64,000 bases of DNA. Origin: Dyella acidiphila (GTDB lineage Bacteria; Pseudomonadota; Gammaproteobacteria; Xanthomonadales; Rhodanobacteraceae). The notes below the pieces were generated by a model, which was not told the origin of the DNA, ran no database searches, and saw nothing but the letters and a program-made list of their open reading frames with translations. The stretch spans positions 1-64,000 of the forward strand of contig NZ_JACZZA010000007.1 of the NCBI RefSeq assembly GCF_014863405.1. The letters run 5' to 3'. Position numbers and translations under genes: made by a program. Of this stretch, positions 1-64,000 are shown one piece after another (positions within the stretch are counted from its first letter, which is position 1; each line of letters begins with the position of its first letter).

Positions 1-99
1 AACACGGTTCGGCCGCATAGCGCGTTGAATTATCGGCCACCGGCTCCTGAAGCTGTCCTGCCAGCCATCCAGGATGTACATCTGAAGCTCGCTGCTTAA
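1..99 (+). mobile_element. C-terminal fragment of an IS3-family transposase (cut by the window edge)
   Basis: Frame 1 reads 32 codons and then TAA at 97-99. The peptide contains NTVRPHSALNYRPPAPEA, the well-known C-terminal signature of IS3-family (IS407/IS3-like) OrfB integrases. The rest of the element is left of the window. Positions 100-125 would hold the outer inverted repeat, and they run directly into the stop codon of the leftward gene at 122. The motif is unmistakable. Whether the element is intact outside the window cannot be seen. Confidence 0.85.
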
Positions 100-121
100 A
101 CTAACCCTACATCTGGACCAG

Positions 122-1150
122 TTAGTGCAGGCCACTCACTGATGTCACGTACTTATTCCATAGGCCTCTTTTCTTATCGTCTTCAGCATCAATGTATGTC
201 TCCGATTCGAGCATCCTGAAGTCGTTCAAACTACGCTTTATGAGATAGCTCGCGAGAATGTCCTTCTCGTCCATCGCAATAATAAGATTACCAGAACGAA
301 CCGCGCGCTCCTTCTCACTTAGGTAATGAATAAAGTCGGTAGCAGTGCTCAACTCATCGAGAACTAGGTCGAGCGTAGCTCCATCGAACACATGAACGAA
401 CGTCTTTGATCCATCGAAGCCAGGAACAGTGAAGGGATGTGAAGCAGCGTCATCCACATCCATTTGAAGCCTGCATTTCAATGAGCCGTCCGATTCCCCC
501 TCGCAAGATTCAAAGTATTTGCGCGCAGCCTCGCTGCTGTTGTGAGTGACCGCAACCAAATGAAATACGGGATTTCCCGTACTGATATCAAACGGGAAAG
601 GCTTCTGGCATTTTTCATCAAGGAAGAGACCATTCTCCTTCCTCTGGATGCACATCTTCGCACCGTAAAGCTGCTCTACAGACTTAACAACGGAGCTTTT
701 ATACCACCGCCTCCAGGCCATATCGACATTCGGATCAGCGGGAAATGCAATATTTTTATCCGAAAAAAGAACTATGTGGCCATTAAAATGAAGAAGAAGA
801 TCGACAAGTTCTTTGCCAGTGCCGTTAGCTGAACATCCATCGTCTCGAAAAAGTGAAGAGTACGGCCATAGAGGGCTAAAGATTTGGTCAGCCTTAGCTG
901 ATAGGTATTGCTCTGATGGTGTAGTTCCAGTTTTCTTTACTATCTTTTCAAGCATATCGGCCCCACGGCTCATTGCCAGAATAATTGGCGTATCCCAGGT
1001 ATCACAGCTGATGTTTTTGCTATGCTTTAGCTTTGATCGTCGTGTTGGAACAACACTAAGACGCGCTCTTGCCTCTACATCTCCGCTAAAAGATATTAGA
1101 CGTGAACATTTTTTTTGCACGTCAGATGAGTCAACCCAAAAGACACCCAC
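122..1150 (-). CDS. Unrecognised conserved protein, possibly restriction-nuclease-like; third gene of the ParB-methylase cassette
   Basis: The protein has up to 342 residues and no named family that I can assign. The conserved part seems to begin near residue 76 (TPSEQYL). It includes GKELVDLLLHF (112-122), then a hydrophobic strand ending in LFSDKN (128-133), then W-R-R-W (146-149). E114/D117 followed by a strand ending in K132 recalls the PD-(D/E)XK nuclease core, but a serine sits where the second acidic residue is expected, so the nuclease idea is weak. The start is uncertain. GTG at 1150 has no ribosome site, and a good site (AAGGAG) precedes an ATG at 1181 in another frame. ATG at 955 is a further candidate. 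It lies 44 bases after the methylase and is probably in the same operon. An IS3 remnant abuts its 3' end. Confidence 0.6.
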   Translation of the reverse strand: MGVFWVDSSDVQKKCSRLISFSGDVEARARLSVVPTRRSKLKHSKNISCDTWDTPIILAMSRGADMLEKIVKKTGTTPSEQYLSAKADQIFSPLWPYSSLFRDDGCSANGTGKELVDLLLHFNGHIVLFSDKNIAFPADPNVDMAWRRWYKSSVVKSVEQLYGAKMCIQRKENGLFLDEKCQKPFPFDISTGNPVFHLVAVTHNSSEAARKYFESCEGESDGSLKCRLQMDVDDAASHPFTVPGFDGSKTFVHVFDGATLDLVLDELSTATDFIHYLSEKERAVRSGNLIIAMDEKDILASYLIKRSLNDFRMLESETYIDAEDDKKRGLWNKYVTSVSGLH

Positions 1151-1194
1151 GAAAGTGTCTGTCTTGCATTAGCTGACTCATGAGTGCGTTCTCC

Positions 1195-2106
1195 TTATGC
1201 CGCTCTGCGAGCTCGCAGACGCGCCTTATTTTCAGCAAGAGCGTCATCGATGTAAGGCAGCTCGGAGAACTTAGGAATCCTAAGACTATCCGAGAAAATA
1301 AAAACTTCTCGTCCTTGATATACCCGAGAAGCGTTGTATTGAAGGTCATATAGAAACGACCTTCGCTTCTTGTAGTAGGCAAGAATTTCGGGCGCACTGT
1401 CGTAGGACACCATCCAGTTGTGGCCCACCTTTGTTTGAATATATTTGGCGATACGCTCGTGATCATCTGGCTCATATGAGTTGAGGTACAGACGACTTGC
1501 CTTTTCAAAATACGGAGGGTCGCAATAAACCAGCGTGTCTTCTGGAAGACCACCTACATGGTCAGTCATGAAACGCTCGGCATCCCAATTTTTAATGACA
1601 ATGGCTGACTTTCGGTCTGCAATCGTTTCAATACGGCGAATAAGTTCATTCCTCGTGAAGCGAGCATCCATTTTCCAATCGCCAGTTTGGTCAAGCCCTC
1701 CAATCACCCCACCTGAAAGGACGCCAGACCGGTTGCAGCGATTGAGGAAAAACGCGCTGTATCCAACCTCAAGAAGAGTATGATTTTTCGGACTCCTAAC
1801 AATGTCGCGGCGTCTTTTCCACTCTTCCACTGTCATGGACGCGGAAGAAATCATCGCGTTCAAGGCATCTGTTTCTTTCAACACAGAACGCCAGAAAGCG
1901 TAGATGGGTAAGGCAGAATCATTAAGATGAATCTTGCGCACGTACTTGCGCAAAAGAAGCTCCAGAGCCACGCCAGCACCACCGGCATAAGGCTCCGCAT
2001 ATTCGCCACCAATCAGGTCGTTGGCTTCGAGTACCTCGATGACAAATGGCGTCAGTTTTTGCTTCCCGCCTGGGTACCTGAGCGGGGTGTGATATCGGGC
2101 TGACAT
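1195..2106 (-). CDS. Dam-type (D12 class) DNA adenine-N6 methyltransferase
   Basis: The protein has 303 residues. It shows the ordered motifs of the D12 family: RYPGGK (10-15) and the S-adenosylmethionine motif AEPYAGGAG (37-45). These are followed by FFLNRCNRSGV (119-129) and the catalytic DPPY (196-199). Dam and related enzymes transfer a methyl group to N6 of adenine, usually in GATC; the target here is unknown. The ATG at 2106 has an AGGAG site six bases upstream. It starts 10 bases after the ParB-like gene, so the two are probably translationally coupled. Location in an island beside unrecognised partners suggests a modification or self-marking role rather than housekeeping Dam. Confidence 0.88.
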   Translation of the reverse strand: MSARYHTPLRYPGGKQKLTPFVIEVLEANDLIGGEYAEPYAGGAGVALELLLRKYVRKIHLNDSALPIYAFWRSVLKETDALNAMISSASMTVEEWKRRRDIVRSPKNHTLLEVGYSAFFLNRCNRSGVLSGGVIGGLDQTGDWKMDARFTRNELIRRIETIADRKSAIVIKNWDAERFMTDHVGGLPEDTLVYCDPPYFEKASRLYLNSYEPDDHERIAKYIQTKVGHNWMVSYDSAPEILAYYKKRRSFLYDLQYNASRVYQGREVFIFSDSLRIPKFSELPYIDDALAENKARLRARRAA

Positions 2107-2116
2107 GTTCGGCTCC

Positions 2117-3541
2117 TCAGTTCATTTCTTCGAGGAGCGGGAAAATATTTCCAAACAGAACCACGATATCTCCAACCTGAAGTGAGAACTTCGGATTGTG
2201 CACCAGTTGATTCATTGATGTAACTGACAAAATTCCATCGTGGCGGCCGAGCTCAGTCATGGCCCCATGGAGTCGCTTGAGAGCCTCCTTATCCTTCTTA
2301 TCATTTGTCAGGTGCTTTGTAATATCCCGCAAGACATCGACGAGTGGTCTGTCTCGACCGTCTTTTCCAATGACAGTCAAGCCATCGGCCTTATGGTCTA
2401 TGCAATACGCTTTGGCCGAGACTTCGAACATACTCCGCAGAAGAAAGCAGAAGGCAATCGGGTTCTTGTCTAGACTGAGTACTCGGAGTTCCTCTTGGAG
2501 AGAGACAACCTTTTCTCGGTTTTTGCCTCGGGGACTGAACGCTCGAAGGGTTCGAGCAACACGACGGGGGTCGTCCATTGCGACCGCTTTTGGCCCTTTC
2601 CCATTTCCAGGAGTGCCAGTGGCGCCCGTACCATCTCCCTTGCTACCAGTTCCACCTGACGCGCTTCCACTGGAACCTGAGGTGCTCCCCGATTTACTAC
2701 TAGTGGACCCACTGGAAGAGGCTCCAGAGGTACCTTGGCCAGGGAGTTGAGGGATGCCGTAATCCGAGGCGAAATCTGTCTTTCGTATAGCTTCAAAGCC
2801 TAGCTCTTGTTGGCCGATATCTTTAATGATTTCTTCGAGTTCAGGTCGATTTTTAACCCTTGGATAAGACTTAGCCAATTCGGGACTATTGGTACAACCA
2901 AGGCGAACAGCGACCTTCTTCATCGCTTCTTCCAGGACTGTAATTGGAAAATCACCAGCCCAACGTTGCGCTTGTTGCTCTGTCCTGTTTTTGCCTTTTT
3001 GCAGATATTTCTCAAGGAGGTCAAGGGCTGGCTCTGAAGCTCCATTCTCCTCTCGGTTATGACGAGCCCTGGCCACGGGCGTCCACTTGTCACGACCAGC
3101 TTTTTCACCCTTGCCATGGGTGAGGCTTCGGATGCGGTTGACTACATCGCTTTCACTAAGCTCATAGATAGCAGTTGGAACGGATGAGTTCGCCTTCTTC
3201 CATTCCTTAGAAATGGATTCGATGGCGGTCAAAATATTCGTTGGGACCGATAGGCCCTCTGTCGAAATCAGCCCGTGAACGAGCTTCAGGACAGAAATGC
3301 GTCGATTACCCTCTTTAACTGTGAGGCCAGCCCTCGGGCCTGTCCCATCCTTCTGCACAAGGATGTTTTCCGTTGGAAGATAACCATCGTCAAGCAGGCT
3401 CTGTGCCAGTGCCCAAAACCAGTCCGGGTTGGTAGCAATGATAGCCTCGACAGCACTGCGCTCGTTTGGCTGGTGCAAAGTTCTGTAATTACTTAAATCC
3501 AGCTTTAACTGCTTGACTGGTGTAAGTGCGGTAACTGGCAT
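2117..3541 (-). CDS. ParB/Srx-like N-terminal domain protein with Ser/Gly linker and unknown C-terminal domain
   Basis: The protein has 474 residues. The first ~95 residues look like a ParB/sulfiredoxin-fold domain, with EGNRRISVLK (77-86) at the place of the ParB 'GERR' box. Residues ~100-265 are helical. Residues ~266-319 are a low-complexity Ser/Gly/Thr linker. The C-terminal ~150 residues contain FCFLLRSMFEVSAKAYC and end in VLFGNIFPLLEEMN; I recognise no family there. The ATG at 3541 has a GAGGG site. It is first in a minus-strand operon with the methylase and the nuclease-like gene. There is no ParA partner, so plasmid-type partition is unlikely. ParB-fold domains are also found as NTPase or nuclease modules in DNA-modification loci. 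Confidence 0.7.
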   Translation of the reverse strand: MPVTALTPVKQLKLDLSNYRTLHQPNERSAVEAIIATNPDWFWALAQSLLDDGYLPTENILVQKDGTGPRAGLTVKEGNRRISVLKLVHGLISTEGLSVPTNILTAIESISKEWKKANSSVPTAIYELSESDVVNRIRSLTHGKGEKAGRDKWTPVARARHNREENGASEPALDLLEKYLQKGKNRTEQQAQRWAGDFPITVLEEAMKKVAVRLGCTNSPELAKSYPRVKNRPELEEIIKDIGQQELGFEAIRKTDFASDYGIPQLPGQGTSGASSSGSTSSKSGSTSGSSGSASGGTGSKGDGTGATGTPGNGKGPKAVAMDDPRRVARTLRAFSPRGKNREKVVSLQEELRVLSLDKNPIAFCFLLRSMFEVSAKAYCIDHKADGLTVIGKDGRDRPLVDVLRDITKHLTNDKKDKEALKRLHGAMTELGRHDGILSVTSMNQLVHNPKFSLQVGDIVVLFGNIFPLLEEMN

Positions 3542-3580
3542 TTCCCTACCCTCTTGGTTACTTAACTTTACAAAACCATC

Positions 3581-3608
3581 TTGACAAAAGAACTCTTATT
3601 GATACAAC
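3581..3608 (+). promoter_or_regulatory. Candidate sigma-70 promoter for the 38-residue peptide gene
   Basis: A perfect -35 box TTGACA (3581-3586) is followed after 16 bases by TACAAC (3603-3608), four of six matches to TATAAT. The predicted start point falls near 3615, about 26 bases before the ATG at 3641. It lies in the 99-base AT-rich gap that also holds the divergent start of the ParB-like operon. No experimental support. Confidence 0.45.
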
Positions 3609-3640
3609 TAATTAAAATTTATACTTTAGGAAATATATTT

Positions 3641-3757
3641 ATGAGATCGAAATTTAAAGAAATCCTAATAAATTTAGTAGCAAACGTCACTATATTGACA
3701 ATACTTATTCTGACAGCACTTACTATTTCTTTACTAAAAAAACATTCCATTATCTAA
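3641..3757 (+). CDS. 38-residue single-span membrane peptide
   Basis: ATG at 3641 opens a 38-codon frame ending at TAA 3755-3757. An AGGA ribosome site (3628-3631) lies nine bases upstream and a TTGACA promoter lies further up. The peptide is MRSKFKEI, then about 24 hydrophobic residues (residues 8-32), then a basic tail KKHSII. This gives a positively charged N-terminus, one transmembrane helix and a lysine pair. It is divergent from the ParB-like operon, and its last 24 bases overlap the 3' end of the facing membrane-protein gene. The layout resembles small hydrophobic toxins of type I toxin-antitoxin loci or other membrane-acting peptides, but no family is recognised. Function is unknown. 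Confidence 0.5.
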   Translation: MRSKFKEILINLVANVTILTILILTALTISLLKKHSII

Positions 3758-4273
3758 GTTTAATCTTAGAAAGAAGAGGAACCACCCAAGAAAAAATGGA
3801 AATATTAAATCTCTTATGAATGCTTTTTTGCCGAAAAAATAAATGATATAACCAAACCCTATGAGCATAAGGAAAGCCACAAAAGCCTTGCCGTTGCTTA
3901 CAATAACTTTGTCATGAACCCGATTATAAGATAGCGTTACCACCAAAATAAATGGACCAGCTATGTAAAAAAATCTTACCAGCTCCGACAATGTTTCCAT
4001 AAATAGTCTTTCTAGCTTTAGAAGCCAATATATGGCCATAACGAGGACTGACCAAACCAATAAAACTGCAAACACATTTATATCAAGAACACTTATAAGA
4101 AAAGCATTTATTGAATCCATAACCTTTGTAGAATCGTCCCACCAATGCAATTTGAAAAATAAAATATATATAGCCCCACCAAGTGCCCAAAAAATGAAGT
4201 TAGATAAGATTTTAAGTCCATGCTCACCTATCTCTTCTAAGTTATTGTGGGTCACCTGGTTGTGCTGAGACAT
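3734..4273 (-). CDS. Multi-pass inner-membrane protein of unknown function
   Basis: The protein has 179 residues and a soluble N-terminus of about 25 residues. About five hydrophobic helices follow, roughly at 26-46, 58-78, 80-95, 102-118 and 127-170. I recognise no domain. The start is ATG 4273, because AGGTGG sits five bases before it; a GTG nine bases further upstream overlaps that site and is less likely. This is among the most AT-rich coding sequence in the window, which fits recent transfer. It converges on and overlaps the small peptide gene at 3641-3757. Confidence 0.7.
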   Translation of the reverse strand: MSQHNQVTHNNLEEIGEHGLKILSNFIFWALGGAIYILFFKLHWWDDSTKVMDSINAFLISVLDINVFAVLLVWSVLVMAIYWLLKLERLFMETLSELVRFFYIAGPFILVVTLSYNRVHDKVIVSNGKAFVAFLMLIGFGYIIYFFGKKAFIRDLIFPFFLGWFLFFLRLNLDNGMFF

Positions 4274-4871
4274 GATTACCACCTATATGAAAGATCCACT
4301 TTTGTGGGATTTGAAAAATATTTTGCGTCTCCTTTAACCATGACGCTCGCCATCAAATCCGCACCCTTTTCAAACAATAGCTTTTGTGAAACCAAACAAT
4401 TTTCGAACGTCAATACACGAACACCCCTGATGTCCCCATCAAGGTGTTGGCATGCCTAAGTTGGTAGTCCCCTATCACGCTCACAGCCCCCTGTATGCGT
4501 GTATGGCCGTATTCCTGGCCGGTCCTTAGATTGTCACTGCCCAGGCCTCTTTATGAGACCCTCGTCACATAGTTGACCATTTCAGGGCGTGAAGGAAATG
4601 TGATCCTAGGCGGTTCAAGCTGAGCCAGGACACGGAGTTATGGTGAGGTCGTAAGGAGCATCCACCGGTGCAAGAAAACGCACCTACAGTCTGGACGAAT
4701 TTCTCAGCCGGGTTCTGTATTACAGGGTTGATGACAGGCCGGTGGTATCCACCCATGCGTCAGTCAAGATAGGACATGTGAGGTTCGAATCCCCACGGGG
4801 ATTCGAACCTGCGGAAGGCTCTTGCTTGCACCAGGTAGCGTCCTATCACTGCCATGAGATTATCCAATCGT
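4274..4871. other. 598-base island stretch without a recognisable gene
   Basis: The first ~170 bases are AT-rich and must include the promoter of the leftward membrane gene. From about 4440 the composition changes to near 50-55% GC. I see no convincing coding frame; the short frames present have no ribosome sites or family features. The stretch contains a 30-base palindrome made of tRNA T-arm-like sequence at 4781-4810. Next to it (4795-4860) the minus strand looks faintly like a decayed tRNA, but no cloverleaf can be folded. Confidence 0.6.
4781..4810. repeat. 30-base palindrome built from two facing tRNA T-arm-like sequences
   Basis: Two perfect 14-base arms, AGGTTCGAATCCCC and its reverse complement, are separated by two bases. 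GGTTCGAATCC is the conserved T-arm core of tRNAs. The right arm and its flank (4796-4818) also resemble the 3' part of tRNA-Ser at 7390-7413. It could be a remnant of a recombination or attachment event, or a cruciform-forming site. No U tract follows, so it is not a standard terminator. Confidence 0.6.
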
Positions 4872-5840
4872 TCAGCAGACAACTAATTGGTCATAAGTAT
4901 ATTTTGGCGGCCCTTTTAGCACCCACTTCCCACCGTTATCGTATCGATTGGGCTCATAGGCTAAACAATAACCAGCCTGACGCCTTTGCTTTAAAAAATC
5001 TATGTATTCAAGATATCCATAAGCCCATAAAATTGTTTTCCGCTCTGAAATGCTTTTCCACGCATCTTGGGAAAGATGCGTATCTCTTGATATCTCGTAA
5101 ACGTGTCCTTTTTCGACGATTCTGGATGAGACTTCGTCGATGACACTGGCCATCGGATAGGTCGGTTCAAGTGGGAGTGCCTGATCAATTTGCGTTAGCA
5201 AAGAGTGCGAGGAGATGATTGCTGGCGTCCTACCATGATTCCCGAGATTTATGGTTAGAGTTCCTTTCATTTTCGAAATGGTTACGTTTTCGATTACAAA
5301 AATCGGCAACTCCAAAGCTATTGCGACTTCGGACGCGCGCTTTGCAAGTGCAATTGATGTTTTCAAGTCCTCGCCTTGCTGATTCGATATCTTCCGAAGA
5401 CGCCTGGTTTCCAACCATAAGTAACCACTAGAGAGCGCAAGGAAAAACGTAAAGACTGCGACAAGCCCATTAAATACAACAAGCAAAGAATCTTCCCTTT
5501 CTTTCTTTTCTTTCTCTCGCATGTCTTGAGCTATCTCATCCTTAGATTTCGGTGGAGATAAATCAATTACGTAGAGAGGCGAAGACACCGAGCCCAAAGA
5601 GGTTTGTTTAGGGTCACCACCCCAACAACTCTGCGAAAGACTCCAAACAGGTGAAAATGAAGTACATAGCGAATCTGCTTTGGTGTTTGCAAAACTGACT
5701 GAGACGCACAAAAAGTACAAACACGTCAACATAGACAAAGTAGCCCAGCATCCAAGACTCTTCGACTGGCAAACCCACCTCCAGTTAAAAACAGAAAAAG
5801 TTCCGGCGCTTGCTGGCCTTGAATCGAATTGTATTTTCAT
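4872..5840 (-). CDS. Membrane-anchored hypothetical protein with cytoplasmic or periplasmic C-terminal domain
   Basis: The protein has 322 residues. There is a hydrophobic segment near residues 29-51 (signal anchor or signal peptide) and a charged KSKDEIAQDMREKEKKERED stretch. A second transmembrane helix at about 119-142 (VVFNGLVAVFTFFLALSSGY) is followed by a short coiled segment. The C-terminal half looks like the soluble domain found in many island and phage membrane proteins of this layout; no enzyme motif is visible. It is the gene nearest the integrase, ends opposite to the tRNA, and has the biased AT-rich codon use of the island. Confidence 0.6.
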   Translation of the reverse strand: MKIQFDSRPASAGTFSVFNWRWVCQSKSLGCWATLSMLTCLYFLCVSVSFANTKADSLCTSFSPVWSLSQSCWGGDPKQTSLGSVSSPLYVIDLSPPKSKDEIAQDMREKEKKEREDSLLVVFNGLVAVFTFFLALSSGYLWLETRRLRKISNQQGEDLKTSIALAKRASEVAIALELPIFVIENVTISKMKGTLTINLGNHGRTPAIISSHSLLTQIDQALPLEPTYPMASVIDEVSSRIVEKGHVYEISRDTHLSQDAWKSISERKTILWAYGYLEYIDFLKQRRQAGYCLAYEPNRYDNGGKWVLKGPPKYTYDQLVVC

Positions 5841-5859
5841 CGGTACGTAACCTTTGAAT

Positions 5860-7293
5860 TTACGAATCTGACTTCCAATTCAACTTCTTCACCGCATCCA
5901 ACAGTTCTTTCATGGTCGGTGCCCTGCTGTAAGCAGCATGATGTTCATCGTCTAACTCATGTCCAACATACGCAGCACGAAGTTCCGCAGGGACACCCAA
6001 GGTTTGCAGACCTTGAACAACAGACTTTCGAAGTGAGTGAAAACCGAACTTTCCTTTCTCTGGTTTTCCAACAACTGCCAGCACATGACGACTAAAGGCC
6101 TTTGATAGCCAGTTCCCCATGCCGTTCACACCATTCGTTTTCACGCTTGGGAAAAGGCGCGTCTCCCCTGCTTTACGCAAAGCGTCAACCCGTTTGAGAA
6201 GACCAAGCTTTATCAGTGCAGGATGGACGGGAATGGTTCGGATACTGACGTCAGATTTGACGGACTGACCTTCCGACTCATCACAGATGCGTATACATGG
6301 AATCCCATCGACTTCTACAAAATCAGCCAAGGTAAGCTGACCCACTTCGGCAACTCTTGCGCCTGTATAGAGGCCAACCCAGGCGCCCCAGCGGGCCGAC
6401 TCACTGAGTCCATCTTCCATCGCCTTGTGGTCAAACAAGGCTTGAACTTGTGTTGTTGAAAATGGCTTAAATCCAAGGGAGCGGCGCTGACGTTTCTCGC
6501 GTGTTCCATACACCACCTGCCCAGCAGCAGGATTTTCATCTTTCGAAAATGGTGGGTAATACCCACGCGCCTTGGCCCAGTCGAAAAATCCGCGCAAGTA
6601 AGAAAGCTTGTTGACGATGGTCGGAGTTTCAAGCTTGCTTGCCCGAAGTGCTTGCACCCAATTGCCTACATCAATGCGCTGAGCATCCTTCAACGCATTC
6701 TTCTCACCATAGTGTTTAGCGAACCCTTCAACCGCCGTTGTTTTGATTTTAAACGTCTTGGTCTTGGTCGAAGACTTGATTTCAGCCAGCCATTGCGTCA
6801 CCGCCTTGCCGATGGCAATGCTGGGAATGGAAGACGAAGGATTAGCAAGAGTCTTTGCAGAAGCAGCTTGAGCTTGAAGGACGATACGTTGCGCCTCGGC
6901 CTTGATAGCTTCCTGATGGAACGGCTCTTTCACCAGAGGACCGATGTGGTCCACAGCATCCATGGCAAAGTCATGGTCTTCTTTGCCGTTCGCTTCGATT
7001 TCGACAGTCCCATCGGGTTTGACAATAACCCGATAACCCAAGGCAATCGCCTTGGCGATTTCATCAACCGTTGGAATGCCATCCATAGCCACACTCAGCC
7101 CCCTGACTGTGAAGGCTTGAGCATACGCTTGGACCAATGCCAAAGCACGTCTTTGAGCTGTGAAAAGGTCGCGTGTCTGTAGGCTTCTTTTGACTTCCAC
7201 CTTGCCCAATTTTTGAGCACTGTGGGCGGGAATACGTTGGCGAAAATGCCAGATGCCAGACGGCGCACGCTGAAGGTAGTTTGGGATACGCAT
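5860..7293 (-). CDS. Tyrosine recombinase / island integrase
   Basis: The protein has 477 residues. The N-terminal ~65 residues (NYLQRAPSGIWHFRQRIP) match the short domain common to phage-like integrases of this type, and residues ~160-245 form a SAM-like core-binding domain. The catalytic part carries R313 in LYTGARVAEV, H419 and R422 in FHSLRK, H445 in YVGHE and the nucleophile Y455 in HHAAYSR, so all key residues are present and the enzyme should be active. It lies 85 bases from tRNA-Ser, reads away from it, and most likely integrates the island at the tRNA 3' end. Confidence 0.93.
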   Translation of the reverse strand: MRIPNYLQRAPSGIWHFRQRIPAHSAQKLGKVEVKRSLQTRDLFTAQRRALALVQAYAQAFTVRGLSVAMDGIPTVDEIAKAIALGYRVIVKPDGTVEIEANGKEDHDFAMDAVDHIGPLVKEPFHQEAIKAEAQRIVLQAQAASAKTLANPSSSIPSIAIGKAVTQWLAEIKSSTKTKTFKIKTTAVEGFAKHYGEKNALKDAQRIDVGNWVQALRASKLETPTIVNKLSYLRGFFDWAKARGYYPPFSKDENPAAGQVVYGTREKRQRRSLGFKPFSTTQVQALFDHKAMEDGLSESARWGAWVGLYTGARVAEVGQLTLADFVEVDGIPCIRICDESEGQSVKSDVSIRTIPVHPALIKLGLLKRVDALRKAGETRLFPSVKTNGVNGMGNWLSKAFSRHVLAVVGKPEKGKFGFHSLRKSVVQGLQTLGVPAELRAAYVGHELDDEHHAAYSRAPTMKELLDAVKKLNWKSDS

Positions 7294-7344
7294 CTCGGTC
7301 TCTGTGTACCGATTTGTGTACCGACAGACTTTTCGCCAGACAAC

Positions 7345-7366
7345 AAAAAACCCTGTAAAAACAGGG
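7345..7366 (-). terminator. Rho-independent terminator of tRNA-Ser
   Basis: On the minus strand a CCCTGT / ACAGGG stem with a four-base loop is followed by six T residues, starting 13 bases after the tRNA CCA end. It would stop leftward transcription from tRNA-Ser before it enters the integrase. Confidence 0.8.
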
Positions 7367-7378
7367 CCTTTGCGTTAC

Positions 7379-7468
7379 TGGCGGAGAGAGTGGGATTCGA
7401 ACCCACGGTAGGCTTACACCTACGGCAGTTTTCAAGACTGCTGCCTTAAACCACTCGGCCATCTCTCC
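7379..7468 (-). tRNA. tRNA-Ser (anticodon UGA)
   Basis: The minus strand starts GGAGAGATGGCCGAGTGG, typical of serine tRNAs. The anticodon loop is CTTGAAA with anticodon TGA (reads UCA). A long variable arm (CGTAGGTGTAAGCCTACCG) follows, then T-arm GGTTCGAATCC. The acceptor strand TCTCTCC pairs with the 5' end, the discriminator base is G, and CCA is encoded. It follows serS and a small membrane gene in the same direction. Its 3' end is the probable island attachment site. Confidence 0.96.
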
Positions 7469-7531
7469 GTTTTAGATTGTCGCCGCTCGGCTTCCCGCTG
7501 CCGACCGGGTTTTGCAAGGCCGCCAATCCTA

Positions 7532-9228
<1,697 letters not shown>

Positions 9229-9286
9229 TTATCGCCGTGTGGCCTGCGCCATCGCAACGCGGCGAGCTCCGCTGCCGGTCGCGCGC

Positions 9287-9862
9287 TCAGGCCGCTTTGC
9301 GGCGGCCGCGGCCCAGCCACCATGCCATCACGGCGCCGGCCAGCAGCCAGCCGATCAGCTGCTCGACCAGGGCTGCCCAGGTAAAGCTGCCGGGGAAGCG
9401 GTACCAGTTCCAGTACGGCACCAGCAGGCTGAGCCAGGCGAATACCGGCGCCACCACGGCAATCAACAGGCGCTGGCCGAAGCTGAAAGCGGCCAGCCCC
9501 ATCACCACGGCCAGGGCCAGCGCGGACAGGGTATCGGAGGCCCATTGGCGTGCCAGCGCGCCGCCCATGCGGGTCATGTCTTCGCCCTGCGGCAGGTACA
9601 CCACCAGCGCGTAGGGCGATACGGCTGCCTTTTGGGCGTAGGCGGCCTTGCTGGCGGGGTCGTTCCAGTGATGCGGGTCGAGCGAGGGCAGCAGGTAGAC
9701 GCCGGGCTGGGGCCCCAGGCCTTCGTGCAGGCTGTTGAGTACGGTGTCTTCGTGGGCGGGCTGGTTGATGCCGATGTTGCCCAGGCCCAAGGCCATATGG
9801 GCGGCGGCGCCCCAGAGGAACATCACGATGCCGCCGAATATGGCGGCGATGAGTATGCGCAT
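9287..9862 (-). CDS. Conserved membrane protein of unknown function
   Basis: The protein has 191 residues. A first hydrophobic helix (residues ~3-25) is followed by a periplasmic-looking loop of ~80 residues rich in P, H and D. Three more helices lie at ~112-130, 133-150 and 163-182, and the tail is basic (GRGRRKAA). A GGGAGGG site precedes the ATG. No catalytic motif is visible. It sits 91 bases upstream of serS in the same direction but is probably transcribed separately. Confidence 0.7.
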   Translation of the reverse strand: MRILIAAIFGGIVMFLWGAAAHMALGLGNIGINQPAHEDTVLNSLHEGLGPQPGVYLLPSLDPHHWNDPASKAAYAQKAAVSPYALVVYLPQGEDMTRMGGALARQWASDTLSALALAVVMGLAAFSFGQRLLIAVVAPVFAWLSLLVPYWNWYRFPGSFTWAALVEQLIGWLLAGAVMAWWLGRGRRKAA

Positions 9863-9988
9863 GGCCCTACCCTCCCCGGTCGGATGCTTGGGGAAATCTA
9901 GGCTTGGGGTTGGGGTGGTGGCAAGTGCGGGGGCAGATGGTGGGGCGTGCGTGTTTGCTGATGCCCGGGCCTTGGCCTTCGCCAGGCG

Positions 9989-11605
9989 TCAATCACTCAC
10001 CAATGTTCCCGGCGAATAAAGCCGCTTCGGCCATACAAGGATGGTCAGATCGCCGCGTGGTCCCGGCGCTGTGAGCCGGCGTTGCGGTGGACCCCATTGG
10101 CGGATGACGCCGGCTTCGCATTGCGCGGGGTCCGGGCAGATTTCTCCGTCGTTGCCGAGGATCACGAAGAAATCGTGCTGATCGGCGGGCATGTCTTGCG
10201 GGGTGATCCAGTACCGCGAAGCTTGCTGGTGTTGAGTGCTCACCTGGCCGGTAGCGGGATCGAAGCGGATCGGCCGAATGACCACGCGTCCCCGGCTGTA
10301 CCACGTCACGGCATTGGCCTGCGCGCCCCAATAGGCGCCATAGCCATAGGTGAGGTGTTCGCGTTGCAGCAGTTCGGTGAGCGGTTTAACGGTGCGCACC
10401 AGCGACAGGTCGCCTTGCGCGATGGTTTGCAGCGATCGCTCCATCTGCAGCACGCCGCTGATCGCAATGACCGTGCCCCACGCCATTGCCGTGCGCGCGA
10501 ATGACAGCGACGTGCTCCAGCATGCACTGCTCGCCACGATCACCGGCACCAGGAAGTACGCGTTGATCATGAAGTGCATGGCGCTGAAGCCAGCGGGCGT
10601 GGGGCCGATGACGGCACCGGCGGCGGTGCCGGCGATGGAGAGTGCGAAGCTCAGCACCATCCACGATCGCTCGCCCGATAGCGCACGCCAGCCGGCCAGC
10701 AGCCGCAGGCTGGCCCAGCCAAGCAGCACGATGACCAGCACCAGCCCAACCAGGATGGCGCTGCTGTTTTCCAGATCGCGCGAGGGCCACGGCGCAAAGG
10801 CCATGCCGAGCGAGCGCAGCGTCCATGCGGCGTTCTGGCCGAGGGTGTGGATGTCCGGTCGTTGCAGCGGATAGCCCGGCAGAAACAGCAGCAGATGCAG
10901 CACGCGCGTGCGTGCCAGCAATGCGGTCAGCAACCACAACGCACTCGCCGCTGCGAAGAACCGGCGCTGCGCGCGCGGAGCGCTTACGGCGAGCACTAGC
11001 GAACTGAGCAGCGCCGGCAGGATAAAGGCCGCCATGGACCATGGATCCGACAAGCCGACTATCAGCGCCGCCACGCAGGCGCCGGCCATCCAGCCAAGTC
11101 GGCGCACACGCAGACCGCGCCAGGCCAGCAGCCAGCCGACCAGGCACCAGATCATGGAACTGTTGTGGGTGATTGGATGCCCCAGCAAACCGGCCGGCCC
11201 GATGGCCAGGTAATTGGGACATACCAGCAGCGCAAACACCGCTGCGCCCACCCATCGGCGCTCGGTAAGGCGGATCACCAGATAAGCCGTCAGCGCGGCG
11301 CAGAGCAGAAACACCACCCAGCCCGATACGACGAGCACGAAGGGTGTGTCGCCTACCGTCGCGTAGAGCAGCCAATACCAGGGCAGCAGAGAGAACACCC
11401 AGTTGTCGGTGGTGTAGATCCAGCTCGCCAGAAAGGCCCATCCGTGCCTCGCCACACCATCCCTGAGCATGGCAACGTTGACCACGTCGGGATCCACGAA
11501 CCAAGTGGCCATGACGGAGCGGTAAGTCAGCAGCAGCCCTGCCGCTGCCAGCACGGCGAGCATGGTCCATGCGAATACGCGGTAGCCCGGCGCCGACCTT
11601 TCCAT
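9989..11605 (-). CDS. Polytopic membrane protein resembling glycosyltransferase-type (GT-C-like) proteins
   Basis: The protein has 538 residues. About ten transmembrane helices cover the first ~400 residues, and a soluble C-terminal domain of ~120 residues ends IWTMN-free in LVWPKRLYSPGTLVSD. A first periplasmic loop contains FVDPD, reminiscent of the acidic loop of GT-C lipid-linked sugar transferases, but this is only a resemblance. I chose ATG 11605 because AAGGAG lies six bases before it; the frame stays open 41 codons further upstream without a ribosome site. No neighbours hint at its pathway. Confidence 0.65.
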   Translation of the reverse strand: MERSAPGYRVFAWTMLAVLAAAGLLLTYRSVMATWFVDPDVVNVAMLRDGVARHGWAFLASWIYTTDNWVFSLLPWYWLLYATVGDTPFVLVVSGWVVFLLCAALTAYLVIRLTERRWVGAAVFALLVCPNYLAIGPAGLLGHPITHNSSMIWCLVGWLLAWRGLRVRRLGWMAGACVAALIVGLSDPWSMAAFILPALLSSLVLAVSAPRAQRRFFAAASALWLLTALLARTRVLHLLLFLPGYPLQRPDIHTLGQNAAWTLRSLGMAFAPWPSRDLENSSAILVGLVLVIVLLGWASLRLLAGWRALSGERSWMVLSFALSIAGTAAGAVIGPTPAGFSAMHFMINAYFLVPVIVASSACWSTSLSFARTAMAWGTVIAISGVLQMERSLQTIAQGDLSLVRTVKPLTELLQREHLTYGYGAYWGAQANAVTWYSRGRVVIRPIRFDPATGQVSTQHQQASRYWITPQDMPADQHDFFVILGNDGEICPDPAQCEAGVIRQWGPPQRRLTAPGPRGDLTILVWPKRLYSPGTLVSD

Positions 11606-11752
11606 GTCCCGCTCCTTGATGACGATTGGCGAGGTGGTGTGGGCGAAAGCTCGCATCGCCACCCCGTGCGCGGGCATCTTCCATGGGGGCATGTGGTTGG
11701 TGCAAGCCGAGGGCTTGGCTGCGGGCATGAGGAGGCGCGTGCTATACGCAAG

Positions 11753-11800
11753 TACCCCTCACCGTCATTCTGGCGAAAGCCGGAATGACGATGAGGGGTA
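11753..11800. repeat. REP-like hairpin with GAAA loop
   Basis: Arms of 22 bases (11753-11774 and 11779-11800) pair with only two mismatches around a GAAA tetraloop. The core is the same GTCATTC-GGC / GCCGGAATGAC unit seen at 41143-41174 and, in another form, at 38121-38210. It lies downstream of the Sel1-repeat gene's neighbour and may act as a transcription barrier. Confidence 0.8.
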
Positions 11801-11840
11801 GTAAGGATCGCGTCAGCTTGCCGGTTTGGCGCCGCGCGAT

Positions 11841-12851
11841 TTACGGCGCCGTCACTGAACGCGCAGGTGCATCGCGCTCCACCTGCCCTTTGAGATCGGC
11901 CAATTGCGCCGTCGACAACTGCGTGGCTGCTGTAGACATGTAATCGGTCACATGCTGCAGCTGCCGCTTGCTGTCCATGCGCTCGGCGAGCGCCAGCTGA
12001 TACCAACCTTTGGCCGCGTCGTGCTCGATGCCTACACCTTTCACATACGCAATACCCATCGCGTAGTGCCCGGTCATCTCGTTCGCTGCAAGCGCCTTGC
12101 GTGCCAGCACCACACCGCGGGCGCCATCTACCGGTACACCGTATTCGCCGGTGAGGTAGAACGTGGCCAGTTCGCCGGCTGCATTGGTATTGCCGCCATC
12201 AGCCGCAGTCTGCAACCAATGCGCGCCCTGGACGACGTCTTTATGGCCAAGGTTGCCGGTGAGATAGAGGCCGCCGAGTATGGATTGGGCCTGCGTATCG
12301 CCTTTTTGCGAGGCGAGCAGCAGCCAGTGTTCCGCGGCGGCCGGGTCTTTGGTGGCACCCATCTGGCCGGAAAGACTCAGCATGGCCAGCAGCTCCATAC
12401 CTTTGGTCGAGCCTTTGTCAGCGGCTTTTTGGGCCCAGTTTGCAGCGTTATTGCCTTGCTCGCTGGAGAACATGCCGGTGACCATCATGGCGAAAGCCAT
12501 GTTCGCCATGCGATCGGGCACGGGATCGGCCTGAACGCTTTTTTGCATCCATGCGATGGCGCTGGATGCATCGCGCGTGACACCGACGCCGCCCATATAG
12601 GCACTGCCGAGCATCCACGCACCATCCGCATCGCCCTGCTCCGCCGCTTTGCGGAACCAGTCGGTGCCGGCGGCCTTGTCGGCCTCCACACCATCGTTTT
12701 GCAGGGCGCGGCCCAAGGCCACCTGGGCTTTCGCATTGCCTGCCGCGGCTTGCTGCCGCAGCGCATCGGGGATGCTCGAGGCATTGGCGAACGCGAAAGA
12801 AGTCGTTACAGCAAGCGCCATCAGCGCCAACACAACATGAGAGCGATGCAT
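11841..12851 (-). CDS. Secreted Sel1-repeat (TPR-like) protein
   Basis: The protein has 336 residues. A signal peptide (MHRSHVVLALMALAVTTSFAFA) is followed by repeated Sel1-like units of ~36 residues. Typical pieces are AAGNAKAQVALG, AEQGDADGAWMLGSAYMGG, ADKGSTKGMELLAM, SQKGDTQAQSILGGLY and ADGGNTNAAGELATFY. These alpha/alpha repeats serve as protein-protein interaction scaffolds. The start at 12851 is chosen because AGGG lies eight bases upstream; the GTG 15 bases earlier overlaps that site. It is likely periplasmic. Partner and role are unknown. Confidence 0.85.
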   Translation of the reverse strand: MHRSHVVLALMALAVTTSFAFANASSIPDALRQQAAAGNAKAQVALGRALQNDGVEADKAAGTDWFRKAAEQGDADGAWMLGSAYMGGVGVTRDASSAIAWMQKSVQADPVPDRMANMAFAMMVTGMFSSEQGNNAANWAQKAADKGSTKGMELLAMLSLSGQMGATKDPAAAEHWLLLASQKGDTQAQSILGGLYLTGNLGHKDVVQGAHWLQTAADGGNTNAAGELATFYLTGEYGVPVDGARGVVLARKALAANEMTGHYAMGIAYVKGVGIEHDAAKGWYQLALAERMDSKRQLQHVTDYMSTAATQLSTAQLADLKGQVERDAPARSVTAP

Positions 12852-13128
12852 AGCGTAATCCCTCACTCAAAAGCTTCGCTTGCGCGGACTGTACGCTTGA
12901 AAGCACATGCTGCCAAGCCATCATTTGCGCAGGAAATTCCTGTATTTATGGGCAAAATTTTGCGTTTGTATGGATGAATTTCACGCGCAAGTGCGCATAT
13001 TCCTGCGTGCAGGCGGCGGTGCGCATCAAGTCGAACGGCTTTCGGCCGATAAGCCGGTGTGAAACCAGGGAGCAGACGCCATCCGCGGTATTGCGGCCAC
13101 GGGCGTTCATTGTTTGGAGGAATGGCTT

Positions 13129-13416
13129 ATGAGTTACAAACAGCCCCCGCTTCAGCGCGGCATCAACCCGTTGAAGATGAATTGGCTATGGCGCCTGATC
13201 GGCGAAGCCACGCATGTCTCCATCGATGACATCGCCGCAGCGCTGGCCAATGCCGGTATGGAAGTGAGCCGGCAGCGCATGCAGGGGTGGTACAAGGCGG
13301 AGCACGAGGAAGGTTATTTTCCGCTGACCATCGCCGAGCTGGAACAGAACCTGCGCGTGCTCGCTGCAGCGCACGCTTCACCCTCGCCTGCGGAGCCGCA
13401 GGACGCTGCCAGCTGA
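13129..13416 (+). CDS. Small protein resembling one half of DUF1456/YehS
   Basis: The protein has 95 residues. The segment from MNWLWRLIGEA through IDDIAAALANAGMEVSRQR and ELEQNLRVLAAA resembles the helical unit of DUF1456 (YehS), of which typical members carry two copies; here there is one. The role of the family is not known. ATG 13129 follows GGAGG by eight bases; the TTG 15 bases earlier overlaps that site. It is alone on the plus strand between two minus-strand genes. Confidence 0.65.
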   Translation: MSYKQPPLQRGINPLKMNWLWRLIGEATHVSIDDIAAALANAGMEVSRQRMQGWYKAEHEEGYFPLTIAELEQNLRVLAAAHASPSPAEPQDAAS

Positions 13417-13447
13417 GTTTCAAAAACGACGGTCGACTGCCGCGATC

Positions 13448-13678
13448 TCACACCACTTCATCGGTAATGCGCACATGCGCGTTGGTGATGTGGAATCCGT
13501 ATTGGGCGATATCGTCGAGGCATTCGGTGCTGTCGAGCCCCAGTGTAGCTTGCCCTCGCACCACCTCTTGTGATCGGAATGGCGCCCACGGCGCAAACTT
13601 TGCGGGCAGGTTCGCACCCGCCGCATCCTCGGTCACACCAAATACACGGCCCGGTCCCCGAAAAATATAGACCTGCAT
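13448..13678 (-). CDS. Small conserved hypothetical protein
   Basis: The protein has 76 residues, beginning MQVYIFRGPGRVFGVTEDA and ending YGFHITNAHVRITDEVV. It is beta-rich with no signal or membrane segment. Start ATG 13678 has an AGGAG site seven bases upstream. I know of similar short proteins in Xanthomonadales but no function. It is convergent with the gene at 13129-13416, 32 bases away. Confidence 0.7.
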   Translation of the reverse strand: MQVYIFRGPGRVFGVTEDAAGANLPAKFAPWAPFRSQEVVRGQATLGLDSTECLDDIAQYGFHITNAHVRITDEVV

Positions 13679-13790
13679 CGCGTAACTCCTGACTGGATGG
13701 TCGATGGATTGCCGATGGCGCGCGTCAATCCTGGCGCCAGGTGATCGCCGGCAGTAAATTGTGCCGCTTCGCTTACGCAGGGTCCGAACT

Positions 13791-14216
13791 ATGCAAGATC
13801 CCATCATCGATGTCACGGACCAGCTGGATCAATACGCCATGGATGTGATCGGCAGCGGTCTCAATGCGTTCAACGATGAAAACACCGGCATCAACGATCG
13901 CCTGCCGCTGGGCGTGCTGGTGAAGGATCCGGCGAGCGGAAAAGTAGTCGGCGGCGTAACCGGCCGCACATCGCTGGGCCTGCTGTTTCTGGATGTGTTC
14001 TATCTGCCGAAGGAATACCGCCAGGCAGGCCTGGGCAGCCGCATTTTGCAGCTGGCAGAAAATGAAGGACGGCGCAGGGGTTGCTGCGCCGCCGTGCTGT
14101 ATACGATCAATTTTCAGGCGCCCGGTTTCTACGAGCGCCATGGCTGGCGCAGATTCGGCGAGATTCCCTGCCTGCCTCCCGGCACCAGCCGGATCTTCAT
14201 GACCAAGGATCTGTAA
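13791..14216 (+). CDS. GNAT-family N-acetyltransferase
   Basis: The protein has 141 residues. The core shows the GNAT layout: the strand LGLLFLDVFYLPKEYR, then the acetyl-CoA loop QAGLGSRILQLAENEGRRRG (Q/R-x-x-G-x-G/A). The late strand AAVLYTINFQAPGFYERHGW completes it, typical of small GNAT acetylases such as those labelled histone acetyltransferase HPA2-like. Acceptor is unknown. ATG 13791 is used; the GTG at 13761 has no better ribosome site. It is convergent with the beta-lactamase-like gene, 24 bases away. Confidence 0.85.
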   Translation: MQDPIIDVTDQLDQYAMDVIGSGLNAFNDENTGINDRLPLGVLVKDPASGKVVGGVTGRTSLGLLFLDVFYLPKEYRQAGLGSRILQLAENEGRRRGCCAAVLYTINFQAPGFYERHGWRRFGEIPCLPPGTSRIFMTKDL

Positions 14217-14240
14217 TCGGTTGCCGGCGAACGGACGCCC

Positions 14241-15368
14241 TCACGCATGTCCCGGGTGGCTGTTCGCGTAGTCCTTGTGCAGGAAATTCGATACGGGAAA
14301 GCAGGCCGGCGCCGTGGTGTTGCTCAACACGATGATGGTTTCGCCGGTGCGCGGAAAACTGCGCACATCGGTGCAGGCGCCGCTGGCGCCGCCGGCGTGT
14401 CCCCAGCGAAAGTCGCGCAGCAGGTGGCCGGGGCCATAATCGGTGGCAAAGAAGCCAAGGCCGAAGGCCATGCGATAGGTCTTGGTAGCTTGGGCGAATA
14501 GTGCCGGCGGCATCAGCTTGCCGGACTGCAAGGCGGTGACGAAGCGATACATGTCTCCGGCGGTGGATGCCTCGCCGCCAGCCGGAAAGCCGGGCAAGGT
14601 TTCGCAATCGAACAGCAGCTTGCCGTCGGCGCTGGTACCCGCATAGCCCACCGCGAGATCCGGCGTGCGGGTGGCGCAGTCGATAAAGCCGGTGTGATGC
14701 ATGCCGGCCGGCTCGAAGAGGTGCTTGCGCAAGTAAGTCTGGAAGTCTTCGCCGGAAGCGACTTCGACCATGCGGCCGAGCACCACAAACGCGTAGTTGC
14801 TATACAGAATTTGCGTGCCGGGCGTAAAAGCCGGTGGTTGCTGGTCGGCCAGCGCGACCATGTCGGCAACGCTGTGCACGTGCGCGCGATTGGCCTCATT
14901 CTCGTTGCCAAGCAGCGGCACATCGCTGGCGCCACTGGTATGCGTCAGCAGCTCGCGAACGGTAACGGTGGTGGCGAAACTGCGGTTGCGGTAATCCTTC
15001 AAGATGTCGCCTACATGCGTATCCAGCGACAGCCGTCCTGCGGCAATTTGCTGCCACACTGCCACGCTGGTGAACATCTTGCCCGCCGAGGCGAGATTGA
15101 AGCGGGTATCCAGCGTATTGGCATCGCCGTGTTTGGCGTCGCGTATGCCATAGGCCTTCTCGAACAGGATCTGTCCGTTCCTGGCGACCAGCACCACGCC
15201 GGAGAATTTGTGCTCTTGCGTCAGCCCCGAGGTAAAGCTGTCCAGCCGTGCCAGTGCGGGATCGTTGGCGCTTACGGGGCCGTCATCGGATTGCGCTAGC
15301 AGAGGTGTCGCCAGAGCGGCCAGCAGGACGGTGGCCATGCAACGGGTAAAGCAGCTGGCGGATCGCAT
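14241..15368 (-). CDS. Serine beta-lactamase-like (class C / Beta-lactamase family) hydrolase
   Basis: The protein has 375 residues and a signal peptide (about 25 residues, ending near LATPLLAQ). It has all three active-site boxes: SAGK (S-x-x-K, within NLASAGKMFTSV), YSN (Y-x-N, within ILYSNYAFVVLG) and HAG (H/K-x-G, within RWGHAGGASGA). Such proteins include AmpC, DD-peptidases and esterases (EstB-like); sequence by eye does not separate them. The ATG has a GGAG site. It is near a BlaI/M56 pair (16689-18631), but another gene lies between, so control by that pair is only possible. Confidence 0.85.
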   Translation of the reverse strand: MRSASCFTRCMATVLLAALATPLLAQSDDGPVSANDPALARLDSFTSGLTQEHKFSGVVLVARNGQILFEKAYGIRDAKHGDANTLDTRFNLASAGKMFTSVAVWQQIAAGRLSLDTHVGDILKDYRNRSFATTVTVRELLTHTSGASDVPLLGNENEANRAHVHSVADMVALADQQPPAFTPGTQILYSNYAFVVLGRMVEVASGEDFQTYLRKHLFEPAGMHHTGFIDCATRTPDLAVGYAGTSADGKLLFDCETLPGFPAGGEASTAGDMYRFVTALQSGKLMPPALFAQATKTYRMAFGLGFFATDYGPGHLLRDFRWGHAGGASGACTDVRSFPRTGETIIVLSNTTAPACFPVSNFLHKDYANSHPGHA

Positions 15369-15410
15369 GGCAGACGGCTCCGACGTGCGGCGGGGATGGG
15401 CGCCTGCAGA

Positions 15411-16559
15411 TTATCGGATGTTCGATTCCACCGGCAGGTGGCCGCTGCCATGTCGATACTCTGGCTCGCCAGCGGTGGCCTTGCTCACCAGCGTGGTGAA
15501 TGCCGCTTCGGTCTGCGCATCGGTGAAGTTGCAGTGCCCATCGCCAACCGGCGGCAGCACGGTGAGCAGCTTGTCGTCCCCTGCGGCATGGACCAGCTTG
15601 GGATAGCCATCATGAAATCGTGCAGGCACGGTTTGATCGAAGCTGTTCCACTGCATCACCAGCGGTACGGCAATGTGGCCGGTCAAAGTGGCGTTGCGCT
15701 GCACGTAGGCCATGGCCGCGGGCGAGCCGGCATAGCGATGCACTTTGCGATTGAAGTCAGCATCGTCGCCGAAGCCTTGGTAGACGGTGTTGCGGTTGTC
15801 TACCGGCATGCCGCCGGCACGCTTTTCCAGTTCGCGCAGAACCATGTAATAGAGCGACAACGACAGCGTGCCGGGCCGTTCCTGCAGGCGCTGTTCAAGG
15901 ATCGCAGCCTGCTGCGGATGCGCCTGCAGCGCCTTGTCAAAGACTTCCGGCGGAATAAAGGCCGGCGCATCGGGCGCGGTCAGGTCCGGCAGTACGCCGG
16001 GAATCAATGCATCGAAGGCCACCAGCGGCGTGAGGGCGCCATCGGCGATAATGTCGGCAGTCGAAACAGCAACACCGCAGGTGACCAGCGCGCCGGAATA
16101 GATATGCGGATAGCGCTCGATGGTGGCCAGCGTTTCCAGGCCGCCGAGCGAGAAGCCGTATACGTAAGTGTGCTTCGGATGCGCAAGGTTGTGCTCGAAA
16201 TAGTGGCGCAGCCGCTCGTTGTCGACGATGGCGTCGTCTACCGCCCAGCCCTGCGATGCGTATTGGCTCTGTGCAACCGCATAGCCCAGCTTGAGCAACA
16301 CGGATGTGGGTTCGGCGGCCCTCATCGGCGTGGTGATTTTCGCGCCCACAGGCTGGTAGCCGTGCATCAGCATCACCAGGTCGCCGTTCCAGTGGTCGGG
16401 GATATCGATGCGATACAGCGCGCCCTGCAGCGTGCCCGCGTGGGTGCCCGGCTGCAGCTCGGCCGCACGTACTGGCGCCAGGCCGATACCGATCGACACG
16501 GCCAGGCCAAAAACCATACAAATGCGGCGGAACATGGTGTAGTCGGCAATACGTGTCAT
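15411..16559 (-). CDS. Secreted alpha/beta hydrolase
   Basis: The protein has 382 residues and a signal peptide (hydrophobic ~10-31, ending APVRAAE). The nucleophile elbow is YGFSLGG (G-F-S-L-G). An HG oxyanion segment (MLMHGYQ) lies ahead of it, and the late aspartate/histidine region includes WNSFDQTVPARFHDGYP and GDGHCNF. The layout fits large periplasmic or extracellular esterases/peptidases. Substrate is unknown. ATG 16559 has GGAG seven bases upstream. It is followed in the same direction by the beta-lactamase-like gene 42 bases later, so both may be co-transcribed. Confidence 0.8.
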   Translation of the reverse strand: MTRIADYTMFRRICMVFGLAVSIGIGLAPVRAAELQPGTHAGTLQGALYRIDIPDHWNGDLVMLMHGYQPVGAKITTPMRAAEPTSVLLKLGYAVAQSQYASQGWAVDDAIVDNERLRHYFEHNLAHPKHTYVYGFSLGGLETLATIERYPHIYSGALVTCGVAVSTADIIADGALTPLVAFDALIPGVLPDLTAPDAPAFIPPEVFDKALQAHPQQAAILEQRLQERPGTLSLSLYYMVLRELEKRAGGMPVDNRNTVYQGFGDDADFNRKVHRYAGSPAAMAYVQRNATLTGHIAVPLVMQWNSFDQTVPARFHDGYPKLVHAAGDDKLLTVLPPVGDGHCNFTDAQTEAAFTTLVSKATAGEPEYRHGSGHLPVESNIR

Positions 16560-16640
16560 CTCATCACTCCAGCGGGCACAGGGGCATCGAGGTGGCCATT
16601 CGTGATGGCCACGGGGATCGGAGGGGTGCTAGGCGCCGGT

Positions 16641-16662
16641 CAGGTCTGCGGGGCCAGACCTG
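16641..16662 (-). terminator. Hairpin downstream of the M56 gene
   Basis: CAGGTCTG and CAGACCTG pair across a six-base loop, 26 bases after the M56 stop codon. There is no clear U tract, so this is a possible terminator or pause site only. Confidence 0.35.
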
Positions 16663-16688
16663 CCGGAGAGATCAGCGGTAAGCAAGGC

Positions 16689-18257
16689 TTAGCGGTGCCG
16701 GAAAGCGCTCACCAGGGTGCCGTGCTCATCCACCACCAGCGTGACAGTTTCCGAACCGTGCTGGCGCTTGACCAGGTAGACGTCGGAGCCGAACTGGCTG
16801 ACACCCTGGAACGTGTAGGACTCGACCGGCCCCAGCGCGGCGAGATATTGCTCTCTCGATGCCTTTTGCTGCTTGCGCACGAAGACCAGGTCGGGACTCA
16901 TGCCGGCACCGCTGTCGGGATCGCTGAGCAGCAGCTGCAAGGCCTTCTCGCTGCCGGGGAACGCCTTCTGCGCCTTGATGCGCGCGGCGAGCGCTGCGAG
17001 GGTCTGTTCGGCGGTGGCTTGATCGGTGCGCGGCCGGTTGAGGACTTCGTGTCCGTCTTTGTTCTGCGTGGCGACGAAGCGCAGGCCTCGGCCCTGAGCG
17101 TCGGTAACGAAGTGCACGGTGTCGTCCATGCCGTCCACGGCGAAGCGAGTCTGGTCGATCGGCACGAGATGGAGCGGCTTGGGCGCGGCGATCTGGCCAC
17201 TGACGCTCGCGATAAGGCCGTTGCCGTCACGCGTTACGGTGATCACCGACATCGGGCTGATCAGGTAGTAGCCGGTGTAGCGGTCCAGGATATCGCTGCT
17301 CAGCACGACCGGTGCATGGGCGTCGCGCTGGCCGGCGCTGGGCGGTGTGACCTGCGCGGCAAACGCCGCCATGCCCAGCGACACACAGATCAGCGCCGCT
17401 GCCGATGCACCCGCCCATTTGTTCGGCTTGCGCAGCATGTGCCGGATGCGCAATTCCAGGAACGAGGCGGAATCGGACATCGCCGGCACCACGCCGAGAC
17501 GGCTGGACTGACGTTGCCCGACCTCGATCAGCGTTTCGCAATACGCATCGATATCGTGGCCGCCGCGCAGCACACGGGCATCGCAGTCCACCTCGATGGC
17601 GCGACGCAGGCGGCTGAACTGCCACCACAGCAGCGGGTTCCACGGCATCAACGTCAACAGCAGCAAAGCGAAAGCGACTAGCTGCGGATCGCGTGCATGC
17701 AGATGCGAGCGCTCATGCGCGATAGTGCATTGCTGTTGCGCCTGGCCGGCTTGCAGCAGCCACACCGGCACCACGATGCGCGAACGTAGCAGGCCAATCA
17801 CCGCCGGGCCTGCATCCGGCGCGATCAAGATCGATTCGCCGCACAACTGCCCTGCTGCCCAGCCACGCTGGCGTCGTTGCAGCAGCAGGGAACTCAGCAC
17901 GAGCACCAGGCCCATCAAGGCCGACGCGGCGATCCAGCTGTCGCGCAGCAGCGTGTCGATGCGGGTGGAGGTGTCGTCGGGCTGCGCATCCCCAAACTCG
18001 AGCAGCGCTGCCGGCATCGCGATCGAGGTGGTATTGCGCAAGGCGATAGAGGCCGGTGCCGTGCTGGGCTTCAAGCCAGCAGGCAGGTGGATCGATACCG
18101 ATGCAATCACCGGCGGCAGCATCAGCGAGCCGACCAGCGCGGCCAGCCATAGCCAGCGTGTGGCAGCGCGGCGCACTTTTGCCGCACGTTCGGCCGTGAG
18201 CGCGGCGGCGCTCAGCATCAGGGCGACGAGTATGGCGTAGATCATCCAGGCGATCAT
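16689..18257 (-). CDS. BlaR1-like M56 membrane metallopeptidase without a penicillin-binding sensor
   Basis: The protein has 522 residues. Transmembrane helices at about 3-20, 34-52, 107-126 and 194-209 frame a zinc site HERSH (181-185) with a further acidic ligand in IEVDCD (221-226), the pattern of M56 (BlaR1/MecR1) peptidases. In BlaR1 the peptidase leads to BlaI cleavage. Here the C-terminal ~230 residues after a fifth helix (~275-295) lack S-x-x-K and K-T-G penicillin-binding boxes. They resemble instead a small DUF3471-like beta domain. The inducer is therefore probably not a beta-lactam. ATG 18257 overlaps the blaI stop by one base (coupling). Confidence 0.85.
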   Translation of the reverse strand: MIAWMIYAILVALMLSAAALTAERAAKVRRAATRWLWLAALVGSLMLPPVIASVSIHLPAGLKPSTAPASIALRNTTSIAMPAALLEFGDAQPDDTSTRIDTLLRDSWIAASALMGLVLVLSSLLLQRRQRGWAAGQLCGESILIAPDAGPAVIGLLRSRIVVPVWLLQAGQAQQQCTIAHERSHLHARDPQLVAFALLLLTLMPWNPLLWWQFSRLRRAIEVDCDARVLRGGHDIDAYCETLIEVGQRQSSRLGVVPAMSDSASFLELRIRHMLRKPNKWAGASAAALICVSLGMAAFAAQVTPPSAGQRDAHAPVVLSSDILDRYTGYYLISPMSVITVTRDGNGLIASVSGQIAAPKPLHLVPIDQTRFAVDGMDDTVHFVTDAQGRGLRFVATQNKDGHEVLNRPRTDQATAEQTLAALAARIKAQKAFPGSEKALQLLLSDPDSGAGMSPDLVFVRKQQKASREQYLAALGPVESYTFQGVSQFGSDVYLVKRQHGSETVTLVVDEHGTLVSAFRHR

Positions 18258-18631
18258 CACGATTCCTCCTTGCCGGAGCGCTCGGCCAGCAACTGCCGCA
18301 TGCGGCGGATCTGCTCGGCGCTGAGTTTTTGTTCGGATACCAGATGTGAAAAGAGCAGTTCTGCCGAGCCCTTGAACAGCTTGTCGGTCAGATGCTGCAC
18401 GGCATTCTTGCGTGCGGCCTGTTGCTTGACGCTGGCGAAGTAGCGATGCCCGCGGCCTTCTTCCTCGTGCCCCACGTAGCCCTTGCCTTCGAGCGTGCGC
18501 AGCACGGTAAGCACCGTGGTGTAGGCGAGTTCGTCGCTCAGCCGCTCGCGCACTTCGGCGACCAGCGAGGGCCCGTGATCCCATAGCGCCTGCATGACAT
18601 CGGCTTCGCGATCGGTGAGAGAGATCTTCAC
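18257..18631 (-). CDS. BlaI/MecI-family transcriptional repressor
   Basis: The protein has 124 residues. The winged helix LTDREADVMQALWDHGPSLVAEV...AYTTVLTVLRTLEGKG is the signature of BlaI/MecI. It is followed by GHRYFASV and a helical dimerisation domain, and the protein ends ERSGKEES. The start is GTG 18631 (MKISLTDRE). It is expected to bind the two palindromes just upstream (18656-18669 and 18694-18713) and repress its own operon with the M56 gene until the peptidase inactivates it. Confidence 0.93.
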   Translation of the reverse strand: MKISLTDREADVMQALWDHGPSLVAEVRERLSDELAYTTVLTVLRTLEGKGYVGHEEEGRGHRYFASVKQQAARKNAVQHLTDKLFKGSAELLFSHLVSEQKLSAEQIRRMRQLLAERSGKEES

Positions 18632-18655
18632 GATGACTGTCCGTCCTTTTTGTCA

Positions 18656-18669
18656 ACTATGGACATAGT
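18656..18669. promoter_or_regulatory. BlaI-type operator 1 (near the start of transcription)
   Basis: ACTATG-GA-CATAGT is a perfect dyad. It lies between the -10 box and the blaI start codon. The same half-site CTATG occurs in the second operator 38 bases upstream. Confidence 0.8.
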
Positions 18670-18697
18670 AGATACCCGCAGCCTCCCGGCTTGTCAA
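18669..18697 (-). promoter_or_regulatory. blaI-M56 promoter
   Basis: On the minus strand TTGACA (18692-18697) is followed by exactly 17 bases and TATCTA (18669-18674). The two operators overlap each end of this promoter, so repressor binding would block polymerase. Confidence 0.75.
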
Positions 18698-18713
18698 CTA
18701 TGGCCATAGTTGA
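18694..18713. promoter_or_regulatory. BlaI-type operator 2 (overlapping the -35 box)
   Basis: TCAACTATGGCCATAGTTGA is a perfect 20-base palindrome covering part of the -35 element. It is the better of the two operators. Confidence 0.82.
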
Positions 18714-19020
18714 TCGACACCCTGCACCGGCTGCATATGACAAATTCGCGCTAGACGCCGGCGTATTGCTGCACCTGCGTCGCAGTTATGCCAGCGCGGC
18801 GCAATAACGCCCCTGCAAGATGGAGAGATCGTGTGAGGAGCGGTGATTTGCACGCGATACCAGGCGATTTCAGTTGCGTGCCAAGCGCAAATCCGGCGCA
18901 TATATTCCGGAGCGGGCTGTAGGAGCGGACAGCCATGCATGCCACGGGGAATGGACTTCTGGATGAAGATCCCGGCGCTGCTTTCGGCGCGTGGCACTAG
19001 CTTGAACGCGGGGAATTCAC
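18714..19020. other. Intergenic region upstream of the secreted peptidase
   Basis: 307 bases lie between the operator region and the peptidase start. They hold no convincing coding frame. The region must contain the rightward promoter of the peptidase gene; I see no strong match to sigma-70 boxes. GGGGA lies six bases before the peptidase ATG. Confidence 0.6.
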
Positions 19021-22000
19021 ATGTCGAATCACAAGCATCGGCCGTGGCTCGCGGTTGCCAGCCTGGCCCTGGGCATCGGGGCACCGGCCGCAGCCAGCGC
19101 CAGCACCGCCACGCAAAGCCCTGGTTATCTCCCACCCGTTACGCAGGACAAGGCGCAAATCGCCGGGTCCGTCAACGACAACCAAAAAATCGCCCTGGTC
19201 AATACACGCTCGGCCTATGCCCTGGCTACCTACGACAAGGGTGCGCTGCCTGCCACGCAAAGCTTTTCGGATCTGTCGCTGGTGCTCAAGCGCAGCGTGA
19301 GCAAGCAGCAGGAGTTCGACAACTTGCTCAGTGCGCAGGCCAATCCCAGCTCGCCCTACTTCCATCATTGGTTGACCGCGGCGCAGATCGGCCTGTTCGC
19401 GCCCAATCCATCCGACGTCACCAAGGTGACCGCGTGGCTGCGCTCGCACGGCCTGAAAGTGAAGGACGTCAGCCCGGACGGCATGATCATTCACTTTTCG
19501 GGCAACACGGCGTCTTTGAACAGTGCGTTCAACGCCTCGATGCACAGTTATCAGATCAACGGCGAAAAGCATTTCGCCAATGCAAACGCCGCGCAGATTC
19601 CGGCCGCACTGGCACCGATCGTGCAGTTTGTACGCCTGCATAACTTCCTGCCTAAGCCGCAGCATATGGACGTTGGCGTGGTGAGCAAGAACAAGGCGAA
19701 CGGCCGCTGGAAGATGGTGGCGAAAGCCGATGCCACGGCCAACGGCAAGCCGACTGCGCAGTTCACGGTGCCGGGCGGCACGGTGGATCCGCAGACCACC
19801 TACGATGTGGCGCCCGCCGATTTCAACACCATCTACAACGTCAACCCGCTGTGGAACCAGGGCACGCGCGGTGCCGGCCAGACCATCGTGGTGCTGGAAC
19901 GCACCGACGTGAATCCGGCCGATATCCTGGCTTTCCGCAAAGCTTTCCTGCCGGCCGATGCCAAGGGCAGCATCAGTTACATCCATCCCAACAGTTGTAC
20001 GGATCCGGGCGTCAACGGCGACGAGAGCGAAGCGGCGCTCGATGCCGAATGGGCCGGCGCGGCCGCGCCCGATGCGAACATCGTGTTTGCCTCGTGCGCG
20101 GATAGCGGCAGCGATTTCGGTGCGTTCCAGGCCGGCTTCGGCATGGCCGCCACCGCCGGTCAGGCGCCGGGCAATGTGTGGAGCCTGAGCTATGGCGAGT
20201 GCGAATCCGCCGCGGGTGGCGACACCACCGCATCGCTGCTGTGGTCGGATGCGGAAGCCGAAGGCGTTACCGTGTTCGTCTCCACCGGCGATGCCGGCTC
20301 GGCGGCGTGCGACCAGAACGCCATTGCGGCGGCATCGGGCGGCGCGCAGGTCAACATCATGGCGTCCACGCCGTACAACGTCGCGGTAGGCGGTACGGAC
20401 TTCAATGATCTGAACAACTACAGCCAGTACTGGACCTCGACCAACCTGGCCTTGAACGCGTCGGCCATCAGCTATGTGCCGGAGCAGACCTGGAACGACT
20501 CCTGCGCCAGCAGCGTGCTCGATGGCCTGATGGGTTATGCCAACGGCATCGATGCGTGCAACAGCAGTGGCGAGGGCAGCAACTATCTCGACACCGGCGG
20601 TGCCGGTGGTGGCCCCAGCAATGTGTTCCCACAGCCGGCATGGCAGACCGGTGTATACGGGCAAACCAATTTCAGCTCGCGCACCCTGCCCGACGTGTCG
20701 CTGTTTGCCGCCAACGGCTTGTATGGCCACGCCCTGGTGTATTGCATGTCCGACGCCAACGAAAACGGCACGGCCTGCAATTACAGCAATCCTGACGATG
20801 TGTACTACAACAGTGCCGGCGGTACGTCGTTCGCGGCACCGGCGATGGCAGGCGTACAGGCCTTGATCAACCAGGCCACCGGCGATACCAGCGGCAATAT
20901 CCTGCCGGCGCTGTACAACATCGGCAGCAAGCAATACGGCACCAATGCCACGCCGAACAAGGCCACGGTGAGCAGCTGCGATGCGTCCAACGGCGCCTCG
21001 ATCGGCAGCAGCTGCGTGTTCAACAACGTCACCCTGGGCAATATCGACGAGCCGTGCTGGGCGGGTACCGCCAATTGCTATCTCGGCCCGAACAGCAATT
21101 CGCTGCAGTCGTTCGGTGTGATCTACGCCACGCCGAGCCAGAGCTCGCTGACCCTGGTACCGGCCTGGAATGCCGGCCCGGGCTACAACATGGCTACCGG
21201 CCTGGGTTCGGTCAATGTCACCAACCTGGTCAACGCGGTGGTGGCGTTCGAGAAACCGTTCCATCGCGCGAACAAGTACGTGGCGCCTTACGACTTCATG
21301 TCGTCGAATGTCACCATCACCGACTGGTTCAGCAATGACGGTTTCAGCGACATCGCGGTAGTGGATCCGGTCAAGGGCAGCATCACCACGCTGGCGATGA
21401 AAGGCAGCGTGATCCGCGGTCAGGTGACGCAGCCGTCCACGCCCGGGCAGACCGTGGCCAACGCGGCGGATTATTTCCCGGCACTGGATGCGCTGGGTCT
21501 GGATTCCGCGCACCTCGCCTGGACCGGCCCGGACAATCAACTGTACGTGTGGGTGTCTGACGATATCGGCGGCTTCTACCAGTACCAGGTCGCGCCGTAT
21601 GCAGCGGGCTGGAAACTGCTGGGTTCGGAGGTGACCGACAGCAGCGGCGCGCCGCAATTGCTGTGGTACAACGCCAGCGCCTCGCAGTACGCCTGGTGGA
21701 AACTGGGTACCGATCCGAGCACCGGTGCGCCCACGCTGGCATCCAACTCCGGCGCCATCGCGGCGAACAAGGGTGATGTGCCGACCATGGCCGACGTCAA
21801 CGGCGACGGCTACGGCGACCTGGTCTGGACCAATCCGGCCAATAACACCGTCACGGTATGGATCAACAACCAGCAAGGCGGCTATGCCACGCACACTATC
21901 GCCAACCGTCCCAGCGGCTACACCTTGGTGGGCGCGGGCGACTTCAACGGCGATGGCATTACCGATCTGGTGTGGGTGAATACCTCCACTCACGATCTGC

Positions 22001-22305
22001 AGATCTGGACCATGAACGGCTTCACCGTCACCAAGCAGAAGACCATCAGCTACAACGCCACCTACACGCTGGCGGCGATTGCCGACTATGACGGCGATGG
22101 CCTGGCCGACCTGCTGTGGGTGAACACCAAGGGCGCGGTGTTCGACTGGCAGAGCGACGGCAGCGGCGGCTTCCAGAAGCTGCAGGTGGCCACGCCCGAC
22201 GGCACGCCGTTCAAGGTGCCGGCCGGCTCCAGCATCCAGCCGAACTGGCTGCAGGGTTCGGCCACGGGCGGCATCGCTGATCCGCCGGCCCTGGCAAGCC
22301 ACTGA
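19021..22305 (+). CDS. Secreted S53 (sedolisin/kumamolisin-like) peptidase with C-terminal FG-GAP repeats
   Basis: The protein has 1094 residues. It has a signal peptide (1-27, ending AAASA), a pro-kumamolisin activation domain (~60-210, including SPYFHHWLT) and then the catalytic domain. The catalytic residues are E337 and D341 (GDESEAALDAEW), the oxyanion aspartate D424 (STGDAGSAACD) and the nucleophile S603 in GGTSFAAPAMAG. From ~900 to 1040 come FG-GAP/VCBS-type repeats (DVNGDGYGDLVW, DFNGDGITDLVW, DYDGDGLADLLW), which bind calcium and form beta-propeller blades. It is likely an acid-active extracellular endopeptidase. Single transcription unit, closed by a strong terminator. Confidence 0.93.
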   Translation: MSNHKHRPWLAVASLALGIGAPAAASASTATQSPGYLPPVTQDKAQIAGSVNDNQKIALVNTRSAYALATYDKGALPATQSFSDLSLVLKRSVSKQQEFDNLLSAQANPSSPYFHHWLTAAQIGLFAPNPSDVTKVTAWLRSHGLKVKDVSPDGMIIHFSGNTASLNSAFNASMHSYQINGEKHFANANAAQIPAALAPIVQFVRLHNFLPKPQHMDVGVVSKNKANGRWKMVAKADATANGKPTAQFTVPGGTVDPQTTYDVAPADFNTIYNVNPLWNQGTRGAGQTIVVLERTDVNPADILAFRKAFLPADAKGSISYIHPNSCTDPGVNGDESEAALDAEWAGAAAPDANIVFASCADSGSDFGAFQAGFGMAATAGQAPGNVWSLSYGECESAAGGDTTASLLWSDAEAEGVTVFVSTGDAGSAACDQNAIAAASGGAQVNIMASTPYNVAVGGTDFNDLNNYSQYWTSTNLALNASAISYVPEQTWNDSCASSVLDGLMGYANGIDACNSSGEGSNYLDTGGAGGGPSNVFPQPAWQTGVYGQTNFSSRTLPDVSLFAANGLYGHALVYCMSDANENGTACNYSNPDDVYYNSAGGTSFAAPAMAGVQALINQATGDTSGNILPALYNIGSKQYGTNATPNKATVSSCDASNGASIGSSCVFNNVTLGNIDEPCWAGTANCYLGPNSNSLQSFGVIYATPSQSSLTLVPAWNAGPGYNMATGLGSVNVTNLVNAVVAFEKPFHRANKYVAPYDFMSSNVTITDWFSNDGFSDIAVVDPVKGSITTLAMKGSVIRGQVTQPSTPGQTVANAADYFPALDALGLDSAHLAWTGPDNQLYVWVSDDIGGFYQYQVAPYAAGWKLLGSEVTDSSGAPQLLWYNASASQYAWWKLGTDPSTGAPTLASNSGAIAANKGDVPTMADVNGDGYGDLVWTNPANNTVTVWINNQQGGYATHTIANRPSGYTLVGAGDFNGDGITDLVWVNTSTHDLQIWTMNGFTVTKQKTISYNATYTLAAIADYDGDGLADLLWVNTKGAVFDWQSDGSGGFQKLQVATPDGTPFKVPAGSSIQPNWLQGSATGGIADPPALASH

Positions 22306-22334
22306 AAGCCATCGAAAATAACTGCGACACCCTT

Positions 22335-22363
22335 AAAGCCGGGCAGCGATGCCCGGCTTTTTT
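22335..22363 (+). terminator. Rho-independent terminator of the S53 peptidase gene
   Basis: An 11-base perfect stem (AAAGCCGGGCA / TGCCCGGCTTT) with a four-base loop is followed by a T run, 30 bases after the stop codon. Confidence 0.9.
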
Positions 22364-22403
22364 ATGCTGCATCACAGATTGGCAACCGGTTACTGCCTAC
22401 CTT

Positions 22404-23174
22404 ATGGTGGTTAAGGTTGCTGCCCATTGGGGGATGGTCAGCTGGCGTCACGCTTCAGATAGTGATCTCGATACCCACGTGAGTTCGCAATCTCCTCTCC
22501 ATGTGCTGCTGCTCGAGGACGACGATCTGTTGCGCGATCGCGTACTCGCCCCGCATTTGCGGCAATTCGGTTTTCAGGTGGAAGCCATCGGCCACGCGGC
22601 GGAGCTCGACGCCAGGCTGCAGCATCAACTGCCGGACATGGTGGTGCTGGATATCGGCCTGCCCGACGTCGACGGTTTCGAAGTGGCGCGCACGCTGCGC
22701 GCGAAGGCGGCCGGCATCGGCATTGTGATGCTTACCGCGCGCTCCGAGCCGCACTACCAGGTGCGCGGTTTATCCGAAGGCGCCGATGCCTATCTGGCCA
22801 AGCCGGTGGATATCGACGTGCTGGGGGCCACGCTGTACAGCCTGGCCCGACGACTGCAACTGCGTACGAGCGTGCCCGTCGATCACAGCTGGCGCCTGGG
22901 TGCGGATGGCTGGTGCCTGCTGTCGCCCGGCGGCGATGCGGTGGCGTTGAGCCAGCTTGAAAGCCGCTTGCTGGCGCCGTTGATCGACGCACCCAATCGC
23001 GTGGTTTCGCGTGAGGCGTTGATCCAGGCGTTGACCGCCAATATCCATACCTATGATCCGCATCGGCTGGATACCTTGGTGCATCGCATCCGTAAAAAGG
23101 TGATGCGGGTGCTGGGTACACCGTTTCCGTTGAATGCCGTGCCCGGGCAAGGATATGTGTTGGTCTTCCATTGA
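22404..23174 (+). CDS. OmpR-type response regulator
   Basis: The protein has up to 256 residues. The receiver domain has the acidic pocket EDDD (38-41), phospho-acceptor D83 in VVLDIGLPDVDG and the lysine in YLAKPVD. The C-terminal ~95 residues are a winged-helix DNA-binding domain (LSQLESRLLAPLIDAP...LDTLVHRIRKKV...GQGYVL). The start is unclear: the receiver begins near residue 32, and GTG 22479 or ATG 22434 are alternatives to 22404. It faces a hybrid histidine kinase 92 bases away, which may be its partner. Confidence 0.88.
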   Translation: MVVKVAAHWGMVSWRHASDSDLDTHVSSQSPLHVLLLEDDDLLRDRVLAPHLRQFGFQVEAIGHAAELDARLQHQLPDMVVLDIGLPDVDGFEVARTLRAKAAGIGIVMLTARSEPHYQVRGLSEGADAYLAKPVDIDVLGATLYSLARRLQLRTSVPVDHSWRLGADGWCLLSPGGDAVALSQLESRLLAPLIDAPNRVVSREALIQALTANIHTYDPHRLDTLVHRIRKKVMRVLGTPFPLNAVPGQGYVLVFH

Positions 23175-23182
23175 TGCCGAGC

Positions 23183-23270
23183 GTAGGTTGGGTTACCCCG
23201 GACTTGATTCGGGGGTAACCCAACATGGCGGTGCAGCATTGTTGGGTTACGCTGCGCTAACCCAACCTAC
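23183..23270. repeat. Compound inverted repeat of the GTAGGTTGGGTTA family
   Basis: It begins GTAGGTTGGGTTA and ends with its reverse complement TAACCCAACCTAC, with an inner copy of GGTAACCCAAC / GTTGGGTTAC. It lies between two convergent genes and supplies the stop codon of the histidine kinase (TAG at 23267-23269). Related copies are at 32870, 49567, 49603, 49783 and 49820. It probably also ends transcription from both sides. Confidence 0.85.
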
Positions 23271-25093
23271 ATTGCATGGCGTTGAGCTACTTGTTGCACG
23301 CGAGCCAGCAACGTTTCCGGTGCGAACGGCTTGGGCAATCGCTCGTTGAGTGCGTGATTCACCTCACCGCCATCCGTATCCCCTTCCAGGTAAGCGGAAA
23401 TAAGAATGGCCGGCACGGCGGGATAGCGTTCGCGAATATGCGCCAGCAGGGTCGAGCCATCCATGTCCGGCATGCGGTGATCGCAGATCAGCACTTCGGG
23501 TGGCGCTGAGGATTGCGCCAGCTGCTGCATGGCTTGCGTGCCATTGGCGGCTGCTTCCACCACACAGCCGCCTTGCGCCAGCGCGGAGCTGAGTAAGGTG
23601 CGCAGGTCATCGTCGTCATCGATCAGCCAGACGCGCAGCGATGCGGGGGATTGCTCCGGCATCTGCGCCGTGACGCTATCGGTTCTGGGCAGGCGGATTT
23701 TCACCGCCGTGCCGAAGCCCGGCGTGCTGTCGATGATCACGTCGCCGCCGGCGCGCTGGACCAGGTCGTACACCACGCTCAACCCCAGCCCGGTGCCGAC
23801 ACCGACCGGCTTGGTGGTGAAGAACGGTTCGAACGCACGCTGCACGGCTTCGGCGGACATGCCGCTGCCGTTGTCGCGGATGGCGATTTCGATCTGGCCA
23901 TCGCCATAGGGTTCAGCGCCCACTACGCATACGCCACCTTCCTGCATCGCATCGCGCGCATTGGTGACCAGGTTGAGCAAGGCCAGCTCGAATTGATTGC
24001 GGTCGAAATGGATCGGCAGCGGTTGGTCGGGTGTCTTGATCTCCAGCCGGATATTCGGCGGCAGCAGTTGCTGCAGCAGCGGGCGCAGTTCGCGCAGCGC
24101 TTCGGCGACGTCGAAGGTTTCGGTCAGGGTGACGCTGCGGCGACTGAAGTTCAGCAGCTTGCGGCACACCGCCGCGCCGCGGCGGGCGGCAAGCTCGGTG
24201 CCTTCCAGCGCATCGGCCAGTTCCTGCGCTACCGGTGCCAGGTCGTCCTGCGGTTCGTCCAGGCGCTGGCGGGTGCGGGCGAAGCCCAGGATGATGCCCA
24301 GCACGTTGTGGATATCGTGCGCGATGCCGCTGGCCAGCTTGCCCACGGCATCCATTTTCTGTGCATGCAGCAGTTGCTCCCGCGCCTGCTCGCGCTCGGC
24401 GATTTCGCGCTGCAATTGCTGGTGCTGGCGATTGACCTGCTCGTAGCTTTTGCGCAGCGACTGCACGCTGCGGTCCAGCACGATCGCCACCGCGATATAG
24501 GCATACATGGTTCCCGGCAAGCCGGCATACAGCCCGACCAGCACCTGCGGCAGCGGCGGCGGAAACAGCGTTTCCACGGTCATGCCGGCAAAGTAGGCCA
24601 GCAGCACGCCGCCATACACGTACCACAGCGCACGCCGCCCCAGCATCAGGCCGGCGATGATCATGGCCACGAAGAAAATCGAGTCGTCGCGCGTATCGGT
24701 AATGCCGGTTACCGCGAAATACACCACGGCCGAAACGATGATCACGCTGAGAAACTGTTTTACCGCTTGCCGGAACAAACCGCGGCGGATCAGATAAAAG
24801 CCGATCCACGCCGACGCGGACATGGCCACATCGGTGGCCAGGTCGACGATAAACGGAATGCTGGTGCCGCGCAGCTCATGGCTGTGCGAGGTCATCAGCA
24901 AATGCAGATTGGCATGCGACAGGATGTACAGCTTGTTCAACGGCTGCATGCAACCGTAGAAAGCGAAAAAGAACTGCATGAAAAACGCGTTGCTGCGATC
25001 GACCGGATCGTCGACCGGTATCGTCGCGAACCATGCCAAGGCGCGCTTTGCCAAGCCGCCGCCGCCACTCGCCACCGCGCTGCGTGAGATCAC
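23267..25093 (-). CDS. Hybrid sensor histidine kinase with membrane sensor and C-terminal receiver
   Basis: The protein has 608 residues. The N-terminal ~210 residues hold about six hydrophobic helices with no periplasmic domain, followed by a coiled coil (~212-245). The phospho-acceptor H259 lies in GKLASGIAHDIHN. The ATPase domain includes NLVTNARDAM (N box), IRDNGSGM (G1) and GVGTGLGLSVVYDL (G2). The receiver at ~480-608 has IDDDDD, D538 in ICDHRMPDMDG and K588 in LPKPF. The receiver on the kinase suggests a phosphorelay or self-regulation. It converges on an OmpR-type regulator. Confidence 0.92.
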   Translation of the reverse strand: MISRSAVASGGGGLAKRALAWFATIPVDDPVDRSNAFFMQFFFAFYGCMQPLNKLYILSHANLHLLMTSHSHELRGTSIPFIVDLATDVAMSASAWIGFYLIRRGLFRQAVKQFLSVIIVSAVVYFAVTGITDTRDDSIFFVAMIIAGLMLGRRALWYVYGGVLLAYFAGMTVETLFPPPLPQVLVGLYAGLPGTMYAYIAVAIVLDRSVQSLRKSYEQVNRQHQQLQREIAEREQAREQLLHAQKMDAVGKLASGIAHDIHNVLGIILGFARTRQRLDEPQDDLAPVAQELADALEGTELAARRGAAVCRKLLNFSRRSVTLTETFDVAEALRELRPLLQQLLPPNIRLEIKTPDQPLPIHFDRNQFELALLNLVTNARDAMQEGGVCVVGAEPYGDGQIEIAIRDNGSGMSAEAVQRAFEPFFTTKPVGVGTGLGLSVVYDLVQRAGGDVIIDSTPGFGTAVKIRLPRTDSVTAQMPEQSPASLRVWLIDDDDDLRTLLSSALAQGGCVVEAAANGTQAMQQLAQSSAPPEVLICDHRMPDMDGSTLLAHIRERYPAVPAILISAYLEGDTDGGEVNHALNERLPKPFAPETLLARVQQVAQRHAM

Positions 25094-25310
25094 TGGTCGC
25101 CCCGCCCCGTTGCCGGCCTGAACATCGAACAGGTAGTGCAGGCCGCCCCTTCGGCTGCGCCGGCATCCTACCGCAGCGGCGGCGGCAAAGGATATTCAGC
25201 CGCCTGGGCTTGAGACCTGTCGCACGGAACGGGTGCGGCCGGAGATCGGCGGAAAAACGTGGGCGGAGGCCCCGAATGTTCCCGCACGACAATGATTTAG
25301 ACGGCCAAAT

Positions 25311-25335
25311 GCCGGCACCCTGTGCGGGTGCCGGC
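25311..25335 (-). terminator. Hairpin after the GH2 glycosidase gene
   Basis: A perfect 10-base stem (GCCGGCACCC / GGGTGCCGGC) with a five-base loop lies 7 bases after the stop codon on the minus strand and is followed by ATTTGG. The T run is short, so it is a weak or bidirectional terminator. Confidence 0.6.
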
Positions 25336-25342
25336 CGGATCT

Positions 25343-27211
25343 TCAGGGCTGCGCCGCGGCGCGGATGGTCGCCTCGTTGATCGCCCGTACCTTGGCTTCG
25401 TCCGCTTTTTCGATCTTGCGGTCGTAGGTGTACAGGCCGTTGTGCTCGCCTTCCACGTCGGTGATCTGGGTGTAAACGCTGCCGGACATGCCCTTGGGCA
25501 CGCCCTGGTCGCGCAGCACGGCGGTGTTGGCGACATAGCCGGCGGTGAGCGCGGCGCGGTCTTTTACGGCGCCGTAGGGATTGATCGGCGTGTTCGGCCA
25601 GACGTGACCGGGAATGCCCAGGGTCAGGCCGCCGTGTTCGCCGTCGATGGCGGCGCGCGTCGCATCCGGGCTGGGCAGGCCGGGGCCCTGGTAGTCGTGC
25701 ACGTCATAGACATCGCCGGCATGCGGGTCGCCCTTGGTGTCGCAGCAGTTGGCGCCGCTGCGCGCATCGACCAGGCGCGAGGGATCCAGCTGCTTGATCT
25801 GCGCAGCCAGCTCGGTAGCGGCCGGAATGCTCCACTGGCCCCAGCCTTCGTTGAACGGGATCCAGCCGATGATCGCGGTGTCGCCCTTGAGCTGTTCGAC
25901 AATCGCCGACACGTCGGCGCGAAAGCGGGCCTTGTCGGCGTCGCTGAGTTTGTCGTTGCTACCGGTGGGCAGCGCCGGCATGTCCTGCCACACCATCAGG
26001 CCGATGCGGTCGGCCCAGTAGTACCAGCGTGCCGGCTCCACCTTGATGTGCTTGCGGATGGTGTTGAAGCCCAGATCCTTGGTCTTCTGGATATCGAACT
26101 TCAGCGCCGCATCGGTGGGCGCGGTGTAGATGCCATCCGGCCAATAGCCCTGGTCCAGCGTGGCCAGCAGGAAGGTCGGCTTGCCGTTCAGCACGATGCG
26201 GTTGTGACCGCCCACGTTCTGGATCGCGATGGTGCGCAGGCCCGCATAGCTGGTGACGTCGTCGTGTTGATCGCCCTGCGTCAGGGTGGCCTTGAAGGTG
26301 TAGAGGAACGGATCCCGCGGGCTCCACAGATGCGGATGCGCAATAGCCAGATGCAGCGACTGCCCGGCCGGCCCGCTCGCTTCGCCAACTGACTTGCCGT
26401 CGGCATAGGCGGTGACATGCAGCGTGGCGTTCGCGTCGCCGCCGTGCAGCGTGGAGGTGACGTCGAAGGCATCCAGGCTGCGCGCGGCAGTGAAATTCAA
26501 TTGCGCCAAGCTGGCGGCCGGCACCGGCTCCAGCCATACCGATTGCCAGATGCCCGAGGCCGCGGTGTAGAAGATGCCGTCGGGCTTCAGGCGCTGCTTG
26601 CCGATCATCACGTTGGCGCCATCCACCGGCGCATGCACGGCGACGACGATCTCCTGCGGCCCGTGCGGGCGCAGTGCCGGCGTGATGTCCGCACTGAAGG
26701 CGGTATAGCCGCCGGCATGCTGCGCCACCTGCTTGCCGTTGACGTATACCGTGGCCTCATTGTCGACTGCGCCGAAGTTCAGCTGCACATGCTGGCCATG
26801 CGCGGTGAACGCCGCCGGGATTTCCACCAGACGGCGATAGACCATGAAATCCGCATGCTTTTGCACGCCCGAGAGCACCGACTCGATCGGATATGGCACC
26901 AGCACTTGTTCTTTCAGCGTCTGGCCGAACGGCGGCGGTGACTGCCCGTCCGTGGCGGCGTATTGCCACAGCCCGTTCAAGCTCAGCCATTGCGGATGCT
27001 CCAGCGACGGACGCGCCAGCTGCGGGCGCGGATACTCCGGCAACGCATGCGTGGGCGACACCTCGGCCGTCCACGGCGTGGCCAAAGGTGCCTGCTTGCC
27101 GTTCCACACCTTCGCCTGATCCGGTGCCGCCATCGCCAGCGAGGCAAAGCTCATCGCCATCGCTACGCCTATCCACGTACACGCGCCCTGCATGCTGATC
27201 TTGCTGGTCAT
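25343..27211 (-). CDS. Glycoside hydrolase family 2 protein (beta-galactosidase/glucuronidase-like)
   Basis: The protein has 622 residues. A signal peptide (about 1-29, ending SLAMAA) is followed by a sugar-binding jelly-roll (LNGLWQYA to YTAFSADITPAL), an Ig-like domain and a TIM barrel. The barrel has KHIKVEPARWYYWADRIGL and the acid/base motif FNEGWG. The nucleophile is probably the glutamate in GEHGGLTLG, the place of the usual EFGGL segment. It is a periplasmic or exported exo-glycosidase; sugar unknown. I start at 27211 because GAGGG lies eight bases upstream; the frame is open 84 codons further but lacks a signal peptide there. Confidence 0.87.
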   Translation of the reverse strand: MTSKISMQGACTWIGVAMAMSFASLAMAAPDQAKVWNGKQAPLATPWTAEVSPTHALPEYPRPQLARPSLEHPQWLSLNGLWQYAATDGQSPPPFGQTLKEQVLVPYPIESVLSGVQKHADFMVYRRLVEIPAAFTAHGQHVQLNFGAVDNEATVYVNGKQVAQHAGGYTAFSADITPALRPHGPQEIVVAVHAPVDGANVMIGKQRLKPDGIFYTAASGIWQSVWLEPVPAASLAQLNFTAARSLDAFDVTSTLHGGDANATLHVTAYADGKSVGEASGPAGQSLHLAIAHPHLWSPRDPFLYTFKATLTQGDQHDDVTSYAGLRTIAIQNVGGHNRIVLNGKPTFLLATLDQGYWPDGIYTAPTDAALKFDIQKTKDLGFNTIRKHIKVEPARWYYWADRIGLMVWQDMPALPTGSNDKLSDADKARFRADVSAIVEQLKGDTAIIGWIPFNEGWGQWSIPAATELAAQIKQLDPSRLVDARSGANCCDTKGDPHAGDVYDVHDYQGPGLPSPDATRAAIDGEHGGLTLGIPGHVWPNTPINPYGAVKDRAALTAGYVANTAVLRDQGVPKGMSGSVYTQITDVEGEHNGLYTYDRKIEKADEAKVRAINEATIRAAAQP

Positions 27212-27360
27212 CCGCCCTACCCTCATCGGCCTCGGTAAAAAGCAGCGCTGAGCACTGCCATTCCCTAAGAATGGCCAATTGTCCGACAAATGTCCAAGCC
27301 TGCCGGCGATATAGGGCATAGGCAGCAGGTCGCGCTTGTTTTGCTGCGGCCTGCGCGAGA

Positions 27361-28002
27361 TCAGTAGTCGCGGATATCCAGCGCGATAAAGCAGCGCGCG
27401 CTGTAGCCCTGCTCCGCGGCAGGCCACGACAACTGGCTCAGCAGGCGATCGCCGGCCGGCCATGGCTCGTTGTCCAACAATGCCTCCGCCATCACCGAAC
27501 CGTCATCGGCGCGACGGTGGAACAGACGGATCCAGTGCAATTGGCTACTCAGCGATTCGTTGCGCAGCGCATCGTGCAAGGCCGGCAGCAAGCCGTCGGG
27601 TGCCGCAAGGTCGTCACGGCTGAAACTCAGCGGGCCGACCAATACATCCCAGCTGCGTGCGCCGAGCTCCCAGCTGTGCACCTGGATGCGCCGATCGTCG
27701 GTGAGGTACCAGCATGCGGCCAGCAACACGTACATGGTGTTGCGCTCGAACGCGCGCAGTGCGTCGCGGATGCCATCGGTGCCACGTCCGTTGCCGGCAA
27801 AGCTTTCCTCGATCTGGCGCTCTTCGCTGATCACCACGTCGATATCCAGGCGGCCCGCGCCGGCGCCGTCCTCCTGCCAGTTGGCACGCACGGCCGGAAA
27901 ATCGCCATCGGTAACCAGCCAGTCTTCGTCTACTTCGAGCTCCACTTCGTGGCGGTCGAACAAACGAAGCAATTCGGTTTGCAGGGCATCGGCGTTGGCC
28001 AT
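27361..28002 (-). CDS. Conserved hypothetical protein, possibly DUF6348-like
   Basis: The protein has 213 residues, soluble, without signal or membrane segments, acidic overall. It has alternating strands and helices, including LDIDVVISEERQIEESFAG and YVLLAACWYL and a final beta segment RCFIALDIRDY. It reminds me of the DUF6348 group, with low certainty; no function is known. It stands alone between the GH2 gene and rarA, all on the minus strand. Confidence 0.6.
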   Translation of the reverse strand: MANADALQTELLRLFDRHEVELEVDEDWLVTDGDFPAVRANWQEDGAGAGRLDIDVVISEERQIEESFAGNGRGTDGIRDALRAFERNTMYVLLAACWYLTDDRRIQVHSWELGARSWDVLVGPLSFSRDDLAAPDGLLPALHDALRNESLSSQLHWIRLFHRRADDGSVMAEALLDNEPWPAGDRLLSQLSWPAAEQGYSARCFIALDIRDY

Positions 28003-28100
28003 GGTTTTCTCTGGCAGCTAGGTTGCTGTGGGTGATGGATGTTTCGAAAGGGCATGGCCGATCAAGCAGCTGGTCACAGTGCCCTGTGGCGAGAAGACGT

Positions 28101-29435
28101 CTATTTCTTGCGTGCCTGCGCGCGCGCTTCGCGCAGGGCCAGCAGCTTTTCGCGCAGCTTCAATTCCAGGCCGCGCTCCACCGGATGATAGAACTCGGTA
28201 CCGACCAGGGCATCGGGCAGGCATTGCTGGTCCAGCGCCACGCCGCCCTGCATATCGTGGTCGTATTGATAGCCCTTGCCATAGCCCAGCCCTTTCATCA
28301 GCTTGGTGGGCGCATTGCGCAGATGCATCGGCACCTCCAGCGTGCCGCTGTCGCTCACTACGCTGCGCACCTGGTTGTAGGCCATATAGGCGGCATTGCT
28401 CTTGGGTGCGATGGCCAGCCAGATCGCCAGCTGCGCCAGGCCCAGCTCGCCTTCGGGGCTGCCGAGGCGTTCGTAGGTATCCCAGGCATCCAGCGCCATG
28501 CGCCAGGCGCGCGGTTCGGCCAGGCCGACATCTTCCACCGCCATGCGGGTAAGGCGGCGCGCCAGATAAAGCGGGTCACAACCGCCGTCGAGCATGCGCG
28601 CCAGCCAGTACACCGCAGCATCGGGATCGGACGAGCGCACCGATTTGTGCAAGGCGGAGATCTGGTCGTAGAACTGTTCGCCGCTCTTGTCGAAGCGGCG
28701 AGTGCGATCGGCCAGCACCTGCTCCAGCGTGCTTTGCTCGATCACGCCGCCATCGGCGAGTTCGGCAGCGATTTCCAGCAAGGTGAGCGCGCGGCGTACA
28801 TCGCCGTCGGCGGCCTGGGCGATCAGCTGCAGGGCGGCATCGGTGACATCGAGCTGCAAGGCGCCAAGGCCGCGTTCGGCATCGCCCAGCGCACGCCGCA
28901 ATGCCGCGGCGATATCGTCGGGCGAGACCCCATCCAGCACGTGTACGCGACAGCGCGACAGCAATGCGGAATTGAGCTCGAACGACGGGTTCTCGGTAGT
29001 GGCGCCGATAAAGATGATCACGCCGCGTTCGATATGCGGCAGGAACGCATCCTGCTGCGCCTTGTTGAAGCGGTGCACCTCGTCGACGAACAACACCGTG
29101 CGCCGCCCCTGCGCAAAGTTGGCTTCGGCTTCGGCCAGCGCCTTGCGCACGTCGGGCAGGCCGGAAAGCACGGCGGAGATGGCGCGGAAATCGGCATCGG
29201 CATAGCGCGCCACCAGCAGGGCCAGGGTGGTCTTGCCGCAACCAGGCGGCCCCCACAGCACCATGGAGTGCACGCGCCCGCTTTCCAGCGCCCGCCGCAA
29301 TGCCTTGCCCGGCGCCAGCAGGCGCTGCTGGCCGACGATCTCGTCGAGGCTGCGCGGACGCATGCGCTCGGCCAGGGGCTTGAGTTCTTCGGAGTCCGAC
29401 GCGAACAGCTCGGAGGTGTGATGCGATCGATCCAT
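28101..29435 (-). CDS. rarA: Replication-associated recombination protein A (RarA/MgsA AAA+ ATPase)
   Basis: The protein has 444 residues, the family length. It is a AAA+ clamp-loader-like ATPase acting at stalled replication forks. It has Walker A GPPGCGKTT (62-70), Walker B LFVDEVHRF (115-123), sensor 1 GATTENPSF and the arginine-finger region LLSRC. The C-terminal tetramerisation domain contains DPLYLARRLTRMAVEDVGLA. The start is ATG 29435 (MDRSHHTSELF), since upstream codons do not fit the family. In E. coli rarA lies between lolA and serS; the same order survives here with inserted genes. Confidence 0.95.
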   Translation of the reverse strand: MDRSHHTSELFASDSEELKPLAERMRPRSLDEIVGQQRLLAPGKALRRALESGRVHSMVLWGPPGCGKTTLALLVARYADADFRAISAVLSGLPDVRKALAEAEANFAQGRRTVLFVDEVHRFNKAQQDAFLPHIERGVIIFIGATTENPSFELNSALLSRCRVHVLDGVSPDDIAAALRRALGDAERGLGALQLDVTDAALQLIAQAADGDVRRALTLLEIAAELADGGVIEQSTLEQVLADRTRRFDKSGEQFYDQISALHKSVRSSDPDAAVYWLARMLDGGCDPLYLARRLTRMAVEDVGLAEPRAWRMALDAWDTYERLGSPEGELGLAQLAIWLAIAPKSNAAYMAYNQVRSVVSDSGTLEVPMHLRNAPTKLMKGLGYGKGYQYDHDMQGGVALDQQCLPDALVGTEFYHPVERGLELKLREKLLALREARAQARKK

Positions 29436-29765
29436 CGCCGGATGATAGGGCATCCGGCCCGGAAGAGCCCGGCGCGTCAGCTTCGCGACAGCCGGCCCTT
29501 GCAATGCGAAATTAATCGCATTTATTATTTCTCTAAATCGACATTACGCTTACCTTGCATTTCTTAGGGCAAGCTTATATTGCTCAATTAATAATCAATA
29601 CGAAGCCCTTTTCATTACAGCTTTCTGGCAAATCTTAGATTAAGCTTAGCGTATTAACTTTCGCATTATAAAATGCGTCGATTTAATCCATTTGTTATGG
29701 AACCGTCATAAAGCGTCTTTACGGTGTCGGCCTTTCTAACACCCCGCCGATACCGGAAAAAAACA
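29436..29765. other. AT-rich intergenic promoter region between rarA and the TonB receptor
   Basis: 330 bases, far richer in A+T than the flanks (29510-29700). They contain the divergent promoters of rarA and the receptor gene. Near the receptor, GTC triplets recur at 29705, 29715 and 29726 within CCGTCATAAAG and neighbouring bases. This resembles the repeated half-sites of a PhoB box (CTGTCAT) but is imperfect. No gene is seen. Confidence 0.5.
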
Positions 29766-32033
29766 ATGACGCCATCGACCCATGCCCTGTACCGCCGCTC
29801 GCCGGTCTATCTTGCTCTTTGCCTTGCGCTGGCGATTTCCGCTCCGATTTCGGCACAGGACGCCGTGGCCTCCGCCAATACCACGGGTGGCGCATCCGAT
29901 AATACGACCGGCACTAATTCGACCAAGAATGCCAAAACCCTGGCCGGCATGCAGGTAACGGCCAATACGGCGGTCAGTGCAATTGCCCCCACGCAGGGTT
30001 CCACCATTGCCACGGAACCGCAGTCGACCATCGGCGGCAAATACATCCAGGAAAACATCGCACCGACCGGCGACTACACCGATGCGGTGGCGATTTCGCC
30101 CAGCGTGTACACCGTGACGCCGAACGGCTCCGGCCTGATGGAAACGGCGGTGGTGTCCATCCGTGGCTTCCAGGACGGCCAGTACAACGTGACCTTCGAC
30201 GGCATTCCCTGGGGTGATTCCAACGACTTCACCCACCACTCCACGTCGTATTTCACCAATCAGGAAACCAGCAGCGTCACGGTCGATCGCGGCCCGGGCA
30301 CGGCCGGCACGCTGGGCGACGCCACCTTCGGCGGCACCATTTCGGTGGATTCGATCAACCCGCGGAGCCAGTTCGGCATCAGCCCGTACATCAGCTTCGG
30401 CAGCTGGGCGACCGCCGTTGAAGGCGCCCGCATCGATACCGGCAGCCTCAACAGCAGCGGCACCAGCGCGGTGATGAACGTGCAGAACAGCACGTCCGAC
30501 GGCTATCTCAGCTATGCCGGACAGCGCCGCCAGAGCGTGTTCGCCAAGGTGGTGCAGCCGCTGGGCGACAACACCACGCTGACCTTCGGCGGCCTGTGGA
30601 ACAAGATCAATCAGTACATTCCGTTCGGCGCCACCAAGGCGCAGATTGCCGAATACGGCCCGAACTACGCGCTGAACAACGATCCGGCCAGCCAGACGTA
30701 TTACCGCTACAACCAGGACCAGATCAGCACCTACATGGGCTATATCGGCCTGCATTCGGAATTCGACGGCTGGACCATCGACAACAAGGGCTACACCTAC
30801 GCCTACAACCACTACGGCTACAACGGCCTGGATCCGAACGGCGAAACGCCGAACGGCACCTTCTGCAACGGCAAGGGCGACGACTGCCTGTATCCGGACA
30901 ATGTGCCGGGCCAGCACATGCGCAACTGGTACCGCTCCTTCGGCGACATCCTGCGCGTCAGCAAGGAACTGGGCCCGGGCGAATTCCGCACCGGCCTGTG
31001 GTTCGACAACCAGGACAACCTGCGCTGGCAGTATGAGTTCGACGATACGCTGGACGTGCCGGCGATCAATACCACCGGCCAGCCGACCAAGGGCAGCGAC
31101 AGCCCGGTCGACCGCTTCATGACCGACTCGCTGCGCACGCTGCAGCCGTTTATCGAATACCAGTGGAACATCACCGACAACACCTACCTGATCGGCGGCG
31201 TGAAGTACGAGAATTTCGAGCGCAATATCGATTCGCTCTACAACCAGAAAACCGGTCTGCCGCTGAACTATTCCAAGGACTGGAACGCCACCCTGCCCTC
31301 GGCCTCCTTCCACTACGCCTTCACTTCCAACTGGACCGCGTACGCGCAGTGGGCCAAGGGTTTCCTGGCGCCGAACCTCAACCTGTTCTACGTACAGGAC
31401 CCGAAGGTTACCGACTCGCTGGTACAGCCAGAAAAAACCACCAATATCCAGCTGGGCACCACCTGGAGCAGCGACCGCCTGACCTTGTCGGGTGACGTGT
31501 ACAAAATCGACTTCAACAACTTCGTGCAGACCGAAAGCATTGGCGGCACGCAGTACTTCTACAACGTCGGCGGCGTGCACTACAAAGGCGTGGAGCTGGA
31601 AGGCACTTACATGATCGGCGGCGGCTTCAGCGTCTACGCCAACGGCTCGCTCAACCGCGCGGTCCAGACCGCCGACAATATGTGGAATGCCAACACGCCG
31701 CACAAAACCGCGGCGCTGGGCTTCATCTACAACGACGGCCCGGTCTATGCTTCGCTGGTCGACAAGTTCGTCGGCAAGACCTACTACACGGCCAATGCCA
31801 CCGACGACACCCCGATCGGCGGCTATGCGATCACCAATTTCGCGGCCAGCTACAAGTTCGATCCGCACATCAGCGAGGTGAAGGATCTGAAGATCGGCGT
31901 GCAGCTCAACAACCTGTTCAACAACACGCATATCAACGCACTGGCCGGCACCACCGTGGCCGACAGCACGCCGCTGTTCTTCACCATCCCCGCCCGCAAC
32001 TTCAACTTCACCATTACGGCTGACCTGTTCTGA
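29766..32033 (+). CDS. TonB-dependent outer-membrane receptor
   Basis: The protein has 755 residues. After a signal peptide (ending ISAQ) comes a plug domain with VVSIRGFQDGQYNVTFDGIP and the conserved DRGPGTAGTLGDATFGGTI. A 22-strand-type barrel follows with many aromatic-rich strands, ending in the C-terminal phenylalanine motif FNFTITADLF for BAM insertion. ATG 29766 is preceded by GGA only. The ligand is unknown. It overlaps the next gene, an acid phosphatase (TGATG), so both are translated together. This suggests uptake of a phosphorylated compound or of the phosphatase product. Confidence 0.92.
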   Translation: MTPSTHALYRRSPVYLALCLALAISAPISAQDAVASANTTGGASDNTTGTNSTKNAKTLAGMQVTANTAVSAIAPTQGSTIATEPQSTIGGKYIQENIAPTGDYTDAVAISPSVYTVTPNGSGLMETAVVSIRGFQDGQYNVTFDGIPWGDSNDFTHHSTSYFTNQETSSVTVDRGPGTAGTLGDATFGGTISVDSINPRSQFGISPYISFGSWATAVEGARIDTGSLNSSGTSAVMNVQNSTSDGYLSYAGQRRQSVFAKVVQPLGDNTTLTFGGLWNKINQYIPFGATKAQIAEYGPNYALNNDPASQTYYRYNQDQISTYMGYIGLHSEFDGWTIDNKGYTYAYNHYGYNGLDPNGETPNGTFCNGKGDDCLYPDNVPGQHMRNWYRSFGDILRVSKELGPGEFRTGLWFDNQDNLRWQYEFDDTLDVPAINTTGQPTKGSDSPVDRFMTDSLRTLQPFIEYQWNITDNTYLIGGVKYENFERNIDSLYNQKTGLPLNYSKDWNATLPSASFHYAFTSNWTAYAQWAKGFLAPNLNLFYVQDPKVTDSLVQPEKTTNIQLGTTWSSDRLTLSGDVYKIDFNNFVQTESIGGTQYFYNVGGVHYKGVELEGTYMIGGGFSVYANGSLNRAVQTADNMWNANTPHKTAALGFIYNDGPVYASLVDKFVGKTYYTANATDDTPIGGYAITNFAASYKFDPHISEVKDLKIGVQLNNLFNNTHINALAGTTVADSTPLFFTIPARNFNFTITADLF

Positions 32034-32773
32034 TGAAAACTGCTTTAGCCACCAAGTCTGCGCTGCTGTTGTCGCTGTTGTTGCTCGGTCAGGTCGCGCT
32101 GGCCGACGATGACGATGCACCCGCCAAAATCGAACTGACCCGCCTGCTGCCGCCTCCCCCGGCAGCAGGTTCGGCGGTGGCTCAGCACGATCTTCAGGCG
32201 GTGCTGGCAACGCAGCAGCAACGCACGCAGGCGGACATGGATGCGGCCAAGGCGGACACCGAGCGATCGGTGTTCCGCTTTGCCGATGTGCTGGGGCCCG
32301 GCCTGCAGCCAAAAGGCCTGCCGAAGACCGCGGCCTTCTTCGATCGCCTCGCCGCGTTCGACAAGGCCGAGGTAAAGGATGCCAAGGAAGACTGGAAGCG
32401 CCCGCGTCCGGCGGTAGTTTCCAGCCAGGTGCATCCGCTGGCGAAGGAAAAGGCCAACGACTGGAGCTATCCGAGCGGCCATGCCACTTTCGGTTACTCC
32501 ACGGCAGTACTGCTGGCGAACATGTTGCCGGAGAAGCGTGCGGCGATTTTTGCGCGGGCGGATGTGTATGCCGAGCATCGCATCGTGATGGGTGCGCATT
32601 TTCCCAGCGATATCGAGGCGGGGCATCTGGCGGGGACGGTGATTGGTGCGGAGATTCTGCGCGATCCCAGCTGGAAGCAGGATTACGAGCTGGCGCGACT
32701 GGAGTTGCGGCATGCGCTGGGTTTGCCGGCCAATCCGCCAAGGGATGCGGATGGCGATGGGGACGATCATTGA
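32033..32773 (+). CDS. Class A acid phosphatase (PAP2 family), exported
   Basis: The protein has 246 residues with a signal peptide (1-24, ending VALA). The three PAP2 boxes are present: KEDWKRPRP (K-x6-RP), YPSGH (P-S-G-H) and HRIVMGAHFPSD (R-x5-H-x3-D; the usual S before R is H here). It should hydrolyse phosphomonoesters in the periplasm, like PhoN/PhoC enzymes. Its ATG overlaps the stop of the TonB receptor by one base. The tail DADGDGDDH is very acidic. Confidence 0.9.
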   Translation: MKTALATKSALLLSLLLLGQVALADDDDAPAKIELTRLLPPPPAAGSAVAQHDLQAVLATQQQRTQADMDAAKADTERSVFRFADVLGPGLQPKGLPKTAAFFDRLAAFDKAEVKDAKEDWKRPRPAVVSSQVHPLAKEKANDWSYPSGHATFGYSTAVLLANMLPEKRAAIFARADVYAEHRIVMGAHFPSDIEAGHLAGTVIGAEILRDPSWKQDYELARLELRHALGLPANPPRDADGDGDDH

Positions 32774-32777
32774 GGCA

Positions 32778-32808
32778 TAAAAAAAGACGCCCGCCGGGCG
32801 TCTTTTTT
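32778..32808 (+). terminator. Strong (bidirectional) terminator after the phosphatase gene
   Basis: AAAAAGACGCCCG pairs with CGGGCGTCTTTTT with almost no loop and ends in seven T residues, five bases after the stop codon. The A run on the left makes it symmetric. Confidence 0.9.
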
Positions 32809-32869
32809 TGGTTGGGTCAGGCCGGCGCTGTCCGAGATAAGCCGATGATGTTTGCTTGGATGAGGGTTC

Positions 32870-32900
32870 GTTGGGTTGCGCTGCGCTAACCCAAGCTACG
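32870..32900. repeat. Single hairpin of the GTTGGGTT...AACCC repeat family
   Basis: GTTGGGTTGCGC and GCGCTAACCCAAGC form an imperfect hairpin just downstream of the DUF1275 gene. It is a member of the same family as the repeats at 23183 and 49567. Confidence 0.7.
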
Positions 32901-32904
32901 CAGC

Positions 32905-33576
32905 TTAGTCGTGTACGCGTAATACGAAGTAGCGGTATGCCGCGTAGCCGAGTCCCACCACGCCGGTTACGGTCGCCGGTATCAGCAGCACGCGCTCCTG
33001 CAGATATGCAAAGCCGATCGTGCCGAGCACGGCCCCGAGAATGAAATGCCCCGCCACCAGCAGGCAGACATGGATGCGCAGCATGTCCACGTCGAGCCCA
33101 CGCAGGCGCTGGCCCAGGTAGATGCCAAGGTCGGTGAAAATGCCCGACAGATGCGTGGTGCGCAGGCTGGCGCCGCTATAGGTGCTGACCATGGCGTTCT
33201 GCAGGCCGCAGGCCGCGGAGGCCAGATACAGGCCCAGGTCCTGCGTGTCGCGGATCAGCGGCGTGGCGGCGAACAGCAGCAGCGATTCCAGCATCAGCAC
33301 CACGCCATAGCGCCGGCCGAGCTGCAGCGTGCTCTGCTTGACGATAAACCCGCTGAGCATGGCGCCGAGCAGGAACGACACGATGGTCAGGCCCCAGTGC
33401 GCCACGCCGGCCAGATCCCGCATGGCCAGCGCAATGCCGAACTCGGTGCTGGTGCCGGTGAGATGGGTGATCGGCTGGTGGCGAAAGCACAGATAGCCGA
33501 CTGTATTGATGCAACCGGCGACCAGCGCCAGCACGCCGCCGCCTACCCAGGCCCAACGCGGCAGCTGGCGAATCAC
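32905..33576 (-). CDS. DUF1275 (YoaK-like) membrane protein
   Basis: The protein has 223 residues and about six transmembrane helices. Family features are AGCINTVGYLCF near the start, THLTGTSTEFGIALA and AACGLQNAMVSTYSGASLRTTH with SGIFTDLGIYLG. The function of the family is not known. It starts 7 bases after the lolA stop, so it probably shares the ftsK-lolA message. Confidence 0.88.
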   Translation of the reverse strand: MIRQLPRWAWVGGGVLALVAGCINTVGYLCFRHQPITHLTGTSTEFGIALAMRDLAGVAHWGLTIVSFLLGAMLSGFIVKQSTLQLGRRYGVVLMLESLLLFAATPLIRDTQDLGLYLASAACGLQNAMVSTYSGASLRTTHLSGIFTDLGIYLGQRLRGLDVDMLRIHVCLLVAGHFILGAVLGTIGFAYLQERVLLIPATVTGVVGLGYAAYRYFVLRVHD

Positions 33577-33583
33577 GGCGGCG

Positions 33584-34249
33584 TCAGTTCTTCAGGGGTT
33601 GAGTGGTGAGCTCGGGCAGATCGCCGATCACGTCCGCGCCCTTGGGCGGGGTGAAGTTGAAATCCTGCGGCGGAATCGGCGGATTGCGCTGCCAGTTGCT
33701 GAAGCGGATATCGCTGAGCGAACCGAGCTGGTCCTTGAACTGCATGCGCGCCAGGCCGTTGGCGTCGAAGCCGAGATCGACGTAGTTGAATTGCGAATCC
33801 GGCGAGTTCGAGGTCAGGCGCAGCCAGTTCAGGCCTTCGCGCTCGCCCTGCTCGGTGACTTTGAAATCCTTGTCCAGCTGCTTGAGGTCGGTAAGCACGG
33901 TGAGCGGGCTATGCGCTTCCTCGGCGTCCTGCTTGCGCACGGTGACCTGTTCCAGATCCGGGTCGTAGATCCAGATGCGGCTGCCATCGGCCACCAGGGT
34001 CTGCTTGTTCGGCGCGAGCGTGTCCCAGCGGAACTGGCGCGGCGCTTCCACCACCAAGGTGCCGCTGCTGGTCTGCACTTTGCCGTTGGGATCAGTGAGG
34101 GTCTGATTGAAGTTGCCGGAGATGGCGTGCAGCCCTTGGGCGAAGGCATCCAGGCGCGCGCGTGCCGGGCCGGTGTCGGCGGCCTGCGCGATGCTGCCCA
34201 GGGATAACGCGAACAAGCCGGCGATGGCGGCGGAGCGGAGGCGGTTCAT
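33584..34249 (-). CDS. lolA: Outer-membrane lipoprotein carrier protein LolA
   Basis: The protein has 221 residues, with a signal peptide of 23 residues (ending SIAQA). The mature part shows the LolA pattern: LHAISGNFNQTL, GTLVVEAPRQFRWDTLAP and WIYDPDLEQVTVRKQ, with the long half-barrel strands. It carries lipoproteins from LolCDE across the periplasm to LolB. It lies between ftsK and rarA as in many gammaproteobacteria. Confidence 0.95.
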   Translation of the reverse strand: MNRLRSAAIAGLFALSLGSIAQAADTGPARARLDAFAQGLHAISGNFNQTLTDPNGKVQTSSGTLVVEAPRQFRWDTLAPNKQTLVADGSRIWIYDPDLEQVTVRKQDAEEAHSPLTVLTDLKQLDKDFKVTEQGEREGLNWLRLTSNSPDSQFNYVDLGFDANGLARMQFKDQLGSLSDIRFSNWQRNPPIPPQDFNFTPPKGADVIGDLPELTTQPLKN

Positions 34250-34310
34250 GGGATCCTGTTCCTGCGGGAGCTGGTGGCCAAAGTTTGCTGCTGGAATGCT
34301 TAACCGTTGG

Positions 34311-34425
34311 GCTTTTTGCTCCTCCCTCTGCTCGGCAGGGGGAGGTTGGGAGGGCGCTGTTGAGGCTTGCGGTGATGTGGGGCTTCACCCCAACCCTGCC
34401 CTCCCCTACGACACGTAGGGAAAGG
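34311..34425. repeat. G/C-tract inverted repeat resembling the 49404-49543 element
   Basis: It has the same word order as the element at 49404: TGCTCCTCCCTCTGC, GGGGGAGGTTGGGAGGG, then CACCCCAACCCTGCCCTCCCC and a final GGGAAAGG. It sits between lolA and ftsK. Relationship is judged by eye only. Confidence 0.45.
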
Positions 34426-34447
34426 TGTTGGATTGCACGCTACGGCT

Positions 34448-36814
34448 TCAATGCTTGGGCGGCGGCGGTGCCAGCACCTCGCGGTTGCCGTTGTGCTGGG
34501 GCGCGCTGACGACGCCATCCTGTTCCATCTGTTCGATCAGGCGCGCGGCGCGGTTGTAGCCGATGCGCAGATGGCGCTGCACGCCGGAGATCGAGGCGCG
34601 GCGGGTTTCGGTGACGATGCGCACGGCCTTGTCGTACAGCTGCGTGTCGGCGTCGCCGCCCTCTTCGCCGTCCTGCGGCAGGCCGGAGTCGTTGATGAAC
34701 TTGCCGTCGCTGGTGGCCTGCACTTCTTCCAGCACGCCTTCGATGTACTGCGGCGCGCCCTGCGCTCTCAGCCACGCGACCACGTTATGCACTTCGTGGT
34801 CGTCGACGAAGGCGCCGTGTACGCGGTCGGGCGTGGCGGTGCCGGGCGGCAGGTACAGCATGTCGCCGTGGCCGAGCAGGGTTTCGGCGCCGGACTGATC
34901 GAGAATGGTGCGCGAGTCGATCTTGCTCGACACCTGGAAGGCGATGCGGGTGGGGATATTGGCCTTGATCAGGCCGGTGATCACGTCCACCGACGGACGC
35001 TGCGTGGCCAGCACCAGATGCACGCCCGCGGCGCGCGCCTTCTGTGCCAGGCGGGCGATCAGTTCTTCCACCTTCTTGCCGACGATCATCATCATGTCGG
35101 CGAATTCGTCGATGATCACGACGATGTACGGCAAGGTCTCCAGCGGCTCGGCGGCCAGGTTGGGCATTTCCGGATTGGGGCGGAACAGCGGATCGAGCAG
35201 CGGCTGGCCGGCGTTCTCGGCGTCCTTCACCTTCTTGTTGAAGCCGGCCAGGTTGCGCACGCCCACCGCGGCCATCAGCTTGTAGCGGCGCTCCATCTCG
35301 GCCACGCACCAGCGCAATGCGTTGGCGGCTTCCTTCATGTCGGTGACCACCGGCGCCAGCAGATGCGGAATGCCTTCGTAGACCGAAAGCTCCAGCATCT
35401 TCGGGTCGATCATGATCATGCGCACGTCTTTGGCGCTGGCCTTGTACAACAGGCTCAGCACCATCGCGTTCACCGCCACCGATTTACCCGAACCGGTGGT
35501 ACCGGCCACCAGCAGGTGCGGCATCTTGGCCAGGTCGGCCACCGCGGGGCGGCCGGCGATGTCCTTGCCCAGGGCCAGCGCGAGCGGCGATTTCTGCTGG
35601 TCGTATTTGTCGGAGCGCAGGATCTCCGACAAATACACGATCTGTTTCTTGGCGTTGGGGATTTCCAGGCCGATCACGTTCTTGCCCGGAATCACGTCGA
35701 CCACGCGCACGCTGACCACCGACAGGCCGCGCGCGATGTCTTTATCCAGGCTCGATACCTGGCTACCGCGCACACCCGCGGCCGGCTCCAGTTCGAAGCG
35801 CGTGATCACCGGGCCGGGATACACGCCGACCACCTTGGCCTCGATGCGGAAATCCTTGAGCTTCAGCTCGACCTGGCGCGAGAGCACTTCCAGCGTTTCT
35901 TCCGAATAGCCCGGGCCCTGCTCCGGCGCTTCGTCCAGCAGCGACAGCGGCGGCAGCTCGCCCGGCTGGGCGGCGCCGACGAACAGCGGGATCTGCGTTT
36001 CCACGCGGGCGCGCTCGCTCTTCACCACCGGTGCGGCGGGCGCCTCGATGCGCACCGGTTCGCGCTTGGCCTGCTTGATCGCCTCGACCTTCTTCACCAC
36101 TTCGCGCTCGGCGCGCGCCTGGTGTGCCGCGAGCACTTCCGGCGCTTCGCGCAGCTTGCCGCCGAACCAGGAGAACAGCTTCAGCACGCTCTGCCCGGTC
36201 AGGTCCATCACCTTGAACCAGGACAGGCCTGTGGCCAGCGTCACCGCGATCAGGAACAGCGCCAGCAGCAGCAGCGGCGCGCCCTTGTCGCCGAACGCGC
36301 GCAGCAGACCGTGGCCGATCGCATGGCCGATCACGCCGCCGGCGCCTTCCGGACCCATGCTGCTGTCGGGGAAATTGATCCAGCACAGCCCCGGCAAGGT
36401 AATGAAAAAGAACACCGAGCCGATCAGCCGCAGCGACGGCTCCCACGGCTGCACGCTGCGCGCGCCATGGTTGCGCAGCACCTGCACGCCCAGGAACAGC
36501 AGCAATAAGGGGAAGAAATACGCCACGCCGCCGAACAGGTAGCGCAGCAGATCGGCGATGTACGCGCCCACCGTACCGCCCAGGTTGTGCACGTGGCCGC
36601 CGGTATCGGCGTGCGACCAGCTCGGGTCGGCGCCGTCGTAGCTGAGCAGGCACACCAGCAGATACAGCGCCAGCGGCAGCAGCAGCAGTGCGCCGGCCTC
36701 GCGCAGGCGGCGCTTGAGCTCTTCGCTCATGCCCGGCGGCTTTGCTTTTTCTTTACGTGCGTTCGCGCTACGCGCCACCGGGGTCTTTTTCCTTGCAGTT
36801 TCGGGATTTGGCAT
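34448..36814 (-). CDS. ftsK: DNA translocase FtsK
   Basis: The protein has 788 residues. An N-terminal region with about four to five transmembrane helices (~38-200) anchors it at the septum. A charged linker follows, then the RecA-like motor with Walker A GTTGSGKS, Walker [12 protein letters not shown], and [19 protein letters not shown]. The C-terminal gamma winged helix ([21 protein letters not shown]) reads KOPS sequences. It pumps chromosomes during division and activates XerCD at dif. ATG 36814 (MPNPETARK) is preferred over far upstream starts. It is divergent from trxB. Confidence 0.96.
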
Positions 36815-36983
36815 GAGTTTGCGCGACGCAGTGTAACAAGGGGCGGTTGGATGAGGGCGGCAGGCCCGGGCGCAAGCGCGCTCGGGGCGAAGGAACTCCT
36901 GGGACGGCCCGTGCCGGGCTGGAATGGCCGCACATGCTGACGACCCGCAGATGAATGGCACCCCAGGCCGGCCAATACCTTGA

Positions 36984-38060
<1,077 letters not shown>

Positions 38061-38120
38061 TGCTGCCGAGGGGCTTAGGGGCTGACGGCTGACAGCCGCC
38101 GCCCATCCGCCCCAGCCCCC

Positions 38121-38210
38121 ACCGCCGTCATTCCCGCGAAAGCGGGAATCCATGTTGCTCTGATGCTCAAGGTCAAAATGGATTCCCGCTTTCGCGGGAA
38201 TGACGGCGGT
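38121..38210. repeat. Perfect inverted repeat with 33-base arms
   Basis: Arms at 38121-38153 and 38178-38210 are exact reverse complements, around a 24-base loop. Each arm contains CGTCATTCCCGCGAAAGCGGGAATCC, itself a small hairpin with the GAAA-type loop. It lies after trxB and may end its transcript. Its design (two copies of a mobile-looking palindrome, head to head) suggests a REP/BIME-like unit. Confidence 0.9.
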
Positions 38211-38310
38211 TAGGGAAACGTACGCATTGCGAGGTACACGCATCTCCACAGTACCTACGCTTTGAAGAACAACTACGCTTCTTTTCACACTCCCATGGTG
38301 TGATCCCCAC

Positions 38311-39435
38311 GTGATCGAAGCCCGCTTCCACGACCATATCGACGACATCCCCGCTGCCGCCTGGGATGCCTTGCGCCCGGACGACAATCCGTTTCTCTCG
38401 CACGCCTTCCTCGCCGGGCTCGAACGCAGCGACTGCATCCGCCCCGAATGGGGCTGGCAGGCCCATCACCTGGGCCTGTATCGCGATGGCCGGCTGATCG
38501 CCGCCGCGCCGCTGTACCTGAAAGGCAATTCGCACGGCGAATTCGTGTTCGACTGGAGCTGGGCCAGTGCCTGGGAGCGCGCCGGTGGCGATTACTACCC
38601 GAAGCTGCTCAACGCGGTGCCTTATTCGCCGGTGATCGGGCCGCGCCTGCTGGTAGGCAATGATCCTGCGCTGCGCGAACTGCTGGTGCAGACGATGCAG
38701 CAGCAGGCCCGGCGCCTGCAGCTGTCCTCGGTGCATGCCAACTTCCTCGCCAAGGAAGATCTGGACGCCTTCAACGGCGACTGGATGGCGCGCAGCGATG
38801 TGCAGTTCCACTGGCACAACCAGGGCTATGCCGACTTCGATGCCTTTCTGGCCGCGCTCAATCACAAGAAGCGCAAAAACATCCGCCACGAACGCCAGCG
38901 CGTCGCCGGCCACGGCCTGGAGATCGGCATGCATGGCGGCGCGCAACTGGATCGGCGCAGCTGGCAGCGGATCCATGCGCTGTATGCGTCGACCTTCGAC
39001 GCCAAGGGCAATCACGCCGCACTGACCGAGGCCTTCTTCCAGTATTTGCGCAAGGAACTGGGCGACGCGGTGCAGGTGGCGCTGGCCAGGCAGGCCGGCG
39101 AGATCGTGGCGGTGGCGCTGTTCCTGCGCAGCGCGTCCACTTTGTATGGGCGCTACTGGGGCGCCTGCGTCGACCTGCCCGACCTGCATTTCGAGCTGTG
39201 CTACTACCAGGGCATTGCCTATGCGATTAAGCATGGGCTGCAACGCTTCGAGCCAGGCGCGCAAGGCGAGCACAAGCTCGCGCGCGGTTTCCTGCCGATG
39301 CGCACGCATTCGCGCCATTACCTGCTGCACGAAGGTTTCCGCCATGCGGTGGGGCGTGCGCTTGCACAGGAGCGGGAAGATATGGACGCTTATGCGCAAG
39401 AGCTGCTCGGCCGCAGTCCCTACAGTCAATCATGA
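38311..39435 (+). CDS. FemAB/GNAT-fold protein of the DUF482 (COG3146) family
   Basis: The protein has 374 residues. It has characteristic family pieces: NPFLSHAFLAGLERSDC, YLKGNSHGEFVFDWSWA and VPYSPVIGPRLL. These are followed by HKKRKNIRHERQRV and CYYQGIAYAIKHGLQRFEPGAQGEHK. These proteins are peptidogalycan/GNAT-like acyltransferases of uncertain substrate. The start is GTG 38311. It overlaps aat by four bases (ATGA), so the two genes are coupled. Confidence 0.87.
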   Translation: MIEARFHDHIDDIPAAAWDALRPDDNPFLSHAFLAGLERSDCIRPEWGWQAHHLGLYRDGRLIAAAPLYLKGNSHGEFVFDWSWASAWERAGGDYYPKLLNAVPYSPVIGPRLLVGNDPALRELLVQTMQQQARRLQLSSVHANFLAKEDLDAFNGDWMARSDVQFHWHNQGYADFDAFLAALNHKKRKNIRHERQRVAGHGLEIGMHGGAQLDRRSWQRIHALYASTFDAKGNHAALTEAFFQYLRKELGDAVQVALARQAGEIVAVALFLRSASTLYGRYWGACVDLPDLHFELCYYQGIAYAIKHGLQRFEPGAQGEHKLARGFLPMRTHSRHYLLHEGFRHAVGRALAQEREDMDAYAQELLGRSPYSQS

Positions 39436-40181
39436 TCCGTCTGCCCTTGCTCGACGAACATACGCCGGATCACTTCCCTGATCCGCGCACAGCGTTGGTC
39501 GAGCCCAATGGATTGCTGGCCTTCGGTGGCGATCTGTCGCCGCAGCGCCTGCTGTTCGCCTATCGCCACGGCATCTTTCCCTGGTTCAACGAAGGCGAGC
39601 CGATTCTGTGGTGGTCGCCCGATCCGCGCTGCGTGTTCGATACCGAACAGCTGCGCCCCAATCGCAGCCTGCGCCGGGCGCTGGCCGGCAAGACCTGGCA
39701 GATTACGGTGAACCGTGCGTTCCAGCAGGTGATGCAGGCCTGCGCGGCGCCGCGGTCCGGTCAAGTCGGCACCTGGATCAGCCCGGCGATGATCGAGGCC
39801 TACGCGGCATTGCATGCGCAGGGACACGCGCACAGCGTGGAAGTATGGGAAGCCGGTCGCCTGATCGGCGGCATCTACGGCGTCGCTGCCGGCCGCCTGT
39901 TCTGCGGCGAATCGATGTTCAGCGCCTGCAGCGGCGGCTCCAAGCTGGCCCTGTGCGCCTTGGCGACGCAGTTGCGCCGCTGGGGCTTTCCGCTGATCGA
40001 CGCCCAGGTAAGCAATCCGCACCTGGCCGGCCTGGGCGCCATGGACATTCCGCGGAATGTCTTTTTGCGCAGCATCCACACGCTGGTATCAGCACCGTTC
40101 GATGCGCGGCAATGGCATGGACTGCCCACGCTTGCAGCCGCGCAGGTGCTGGCCGGCACCTGCTTTACGGATGCGGCGTAA
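39432..40181 (+). CDS. aat: Leucyl/phenylalanyl-tRNA-protein transferase
   Basis: The protein has 249 residues. It moves Leu or Phe from tRNA to N-terminal Arg/Lys of proteins, marking them for ClpS/ClpAP (N-degron pathway). Family motifs: LLAFGGDLSPQRLLFAYRHG, FPWFNEGEPILWWSPDPRC, GTWISPAMIEAYAALHAQGH, GRLFCGESMFS and DAQVSNPHLAGLGA. Its start overlaps the stop of the DUF482 gene. Its end overlaps the facing HD-GYP gene by 17 bases. Confidence 0.96.
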   Translation: MIRLPLLDEHTPDHFPDPRTALVEPNGLLAFGGDLSPQRLLFAYRHGIFPWFNEGEPILWWSPDPRCVFDTEQLRPNRSLRRALAGKTWQITVNRAFQQVMQACAAPRSGQVGTWISPAMIEAYAALHAQGHAHSVEVWEAGRLIGGIYGVAAGRLFCGESMFSACSGGSKLALCALATQLRRWGFPLIDAQVSNPHLAGLGAMDIPRNVFLRSIHTLVSAPFDARQWHGLPTLAAAQVLAGTCFTDAA

Positions 40182-41025
40182 GCGCCAGCGTCTTCAGCGC
40201 GGGATAGTTGTCCAGGAACAACTGCACCAGCTTCGGATCGAGCTGCGCACCGGCGGCCTCGCGCAGGTATTTCAGTACCTCCGCTTCCGGCCATGCCGGC
40301 TTGTATACGCGCGGGAAGCTCAGCGCATCCCACACGTCGACTACGCTGAAAATACGCGCGGCCAGCGGGATTTCCTCGCCGGCCAACCCGCGCGGATAGC
40401 CGGTACCGTCCCAGCGTTCGTGGTGGCTGTAGGGAATGGCGCTGGCGCCGCGCAGGAAGTCGATCCGCTGCAGCATGTCGTGGCCGATGCGCGGATGCGT
40501 ACGCATCACGCGAATTTCCTCGTCATCGAGTTTGCCGGGCTTGATCAGGATGCTGTCGGGCAAGGCCAGCTTGCCGATATCGTGCAGCAGCGCACCGAAT
40601 TTGATGTCACGCATGGCCTCGCCCTGCAGGCCGGCCACGCGCGCCAGGCCGGCGGCCATGCGCACCACGCGTTCGGAGTGATCGCTGGTTTCCTTGTGGC
40701 GCACATCCATCGCTTCCACCAGCACGCGCAGCGCCTGCTCATGCCCATCGAGCAGACGCTGGTTGGCGTCGGCCATGCGGTGCACCGTGCGGCCGATCAT
40801 CCAATACAGCAGCAAGCCGGTACCGGCGACAAAGGCCCAACCCTTGATGATCTGGTAATGCACCAGCTGGTGCGGGTCGTGCACGAGGTCGCCGAGCAGG
40901 CGGCCGGAAAGCCAGATGTAGATGGCCGAAACCAGCACATAGGTGCCGGCGGTGCGCAATTGCGGGCTCAGGACCACCGGACTGCCCTCCCCTATGACGC
41001 GCCCGACGAAGGCGCATTCTGCCAT
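40165..41025 (-). CDS. Membrane-anchored HD-GYP phosphodiesterase
   Basis: The protein has 286 residues. Two hydrophobic helices (~24-44 and ~60-80) are followed by an HD-GYP domain. It has SDHSERVVRMA, LLHDIGKLALPD, THPRIGHDML, HHERWDGTGYPRGLAGEEIP (the GYP motif) and FSVVDVWDAL. Such domains hydrolyse cyclic di-GMP, and all metal and GYP residues are present. There is no obvious sensor, only a short periplasmic loop. It is convergent with aat with a 17-base overlap. Confidence 0.9.
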   Translation of the reverse strand: MAECAFVGRVIGEGSPVVLSPQLRTAGTYVLVSAIYIWLSGRLLGDLVHDPHQLVHYQIIKGWAFVAGTGLLLYWMIGRTVHRMADANQRLLDGHEQALRVLVEAMDVRHKETSDHSERVVRMAAGLARVAGLQGEAMRDIKFGALLHDIGKLALPDSILIKPGKLDDEEIRVMRTHPRIGHDMLQRIDFLRGASAIPYSHHERWDGTGYPRGLAGEEIPLAARIFSVVDVWDALSFPRVYKPAWPEAEVLKYLREAAGAQLDPKLVQLFLDNYPALKTLALTPHP

Positions 41026-41142
41026 CGGCCGTCATTGGCTCGATGTGCGTCCATGCGCAAATCATCCTACGCATGCTCTGATTGTAGGAGTGCCGGTCCG
41101 GGCCGCGCCCGGACTCATCATCAAAAACGGGCAATTTTCTTG

Positions 41143-41174
41143 GCCGTCATTCCGGCGAAAGCCGGAATGACGGC
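41143..41174. repeat. REP-like perfect hairpin with GAAA tetraloop
   Basis: GCCGTCATTCCGGC and GCCGGAATGACGGC are exact complements around GAAA. The same unit is found at 11753-11800. It lies between the divergently placed ends of the HD-GYP start and the acetyl-CoA hydrolase end. Confidence 0.9.
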
Positions 41175-41215
41175 TGGGCAATCTTTAAGATGCCGAACGC
41201 TCGACGATGTCATCG

Positions 41216-43189
41216 TCAACGGCGCAGTGCCGCCTGCAGCAAACGACGTTGCAGGCGATCGCCCAAAGAGCGCGCGTCCGTCAATCCCATCCGCTCCAGC
41301 GCAGCCGCTTCTTCAGCTCCGGCCTCACCCGGACGCAGCACCGCCTTGAGCAAGTGCCAGCGGCCCCGCCAGTTCGCGCTGGACGACTTCAGCCATGCCA
41401 GCGCCGGCAACAGCCGCTGCTCCACTTCGGTGAAGTCGCTGCCGAACGGGAAACGTGGCAACACGCCCTTGCGCACCTGCCTGGCCAGTGCTTCGTGCAG
41501 AACCTCGGGGCGATGCCGCCGCCAGGCCTCGGGAATCTTGAAATCCGCGGCCAGTTTGCCGTGCGACTTCGCCTCCGCCGCCAGCGCATCGACAAAGCGT
41601 GCGTCGCTGATCGCCAGCATCGCCTCGATGCATTCGCTGTCGCTCTTGCCGCGCAGGTCGGCTACGCCATACTCGGTAACGATGATGTCGCGCAGGTGGC
41701 GCGGGATGGTGGTGTGCCCGTAGTTCCAGCGGATATTGGTTTCCACGCCATGCCGGCCGCTGCGGGTAGCGCGCAGCAGCAGGATCGAGCGGCCGTCGGG
41801 CAGTTCGTGCGCCATCGCCACGAAGTTGTATTGGCCGCCGACACCGCTGACCACGTGGCCGTCTTCCAGCGCGTCGGACACCACCGCGCCGAGCAAGGTG
41901 GCCATCATGCAGGTATTGAAGAAACGTGCGCCGCGCCGTTGCAAGGTGGCCAGCGCCTGGTGATCGCCGTAGAGGTGATTGATGTTGGAGATGCGGGTCA
42001 TGTCGATCGCATCCGGATCGGTGCCGGCGGTGACCTCCAGCCAGTCGTACAGCTCGCGCGAGCCGAGGAAAAAGCCGCCGCGCAGGTAATGGCCGCCGGG
42101 CACTTCCTCGGGCAGGCGGCCGGCCGCGGCGGCGCGCTCCAGCGCCAGGTTGTCCCAGCTGCGCCGCTTCAGCACGCCGCCCTTGACCAGGTGCATGAAG
42201 CCGTCCATCACCATTTCGCTGGCGCCATACAGGCCGGTCTTGAATGGAGTGAGGCCGCCCATGCGCGCGCCCAGCGCATGCGTGGCGCCGCCGGGGTCCA
42301 GGGCCAGCAGCGTCTGCCGCCAGGTGACATTGTCCTGCTGGCGCAACAGCAAGCACTTCACCAGCGCATCCGACAAGGCGCCGATGCCGATCTCCAGGCA
42401 GCCGCCGTCTTTCACCAGAGCACTGGCATGCATGCCCAGGGCATATTCGACCGTGTCCACCGGCAGGCGCGGCATGGCAAACAGCGGCGGCGACACTACC
42501 GGGGCCAGCTCCAGGTCGAAGAAATCGTGCGGCACTTCGGCGTTGCCGCCCATATACGGCAACGCCGGATGGACCACGGCCACGCACAAGGGCCGCGGCT
42601 TGCCGGCGGCTTTCACGCGATCGAGAAAATCCAGCGTAAGGTCGGGATTGCAGGAAAGGCTGTAGCGCACGCCGCCCGGCGTTTCATGCCGCGCTACCAG
42701 CTGTACCAGCAGGTTGATGTCCTGCACCACCAGGTCGCGCGCCACATGCGTGTAGTTCTGGCTGATGTAGTTGCGCTGGGCGCCGCCGGCATTCAGCAGC
42801 GCGCCCGACTGCATGTAGAACTCGTGCACCGCCACGTTGGGCGGCAACTTGCCGTGCTGCTGGTCGAGCGCGTACTGCGGATCGAGGCAGTCGACGCCGA
42901 AATGGCGTTCCAGAAAAGGATCGAGAAAGCGCGCTTCCAGCCCCGGTTGCGCTTGCGGCCGGGTCAGCGACAAGGCGGTGTAGAGCGTCATCGAACGCCA
43001 GGTATCGGCTTGCATCAGCGCATACAGCGCATTGAGCAAAGCATGCGGCTTGCCCAGACCCAAAGGGGCGGCAATGCGCAGATCGGCACCCAGCCGCTCG
43101 ACTATCAGCTGCGCACAGGCGTCGACATCCGTAAAACGCTGCTCTGGCAACATGCCGCGATCATGCCAGAAGCCTGCGAGCTTGCGCAT
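41216..43189 (-). CDS. Acetyl-CoA hydrolase/transferase family protein
   Basis: The protein has 657 residues with the chosen start. Matches to the family are GLGKPHALLNALYAL near the start, VAVVHPALPYMGG, CLEIGIGALSDALV and GLYGASEMVMDGFMHLV. VVSGVGGQYNFVAMAHEL and RHLRDIIVTEYGVADLRGKS follow later. The glutamate of EYGVADLRG is in the position of the catalytic Glu that forms the CoA thioester in class I CoA transferases. The acyl donor is unknown. I use ATG 43189; ATG 43153 is an alternative. It is divergent from the phospholipase D gene, with only 44 bases between starts. Confidence 0.85.
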   Translation of the reverse strand: MRKLAGFWHDRGMLPEQRFTDVDACAQLIVERLGADLRIAAPLGLGKPHALLNALYALMQADTWRSMTLYTALSLTRPQAQPGLEARFLDPFLERHFGVDCLDPQYALDQQHGKLPPNVAVHEFYMQSGALLNAGGAQRNYISQNYTHVARDLVVQDINLLVQLVARHETPGGVRYSLSCNPDLTLDFLDRVKAAGKPRPLCVAVVHPALPYMGGNAEVPHDFFDLELAPVVSPPLFAMPRLPVDTVEYALGMHASALVKDGGCLEIGIGALSDALVKCLLLRQQDNVTWRQTLLALDPGGATHALGARMGGLTPFKTGLYGASEMVMDGFMHLVKGGVLKRRSWDNLALERAAAAGRLPEEVPGGHYLRGGFFLGSRELYDWLEVTAGTDPDAIDMTRISNINHLYGDHQALATLQRRGARFFNTCMMATLLGAVVSDALEDGHVVSGVGGQYNFVAMAHELPDGRSILLLRATRSGRHGVETNIRWNYGHTTIPRHLRDIIVTEYGVADLRGKSDSECIEAMLAISDARFVDALAAEAKSHGKLAADFKIPEAWRRHRPEVLHEALARQVRKGVLPRFPFGSDFTEVEQRLLPALAWLKSSSANWRGRWHLLKAVLRPGEAGAEEAAALERMGLTDARSLGDRLQRRLLQAALRR

Positions 43190-43233
43190 GGCCCTCACGG
43201 CGATGCATGCAAGGCGGTCGATATACTCCGGGG

Positions 43234-44685
43234 ATGGCCACCACCTTTTCACCCACGCCCAGCCGCTTGCTGGCTGAGCAGGCATTGAGCCGTACCGCGG
43301 GAGCGCCCCTGCTCAGCGGCCACCACGTGGAACTACTGATCGATGCACAGGCGCACTACGCCGCGTGGCTGACGGCGATCCGCGGTGCGCGCCAGCGCGT
43401 GCTGCTGGAGAACTACATCGTCCGCGACGATGAGGTAGGCCAGGCGTTCCGCGCCGCCCTGGTCGAACGCGCGCGCGCCGGCGTGTTTGTGGCGGTGATC
43501 GTGGACTGGATGGGTTGCCTCGGCCAATCCGGCGCCTCGTTCTGGAAGCCGCTACGCGAAGCCGGCGGCCAGGTGCGGGTATTCAATCCGCCGCAGTTCG
43601 GGCATTCGCTGGGCTGGATGAGCCGCGATCACCGCAAGCAGCTGGTGGTGGATGGCGCGCTGGGTTTTCTGTCCGGCGTATGCATCAGCGCCAAATGGCT
43701 GGGCGAAGAGGCACGCAAGATACCGCCCTGGCGCGACACCGGCGTGGCCCTGCGCGGGCCCGCGGTGGCGGAACTGGAAGTGGCGTTTGCCGACAGCTGG
43801 TCGGCGGCCGGTGGATCGCTGCCGGTATTTACGTCCGCTCCATTGACCGAGCCGGCCGGCTCGGTGGCGCTCCGCCTGATCGCCACCCAGCCGGCCACCG
43901 CCGGCATGTATCGGCTGGATCAGCTGATCGCGGCGATGGCGCGCCGCAGCCTATGGCTGACCGATGCCTACTTCGTCGGCGTCGCACCTTACGTACAGGC
44001 CTTGTCGGCGGCGGCGCGCGATGGTGTGGATGTGCGCCTGCTGGTGCCGGGCACCAGCGATATTCCGCTGGTGGCCAGCATGTCCCGCTCCGGCTATCGC
44101 CCCCTGCTCAAGGCCGGCGTGCGCGTATTCGAATGGAACGGTTCCATGCTGCATGCCAAGACCGCGGTAGCCGACCAGCAGTGGGCGCGCGTGGGCTCGT
44201 CCAATCTCAACCTGGCCAGCTGGTTGAACAACCGCGAGATCGATGTGGCGATCGAAGATGCCGGCTTTGCGGCACAGCTGGCCGAGCAATACGAACGGGA
44301 TCTGCACAACGCCACTGAGATCGTGCTTTCGCCGCGCCGCTATCGCCGCGGCGAAAGCGTGCGCAGCAGCGAGGCGCGTCCGCCGCATCCACGCCATGTC
44401 GGCGGCAGCTCCAGCCGCGCGGCGGCGGGTGCCCTGCGCATCGCCAATACAGTCGGCGCCGCGCTGAGCGAGCGGCGCGTATTGGGCGACACCGAAATCG
44501 GCACCCTGGCGCTGACCTCGCTACTGCTGGCGGTGCTGACCATCGTGGCCGTGCTGTGGCCGGCGGTAATTAGCTGGCCGATCGCCGCCCTCGCCGCCTG
44601 GTTCGCCATCAATACCGGTATCCGCGCCTGGCAGTTGCGCCAACTGCGGCAGCGGCGCATCGAGAGCAGCGAGGAGGGCGATTGA
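43234..44685 (+). CDS. Phospholipase D / cardiolipin synthase-like protein
   Basis: The protein has 483 residues. Two HKD motifs are present: DHRKQLVVDGALGFLSG and LHAKTAVADQQWARVGSSN, both complete, so it should be active. Family members join two phosphatidylglycerols into cardiolipin or hydrolyse phosphodiesters. Two C-terminal helices (~425-460) could anchor it in the membrane. ATG 43234 is used; the TTG-like upstream start is not supported. The gene is divergent from the CoA transferase. Confidence 0.87.
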   Translation: MATTFSPTPSRLLAEQALSRTAGAPLLSGHHVELLIDAQAHYAAWLTAIRGARQRVLLENYIVRDDEVGQAFRAALVERARAGVFVAVIVDWMGCLGQSGASFWKPLREAGGQVRVFNPPQFGHSLGWMSRDHRKQLVVDGALGFLSGVCISAKWLGEEARKIPPWRDTGVALRGPAVAELEVAFADSWSAAGGSLPVFTSAPLTEPAGSVALRLIATQPATAGMYRLDQLIAAMARRSLWLTDAYFVGVAPYVQALSAAARDGVDVRLLVPGTSDIPLVASMSRSGYRPLLKAGVRVFEWNGSMLHAKTAVADQQWARVGSSNLNLASWLNNREIDVAIEDAGFAAQLAEQYERDLHNATEIVLSPRRYRRGESVRSSEARPPHPRHVGGSSSRAAAGALRIANTVGAALSERRVLGDTEIGTLALTSLLLAVLTIVAVLWPAVISWPIAALAAWFAINTGIRAWQLRQLRQRRIESSEEGD

Positions 44686-44807
44686 GCCCTCCGGATGACC
44701 AATAGGCAGGCTTAATCAAGCACTTGTAAAACACCCGTAAGGAACTGCCTGCGCATACCGCGCCAATCGAATGTTCTCCAAGCCGTTCGTGCTAGTCTCC
44801 CGCCTCC

Positions 44808-46175
44808 ATGCAAGCGCCCGATGACTTCAGCGACGGTGCCGGCGGACAGCCGCCTCGGCACATCCTTACGCCCAGCACCCTCAATCGCTTGGTGCGCGGT
44901 CTGCTGGAAGATGCGCTGCCGCTGGTCTGGATCGAAGGCGAGCTGTCCAATGTGGCGCGCCCTGCTTCGGGCCATCTGTATTTCACCTTGAAGGACAGCG
45001 CGGCGCAGGTGCGCTGCGCCATGTTCAAGCCCAAGGCCAGCTGGCTGCGCTTCAAGCCCGCCGACGGCATGCAGGTGCTGGTGCGCGCACGGGTCGGCCT
45101 GTACGAGCCGCGCGGCGAATTCCAGTTGGTTGCCGAACATATGGAGCCGGCCGGCGAAGGTGCGCTGCAGCGCGAGTTCGAACGGCTCAAAGCGCAACTC
45201 GATGCCGAAGGCCTGTTCGCCCAGGAACGCAAGCGCGCGCTGCCGAAATTTGCGCGGCGGATTGGTGTGATCACCTCGGCTACCGGCGCGGCGATCCGCG
45301 ATGTGCTGAGCGTGCTCGGCCGGCGCTGGCCACTGGTCGACGTGGAAGTATTGCCCGTGCCGGTACAAGGCCGCGAAGCGCCGCCGGCTATCGTTTCAAT
45401 GTTGCGCAAGGCTTCGGCCAGCGGCCGCTACGACGTGTTGTTGCTGACCCGCGGCGGCGGTTCGCTGGAAGACCTGTGGGCCTTCAATGACGAACAGGTC
45501 GCGCGCGCCATCCATGCCAGTGCCGTGCCGGTGGTCAGCGCGGTAGGCCATGAGATCGATTTCAGCATTGCCGATTTCGTCGCCGACCTGCGTGCGCCCA
45601 CGCCATCTGCCGCAGCGGAACTGCTGGTGCCCGATGCACGTGCGCAACTGCGGCATCTGGAGCAGTTGCGCCAGCGCATCGTCGTCATCCAAGAGCGTCG
45701 GCTGCAGGCGCGCATCCAGCGCATCGATCATTTACTGGTGCGGCTGCAGGCACAACGCCCGCAGGCACGGCTGGCGCGCGACCGCGAACGGCTGCTGCAA
45801 TTGCAGCGGCGCCTGCTCGGCGTGCGCACCGCCCATATCGCCCAGCTCAAGGCACGGCTCGAGCATGCGCATGCGCGCCTGCTTGCCCATCATCCGCGCC
45901 AGCAACTTGCCCTCTCGCGCCAACGGGTGCAGCAACAGGTACTGCACCTGCGCCGGCTGATCACGCATACGCTGGAACGCGAACGGCTGGGCCTGCAACA
46001 GATCGCACGCACCATGCATGCCGTCAGCCCGCTGGCGACATTGGAACGCGGCTACACCATTTTGTTCGATGCACATGGCAAGGTGCTGCGTTCGGTGCAG
46101 AATGTGGCGCCGGATACAACCCTGCGCGCACGCCTGGCAGACGGTGAGCTATCGCTGCGCGTAAGCAAGGAATAA
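44808..46175 (+). CDS. xseA: Exodeoxyribonuclease VII large subunit
   Basis: The protein has 455 residues. It is the catalytic/DNA-binding subunit that degrades single-stranded DNA in mismatch repair and recombination. It has the N-terminal OB fold (WIEGELSNVARPASGHLYFTLKD) and the family segments RIGVITSATGAAIRDVL, DVLLLTRGGGSLEDLWAFND and PVVSAVGHEIDFSIADFVAD. A long coiled-coil domain lies between ~270 and 400, and LERGYTILFD near the end. xseB is not adjacent. Confidence 0.96.
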   Translation: MQAPDDFSDGAGGQPPRHILTPSTLNRLVRGLLEDALPLVWIEGELSNVARPASGHLYFTLKDSAAQVRCAMFKPKASWLRFKPADGMQVLVRARVGLYEPRGEFQLVAEHMEPAGEGALQREFERLKAQLDAEGLFAQERKRALPKFARRIGVITSATGAAIRDVLSVLGRRWPLVDVEVLPVPVQGREAPPAIVSMLRKASASGRYDVLLLTRGGGSLEDLWAFNDEQVARAIHASAVPVVSAVGHEIDFSIADFVADLRAPTPSAAAELLVPDARAQLRHLEQLRQRIVVIQERRLQARIQRIDHLLVRLQAQRPQARLARDRERLLQLQRRLLGVRTAHIAQLKARLEHAHARLLAHHPRQQLALSRQRVQQQVLHLRRLITHTLERERLGLQQIARTMHAVSPLATLERGYTILFDAHGKVLRSVQNVAPDTTLRARLADGELSLRVSKE

Positions 46176-46290
46176 GTCATACGCCGGTCATCGGCACATC
46201 GTTTCATTCTTCACACGAATTAAACGTGTCGCCGAACAAATCGAATATTCGTGTACATATAGCATCTGCTTTATCACCTGGAGGCGATGC

Positions 46291-47931
<1,641 letters not shown>

Positions 47932-47947
47932 CCTTAGGGAAACGACC

Positions 47948-49378
47948 ATGCTCGAGAAAACCTACCCTTACTATCTCGCCAATCAGCCGCAGACCTCCAA
48001 GACCATGATGGAGGTGTACGACAAGTACAGCGGCAAGGTCGCCACCCGCGTCGCGGTGCCCGACGACAGCGCCACCGAAAAAGCGATCAAGGCCGCGGTG
48101 AAAGCCACCGGCCCGATGAAGGATTTCCGGCCCTGGGCACGCCAGGCGGTGCTGCAGCATTGTGCGCAACGTTTCGAGGAGCGCCGCGACGAGCTGGCGA
48201 TGGCGCTGTGCGTCGAGGCGGGCAAGCCGATCAAGGATTCCGCCGGCGAAGTTACGCGCCTGATCGAAACCTTCCGCATTGCCGCCGAAGAAGCGGTGCG
48301 CATGAACGGCGAGACGCTGAATCTGGAACTGGCGTCGCGCCTGGATGGCTATCACGGCTATACCCGGCGCGTGCCGCTGGGGCCGGTGTCGTTTATCACG
48401 CCGTTCAATTTTCCGTTGAACCTGGTGGCGCACAAAGTGGCGCCGGCGATTGCGGCAGGTTGCCCGTTCGTACTGAAGCCGTCGGAAAAAACCCCGATCG
48501 GCGCGTTGATCATCGGTGAGATCCTGGCCGAAACCGATCTGCCCAAGGGCGCGTTCTCGGTGTTGACCCTGGATGGCAAGCACGCCACGCCACTGGTGGA
48601 AGACCCGCGCCTGAAATTGCTGTCCTTTACCGGCGGCCAGATCGGCTGGGACCTGAAAGCACGCGCCGGCCACAAGAAAGTGACGCTGGAGCTGGGCGGC
48701 AATGCCTCCTGCATTATCGATGCGGACCAGAAGCCGCACCTGGACAAGGTGATCGAGCGCCTGATCTTCGGCGCGTTCTACCAATCGGGCCAGAGCTGCA
48801 TCAGCGTGCAGCGCATCTATGCGCACGCCTCGCTGTATGACGAGCTGAAAAAGCGGCTGATCGAGGCGGTGAAGAAGCTCAAGGCCGGCGATCCGAAAAA
48901 GAAAGATGTGTTCCTCGGCCCGATGATCGACGAGGCCGCGGCCGAACGCCTGCAAGGTTGGATCCGCGAAGCGGAAAAAGGCGGCGGCAAGATCCTGTGC
49001 GGCGGCAAGCGCAAGGGCAATATGCTCGAAGCGACCTTGATGGAAAACGTGCCGCACGACGCCAAGGTCAACCGCATGGAAGCCTTCGGTCCGTTCGCGC
49101 TGCTGGCGCCGTTCAAGCGCATCGACGATGCCATCGCGATGGTCAACGATTCCGACTACGGCCTGCAGGCCGGCATCTTTACCGACAGCCTCGCCAACGC
49201 CATGCGCGCATGGAACGAACTGGAGCAAGGCGGCGTGCTGGTGAATGACGTGCCGAGCTTCCGCGTGGACAACATGCCGTATGGCGGGGTGAAGCTGTCC
49301 GGCCTGGGGCGCGAGGGCGTGCGCTATGCGATCGAGGATATGACCGAGATTCGCCTGATGGTGATGCGCGAGTCGTGA
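47948..49378 (+). CDS. NAD(P)-dependent aldehyde dehydrogenase
   Basis: The protein has 476 residues. Catalytic set: N154 (TPFNFPLN), K177 (LKPSEKTP), E248 (LELGGNAS) and nucleophile C284 (SGQSCISVQR). The nucleotide-binding segment is SFTGGQIGW, and the C-terminal MPYGGVKLSGLGREG is typical. Substrate unknown; coupling to the acetolactate synthase-like enzyme suggests oxidation of an aldehyde formed by or related to it. ATG 47948 has AGGG upstream. About 65 bases of its 3' end are duplicated at 49696-49763. Confidence 0.9.
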   Translation: MLEKTYPYYLANQPQTSKTMMEVYDKYSGKVATRVAVPDDSATEKAIKAAVKATGPMKDFRPWARQAVLQHCAQRFEERRDELAMALCVEAGKPIKDSAGEVTRLIETFRIAAEEAVRMNGETLNLELASRLDGYHGYTRRVPLGPVSFITPFNFPLNLVAHKVAPAIAAGCPFVLKPSEKTPIGALIIGEILAETDLPKGAFSVLTLDGKHATPLVEDPRLKLLSFTGGQIGWDLKARAGHKKVTLELGGNASCIIDADQKPHLDKVIERLIFGAFYQSGQSCISVQRIYAHASLYDELKKRLIEAVKKLKAGDPKKKDVFLGPMIDEAAAERLQGWIREAEKGGGKILCGGKRKGNMLEATLMENVPHDAKVNRMEAFGPFALLAPFKRIDDAIAMVNDSDYGLQAGIFTDSLANAMRAWNELEQGGVLVNDVPSFRVDNMPYGGVKLSGLGREGVRYAIEDMTEIRLMVMRES

Positions 49379-49403
49379 GGTAAATCTATTTGCTTGCCGA
49401 TAC

Positions 49404-49543
49404 TGCTCCCTCCCCTGTTTACAGGGGAGGGTTGGGATGGGGTAAGCACGAGCTTGCCGCAAGCAGCAACCACTTCACCCCATCCCGACCCTCCCCTACT
49501 GCGACGCGAAGCTAGTCCGGTGGGACACGCAGGAGAGGGAGCA
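49404..49543. mobile_element. Miniature inverted-repeat (MITE/REP-like) element
   Basis: 140 bases bounded by TGCTCCCTCCCCTG and CAGGAGAGGGAGCA, with one mismatch between ends. Inside, GGGTTGGGATGGGGT pairs with ACCCCATCCCGACCC. It carries no coding frame. Comparison with the duplicated copy downstream shows that it sits exactly between the ALDH stop and sequence that is contiguous with the ALDH end in the other copy. Confidence 0.7.
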
Positions 49544-49546
49544 CGA

Positions 49547-49692
49547 ATGCGCATTCCCTCGCCTTCGTAGGTTGGGCTGCAACCCAACATTTCCGCACCT
49601 TTCGTTGGGTTACAACCCAACCTACGGAAGCGGTGAGGGTCAACTTTCCGGTGCCATCACCGAAGCCCCCATTGCCCGCAGCCGGTTCACAT
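49547..49692. repeat. 146-base duplicated unit, copy 1
   Basis: It begins ATGCGCATTCCCTCGC and holds two hairpins of the GTAGGTTGGGTT family (49567-49588 and 49603-49626). It ends with a copy of the AraC gene's 3' end (GCCGGTTCACAT). Copy 2 is at 49763-49908 with the same length and scattered differences. Confidence 0.85.
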
Positions 49693-49695
49693 GAC

Positions 49696-49763
49696 GCGAA
49701 GGCGTGCGCTATGCGATCGAGGATATAGCCGAGATTCGCCTGATGGTGATGCGCGAGTCGTAA
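49696..49763 (+). pseudogene. Duplicated 3' end of the aldehyde dehydrogenase gene
   Basis: It reads in frame as REGVRYAIEDIAEIRLMVMRES and then TAA. It differs from the true gene end (49311-49378) at only a few bases. It has no start or ribosome site and is a by-product of the local tandem duplication. Confidence 0.88.
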
Positions 49764-49908
49764 TGCGCATTCCCTCGCTTTCGTAGGTTGGGTTGTAACC
49801 CAACATTCCCGCACGTTTCGTTGGGTTACAACCCAACCTACGGAAGCGGTGACGGTCAGCTTTCCAGCGCCATCACCGAGGCTCCCACTGCCCGCAGCCG
49901 GTTCACAT
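49763..49908. repeat. 146-base duplicated unit, copy 2
   Basis: The counterpart of 49547-49692. It contains hairpins at 49783-49804 and 49820-49841, and its last ~50 bases are the real 3' end of the AraC-family gene. Confidence 0.85.
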
Positions 49909-50797
49909 CGCGCAACGGCGGTGCGCCATGCTGGCGGCTGTATTCGCGGCTGAATTGCGACGGGCTTTCATATCCCACCCGGTGCGCCGCGGTGGCGACA
50001 TCGCAGCCTTCGGTCAGCAGCAGCCGGCGTGCCTCGTGCAGACGCAGCACCTTCTGGTATTGCAGCGGACTCATCGCGGTGATTTCGCGGAAATGATGGT
50101 GCAGCGAGGAGGCGCTCATATTCACCAGATTGGCCAGGTCGCTGATGCGCAGCGGCTTGTTGTAGTGCAACTTCAGCCACTGGATGGCGCGCGCGATCTG
50201 CTGTCCCTGGCCGCCGTTGAGCGCAATCTGCGCCAGCCGCGCGCCCTGCTCGCCGGTCAGCAGGCGATAGATCAGTTCGCGCTCGATCAGCGGCGCCAGC
50301 AAGGGCAGGTCCTCGGGTGTGTCCAGCAGGCGCACCAGGCGCAACAGCGGGTCGAGGATCTCGCCGTTGACCGGGCTCAGCGCCAGGCCGCGCGCCGTGG
50401 CCGGCCTGGCCGGCTTCAGCTCGGACAGCCATTCGCCGATGCGCACCGGATCCAGCCGCAGCGTGAGGCACAGACACGGCTGCTGGCGGCTGGCGCGGAT
50501 CACCTGGGCCGATACCGGCACGTCGATGGAACTGATCAGGTAATGCCCGTTTTCCTGCTCGAAGCGCTCCTCGCCCAGAAGGATGTGCTTGTTCCCCTGC
50601 AACAGCAGGCCCAGGCAGGGCTCGTACATGGCGCAGGTACGGTCGCCGGGGCTGTCGGCGCGGAAGAACGACAAGGCCGGCCAGGCGGTGGGCCAGACCC
50701 CGTCGGCCTGGGCGTATCGTTCAACGAGGGCTGTCAATTCCTCGCGATCCTGTTCCAGGCGCGAAGACGCCATTTCTGGCTTGAGCTGGCTATTCAT
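49856..50797 (-). CDS. AraC-family transcriptional regulator
   Basis: The protein has 313 residues. The N-terminal part (~20-190) is the AraC_N type cupin (CAMYEPCLGLLLQGNKHI, HYLISSIDVPVSAQV). The C-terminal ~100 residues hold two helix-turn-helix units, RISDLANLVNMSASSLHHHF and GCDVATAAHRVGYESPSQFS. Start ATG 50797 (MNSQLKPEM). It is divergent from a zinc alcohol dehydrogenase 180 bases away. Regulators of this subtype commonly control such a neighbouring YahK/YqhD-type aldehyde reductase, so this pairing is likely. Confidence 0.9.
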   Translation of the reverse strand: MNSQLKPEMASSRLEQDREELTALVERYAQADGVWPTAWPALSFFRADSPGDRTCAMYEPCLGLLLQGNKHILLGEERFEQENGHYLISSIDVPVSAQVIRASRQQPCLCLTLRLDPVRIGEWLSELKPARPATARGLALSPVNGEILDPLLRLVRLLDTPEDLPLLAPLIERELIYRLLTGEQGARLAQIALNGGQGQQIARAIQWLKLHYNKPLRISDLANLVNMSASSLHHHFREITAMSPLQYQKVLRLHEARRLLLTEGCDVATAAHRVGYESPSQFSREYSRQHGAPPLRDVNRLRAVGASVMALES

Positions 50798-50977
50798 GGG
50801 GATGCAAGGGGGCTCTGCGGGAAATCGCAGATTGCCTGTTCCTGCAAATCTTGGCGAGTGCGCGGTGCTCGGGTTTGCAGGATCGGGCAAGCATCTCGCA
50901 GGATCCGGCTACACGGATGCGCAGGCCGGTTCGCATACTTTCGGCCTGCCCCACCCTCTACCCCTCCGGAGACACCC

Positions 50978-52039
50978 ATGACAGTGAGCATCCGTGGTTA
51001 TGCCGCGCAATCCGCCAGCACCCCGCTGGCGCCGCACAGCTTCGAGCGCCGCGAGCCGCGCGCAGACGATGTGGCGATCGACATCCTCTACTGCGGCGTG
51101 TGCCACTCCGACATCCACCAGGCCCGCAACGAATGGGGCAACAGCGTGTTCCCGGTGGTGCCGGGACACGAGATCGTAGGCAGGGTCACCGCGGTCGGCG
51201 CCCAGGTCAGCGGCTTCAAGCCGGGCGACCTGGTCGGCGTAGGCTGCCTGGTCGATTCCTGCCAGCACTGCGATGCCTGCGCGCAGGGCCTGGAGCAGTA
51301 CTGCAAAGAAGGCCCGACCTTCACCTACAACAGCACCGATCGCCATGACGGCATGCGCACCTACGGCGGCTATTCCGAGCGCATTGTGGTGTCGCAGAAG
51401 TTCGTGCTGCGCATTCCCGACGGCGTCGATCCCAAAGCCGCGGCACCGCTGCTGTGCGCCGGCATCACCACCTGGTCGCCGCTGCGTCACTGGAAGGTCG
51501 GCAAGGGTCAGAAAGTGGCCGTGGTCGGGCTGGGCGGCCTGGGTCATATGGGCCTGAAGTTCGCCAAGGCGATGGGCGCGGATGTCACCTTGTTCACCCG
51601 CTCGCCGGGCAAGGAACAGGAAGCGCGCCGGCTCGGTGCCGATCATGTGGTGCTGTCCACCGATCCGCAGCAGATGGCCGCGGTGGCCGGCAACTTCGAC
51701 TTCATCCTCGATACCGTGCCGCATCAGCACGACCTCAATCCGTACCTGGCCACGCTGAAGCTGGACGGCGTGCACGTGCTGGTCGGCCTGGTGGAACCGA
51801 TCGATCCGCCCACGCATGCCGGCAACCTGATCTTCGGCCGCCGCTCCATCGCCGGTTCGCTGATCGGCGGCATTCCGGAAACCCAGGAGATGCTGGACTT
51901 CTGCGCCGAGCACCAGATCAACGCCGACGTGGAAATGATCAACATCCAGGACATCAACGAGGCCTACGCACGCATGCTGAAGAGCGACGTGCGCTATCGC
52001 TTCGTGATCGATGTGGCCTCGCTGGCCAAGGCGGCCTGA
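50978..52039 (+). CDS. Zinc-dependent alcohol dehydrogenase (CAD/YahK-like)
   Basis: The protein has 353 residues. Catalytic zinc ligands lie in GVCHSDIHQ and VPGHEIVG. The structural zinc site is CQHCDACAQGLEQYC, and the Rossmann motif is VGLGGLGHMGLKFA. The sequence is closest to NADPH-dependent aldehyde reductases such as YahK. ATG 50978 has CGGAG six bases upstream. It faces away from the AraC regulator that probably controls it. It ends before a symmetric hairpin. Confidence 0.93.
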   Translation: MTVSIRGYAAQSASTPLAPHSFERREPRADDVAIDILYCGVCHSDIHQARNEWGNSVFPVVPGHEIVGRVTAVGAQVSGFKPGDLVGVGCLVDSCQHCDACAQGLEQYCKEGPTFTYNSTDRHDGMRTYGGYSERIVVSQKFVLRIPDGVDPKAAAPLLCAGITTWSPLRHWKVGKGQKVAVVGLGGLGHMGLKFAKAMGADVTLFTRSPGKEQEARRLGADHVVLSTDPQQMAAVAGNFDFILDTVPHQHDLNPYLATLKLDGVHVLVGLVEPIDPPTHAGNLIFGRRSIAGSLIGGIPETQEMLDFCAEHQINADVEMINIQDINEAYARMLKSDVRYRFVIDVASLAKAA

Positions 52040-52054
52040 GCGACGCGCCTGCCC

Positions 52055-52090
52055 GCAACGGCCCGGCTAGCGCGCTAACCGGGCCGTTGC
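52055..52090. terminator. Symmetric hairpin between two convergent genes
   Basis: GCAACGGCCCGG and CCGGGCCGTTGC form a near-perfect 36-base palindrome. It lies 15 bases after the dehydrogenase stop and one base before the stop of the facing PI-PLC gene. No long T tract is present on either side, so termination efficiency is uncertain. Confidence 0.6.
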
Positions 52091-52091
52091 A

Positions 52092-53246
52092 TTACCAGGT
52101 ACTCGGATCGCCGACCGTGCCGACGTTGAGCTGGATCGCGATCGCCACCGGCATGGCCAGGTCGTACGACGGCGAGTCCACGTTCTGGTGCAGCTCGGAG
52201 CGGTAGTCGTCCACGTAGACGATATTGATCTGCGGATCCTTGGCCGAGTTGTAGCTCTGCTGATCGGCCCAACGGGTTTCGTTGGAGAAAAAGCTGGCCA
52301 GCGCGGGATTGGCGTATTTGTCCGCGTAGTCGATGGGATCGCCGCCGATCGACTGCGGCGTGAGCGTCCACGACAGCAAGTGCAGCGTGCTGTCCACGCC
52401 CAGCGGCGCGTCATCGGTCCACTGCGGGGCATAGCCGCTGGGCACGATCCAGTTGGAATTGGGCGCGTAGTTGTAGCTGCTGCGATGGACCAGCTTGTCG
52501 TATTGATTGGGCAGCATGCCTTTGAAAATGCCCCAGTCTTCGACATAGATTTTATTGGCGTACTGGTCGAACAGGTAAATATTGTTGGCCGGGGCAATGT
52601 ACTTGGGCGCGAGCACAAAGAAGCCCGCCGGAAACGCATCCTTGCTCAGCAATCGCTTGGTGACATAGCTTTCCTGCGCCGTATCCAGCGCACCGTCGTA
52701 GAGCACCGCCACGCGCGAAAAAGCGTTGCCGCTGCCGTCGGTCAACAGCTTCTGGTAAGGCGCATCGAACAAATTGATCTCGCCCTGTGTATACGGCACC
52801 AGCAAGCCCTTGAACTCCTCGGCGATCTTGTTGATCAGCTGCTGGTGCGCCTGGTCGCTGAAGTCGGCGAAGTGGGAGATGTTGAGGATCACCAGTTCGC
52901 GATCCGTTTCATCGAGCTCCGTAAAGAAGTCGCGAATCTGGCGCAGGATGCCCTGCTCGCCGGTAAGCATGCCGCCGTAGTACAGCGCACCGTGATAGGT
53001 GGTGAACTGCTGGTCGCCCAGGTATTTCGGCCGCAGATCGAAATAGCGGATGCCGCCTTTCAATTGCGAATTGACGTCTTGCCGCTGCGTCTTGGACAGC
53101 GCATTGGTCACCGCCTTTTCCACATAGCAGCCCGAATCGTGCGTACCGGGCAAGGCAATGCGACGCAGGGGCCGCTCCGGAAACGGGCCTCTGACTTCGT
53201 CAGCATTGACTTGTTTGTTGTTGAATAGCTGCGTCATCCAGGGCAT
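52092..53246 (-). CDS. PI-PLC X-domain protein (copy B of a tandem pair)
   Basis: The protein has 384 residues. Phosphodiesterase active site of the PI-PLC X/TIM-barrel type: H36 in ALPGTHDSGCYV, D70 and R72 in RYFDLRP, and the second histidine H85 in TYHGALYYGG. ELVILNISHFADF forms a barrel strand. No signal peptide or membrane segment is visible, unusual for bacterial PI-PLCs. It starts MPWMTQLFN and ends VGDPSTW, exactly as its paralogue does with small changes. ATG 53246 has GGAGG five bases upstream. It is downstream of copy A by 84 bases. Confidence 0.85.
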   Translation of the reverse strand: MPWMTQLFNNKQVNADEVRGPFPERPLRRIALPGTHDSGCYVEKAVTNALSKTQRQDVNSQLKGGIRYFDLRPKYLGDQQFTTYHGALYYGGMLTGEQGILRQIRDFFTELDETDRELVILNISHFADFSDQAHQQLINKIAEEFKGLLVPYTQGEINLFDAPYQKLLTDGSGNAFSRVAVLYDGALDTAQESYVTKRLLSKDAFPAGFFVLAPKYIAPANNIYLFDQYANKIYVEDWGIFKGMLPNQYDKLVHRSSYNYAPNSNWIVPSGYAPQWTDDAPLGVDSTLHLLSWTLTPQSIGGDPIDYADKYANPALASFFSNETRWADQQSYNSAKDPQINIVYVDDYRSELHQNVDSPSYDLAMPVAIAIQLNVGTVGDPSTW

Positions 53247-53330
53247 AGCGGCCTCCCGTTCGGCATGATTGAGTGAGCGATAGCGTATTGATCGGGACGC
53301 GGCGCGCCGTTGCACGCCACGTCGGCTGCG

Positions 53331-54470
53331 TTACCAGGTGTTGGGATTGCCCACGGCGCCCACGTTCATGCGGGCCGCGATCGCCACCGGCATCGCCAGA
53401 CCGTTCCAAATGGAGAGTGGGTTGTTGTGTTGCAGCGATTCGTAGTGGTCCACATAGATGATGTTGACCTGCGGATCCTTGGTGGCGTCGTAACTGGTGC
53501 CGTTGGCCCAGCGCGCCGGATCGGAGAAGAAATCGGCCAGGAACGGATTGGCGCGATGGTCGGCGTACCAGATAGGTTCGCCGCCGCGGAACTGCGGCGT
53601 CAGCGTCCAGGACAACAAGTGCATGGTGCTGGCGACGCCCAATGGGGCGTTGTTGGTCCAGTTCGGCGCAAACGGGTGTGGCACCACCCAGTTGGCGTTC
53701 GGTGCGTAGTCGTAATGATCGCGCTGGATCAGCTTGTCGAACTGATCCGGCTTCATGCCGGTGTAGAAGAAGTTGTTGTCGAGATTGGCTCGGTTCGAAT
53801 ACTGGTCGAACAGGAAAATATTGTTGGCGGGGCTGATGTATTTGGGCGCGACCGTGAAAAAGCCCGGCGGTAGCGTCCCGTTCTGCGCAGCCTGCGTCAC
53901 GAAGGGGTCGATGGGCGTATCCAGTGCGCCGTCGTACAGCACCACCACGCGCGAGCGCATGGTTGCATTCGCATCGCGAAGCAGGCTGTGGTACGGCGCA
54001 TCGAACAGATTGATGGCACCTTGCCGATGCTGTACCAGAATGTTGCCGAGCGTGGCGGTGATCGCGGTGATCAGCGCGTTGTGCGCCGCCGGACTGAAAT
54101 TGGAGAAGTGCGAGATATTCAGGATCGCCAGTTCGCGATCGTTCGCCTGCAAGCCGGCGAAATAGGCCTGGATTTGCTGCAGGATCCCGCCTGCCCCGGT
54201 CAGCATGCCGCCTTCGTACAGGCCGCCGTGATAGGTCACGAACTGGCCGTTGCCGAGGAATTTCGGCCGGATATCGAAGTAGCGGATACCGCCCTGCAGC
54301 TGCGTGCCGATATCCTGCATCTGCGTCTTGGAAAGAAAGTTCGACCAGGTCTGGTCGACATAGCAGCCCGAATCATGCGTCCCCGGCAGGGTGATGCGAT
54401 TGAGGGGGCGTAGCTGGAATGGGCCTCTAGCTGGATCGGTGGTGTTGAAAAGCTGGGTCATCCAGGGCAT
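53331..54470 (-). CDS. PI-PLC X-domain protein (copy A of a tandem pair)
   Basis: The protein has 379 residues, similar to the next gene along its whole length. Active-site residues: H32 in TLPGTHDSGCYV, D66 and R68 in RYFDIRP, H81 in TYHGGLYEGG. It shares the start MPWMTQLFN and the end VGNPNTW with copy B. No signal peptide is seen. Such enzymes cleave phosphatidylinositol or related phosphodiesters with formation of a cyclic phosphate; the true substrate is unknown. It arose with copy B by gene duplication (inferred). Confidence 0.85.
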   Translation of the reverse strand: MPWMTQLFNTTDPARGPFQLRPLNRITLPGTHDSGCYVDQTWSNFLSKTQMQDIGTQLQGGIRYFDIRPKFLGNGQFVTYHGGLYEGGMLTGAGGILQQIQAYFAGLQANDRELAILNISHFSNFSPAAHNALITAITATLGNILVQHRQGAINLFDAPYHSLLRDANATMRSRVVVLYDGALDTPIDPFVTQAAQNGTLPPGFFTVAPKYISPANNIFLFDQYSNRANLDNNFFYTGMKPDQFDKLIQRDHYDYAPNANWVVPHPFAPNWTNNAPLGVASTMHLLSWTLTPQFRGGEPIWYADHRANPFLADFFSDPARWANGTSYDATKDPQVNIIYVDHYESLQHNNPLSIWNGLAMPVAIAARMNVGAVGNPNTW

Positions 54471-54613
54471 GGGCTGTCCTCGCGTTCGGCAGGAGTGAAG
54501 GAGGCGGTGTCGCCCTCACTTGAACGCGGCTGGCAGCTGCTTGTGAATGAATGCCCTGCGCATGACCTGCTTGCACGCCATGCGCGCAAGCAGGTCCGCA
54601 TAAGGATTGCGCG

Positions 54614-55372
54614 CTACGCGGCGCCATTGCGGCTGGGCGGCGCGTTCCAGCCCATCAGGTTGTACAGGTGATACGTCAGGCGGCCAATGTATTCATGCAT
54701 GGCCAGGTCGGTCAGCGAGACATTGGTGGCGTTCGGCCAGTAACTGAAACGCACGTCGACGTAGTCGCCGCGTATCGGTGTGACGTTCATGCCGAAGTGG
54801 GTGAAGTACAGCAAGGCGCGGTCCATATGCGCGGCAGAGGTGACCAGCAGTTCCTGCTCGGGTCGGTAGTCCTGCAGGATCGGCCGCACGAACTGCGCGT
54901 TCTGCCAGGTGTTCATGCTGCGCGATTCCTGCAACAGGTCATCGCGGCTGACGCCCATCGCCGCCAGCACGTCGGCATAAGACGCCGCTTCCGTCATGCC
55001 GTTGCGGAACGGATCGCCGCCGCTGATCACGATCTTGCAATCGTTGCCGCCCTGCTTGCAGGCGCGATAGAGGGTATAGGCCTGGATGATGCGGCCATGG
55101 GCGAACAGGGTCGGCCTCACTTGCGAAGTGCCGCTGACGCGCACGGTGCCGGCGCCGAGCAGGACGATGGCGTTGCGTTGCGCCCAGGTCACCGTGGGCG
55201 GCGTGACATACGGTGCCTGCAGCCGCTTCAGCAATAGCGCCGGCAACGGCCCGCAGCCCGCGGCCACGAACAGCACCAGGGTCGCACCGTAGAACGTCCA
55301 CTGGCATCGGCGCCAGCGCAGCATGCCGAAGGCGGTACCAAGCAAAGACAGCAGCAGCAACAGGATCAACAT
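54614..55372 (-). CDS. YdcF-like (DUF218) membrane-anchored protein
   Basis: The protein has 252 residues. Two hydrophobic helices at the start (~2-18 and ~25-45) are followed by the DUF218 fold: NAIVLLGAGTVR, CKIVISGGDPFRNGMTEAASY and SRSMNTWQNAQFV. LLVTSAAHMDRALLYF lies near the end of that fold. The family includes SanA and ElyC, linked to envelope homeostasis. Start ATG 55372 (MLILLLLLS); the longer upstream start has no signal. It is divergent from the YigZ-type gene, 90 bases away. Confidence 0.87.
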   Translation of the reverse strand: MLILLLLLSLLGTAFGMLRWRRCQWTFYGATLVLFVAAGCGPLPALLLKRLQAPYVTPPTVTWAQRNAIVLLGAGTVRVSGTSQVRPTLFAHGRIIQAYTLYRACKQGGNDCKIVISGGDPFRNGMTEAASYADVLAAMGVSRDDLLQESRSMNTWQNAQFVRPILQDYRPEQELLVTSAAHMDRALLYFTHFGMNVTPIRGDYVDVRFSYWPNATNVSLTDLAMHEYIGRLTYHLYNLMGWNAPPSRNGAA

Positions 55373-55462
55373 GCCGGTTCGTTCCCATGAAAGAATGCGC
55401 AGCGTAACGCAGCCCGTGCGCAACCGAGCCAGGCTGCGACCACCCCGCACTTTGCCGAGCCG

Positions 55463-56050
55463 ATGTTACATACCCTTGTCGCCCCTGCCCGCCACAGCGA
55501 GGACATCCGCAAAAGCCGCTTCCTTGCCCAGGCCGCGCCGGTGGAAACGCCGCAGCAGGCGCTGGCTTTCGTGCAGGCCGTCAGCGACGCCGGCGCCACG
55601 CATAACTGTTGGGCCTACCGCATCGGCCAGGAATACCGTTTCAACGACGATGGCGAGCCGGGCGGCACCGCGGGGCGGCCGATTCTGCAGGCGATCGAAG
55701 GGCAAGGCATCGATCGCGTGGCGGTGGTGGTGACGCGCTGGTACGGCGGCATCAAGCTGGGCGCCGGCGGCCTGGCCCGGGCCTATGGCGGCACCGCCGC
55801 CGAATGCCTGCGGCTGGCGGCGCGCACGCCGATCGTGGCGATGGTGCAGCTGGGCTTGTGTTGCGATTTTGCCGAGCTCGCGCGGATCAAGGCACGCTTG
55901 AAGGAATTGGGCGCCGAGCTCGAGCAGGAACAGTTCGAGGCCGATGGTGCAAGACTGCAATGGCGTTTGCCCGAGCAGCAGTTGGAAGAAGCGAAGCTGC
56001 GCATCGTCGACATCAGCCGCGGGCGCAGCGAAGGCTATCTGGTCGATTGA
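55463..56050 (+). CDS. YigZ/IMPACT-family protein
   Basis: The protein has 195 residues. The UPF0029 signature is clear: SRFLAQAAPV, the HNCWAYRIG box, FNDDGEPGGTAGRPILQAI and VTRWYGGIKLGAGGLARAYG. A C-terminal ferredoxin-like domain (LCCDFAELARIKARLKELG) completes it. Eukaryotic IMPACT controls translation through GCN2; the bacterial role is not settled. It stands alone on the plus strand. Confidence 0.93.
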   Translation: MLHTLVAPARHSEDIRKSRFLAQAAPVETPQQALAFVQAVSDAGATHNCWAYRIGQEYRFNDDGEPGGTAGRPILQAIEGQGIDRVAVVVTRWYGGIKLGAGGLARAYGGTAAECLRLAARTPIVAMVQLGLCCDFAELARIKARLKELGAELEQEQFEADGARLQWRLPEQQLEEAKLRIVDISRGRSEGYLVD

Positions 56051-56173
56051 TTCGGCGCGCCATCGAAACGCCTTTTTTCGGCCTTTCGCGCTGCATCCGC
56101 CCGATCCACACTGCCCGCTTCGATACGCAACGGATGCAGGCGGGGGCCTGCCCGCGCGAAGGGGATGGATGCC

Positions 56174-57271
56174 ATGCAACGCCTGCCCGGCCTGGACCTG
56201 TTGCGCGCCATCGCGATCGTGTGGGTGATGCTGTTTCACTCCTGGATCGTCGACGGCAACCTCGGCGCGCTGCAGCCCGTGGCGACGTACGGCTGGATGG
56301 GCGTGGATCTGTTTTTCGTGCTCAGCGGTTATCTGATCGGCTATCAGTTGCTGCGGCCGTTGAGCCAGGGCATGCCGCTTCACTGGCGCACGTTCTACCG
56401 GCGCCGTGCTTACCGCATCCTGCCGGCGTATCTGCTGGTGCTGGCGGTCTATGTGTGGTTTCCGGCCTGGCGCGAAGCACCGGGGCTGCAGCCGGCGTGG
56501 CAATTCCTGACCTTCACGCTGAACTTGCTGATCGACTATCAGCACAACGCTGCCTTCTCGCATGCCTGGTCGCTATGCGTGGAGGAACAGTTCTACCTGG
56601 CCTTTCCACTGCTGGCGTGGCTGTTGACGCGGCGGCCGTCGCTACCGCTGACCGTAGGCGTAAGCGCCGCGGTGGTGGTCGGCGGCATGCTGATTCGCGA
56701 CTATGCGGCACGCCACGGCCTGGATTATCTGCAAACCATCTACTACCCCACCTATTCCCGGCTCGACGGCCTGCTGGCGGGCGTGGCGCTTGCCGCCATC
56801 CAGGCGTATCGCCCGCAAGCATGGCGCTGGCTGCAGGCGCATGCCCGGCAGGTAACGGCGATCGGATTGGTCATCTGTGCTGCCGCAATCTGGCTGTTCC
56901 GCGACCGCCTCGCCCTGCTTCCCAGCGTGTACGGATTTCCATTGCTGTCGCTGGGCCTGGCCTTGCTGGTGGCCGCAGGCGCAGGCAGCGGCAGCTATGG
57001 ACGCTGGCGCGTGCCCGGCGCCGGCTGGCTGGCCGCCTTGTCCTACAGCCTGTACCTGAGCCACAAGCTGGCCATGCATGCGGTGTGGTTATGGCTGGCC
57101 GCGCATCCGGCGGTGCATGGCCCGGCGGCATTTGCGCTGTATGCGCTGGCCATCCTTGCCCTTGGCGCCCTGCTCCATTACGGCGTGGAATGGCCCTTCC
57201 TGCGCCTGCGGGACCGCCGTGCCGCAGCCGCGCCGGCCGCCGTCACGCCGGCGGACGCATCCGCCGGGTAA
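56174..57271 (+). CDS. Membrane acyltransferase (OafA/YrhL, acyltransferase-3 family)
   Basis: The protein has 365 residues and about ten transmembrane helices. Family features are LPGLDLLRAIAIVWVMLFHS near the start, with the catalytic-type histidine in LFHSWIVDG. LFFVLSGYLIGYQL, FYRRRAYRILPAYL and the AWSLCVEEQFYLAFPLL box follow. These proteins O-acylate sugars in the envelope. ATG 56174 is preferred because AGGGG would abut the ATG at 56165. It lies 76 bases before the ABC exporter gene. Confidence 0.9.
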   Translation: MQRLPGLDLLRAIAIVWVMLFHSWIVDGNLGALQPVATYGWMGVDLFFVLSGYLIGYQLLRPLSQGMPLHWRTFYRRRAYRILPAYLLVLAVYVWFPAWREAPGLQPAWQFLTFTLNLLIDYQHNAAFSHAWSLCVEEQFYLAFPLLAWLLTRRPSLPLTVGVSAAVVVGGMLIRDYAARHGLDYLQTIYYPTYSRLDGLLAGVALAAIQAYRPQAWRWLQAHARQVTAIGLVICAAAIWLFRDRLALLPSVYGFPLLSLGLALLVAAGAGSGSYGRWRVPGAGWLAALSYSLYLSHKLAMHAVWLWLAAHPAVHGPAAFALYALAILALGALLHYGVEWPFLRLRDRRAAAAPAAVTPADASAG

Positions 57272-57347
57272 GCTGGGTTGCTTGTTGTCGATTGAATCGA
57301 CTCGCGCCAGCCCCATCTGAATCCGGTCCTGTCAGCGGCGAGGCCCC

Positions 57348-59120
57348 ATGAGCGAACAACCCGCAAACGATCCCAAGCCGCGCCGCCGCATCGGCTCGCT
57401 GACCATGTTGTGGCCCTTTATCCGGCCACATTGGCGGCTGGCACTGGGCTGGCTGGTGTTTCTGGGCATCGCTTCGGGCGCCACCCTGGTGCTGCCGACC
57501 GCAGTGCGGCACATGATCGACCACGGCTTCCGCAATTCCAGTGCGACCGCGATCAACAGCAGCTTCCTCGGCTTGTTCGTAGTGGCGCTGGTGATGGCCT
57601 TCGCCACCGCGGCGCGCTTCTACTGCATCTCCCTGCTGGGCGAACGCACGCTGGCCGCCCTGCGCGCCAAGCTGTATGCGCACGTGATCCGGCTGGACGT
57701 GAACTTCTTCGAGCGCAATCGCGTCGGCGAACTGATCTCGCGCCTGGGCACGGATACCGAAGTGGTACAGGCGCTGGTCGGCTCGGGCATCTCCGTGGCG
57801 CTGCGCAGTGCAGTGATGCTGGTTGGCGCCACCGCGGCCATGATCTGGACCAGCCCGCGCCTGGCCGGCCTGACCGCGCTGGTGATTCCGGCGGTGGTAT
57901 TGCCGATCCTGATTTTCGGCCGCCGTGTGCAGAAGCTTTCCCGCGCCAGCCAGGACCGCCTGGCCGATGCCGCCGCCATCGCCAACGAAACACTCAATGC
58001 CGCGCCGGCAGTCAAGGCGTATGCCCGCGAGGGCATCGAAAGCGATCGCTACGGCAATGCCGTGCTGCGCGCGCTGGCCACCGCGCGCCAGCGCATCGGC
58101 ATGCGCACCTTCCTTACCGCCGCGGTGATCGTGCTGTTCTTCGGCGCGATCACCCTGGTGCTGTGGGTCGGTGCACGCGATGTACTGGCCGGCAGCCTGG
58201 ATGCCGGCGTGCTGGCGCAGTTCGTGGTCTACGCGATGCTGTCGGGCGGTTCGATCATGGGCCTGTCCGAAGTGTGGGGCGACGTGTTGCGTGCAGCCGG
58301 CGCGATGGAACGGCTGGGCGAGTTGTTCAACGAGCAGGCCACCATTGCCGATCCGGCGCATCCGCTGGCCTTGCCGCAGCCGGTGCGCGGCGCGCTGCGT
58401 TTCGACCATGTGGAATTCCGCTATCCCTCGCGTCCGGAAGCGCCCGCGCTGCACGATTTCAATCTGGATATCCGGCCCGGCGAAACGGTGGCGCTGGTCG
58501 GCCCTTCGGGCGCCGGCAAGAGCACGGTGTTTGCGCTACTGCTGCGCTTCTACGATCCGCAGCACGGGCGCATCAGTTTCGACGGCGTCGACCTGCGCGC
58601 GATGACCTTGCCGGAACTGCGTGGCTCGATCGCCCTGGTGCCACAGGAAACGGTGATCTTCGGCGGCAGCGCGGCCGACAACATCCGCTTCGGTCGCCAG
58701 GATGCCAGCGACGAGGATGTGCACGCCGCAGCGCGCGCCGCCGAAGCGCATGACTTTATCCAGCTGCTGCAGAACGGCTATGCGGCGGAACTTGGCGAAC
58801 GCGGCGTGCGCCTGTCTGGCGGACAGCGCCAGCGCATTGCGATTGCCCGCGCGATCCTGCGCGATGCACCGCTGCTGTTGCTGGACGAGGCGACTTCGTC
58901 ACTGGATGCGCAATCGGAAGCTGCGATCCAGCAGGCATTGGAACGCCTGGAAAAAGGCCGCACCACTCTGGTGATCGCGCATCGCCTGGCGACCGTGCAG
59001 CGCGCGGACCGGATCGTGGTGATGGACGGCGGCCGCATCGTGGCGCAGGGCACGCACGAAAGCCTGCTGGCGGAAGATGGTTTGTATGCGGAGCTGGCGC
59101 GGCTGCAGTTCGTCGCCTGA
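57348..59120 (+). CDS. MsbA-like ABC exporter (fused permease and ATPase)
   Basis: The protein has 590 residues. Six transmembrane helices lie in the first ~320 residues, followed by the nucleotide-binding domain. The ATPase has Walker A GPSGAGKST, the Q loop VPQETVIFGG, signature LSGGQRQR, Walker B LLLLDEATSSLD and the H loop VIAHRLATV. It is a half-transporter that dimerises. The permease resembles lipid or drug exporters of the MsbA/LmrA type. Cargo cannot be told. It follows the acyltransferase gene in the same direction. Confidence 0.92.
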   Translation: MSEQPANDPKPRRRIGSLTMLWPFIRPHWRLALGWLVFLGIASGATLVLPTAVRHMIDHGFRNSSATAINSSFLGLFVVALVMAFATAARFYCISLLGERTLAALRAKLYAHVIRLDVNFFERNRVGELISRLGTDTEVVQALVGSGISVALRSAVMLVGATAAMIWTSPRLAGLTALVIPAVVLPILIFGRRVQKLSRASQDRLADAAAIANETLNAAPAVKAYAREGIESDRYGNAVLRALATARQRIGMRTFLTAAVIVLFFGAITLVLWVGARDVLAGSLDAGVLAQFVVYAMLSGGSIMGLSEVWGDVLRAAGAMERLGELFNEQATIADPAHPLALPQPVRGALRFDHVEFRYPSRPEAPALHDFNLDIRPGETVALVGPSGAGKSTVFALLLRFYDPQHGRISFDGVDLRAMTLPELRGSIALVPQETVIFGGSAADNIRFGRQDASDEDVHAAARAAEAHDFIQLLQNGYAAELGERGVRLSGGQRQRIAIARAILRDAPLLLLDEATSSLDAQSEAAIQQALERLEKGRTTLVIAHRLATVQRADRIVVMDGGRIVAQGTHESLLAEDGLYAELARLQFVA

Positions 59121-59190
59121 TGGCCCCTCACCTCAATCCTCTCCCCGGAGGGGAGCGGAGGCAAACGCAAAAGGCGCATCGTTGAACAAG

Positions 59191-59217
59191 AAAAAGCCCC
59201 GACAGGCGGGGCTTTTT
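59191..59217. terminator. Bidirectional terminator between the ABC exporter and csp genes
   Basis: AAAAAGCCCC pairs with GGGGCTTTTT around a seven-base loop, with A and T runs at both ends. It serves the exporter on the plus strand and the cold-shock gene on the minus strand (26 bases after its stop). Confidence 0.88.
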
Positions 59218-59242
59218 CAGAACTGCATGCAACGGCTTGGAA

Positions 59243-59449
59243 TTACTGTGCGAGCTCGACACCGGAGGCCTGGGCACCCTTCGGGCCCTGGGTCACTTCG
59301 AATTTCACTCGCTGACCTTCTTGCAGACTACGGAAGCCCTTGGCGTTGATCGCCGAGAAGTGGACAAACACGTCCTCCCCACCGTCCTCGGGCGCGATGA
59401 AGCCGAAACCCTTGGCGTCGTTGAACCACTTGACCGTACCGAAACGCAT
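59243..59449 (-). CDS. Cold-shock-domain protein
   Basis: The protein has 68 residues, one cold-shock domain. RNP1 is KGFGFI within [16 protein letters not shown] and RNP2 is VFVHF within [11 protein letters not shown]. These proteins bind single-stranded nucleic acid and melt RNA structure. ATG 59449 has AGAGG eight bases upstream. A leader of about 90 bases lies between the putative promoter and the start, shorter than in E. coli cspA. Confidence 0.96.
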
Positions 59450-59539
59450 TGCGTGAACCTCTGAATCTAAGGACTGGATGTACCAAGTCTCTGCGAGAAC
59501 CACCTCTACCCCTAGGTCCGCCGCCCCTGGCACAGAGAA

Positions 59540-59569
59540 AGTATCTGCATGTTTTCGGGAAAAGCGCAA
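59540..59569 (-). promoter_or_regulatory. Candidate promoter of the cold-shock gene
   Basis: On the minus strand TTGCGC (59564-59569) and GATACT (59540-59545) are 18 bases apart, upstream of the csp gene in a 172-base gap. Match quality is moderate. Confidence 0.35.
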
Positions 59570-59621
59570 TATGCGCCCGCGTCCGAAGTGGCCCGGGCAT
59601 GACCCAGGCCGCGCTGGCTGC

Positions 59622-60371
59622 TTAGCTTTTGAGCAATTCGGCAAGGATGGGCGGTACCGAGGCGGTCGCAGCCGCCAGGTGGGCGAAGATCTCCTCGATG
59701 CTGATTTCGGCCTCGTCGCCGCACCCCGCGGCAAAGTTGGCGACCAGCGCCAGGCAAGCGTAGTCGAGTTCAAGCTCACGTGCCAAGGCAGCTTCCGGCA
59801 TACCTGTCATGCCTACCAGGTCGCAGCCGTCACGCTTCATACGGGCGATTTCGGCCCGGGTTTCCAGGCGCGGCCCCTGGGTGGCGCCATAGCAGCCGCC
59901 ATCGATGGCGGGGATGCCCGCCCGCTTTGCCGCAGCCAGCAAGGCCGTGCGGAGGCTGGCGGTATAGGGCTCGCTGAAATCGATGTGCTTGACCTCGGCG
60001 CCTTCCACATCGCAAAAACTTGTATAGCGCCCATGGGTGTAGTCGATCACCTGGTCGGGCACCACGATGACGCGCGGCCCCATGTCGTCGCGGATACCGC
60101 CCACCGCATTTACGCCGATGATCTTGCGCGCGCCCAGGTGGTGCAGCGCCCACAGGTTGGCGCGGTAATTGACGCGATGCGGCGGCAGCGTGTGGCTTTC
60201 GCCATGGCGCGCCAGGAAGGCAATGCGGCGGCCGGCGAAATCACCGACGACCACGTCGCCCGAGGCGGGGCCATACGGCGTGTCGACGCTTTGCCGCGTG
60301 CTGCGTTCCAGGCCGGGGAACTGGTAGAGGCCGCTGCCGCCGATAACGGCGAGATCGATCGATGAAGTCAT
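59622..60371 (-). CDS. Methylthioadenosine/methylthioinosine phosphorylase family protein
   Basis: The protein has 249 residues. PNP/MTAP family motifs: IGGSGLYQF at the start, [35 protein letters not shown] and [28 protein letters not shown] and [15 protein letters not shown] complete the set. In Pseudomonas and relatives the homologue prefers S-methyl-5'-thioinosine; the adjacent hypoxanthine phosphoribosyltransferase supports the same here, but the substrate cannot be read from the sequence alone. It is the last gene of the rlmD-nagZ-hpt run. Confidence 0.88.
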
Positions 60372-60426
60372 TAGCTGTAGGTCTGCTTAGCCAAAGGTGA
60401 TGCGGAACGAGTGCGCTGGCAGCGCC

Positions 60427-60993
60427 CTACTCTTTCAGCGCGTAGATCGCCGGCAGGTTGCGGCCTTGTTCGTAGTAGTCCATGCCATAGCCGAAGACAT
60501 AGCGATCGGGCAGCACCACGCCGTTGAAGTCGCTCTGGATACCATCGACGCAACGGCCGTGATCCTTGCAGCACAGCGTGGCCACCAGCACGCGCGTAGC
60601 GCCGCGGCGCAGGCAGTCGTCACGCACGGCCTTGAGGGTGTGGCCTTCGTCGAGGATGTCGTCGACCAGCAGCACCGTGCGCCCCTGCAGCGATACCGCC
60701 GGCTCGCGCAGCCAGTGCAGATCGCTGCCCGAGGTAGCGCCCCGGTAGCGGGTGGCATGCACGTAATCGAATTCGAGATCGGTGCGGATCGCCAGCGCCA
60801 GCTGGCCGCCGAACATCAGCGCGCCATTCATGACGGTGAGGAAGACCGCGCGTTCGCCATCGAGCGCCGTGTCGATGGCACGCCCCAGGTCGGCGATCAC
60901 GGTGTCCAGCTCGGCGCGCTCGAACAGCACGTCGGAACGGAGCAAGGCATCGGCCAGCGTGGGCGGCGCCTGGTGGGCAGGTGATGGACTCAT
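60427..60993 (-). CDS. hpt: Hypoxanthine-guanine phosphoribosyltransferase
   Basis: The protein has 188 residues. The PRPP-binding motif is VLLVDDILDEGHTLKAV. Other family parts are LTVMNGALMFGGQLA near the middle and PDRYVFGYGMDYYEQGRNLPAIYAL at the C-terminus, in which FGYGMDYYE positions the purine. It makes IMP or GMP from hypoxanthine or guanine. It lies between nagZ (9-base gap) and the methylthio-purine phosphorylase, consistent with recycling of the hypoxanthine released by the latter. Confidence 0.9.
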   Translation of the reverse strand: MSPSPAHQAPPTLADALLRSDVLFERAELDTVIADLGRAIDTALDGERAVFLTVMNGALMFGGQLALAIRTDLEFDYVHATRYRGATSGSDLHWLREPAVSLQGRTVLLVDDILDEGHTLKAVRDDCLRRGATRVLVATLCCKDHGRCVDGIQSDFNGVVLPDRYVFGYGMDYYEQGRNLPAIYALKE

Positions 60994-61002
60994 GGCGGTT
61001 CC

Positions 61003-62004
61003 TTAGCGATCCAGGGCAGTAATGCGCGCGACGAAACGATCGCGCTGCGGATTGTCGAGCAGGCCGGCCCAGGTCGCGCCGATGGCGCCGCGCAGGCTGG
61101 CGACGCGCTGCATGCTAGCGGCCGAAGGTGTCGGCATGGCGGCAATCGCCGCTTCCACCACCTCGGGGAAGCAGGCCAGCACCAGGTCGCAGCCGGCGCC
61201 CAGGTGCGCATGCACCCGCTGCGCCACGCCACCGGCTACGCCGGCAGCGGCCATGCTGATGTCGTCGCTGATCACGGCGCCCTGGAAACCCAGCTCGCCA
61301 CGCAAGATCTGCTCGATCCAGCGCGAGGAAAACCCGGCCGGCTGCTCGTCGACCGCGGGATAGACCACGTGGGCCATCATCACCGCTTCGGCGTGCGCCG
61401 AGAACGCTTCGGCAAACGGGCGCAGGTCGTCGCGGCGGATCTCGTCCAGCGAACGCGGATCGATCGCCTGCGCCTTGTGCGTATCCACCGCTACCGAACC
61501 ATGTCCCGGGAAATGCTTGAGCACCGCAGCCATGCCGCCCAGATGCATGCCGCGCACATAGGCGTGGACCAGCTCGGCGGTTACGGCCGGATCGGCGTGG
61601 AAGGCACGCGTGCCGATGGCGGCGTTGCCGCGTGCCAGGTCGGCGACCGGCGCGAAACTGAAATCGATACCACTGGCGCGCAGCTCGCTGGCCATCACCC
61701 AGGCATGTTCTTCTGCCAGGCGCACCGCTTCGGTGGGATCGCGGTCATATACCGCACCGATCTTGGCCAGCGCGGGCAAGCGGGTGAAGCCCTCGCGGAA
61801 GCGCTGTACGGGACCGCCTTCCTGGTCGACGGCGAGCAGGAATTCTTCGCCGGCCACGGCGCGGATCGATTCCACCAGCGCCAGCAATTGCTCACGGCCG
61901 GTGTAGTTGCGCGCAAACAGGATTACTCCCGCCACACCCGGTGCCGTCAGCCACGCCTGTTCGGCGGGCAGCAGCTCGGTGCCGGCGATACCGATCAGCA
62001 ACAT
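61003..62004 (-). CDS. nagZ: Beta-N-acetylhexosaminidase NagZ (GH3)
   Basis: The protein has 333 residues. It removes GlcNAc from 1,6-anhydro-muropeptides in cell-wall recycling in the cytoplasm. Motifs: GVILFARNY, AVDQEGGPVQRFREGFT, KHFPGHGSVAVDTH (mobile-loop catalytic His of NagZ) and AVISDDISMAAAG, which carries the catalytic Asp. There is no signal peptide. NagZ products control AmpC-type beta-lactamases in other genera. Overlaps the CYTH gene by one base (coupled). Confidence 0.96.
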   Translation of the reverse strand: MLLIGIAGTELLPAEQAWLTAPGVAGVILFARNYTGREQLLALVESIRAVAGEEFLLAVDQEGGPVQRFREGFTRLPALAKIGAVYDRDPTEAVRLAEEHAWVMASELRASGIDFSFAPVADLARGNAAIGTRAFHADPAVTAELVHAYVRGMHLGGMAAVLKHFPGHGSVAVDTHKAQAIDPRSLDEIRRDDLRPFAEAFSAHAEAVMMAHVVYPAVDEQPAGFSSRWIEQILRGELGFQGAVISDDISMAAAGVAGGVAQRVHAHLGAGCDLVLACFPEVVEAAIAAMPTPSAASMQRVASLRGAIGATWAGLLDNPQRDRFVARITALDR

Positions 62005-62537
62005 CAGGCGTGCCCTCCGCTGGATGCATCGATGGCTGCGCGCTCGTCGTCACTCCAGTGCGAAAACGGGTACTCGAGCAGATTGACGTTGTAGTAGCGC
62101 GCCAGGCTGCTGACTTCGCGGCCCAGCCACACGGGACGCGGAAACTCCGCATCGGTCGCCGGCAGCTCGATCTCCGCCACCAGCAGGCCCTGGTTGTCGC
62201 CGAGGAACTCATCGACCTCGAACAGCCAGCCATCGACTTCGACGTGATGGCGCGTTTTTTCCAGCACCCCATCGCACAGGCTGGCAAGCATGGTTTGCGC
62301 ATCGGCCAACGGCAACGGCAGTTCGTACTCGGCGCGGGCAATGCCCAGCTCCACCGATTTGATATTCAGCCATGCCTGCTCGCCGCTGATGCGCACGCGC
62401 ACCGAGGCACGCGCAGTGCCATCGCGCAACGCACGCACATTCACCAGATAGCCCTGTGCGATCTGCTTGCTGCTGCTGACAGCCGCACGCCAGGTGTCAT
62501 TGGCGAGCAGGAATTTGCGTTCGATCTCGATACCCAT
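62004..62537 (-). CDS. CYTH-domain protein (triphosphate tunnel metalloenzyme)
   Basis: The protein has 177 residues. It begins MGIEIERKFLL, the ExExK metal-binding signature of the CYTH superfamily, with further pairs of charged strands (RASVRVRISGEQAWLNIKS, EVDEFLGDNQGLLVAEIEL). Members hydrolyse inorganic triphosphate or act as class IV adenylate cyclases; the short bacterial single-domain type usually is a triphosphatase. It lies 9 bases after rlmD and overlaps nagZ. Confidence 0.93.
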   Translation of the reverse strand: MGIEIERKFLLANDTWRAAVSSSKQIAQGYLVNVRALRDGTARASVRVRISGEQAWLNIKSVELGIARAEYELPLPLADAQTMLASLCDGVLEKTRHHVEVDGWLFEVDEFLGDNQGLLVAEIELPATDAEFPRPVWLGREVSSLARYYNVNLLEYPFSHWSDDERAAIDASSGGHA

Positions 62538-62546
62538 CGTGTGAGC

Positions 62547-63875
62547 TTACCTGCGTTCGAACAGCGCAATCGATTCGACGTGCGCGGTATGCGGAAACAT
62601 GTCCATCACGCCCGCCGACACCAGCCGGAAGCCATGCTGGTTGACCAGAATGCCGGCGTCGCGCGCCAGCGAGGCCGGATGGCAGGACACATACACGATG
62701 CGACCGGTGTGCTTGTGCGGCAGGTATTCCAGCACCTTATCGGCGCCGGCACGCGGCGGATCGAGCAGCAGTTTGTCCCAGGGCTTGCGCGCCCAGTCGG
62801 TGCCGCGCTGGTCTTCGAACAGATTGGCCACCGCGAAGCTGGCATTGGTAATGCCGTTTTGTTTGGCGTTTTCGGCGGCGCGTGCAACCAGGCCGTGTTC
62901 GCCTTCCACGCCGGTCACTTCGGCGACGCGGCGCGCCAGCGGCAACGTGAAATTGCCCAGACCGCAGAACAGATCGAGCACGCGATCGGCAGGCTGCGCA
63001 TCGAGCAGTTGCAGCGCATGCGCCAGCATGCGCCGGTTCATGCCGGCATTGACCTGCACGAAATCCAGCGGCTGGAATTCCAGCTCGACATCTTCCACGC
63101 CCTCGCCCGCCGGAATGCGGAAAGCAAGCCGCGGCTGTTCGGGCCACAGCGGATGCACGCTGCTGATGCCGCCTGGCTGCAGGTAGATCGCAAAAGCATG
63201 CTCCTGCGCGAACGCAATCAGCTTGGCGCGATCGCCTTCGCTCAGCGGCTTGAGGTGGCGGAACACCAAGGCCACGGTATCGTCGCCGGCGGCGAATTCG
63301 ATCTGCGCGATCTCGGCCGCGGCATCCATGCTGCCGACCAGTTCGCCGAGCAGGCCGATCTTCGGGCCGATGGCCGGATGCACCACCTCGCAGTGAGTGA
63401 TGTCGGCGACGAAACGCGGATTGCTTTCCTCGCGGAAGCCCACCAGCACGCGGCCCTTCTTCGCCACCGCGCGCACCGACAGGCGTCCTTTGCGGCGATA
63501 GCCCCAGGCTTCGTCGGTAAGCGGCGGCAGCCAGCTTTCCGGTTCCACCTTGCCGATGCGCGCGAAGTTGTCCACCAGCACGCGCTGCTTGGCCGCGATC
63601 TGCGAGACCGCATCCAGATGCTGCAGCGAGCAACCGCCGCACTGGCCGAAGTGGCGGCAGCGCGGCTCGACCCGGTGCGGCGATGGCGTGAGGATGGCCA
63701 GTGTTTCGGCTTCGTCGAAATGGCGATGCCGCTTACGAATCTTGAAGCGCACCTGTTCGCCCAGCAGGGCGCCGCTGACGAATACGGTCTTGCCGTCGAT
63801 ACGGGCCACACCCCGGCCGTCGTGACTCAAATCGGTGATGGGGGCTTCGAACTCGTTCATCGGCACTCTTGGCAA
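62547..63875 (-). CDS. rlmD: 23S rRNA m5U1939 methyltransferase RlmD
   Basis: The protein has 442 residues. An N-terminal TRAM domain (ITDLSHDGRGVARIDGKTVF) precedes a 4Fe-4S cluster set CRHFGQCGGCSLQHL plus a later cysteine. The methyltransferase domain has DLFCGLGNFTLPLA, LLLDPPRAGAD and the catalytic-cysteine segment IVYVSCHPASLARD. It methylates C5 of U1939 in 23S rRNA. ATG 63875 starts MPRVPMNEF; ATG 63860 is an alternative. It is the first gene of the minus-strand run that continues to nagZ and hpt. Confidence 0.94.
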   Translation of the reverse strand: MPRVPMNEFEAPITDLSHDGRGVARIDGKTVFVSGALLGEQVRFKIRKRHRHFDEAETLAILTPSPHRVEPRCRHFGQCGGCSLQHLDAVSQIAAKQRVLVDNFARIGKVEPESWLPPLTDEAWGYRRKGRLSVRAVAKKGRVLVGFREESNPRFVADITHCEVVHPAIGPKIGLLGELVGSMDAAAEIAQIEFAAGDDTVALVFRHLKPLSEGDRAKLIAFAQEHAFAIYLQPGGISSVHPLWPEQPRLAFRIPAGEGVEDVELEFQPLDFVQVNAGMNRRMLAHALQLLDAQPADRVLDLFCGLGNFTLPLARRVAEVTGVEGEHGLVARAAENAKQNGITNASFAVANLFEDQRGTDWARKPWDKLLLDPPRAGADKVLEYLPHKHTGRIVYVSCHPASLARDAGILVNQHGFRLVSAGVMDMFPHTAHVESIALFERR

Positions 63876-64000
63876 AAAGATGGCGCCAGGGCCGCAGGGC
63901 CCTGGCCGGAGAGGTTGGATGGAGGCACTCGCGGCCTCGCCAGCCGCACATGATACCAGCCGGGGCGGCGCCCCCTTACGGGCCAGCTCAGCGGTCGGCA
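63876..64000. other. Upstream region of rlmD, no gene recognised
   Basis: 125 bases to the window edge. They must hold the rlmD ribosome site and probably its promoter. No coding frame is supported. Confidence 0.5.

Follow-up and report, generated by a model that had tools for sequence, protein, structure and literature searches.

Two neighbouring genes near the left end of the window, by which we mean the whole 64,000-nucleotide stretch of Dyella acidiphila DNA analysed here, are by sequence an intact copy of PD-Lambda-5, a known two-gene anti-phage system. We consider it probable that this pair, here called genes A and B, is cargo of an island at a tRNA-Ser gene and has a methylation-sensing mechanism, and that gene C beside it is a separate, probably inactive cargo gene. 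An earlier note on this DNA had found no name for the combination of the three genes; the first two are PD-Lambda-5, published in 2022 (Vassallo et al., PMC9519451), and what the note described as one operon contains a known defence pair, in a likely defence island, and is no new three-gene system.

Genes A and B are complete open reading frames (ORFs) on the minus strand, separated by 10 bases. Gene A (2117 to 3541, 474 amino acids) matched the PD-Lambda-5_A model PDLC03997 of PADLOC-DB 2.0.0 with 666 bits over profile positions 1-490 of 491, and gene B (1195 to 2106, 303 amino acids) matched the PD-Lambda-5_B model PDLC04018 of the same release with 375 bits over residues 4-282. The comparison with PADLOC models that the earlier note had suggested thus returned both partners. 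Gene B also matched Pfam PF02086 (62.9 bits, above the cut-off) and PDB entry 7m6b (E = 4.8e-21), and it carries a DPPY motif at residue 196. Judged by its domain and motif, B is a member of the D12 class (Dam-type) of N6-adenine methyltransferases and is complete, as had been claimed; NCBI's narrower dam model scored 46.7, below its cut-off of 114.85. For the two proteins together, the methyltransferase domain was the sole match above cut-off in Pfam, and NCBIfam gave none.

Of 25 distinct A loci, 24 had B next to A, and the contig of the remaining one (L158) stops within A; the window copy was excluded, and the loci comprised 11 distinct ones from the class search (L133-L146, among which three appear twice), 5 from the family search (L128-L132) and 9 viral contigs (L150-L158), two of which (L153 and L154) look like one sequence. 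The class matches to A were mostly distant (E from 4e-4 to 5e-9 in 10 of 11). Gene order varied, with B before A in L137 and B facing A in L133. A divergently oriented neighbour of the pair matched the PADLOC candidate HEC-07 in two of the 5 family A loci (L128:6797-8137, E = 1.9e-26; L129:9953-11284, E = 5.5e-24), which come from two related genera; the ORF list of the window has no HEC-07-like gene beside A.

According to the available part of the original report, PD-Lambda-5 was discovered by selection for phage resistance, and in E. coli it restricts phages, with many phages affected (PMC9519451). In excerpts of later work, it is reported in Pseudomonas islands (PMC12629846) and is also listed in a Vibrio survey (PMC12824646). 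The portion of the literature naming the system that we covered contained no mechanistic study of it. By analogy with the E. coli system, we predict that the Dyella copy protects against phages.

The AlphaFold model of gene A (mean pLDDT 83.8, pTM 0.52) and its fold matches predict a ParB/Srx-fold domain at about residues 1-150, a helical middle at 155-260, a disordered Gly/Ser linker at 270-319 and a C-terminal HEPN-like fold at 338-474. The ParB fold named in the earlier note is therefore retained, and the C-terminal domain that it had called unknown is predicted to be HEPN-like. The N-terminus has both the ParB N-domain fold and the GxRR nucleotide motif expected of a ParB-type CTPase. In all 57 sequences compared, R-x4-6-H was absent at the active site of the HEPN-like fold, the arginine position before N444/H448 being occupied by Met or Leu (57 of 57); a second R-x4-H in A, R405-x4-H410, lies in an earlier helix. 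At least 1312 proteins matched A at E <= 0.001, and in PHROGs gene A falls in families of unknown function. A profile of A gave nothing useful by sequence match to solved structures, and tblastn of A against phage records gave no match. Viewed this way, as a ParB-like domain with a HEPN-like tail of degenerate motif, PD-Lambda-5_A has sensing and killing steps that can be tested.

We propose that B would methylate adenines in a short motif of the host DNA. A would bind DNA in a ParB-like, nucleotide-dependent manner, carry a HEPN-fold tail and be kept quiet on methylated host DNA. Its ParB-like part would recognise incoming unmodified phage DNA, and the HEPN-fold tail would then halt either the phage or the cell that it has infected. 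In this scheme we infer the order of sensing and effector action, a role for CTP or ATP, and an RNA target.

Type II restriction-modification systems have established addiction behaviour. A methylase with a suspected effector inside a mobile island could likewise stabilise its element, in that loss of the island would let methylation fade and A would attack the cell. Such a role is compatible with the mechanism that we propose, but we find it unlikely to be the main one, given that PD-Lambda-5 was discovered by selecting for resistance to phages, many of which it affects (PMC9519451). A somewhat stronger contender, though still unlikely, is that A nicks or cuts DNA with its ParB-like domain as the effector, the HEPN-fold tail being only structural, which would make the pair a true restriction-modification system. 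The arginine missing from the tail in every sequence compared favours this reading, as does the nicking of DNA by some ParB/Srx proteins, described in the available part of PMC12839542. However, the analysis shows no feature of this domain beyond the ParB fold, we identified no DNase motif, and the discoverers describe RM plus Abi (PMC9519451). Methylation sensing with a HEPN-fold effector is the preferred mechanism.

A gene for a tyrosine integrase with DUF6538 (5860 to 7293, minus strand; Pfam PF20172 and PF02899 above cut-off, PF00589 below) abuts a tRNA-Ser(TGA) gene found by ARAGORN (7379 to 7468, minus strand). The tRNA gene lies next to serS, which was identified by a sequence match and by reading of the ORF. 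Presumably this integrase brought the island in, with tRNA-Ser(TGA) as the integration site. The claim of a defence function in a mobile island is supported, PD-Lambda-5 being found near an integrase and a tRNA-Ser gene. The far end of the island was not found; it does not lie in the window, and the contig ends before it. The 3' end of the tRNA-Ser gene recurs at three other places in the genome, all tRNA-Ser genes. A 12-base stretch of this 3' region also recurs as an inverted pair at 4782-4809 of the window (E = 0.06), possibly an old attachment-site scar and possibly a chance match. ARAGORN called a tRNA-Ala(AGC) within the integrase gene (6427-6523), probably a false positive.

Related islands carry the same genes in other arrangements. 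In L129, which is from another genus of the same family, A and B (4955-9393) adjoin tRNA-Ser(TGA) and an 86% identical serS; 78 bases lie between the tRNA and B, so there is no integrase there. The tRNA-Ser(TGA)/serS site is perhaps a shared insertion hotspot. In L113, C is accompanied by a MobA/MobL gene and, 6.4 kb away, by an integrase; A and B are absent. This integrase is 71% identical to that of the window over 266 residues; a second integrase-like ORF, with a Pfam match below cut-off, adjoins C, and either may be the carrier of C. Similar tyrosine integrases adjoin tRNA-Gly(CCC) near C in L114 (10524-12284) and near A and B in L130 (1230-2981); a single type of integrase may thus mobilise either cargo. 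We read A with B, and likewise C, as cargo that related islands can exchange.

Gene C was first called as an ORF at 122-1150 on the minus strand. Its conserved start is the ATG at 955, so the gap between B and C is 239 bases; of the earlier description, the three minus-strand genes and the 10-base gap stand, and the 44-base gap does not. A terminator-like hairpin from hairpin search and folding lies in this gap (1141 to 1160, minus strand), although the evidence for it is weak (one found against 0.4 expected in shuffles; fold -14.4 kcal/mol, z -2.35). The region 900-1300 showed no promoter-like site.

At its other end, gene C is interrupted by a repeated element. Window base 1 is the start of contig C26 in a genome of 28 contigs, and the terminal 138 bases of the element occupy positions 1 to 138 (plus strand). 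In a search of the organism's own genome, bases 1 to 138-140 recurred at 14 further places with 99-100% identity. At least 11 of these copies sit at the start or end of a contig, and one is internal; a single other hit beyond the window, 29 bases from a different part of the query, was unrelated to the element. The stretch common to all copies stops at base 138 in the 9 copies compared, and two extend 1 and 4 bases more. Bases 1-99 encode, in frame on the plus strand of the element, a transposase-like C-terminal tail, from whose motif we take the element to be of the IS3 type. The window begins inside this transposon end, which cuts the gene called at the left edge.

What is left of gene C is its first 272 or so codons (139 to 955, minus strand, by alignment with relatives; own-genome profile match 137-955), and the reported stop falls within the repeated element. 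The 12 aligned relatives are longer than gene C and match it only from residue 66 of C, and relatives measure 440-538 amino acids in 40 of 41 cases and 262 in one. By this comparison gene C has lost about 40% of its length, running into the transposon end. The remnant retains most of the PD-(D/E)XK-like part and is without the C-terminal part, and it is probably inactive. Searches of the assembled genome with profile A1 and with P0002 returned this N-terminal piece alone and no second half, although that half might lie on an unassembled short contig. PADLOC gave one weak match for gene C itself, to MTase_II (E = 0.0033).

The earlier note had proposed that A, B and C form one defence system, with C as the cutting partner. 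The three genes do share strand and order in the window, and the nuclease-like fold of a C relative would suit a restriction role. Yet neither A nor B was present at any of 102 other C loci, whose flanks reach up to 10 kb, many being shorter, and some of which are closely related. These loci are 98 outside the organism's own genome (3 plasmid, 80 genome and 15 viral contigs) and 5 from the family search; one of these 5, L114, comes from the genome already counted as L029, with which it shares an integrase match, giving 102 and not 103. The A profile recovered every distant A locus given to it, so weak sensitivity is an unlikely cause of the missing A. Conversely, C was absent from the 5 family and 9 viral A loci. 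Rare adjacency of homologues, which had been named as a sign against a joint system, is thus what we observed for C, and the opposite holds for A and B.

Counts by genome, for which the first few candidates per genome were scored, gave rates too low for a strong test alone: among 233 family genomes 6 had C and 8 had A, and among 369 class genomes 12 had A and 4 had C, with the organism's own genome the only one in either set to have both. Two of the 8 family A matches, partial and in or from the linker, were taken as spurious. The locus count is the stronger evidence. Neighbour clustering in 103 C loci yielded no convincing recurrent partner; in the two biggest clusters, with 31 and 28 loci, the representatives overlap C on the opposite strand and were judged to be antisense ORFs, and each of the other clusters covers at most 7 loci. 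With the 239-base gap, its terminator-like hairpin and the truncation of C, these results make a joint three-gene system very improbable. We conclude that, as far as sequence can tell, C is a separate candidate defence gene, independent of A and B and broken here; in the preferred explanation it would be a cargo gene from a family that has a PD-(D/E)XK-like nuclease domain and no assigned function.

Intact copies of the C family exist in other bacteria, Luteibacter aegosomatis among them, and this family is the lasting lead of the analysis. Gene C matched phrog_18195 (E = 2.3e-64; C residues 66-306 on profile 1-240 of 489), a PHROGs family of unknown function, so the family is catalogued without a function, and the copy here does not extend into the latter half of the profile. 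The fold predicted for a full-length relative is confident, and its N-terminal part is predicted to resemble PD-(D/E)XK nucleases, with the core fold present in the models of C relatives. The earlier suggestion of a possible nuclease is supported by this fold. All 39 family members compared have D52 and S65-D66-K67, and in all 39 a Ser stands two residues before the Lys in place of the canonical D...(D/E)xK triad. An acidic residue may have been relocated, so C relatives may still be nucleases. Sequence matching of a C profile to solved structures gave nothing useful, tblastn of C against phage records gave no match, and a viral fold library returned 696 matches, none at E <= 0.001, several weak ones being named PD-(D/E)XK.

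A SEC-C motif occurs in 5 of 39 family members. PADLOC matches of five C relatives to PDC-S12, E1-E2 and E2 fell at the C-terminal end, at the presumed SEC-C motif, and were set aside. Judged by titles, the literature on SEC-C proteins in phage defence held nothing relevant. C relatives annotated as SEC-C metal-binding proteins appear in 140 plasmid records (61 from Klebsiella; L009 and L011 are examples of plasmid loci), IncN plasmids included. The L009 plasmid has an annotated type II restriction enzyme and a cytosine methyltransferase about 2-3 kb downstream of the C relative.

Defence genes tend to lie near C relatives. At 44 C loci with full flanks, we scanned up to three ORFs per locus within 3.5 kb of C (123 of 127 chosen) and up to three per locus reaching more than 6.5 kb from C (n = 130), with a PADLOC threshold of E 1e-15 for both sets. 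The near ORFs matched 234 PADLOC models and the far ORFs 63. These figures are no count of defence proteins and carry no significance test, because a single protein may hit several models and the near set is the larger in residues (53,319, with the four ORFs later dropped still included, against 41,191). Since the longest-ORF rule served to pick the ORFs, not all of them are genes. Among the matches listed, the near set held 14 kinds of component, including Hachiman HamB, pAgo, the RT-helicase of DRT, type II and III methylases and a phospholipase effector taken as CBASS. The far matches listed belong to 4 systems (Juk, Hachiman HamA, type I specificity subunits and Lmu). These neighbours support a defence role for C, short of proof. 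We tentatively suggest, at slightly less than even odds, that the family is a widespread, unnamed single-gene defence nuclease that combines a domain of the PD-(D/E)XK fold, whose S-D-K active site is relocated, with a new C-terminal domain, found alone in plasmids, prophages and mobilisable islands among defence systems. The by-product of this analysis is thus a family with a nuclease-like fold and defence-gene neighbours, to which the libraries searched give no functional name.

Relatives of C were compared with nucleases of the Nt.BspD6I/FokI PD-(D/E)XK type and with the effectors Can2, Card1 and SduA. The family had no sequence match to any of them; it has S-D-K where (D/E)xK is usual, and a C-terminal part without an assigned fold. 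For the pair, both proteins match the PD-Lambda-5 models, A adjoins B, and the setting is a mobile element. No defining difference separates them from PD-Lambda-5; the Dyella pair lies in a tRNA-Ser island, whereas the version in the available part of PMC9519451 is from a prophage, and downstream of the pair here is a cut, unrelated gene. Related combinations appear in the portion of Anantharaman et al. 2013 available (PMC3710099), namely HEPN proteins whose operons also contain genes for a ParB nuclease and a DNA methylase (MAE_28990 operons) and, in a table, the ParB-HEPN fusion Saro_3948. MAE_28990 is a separate HEPN gene marked 'Yes' in that table, which we take to mean a conserved R-x4-6-H, whereas in A the Arg is replaced. 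Compared by description, these operons and the fusion share their ingredients with genes A and B: a ParB fold, a HEPN fold and a DNA methylase.
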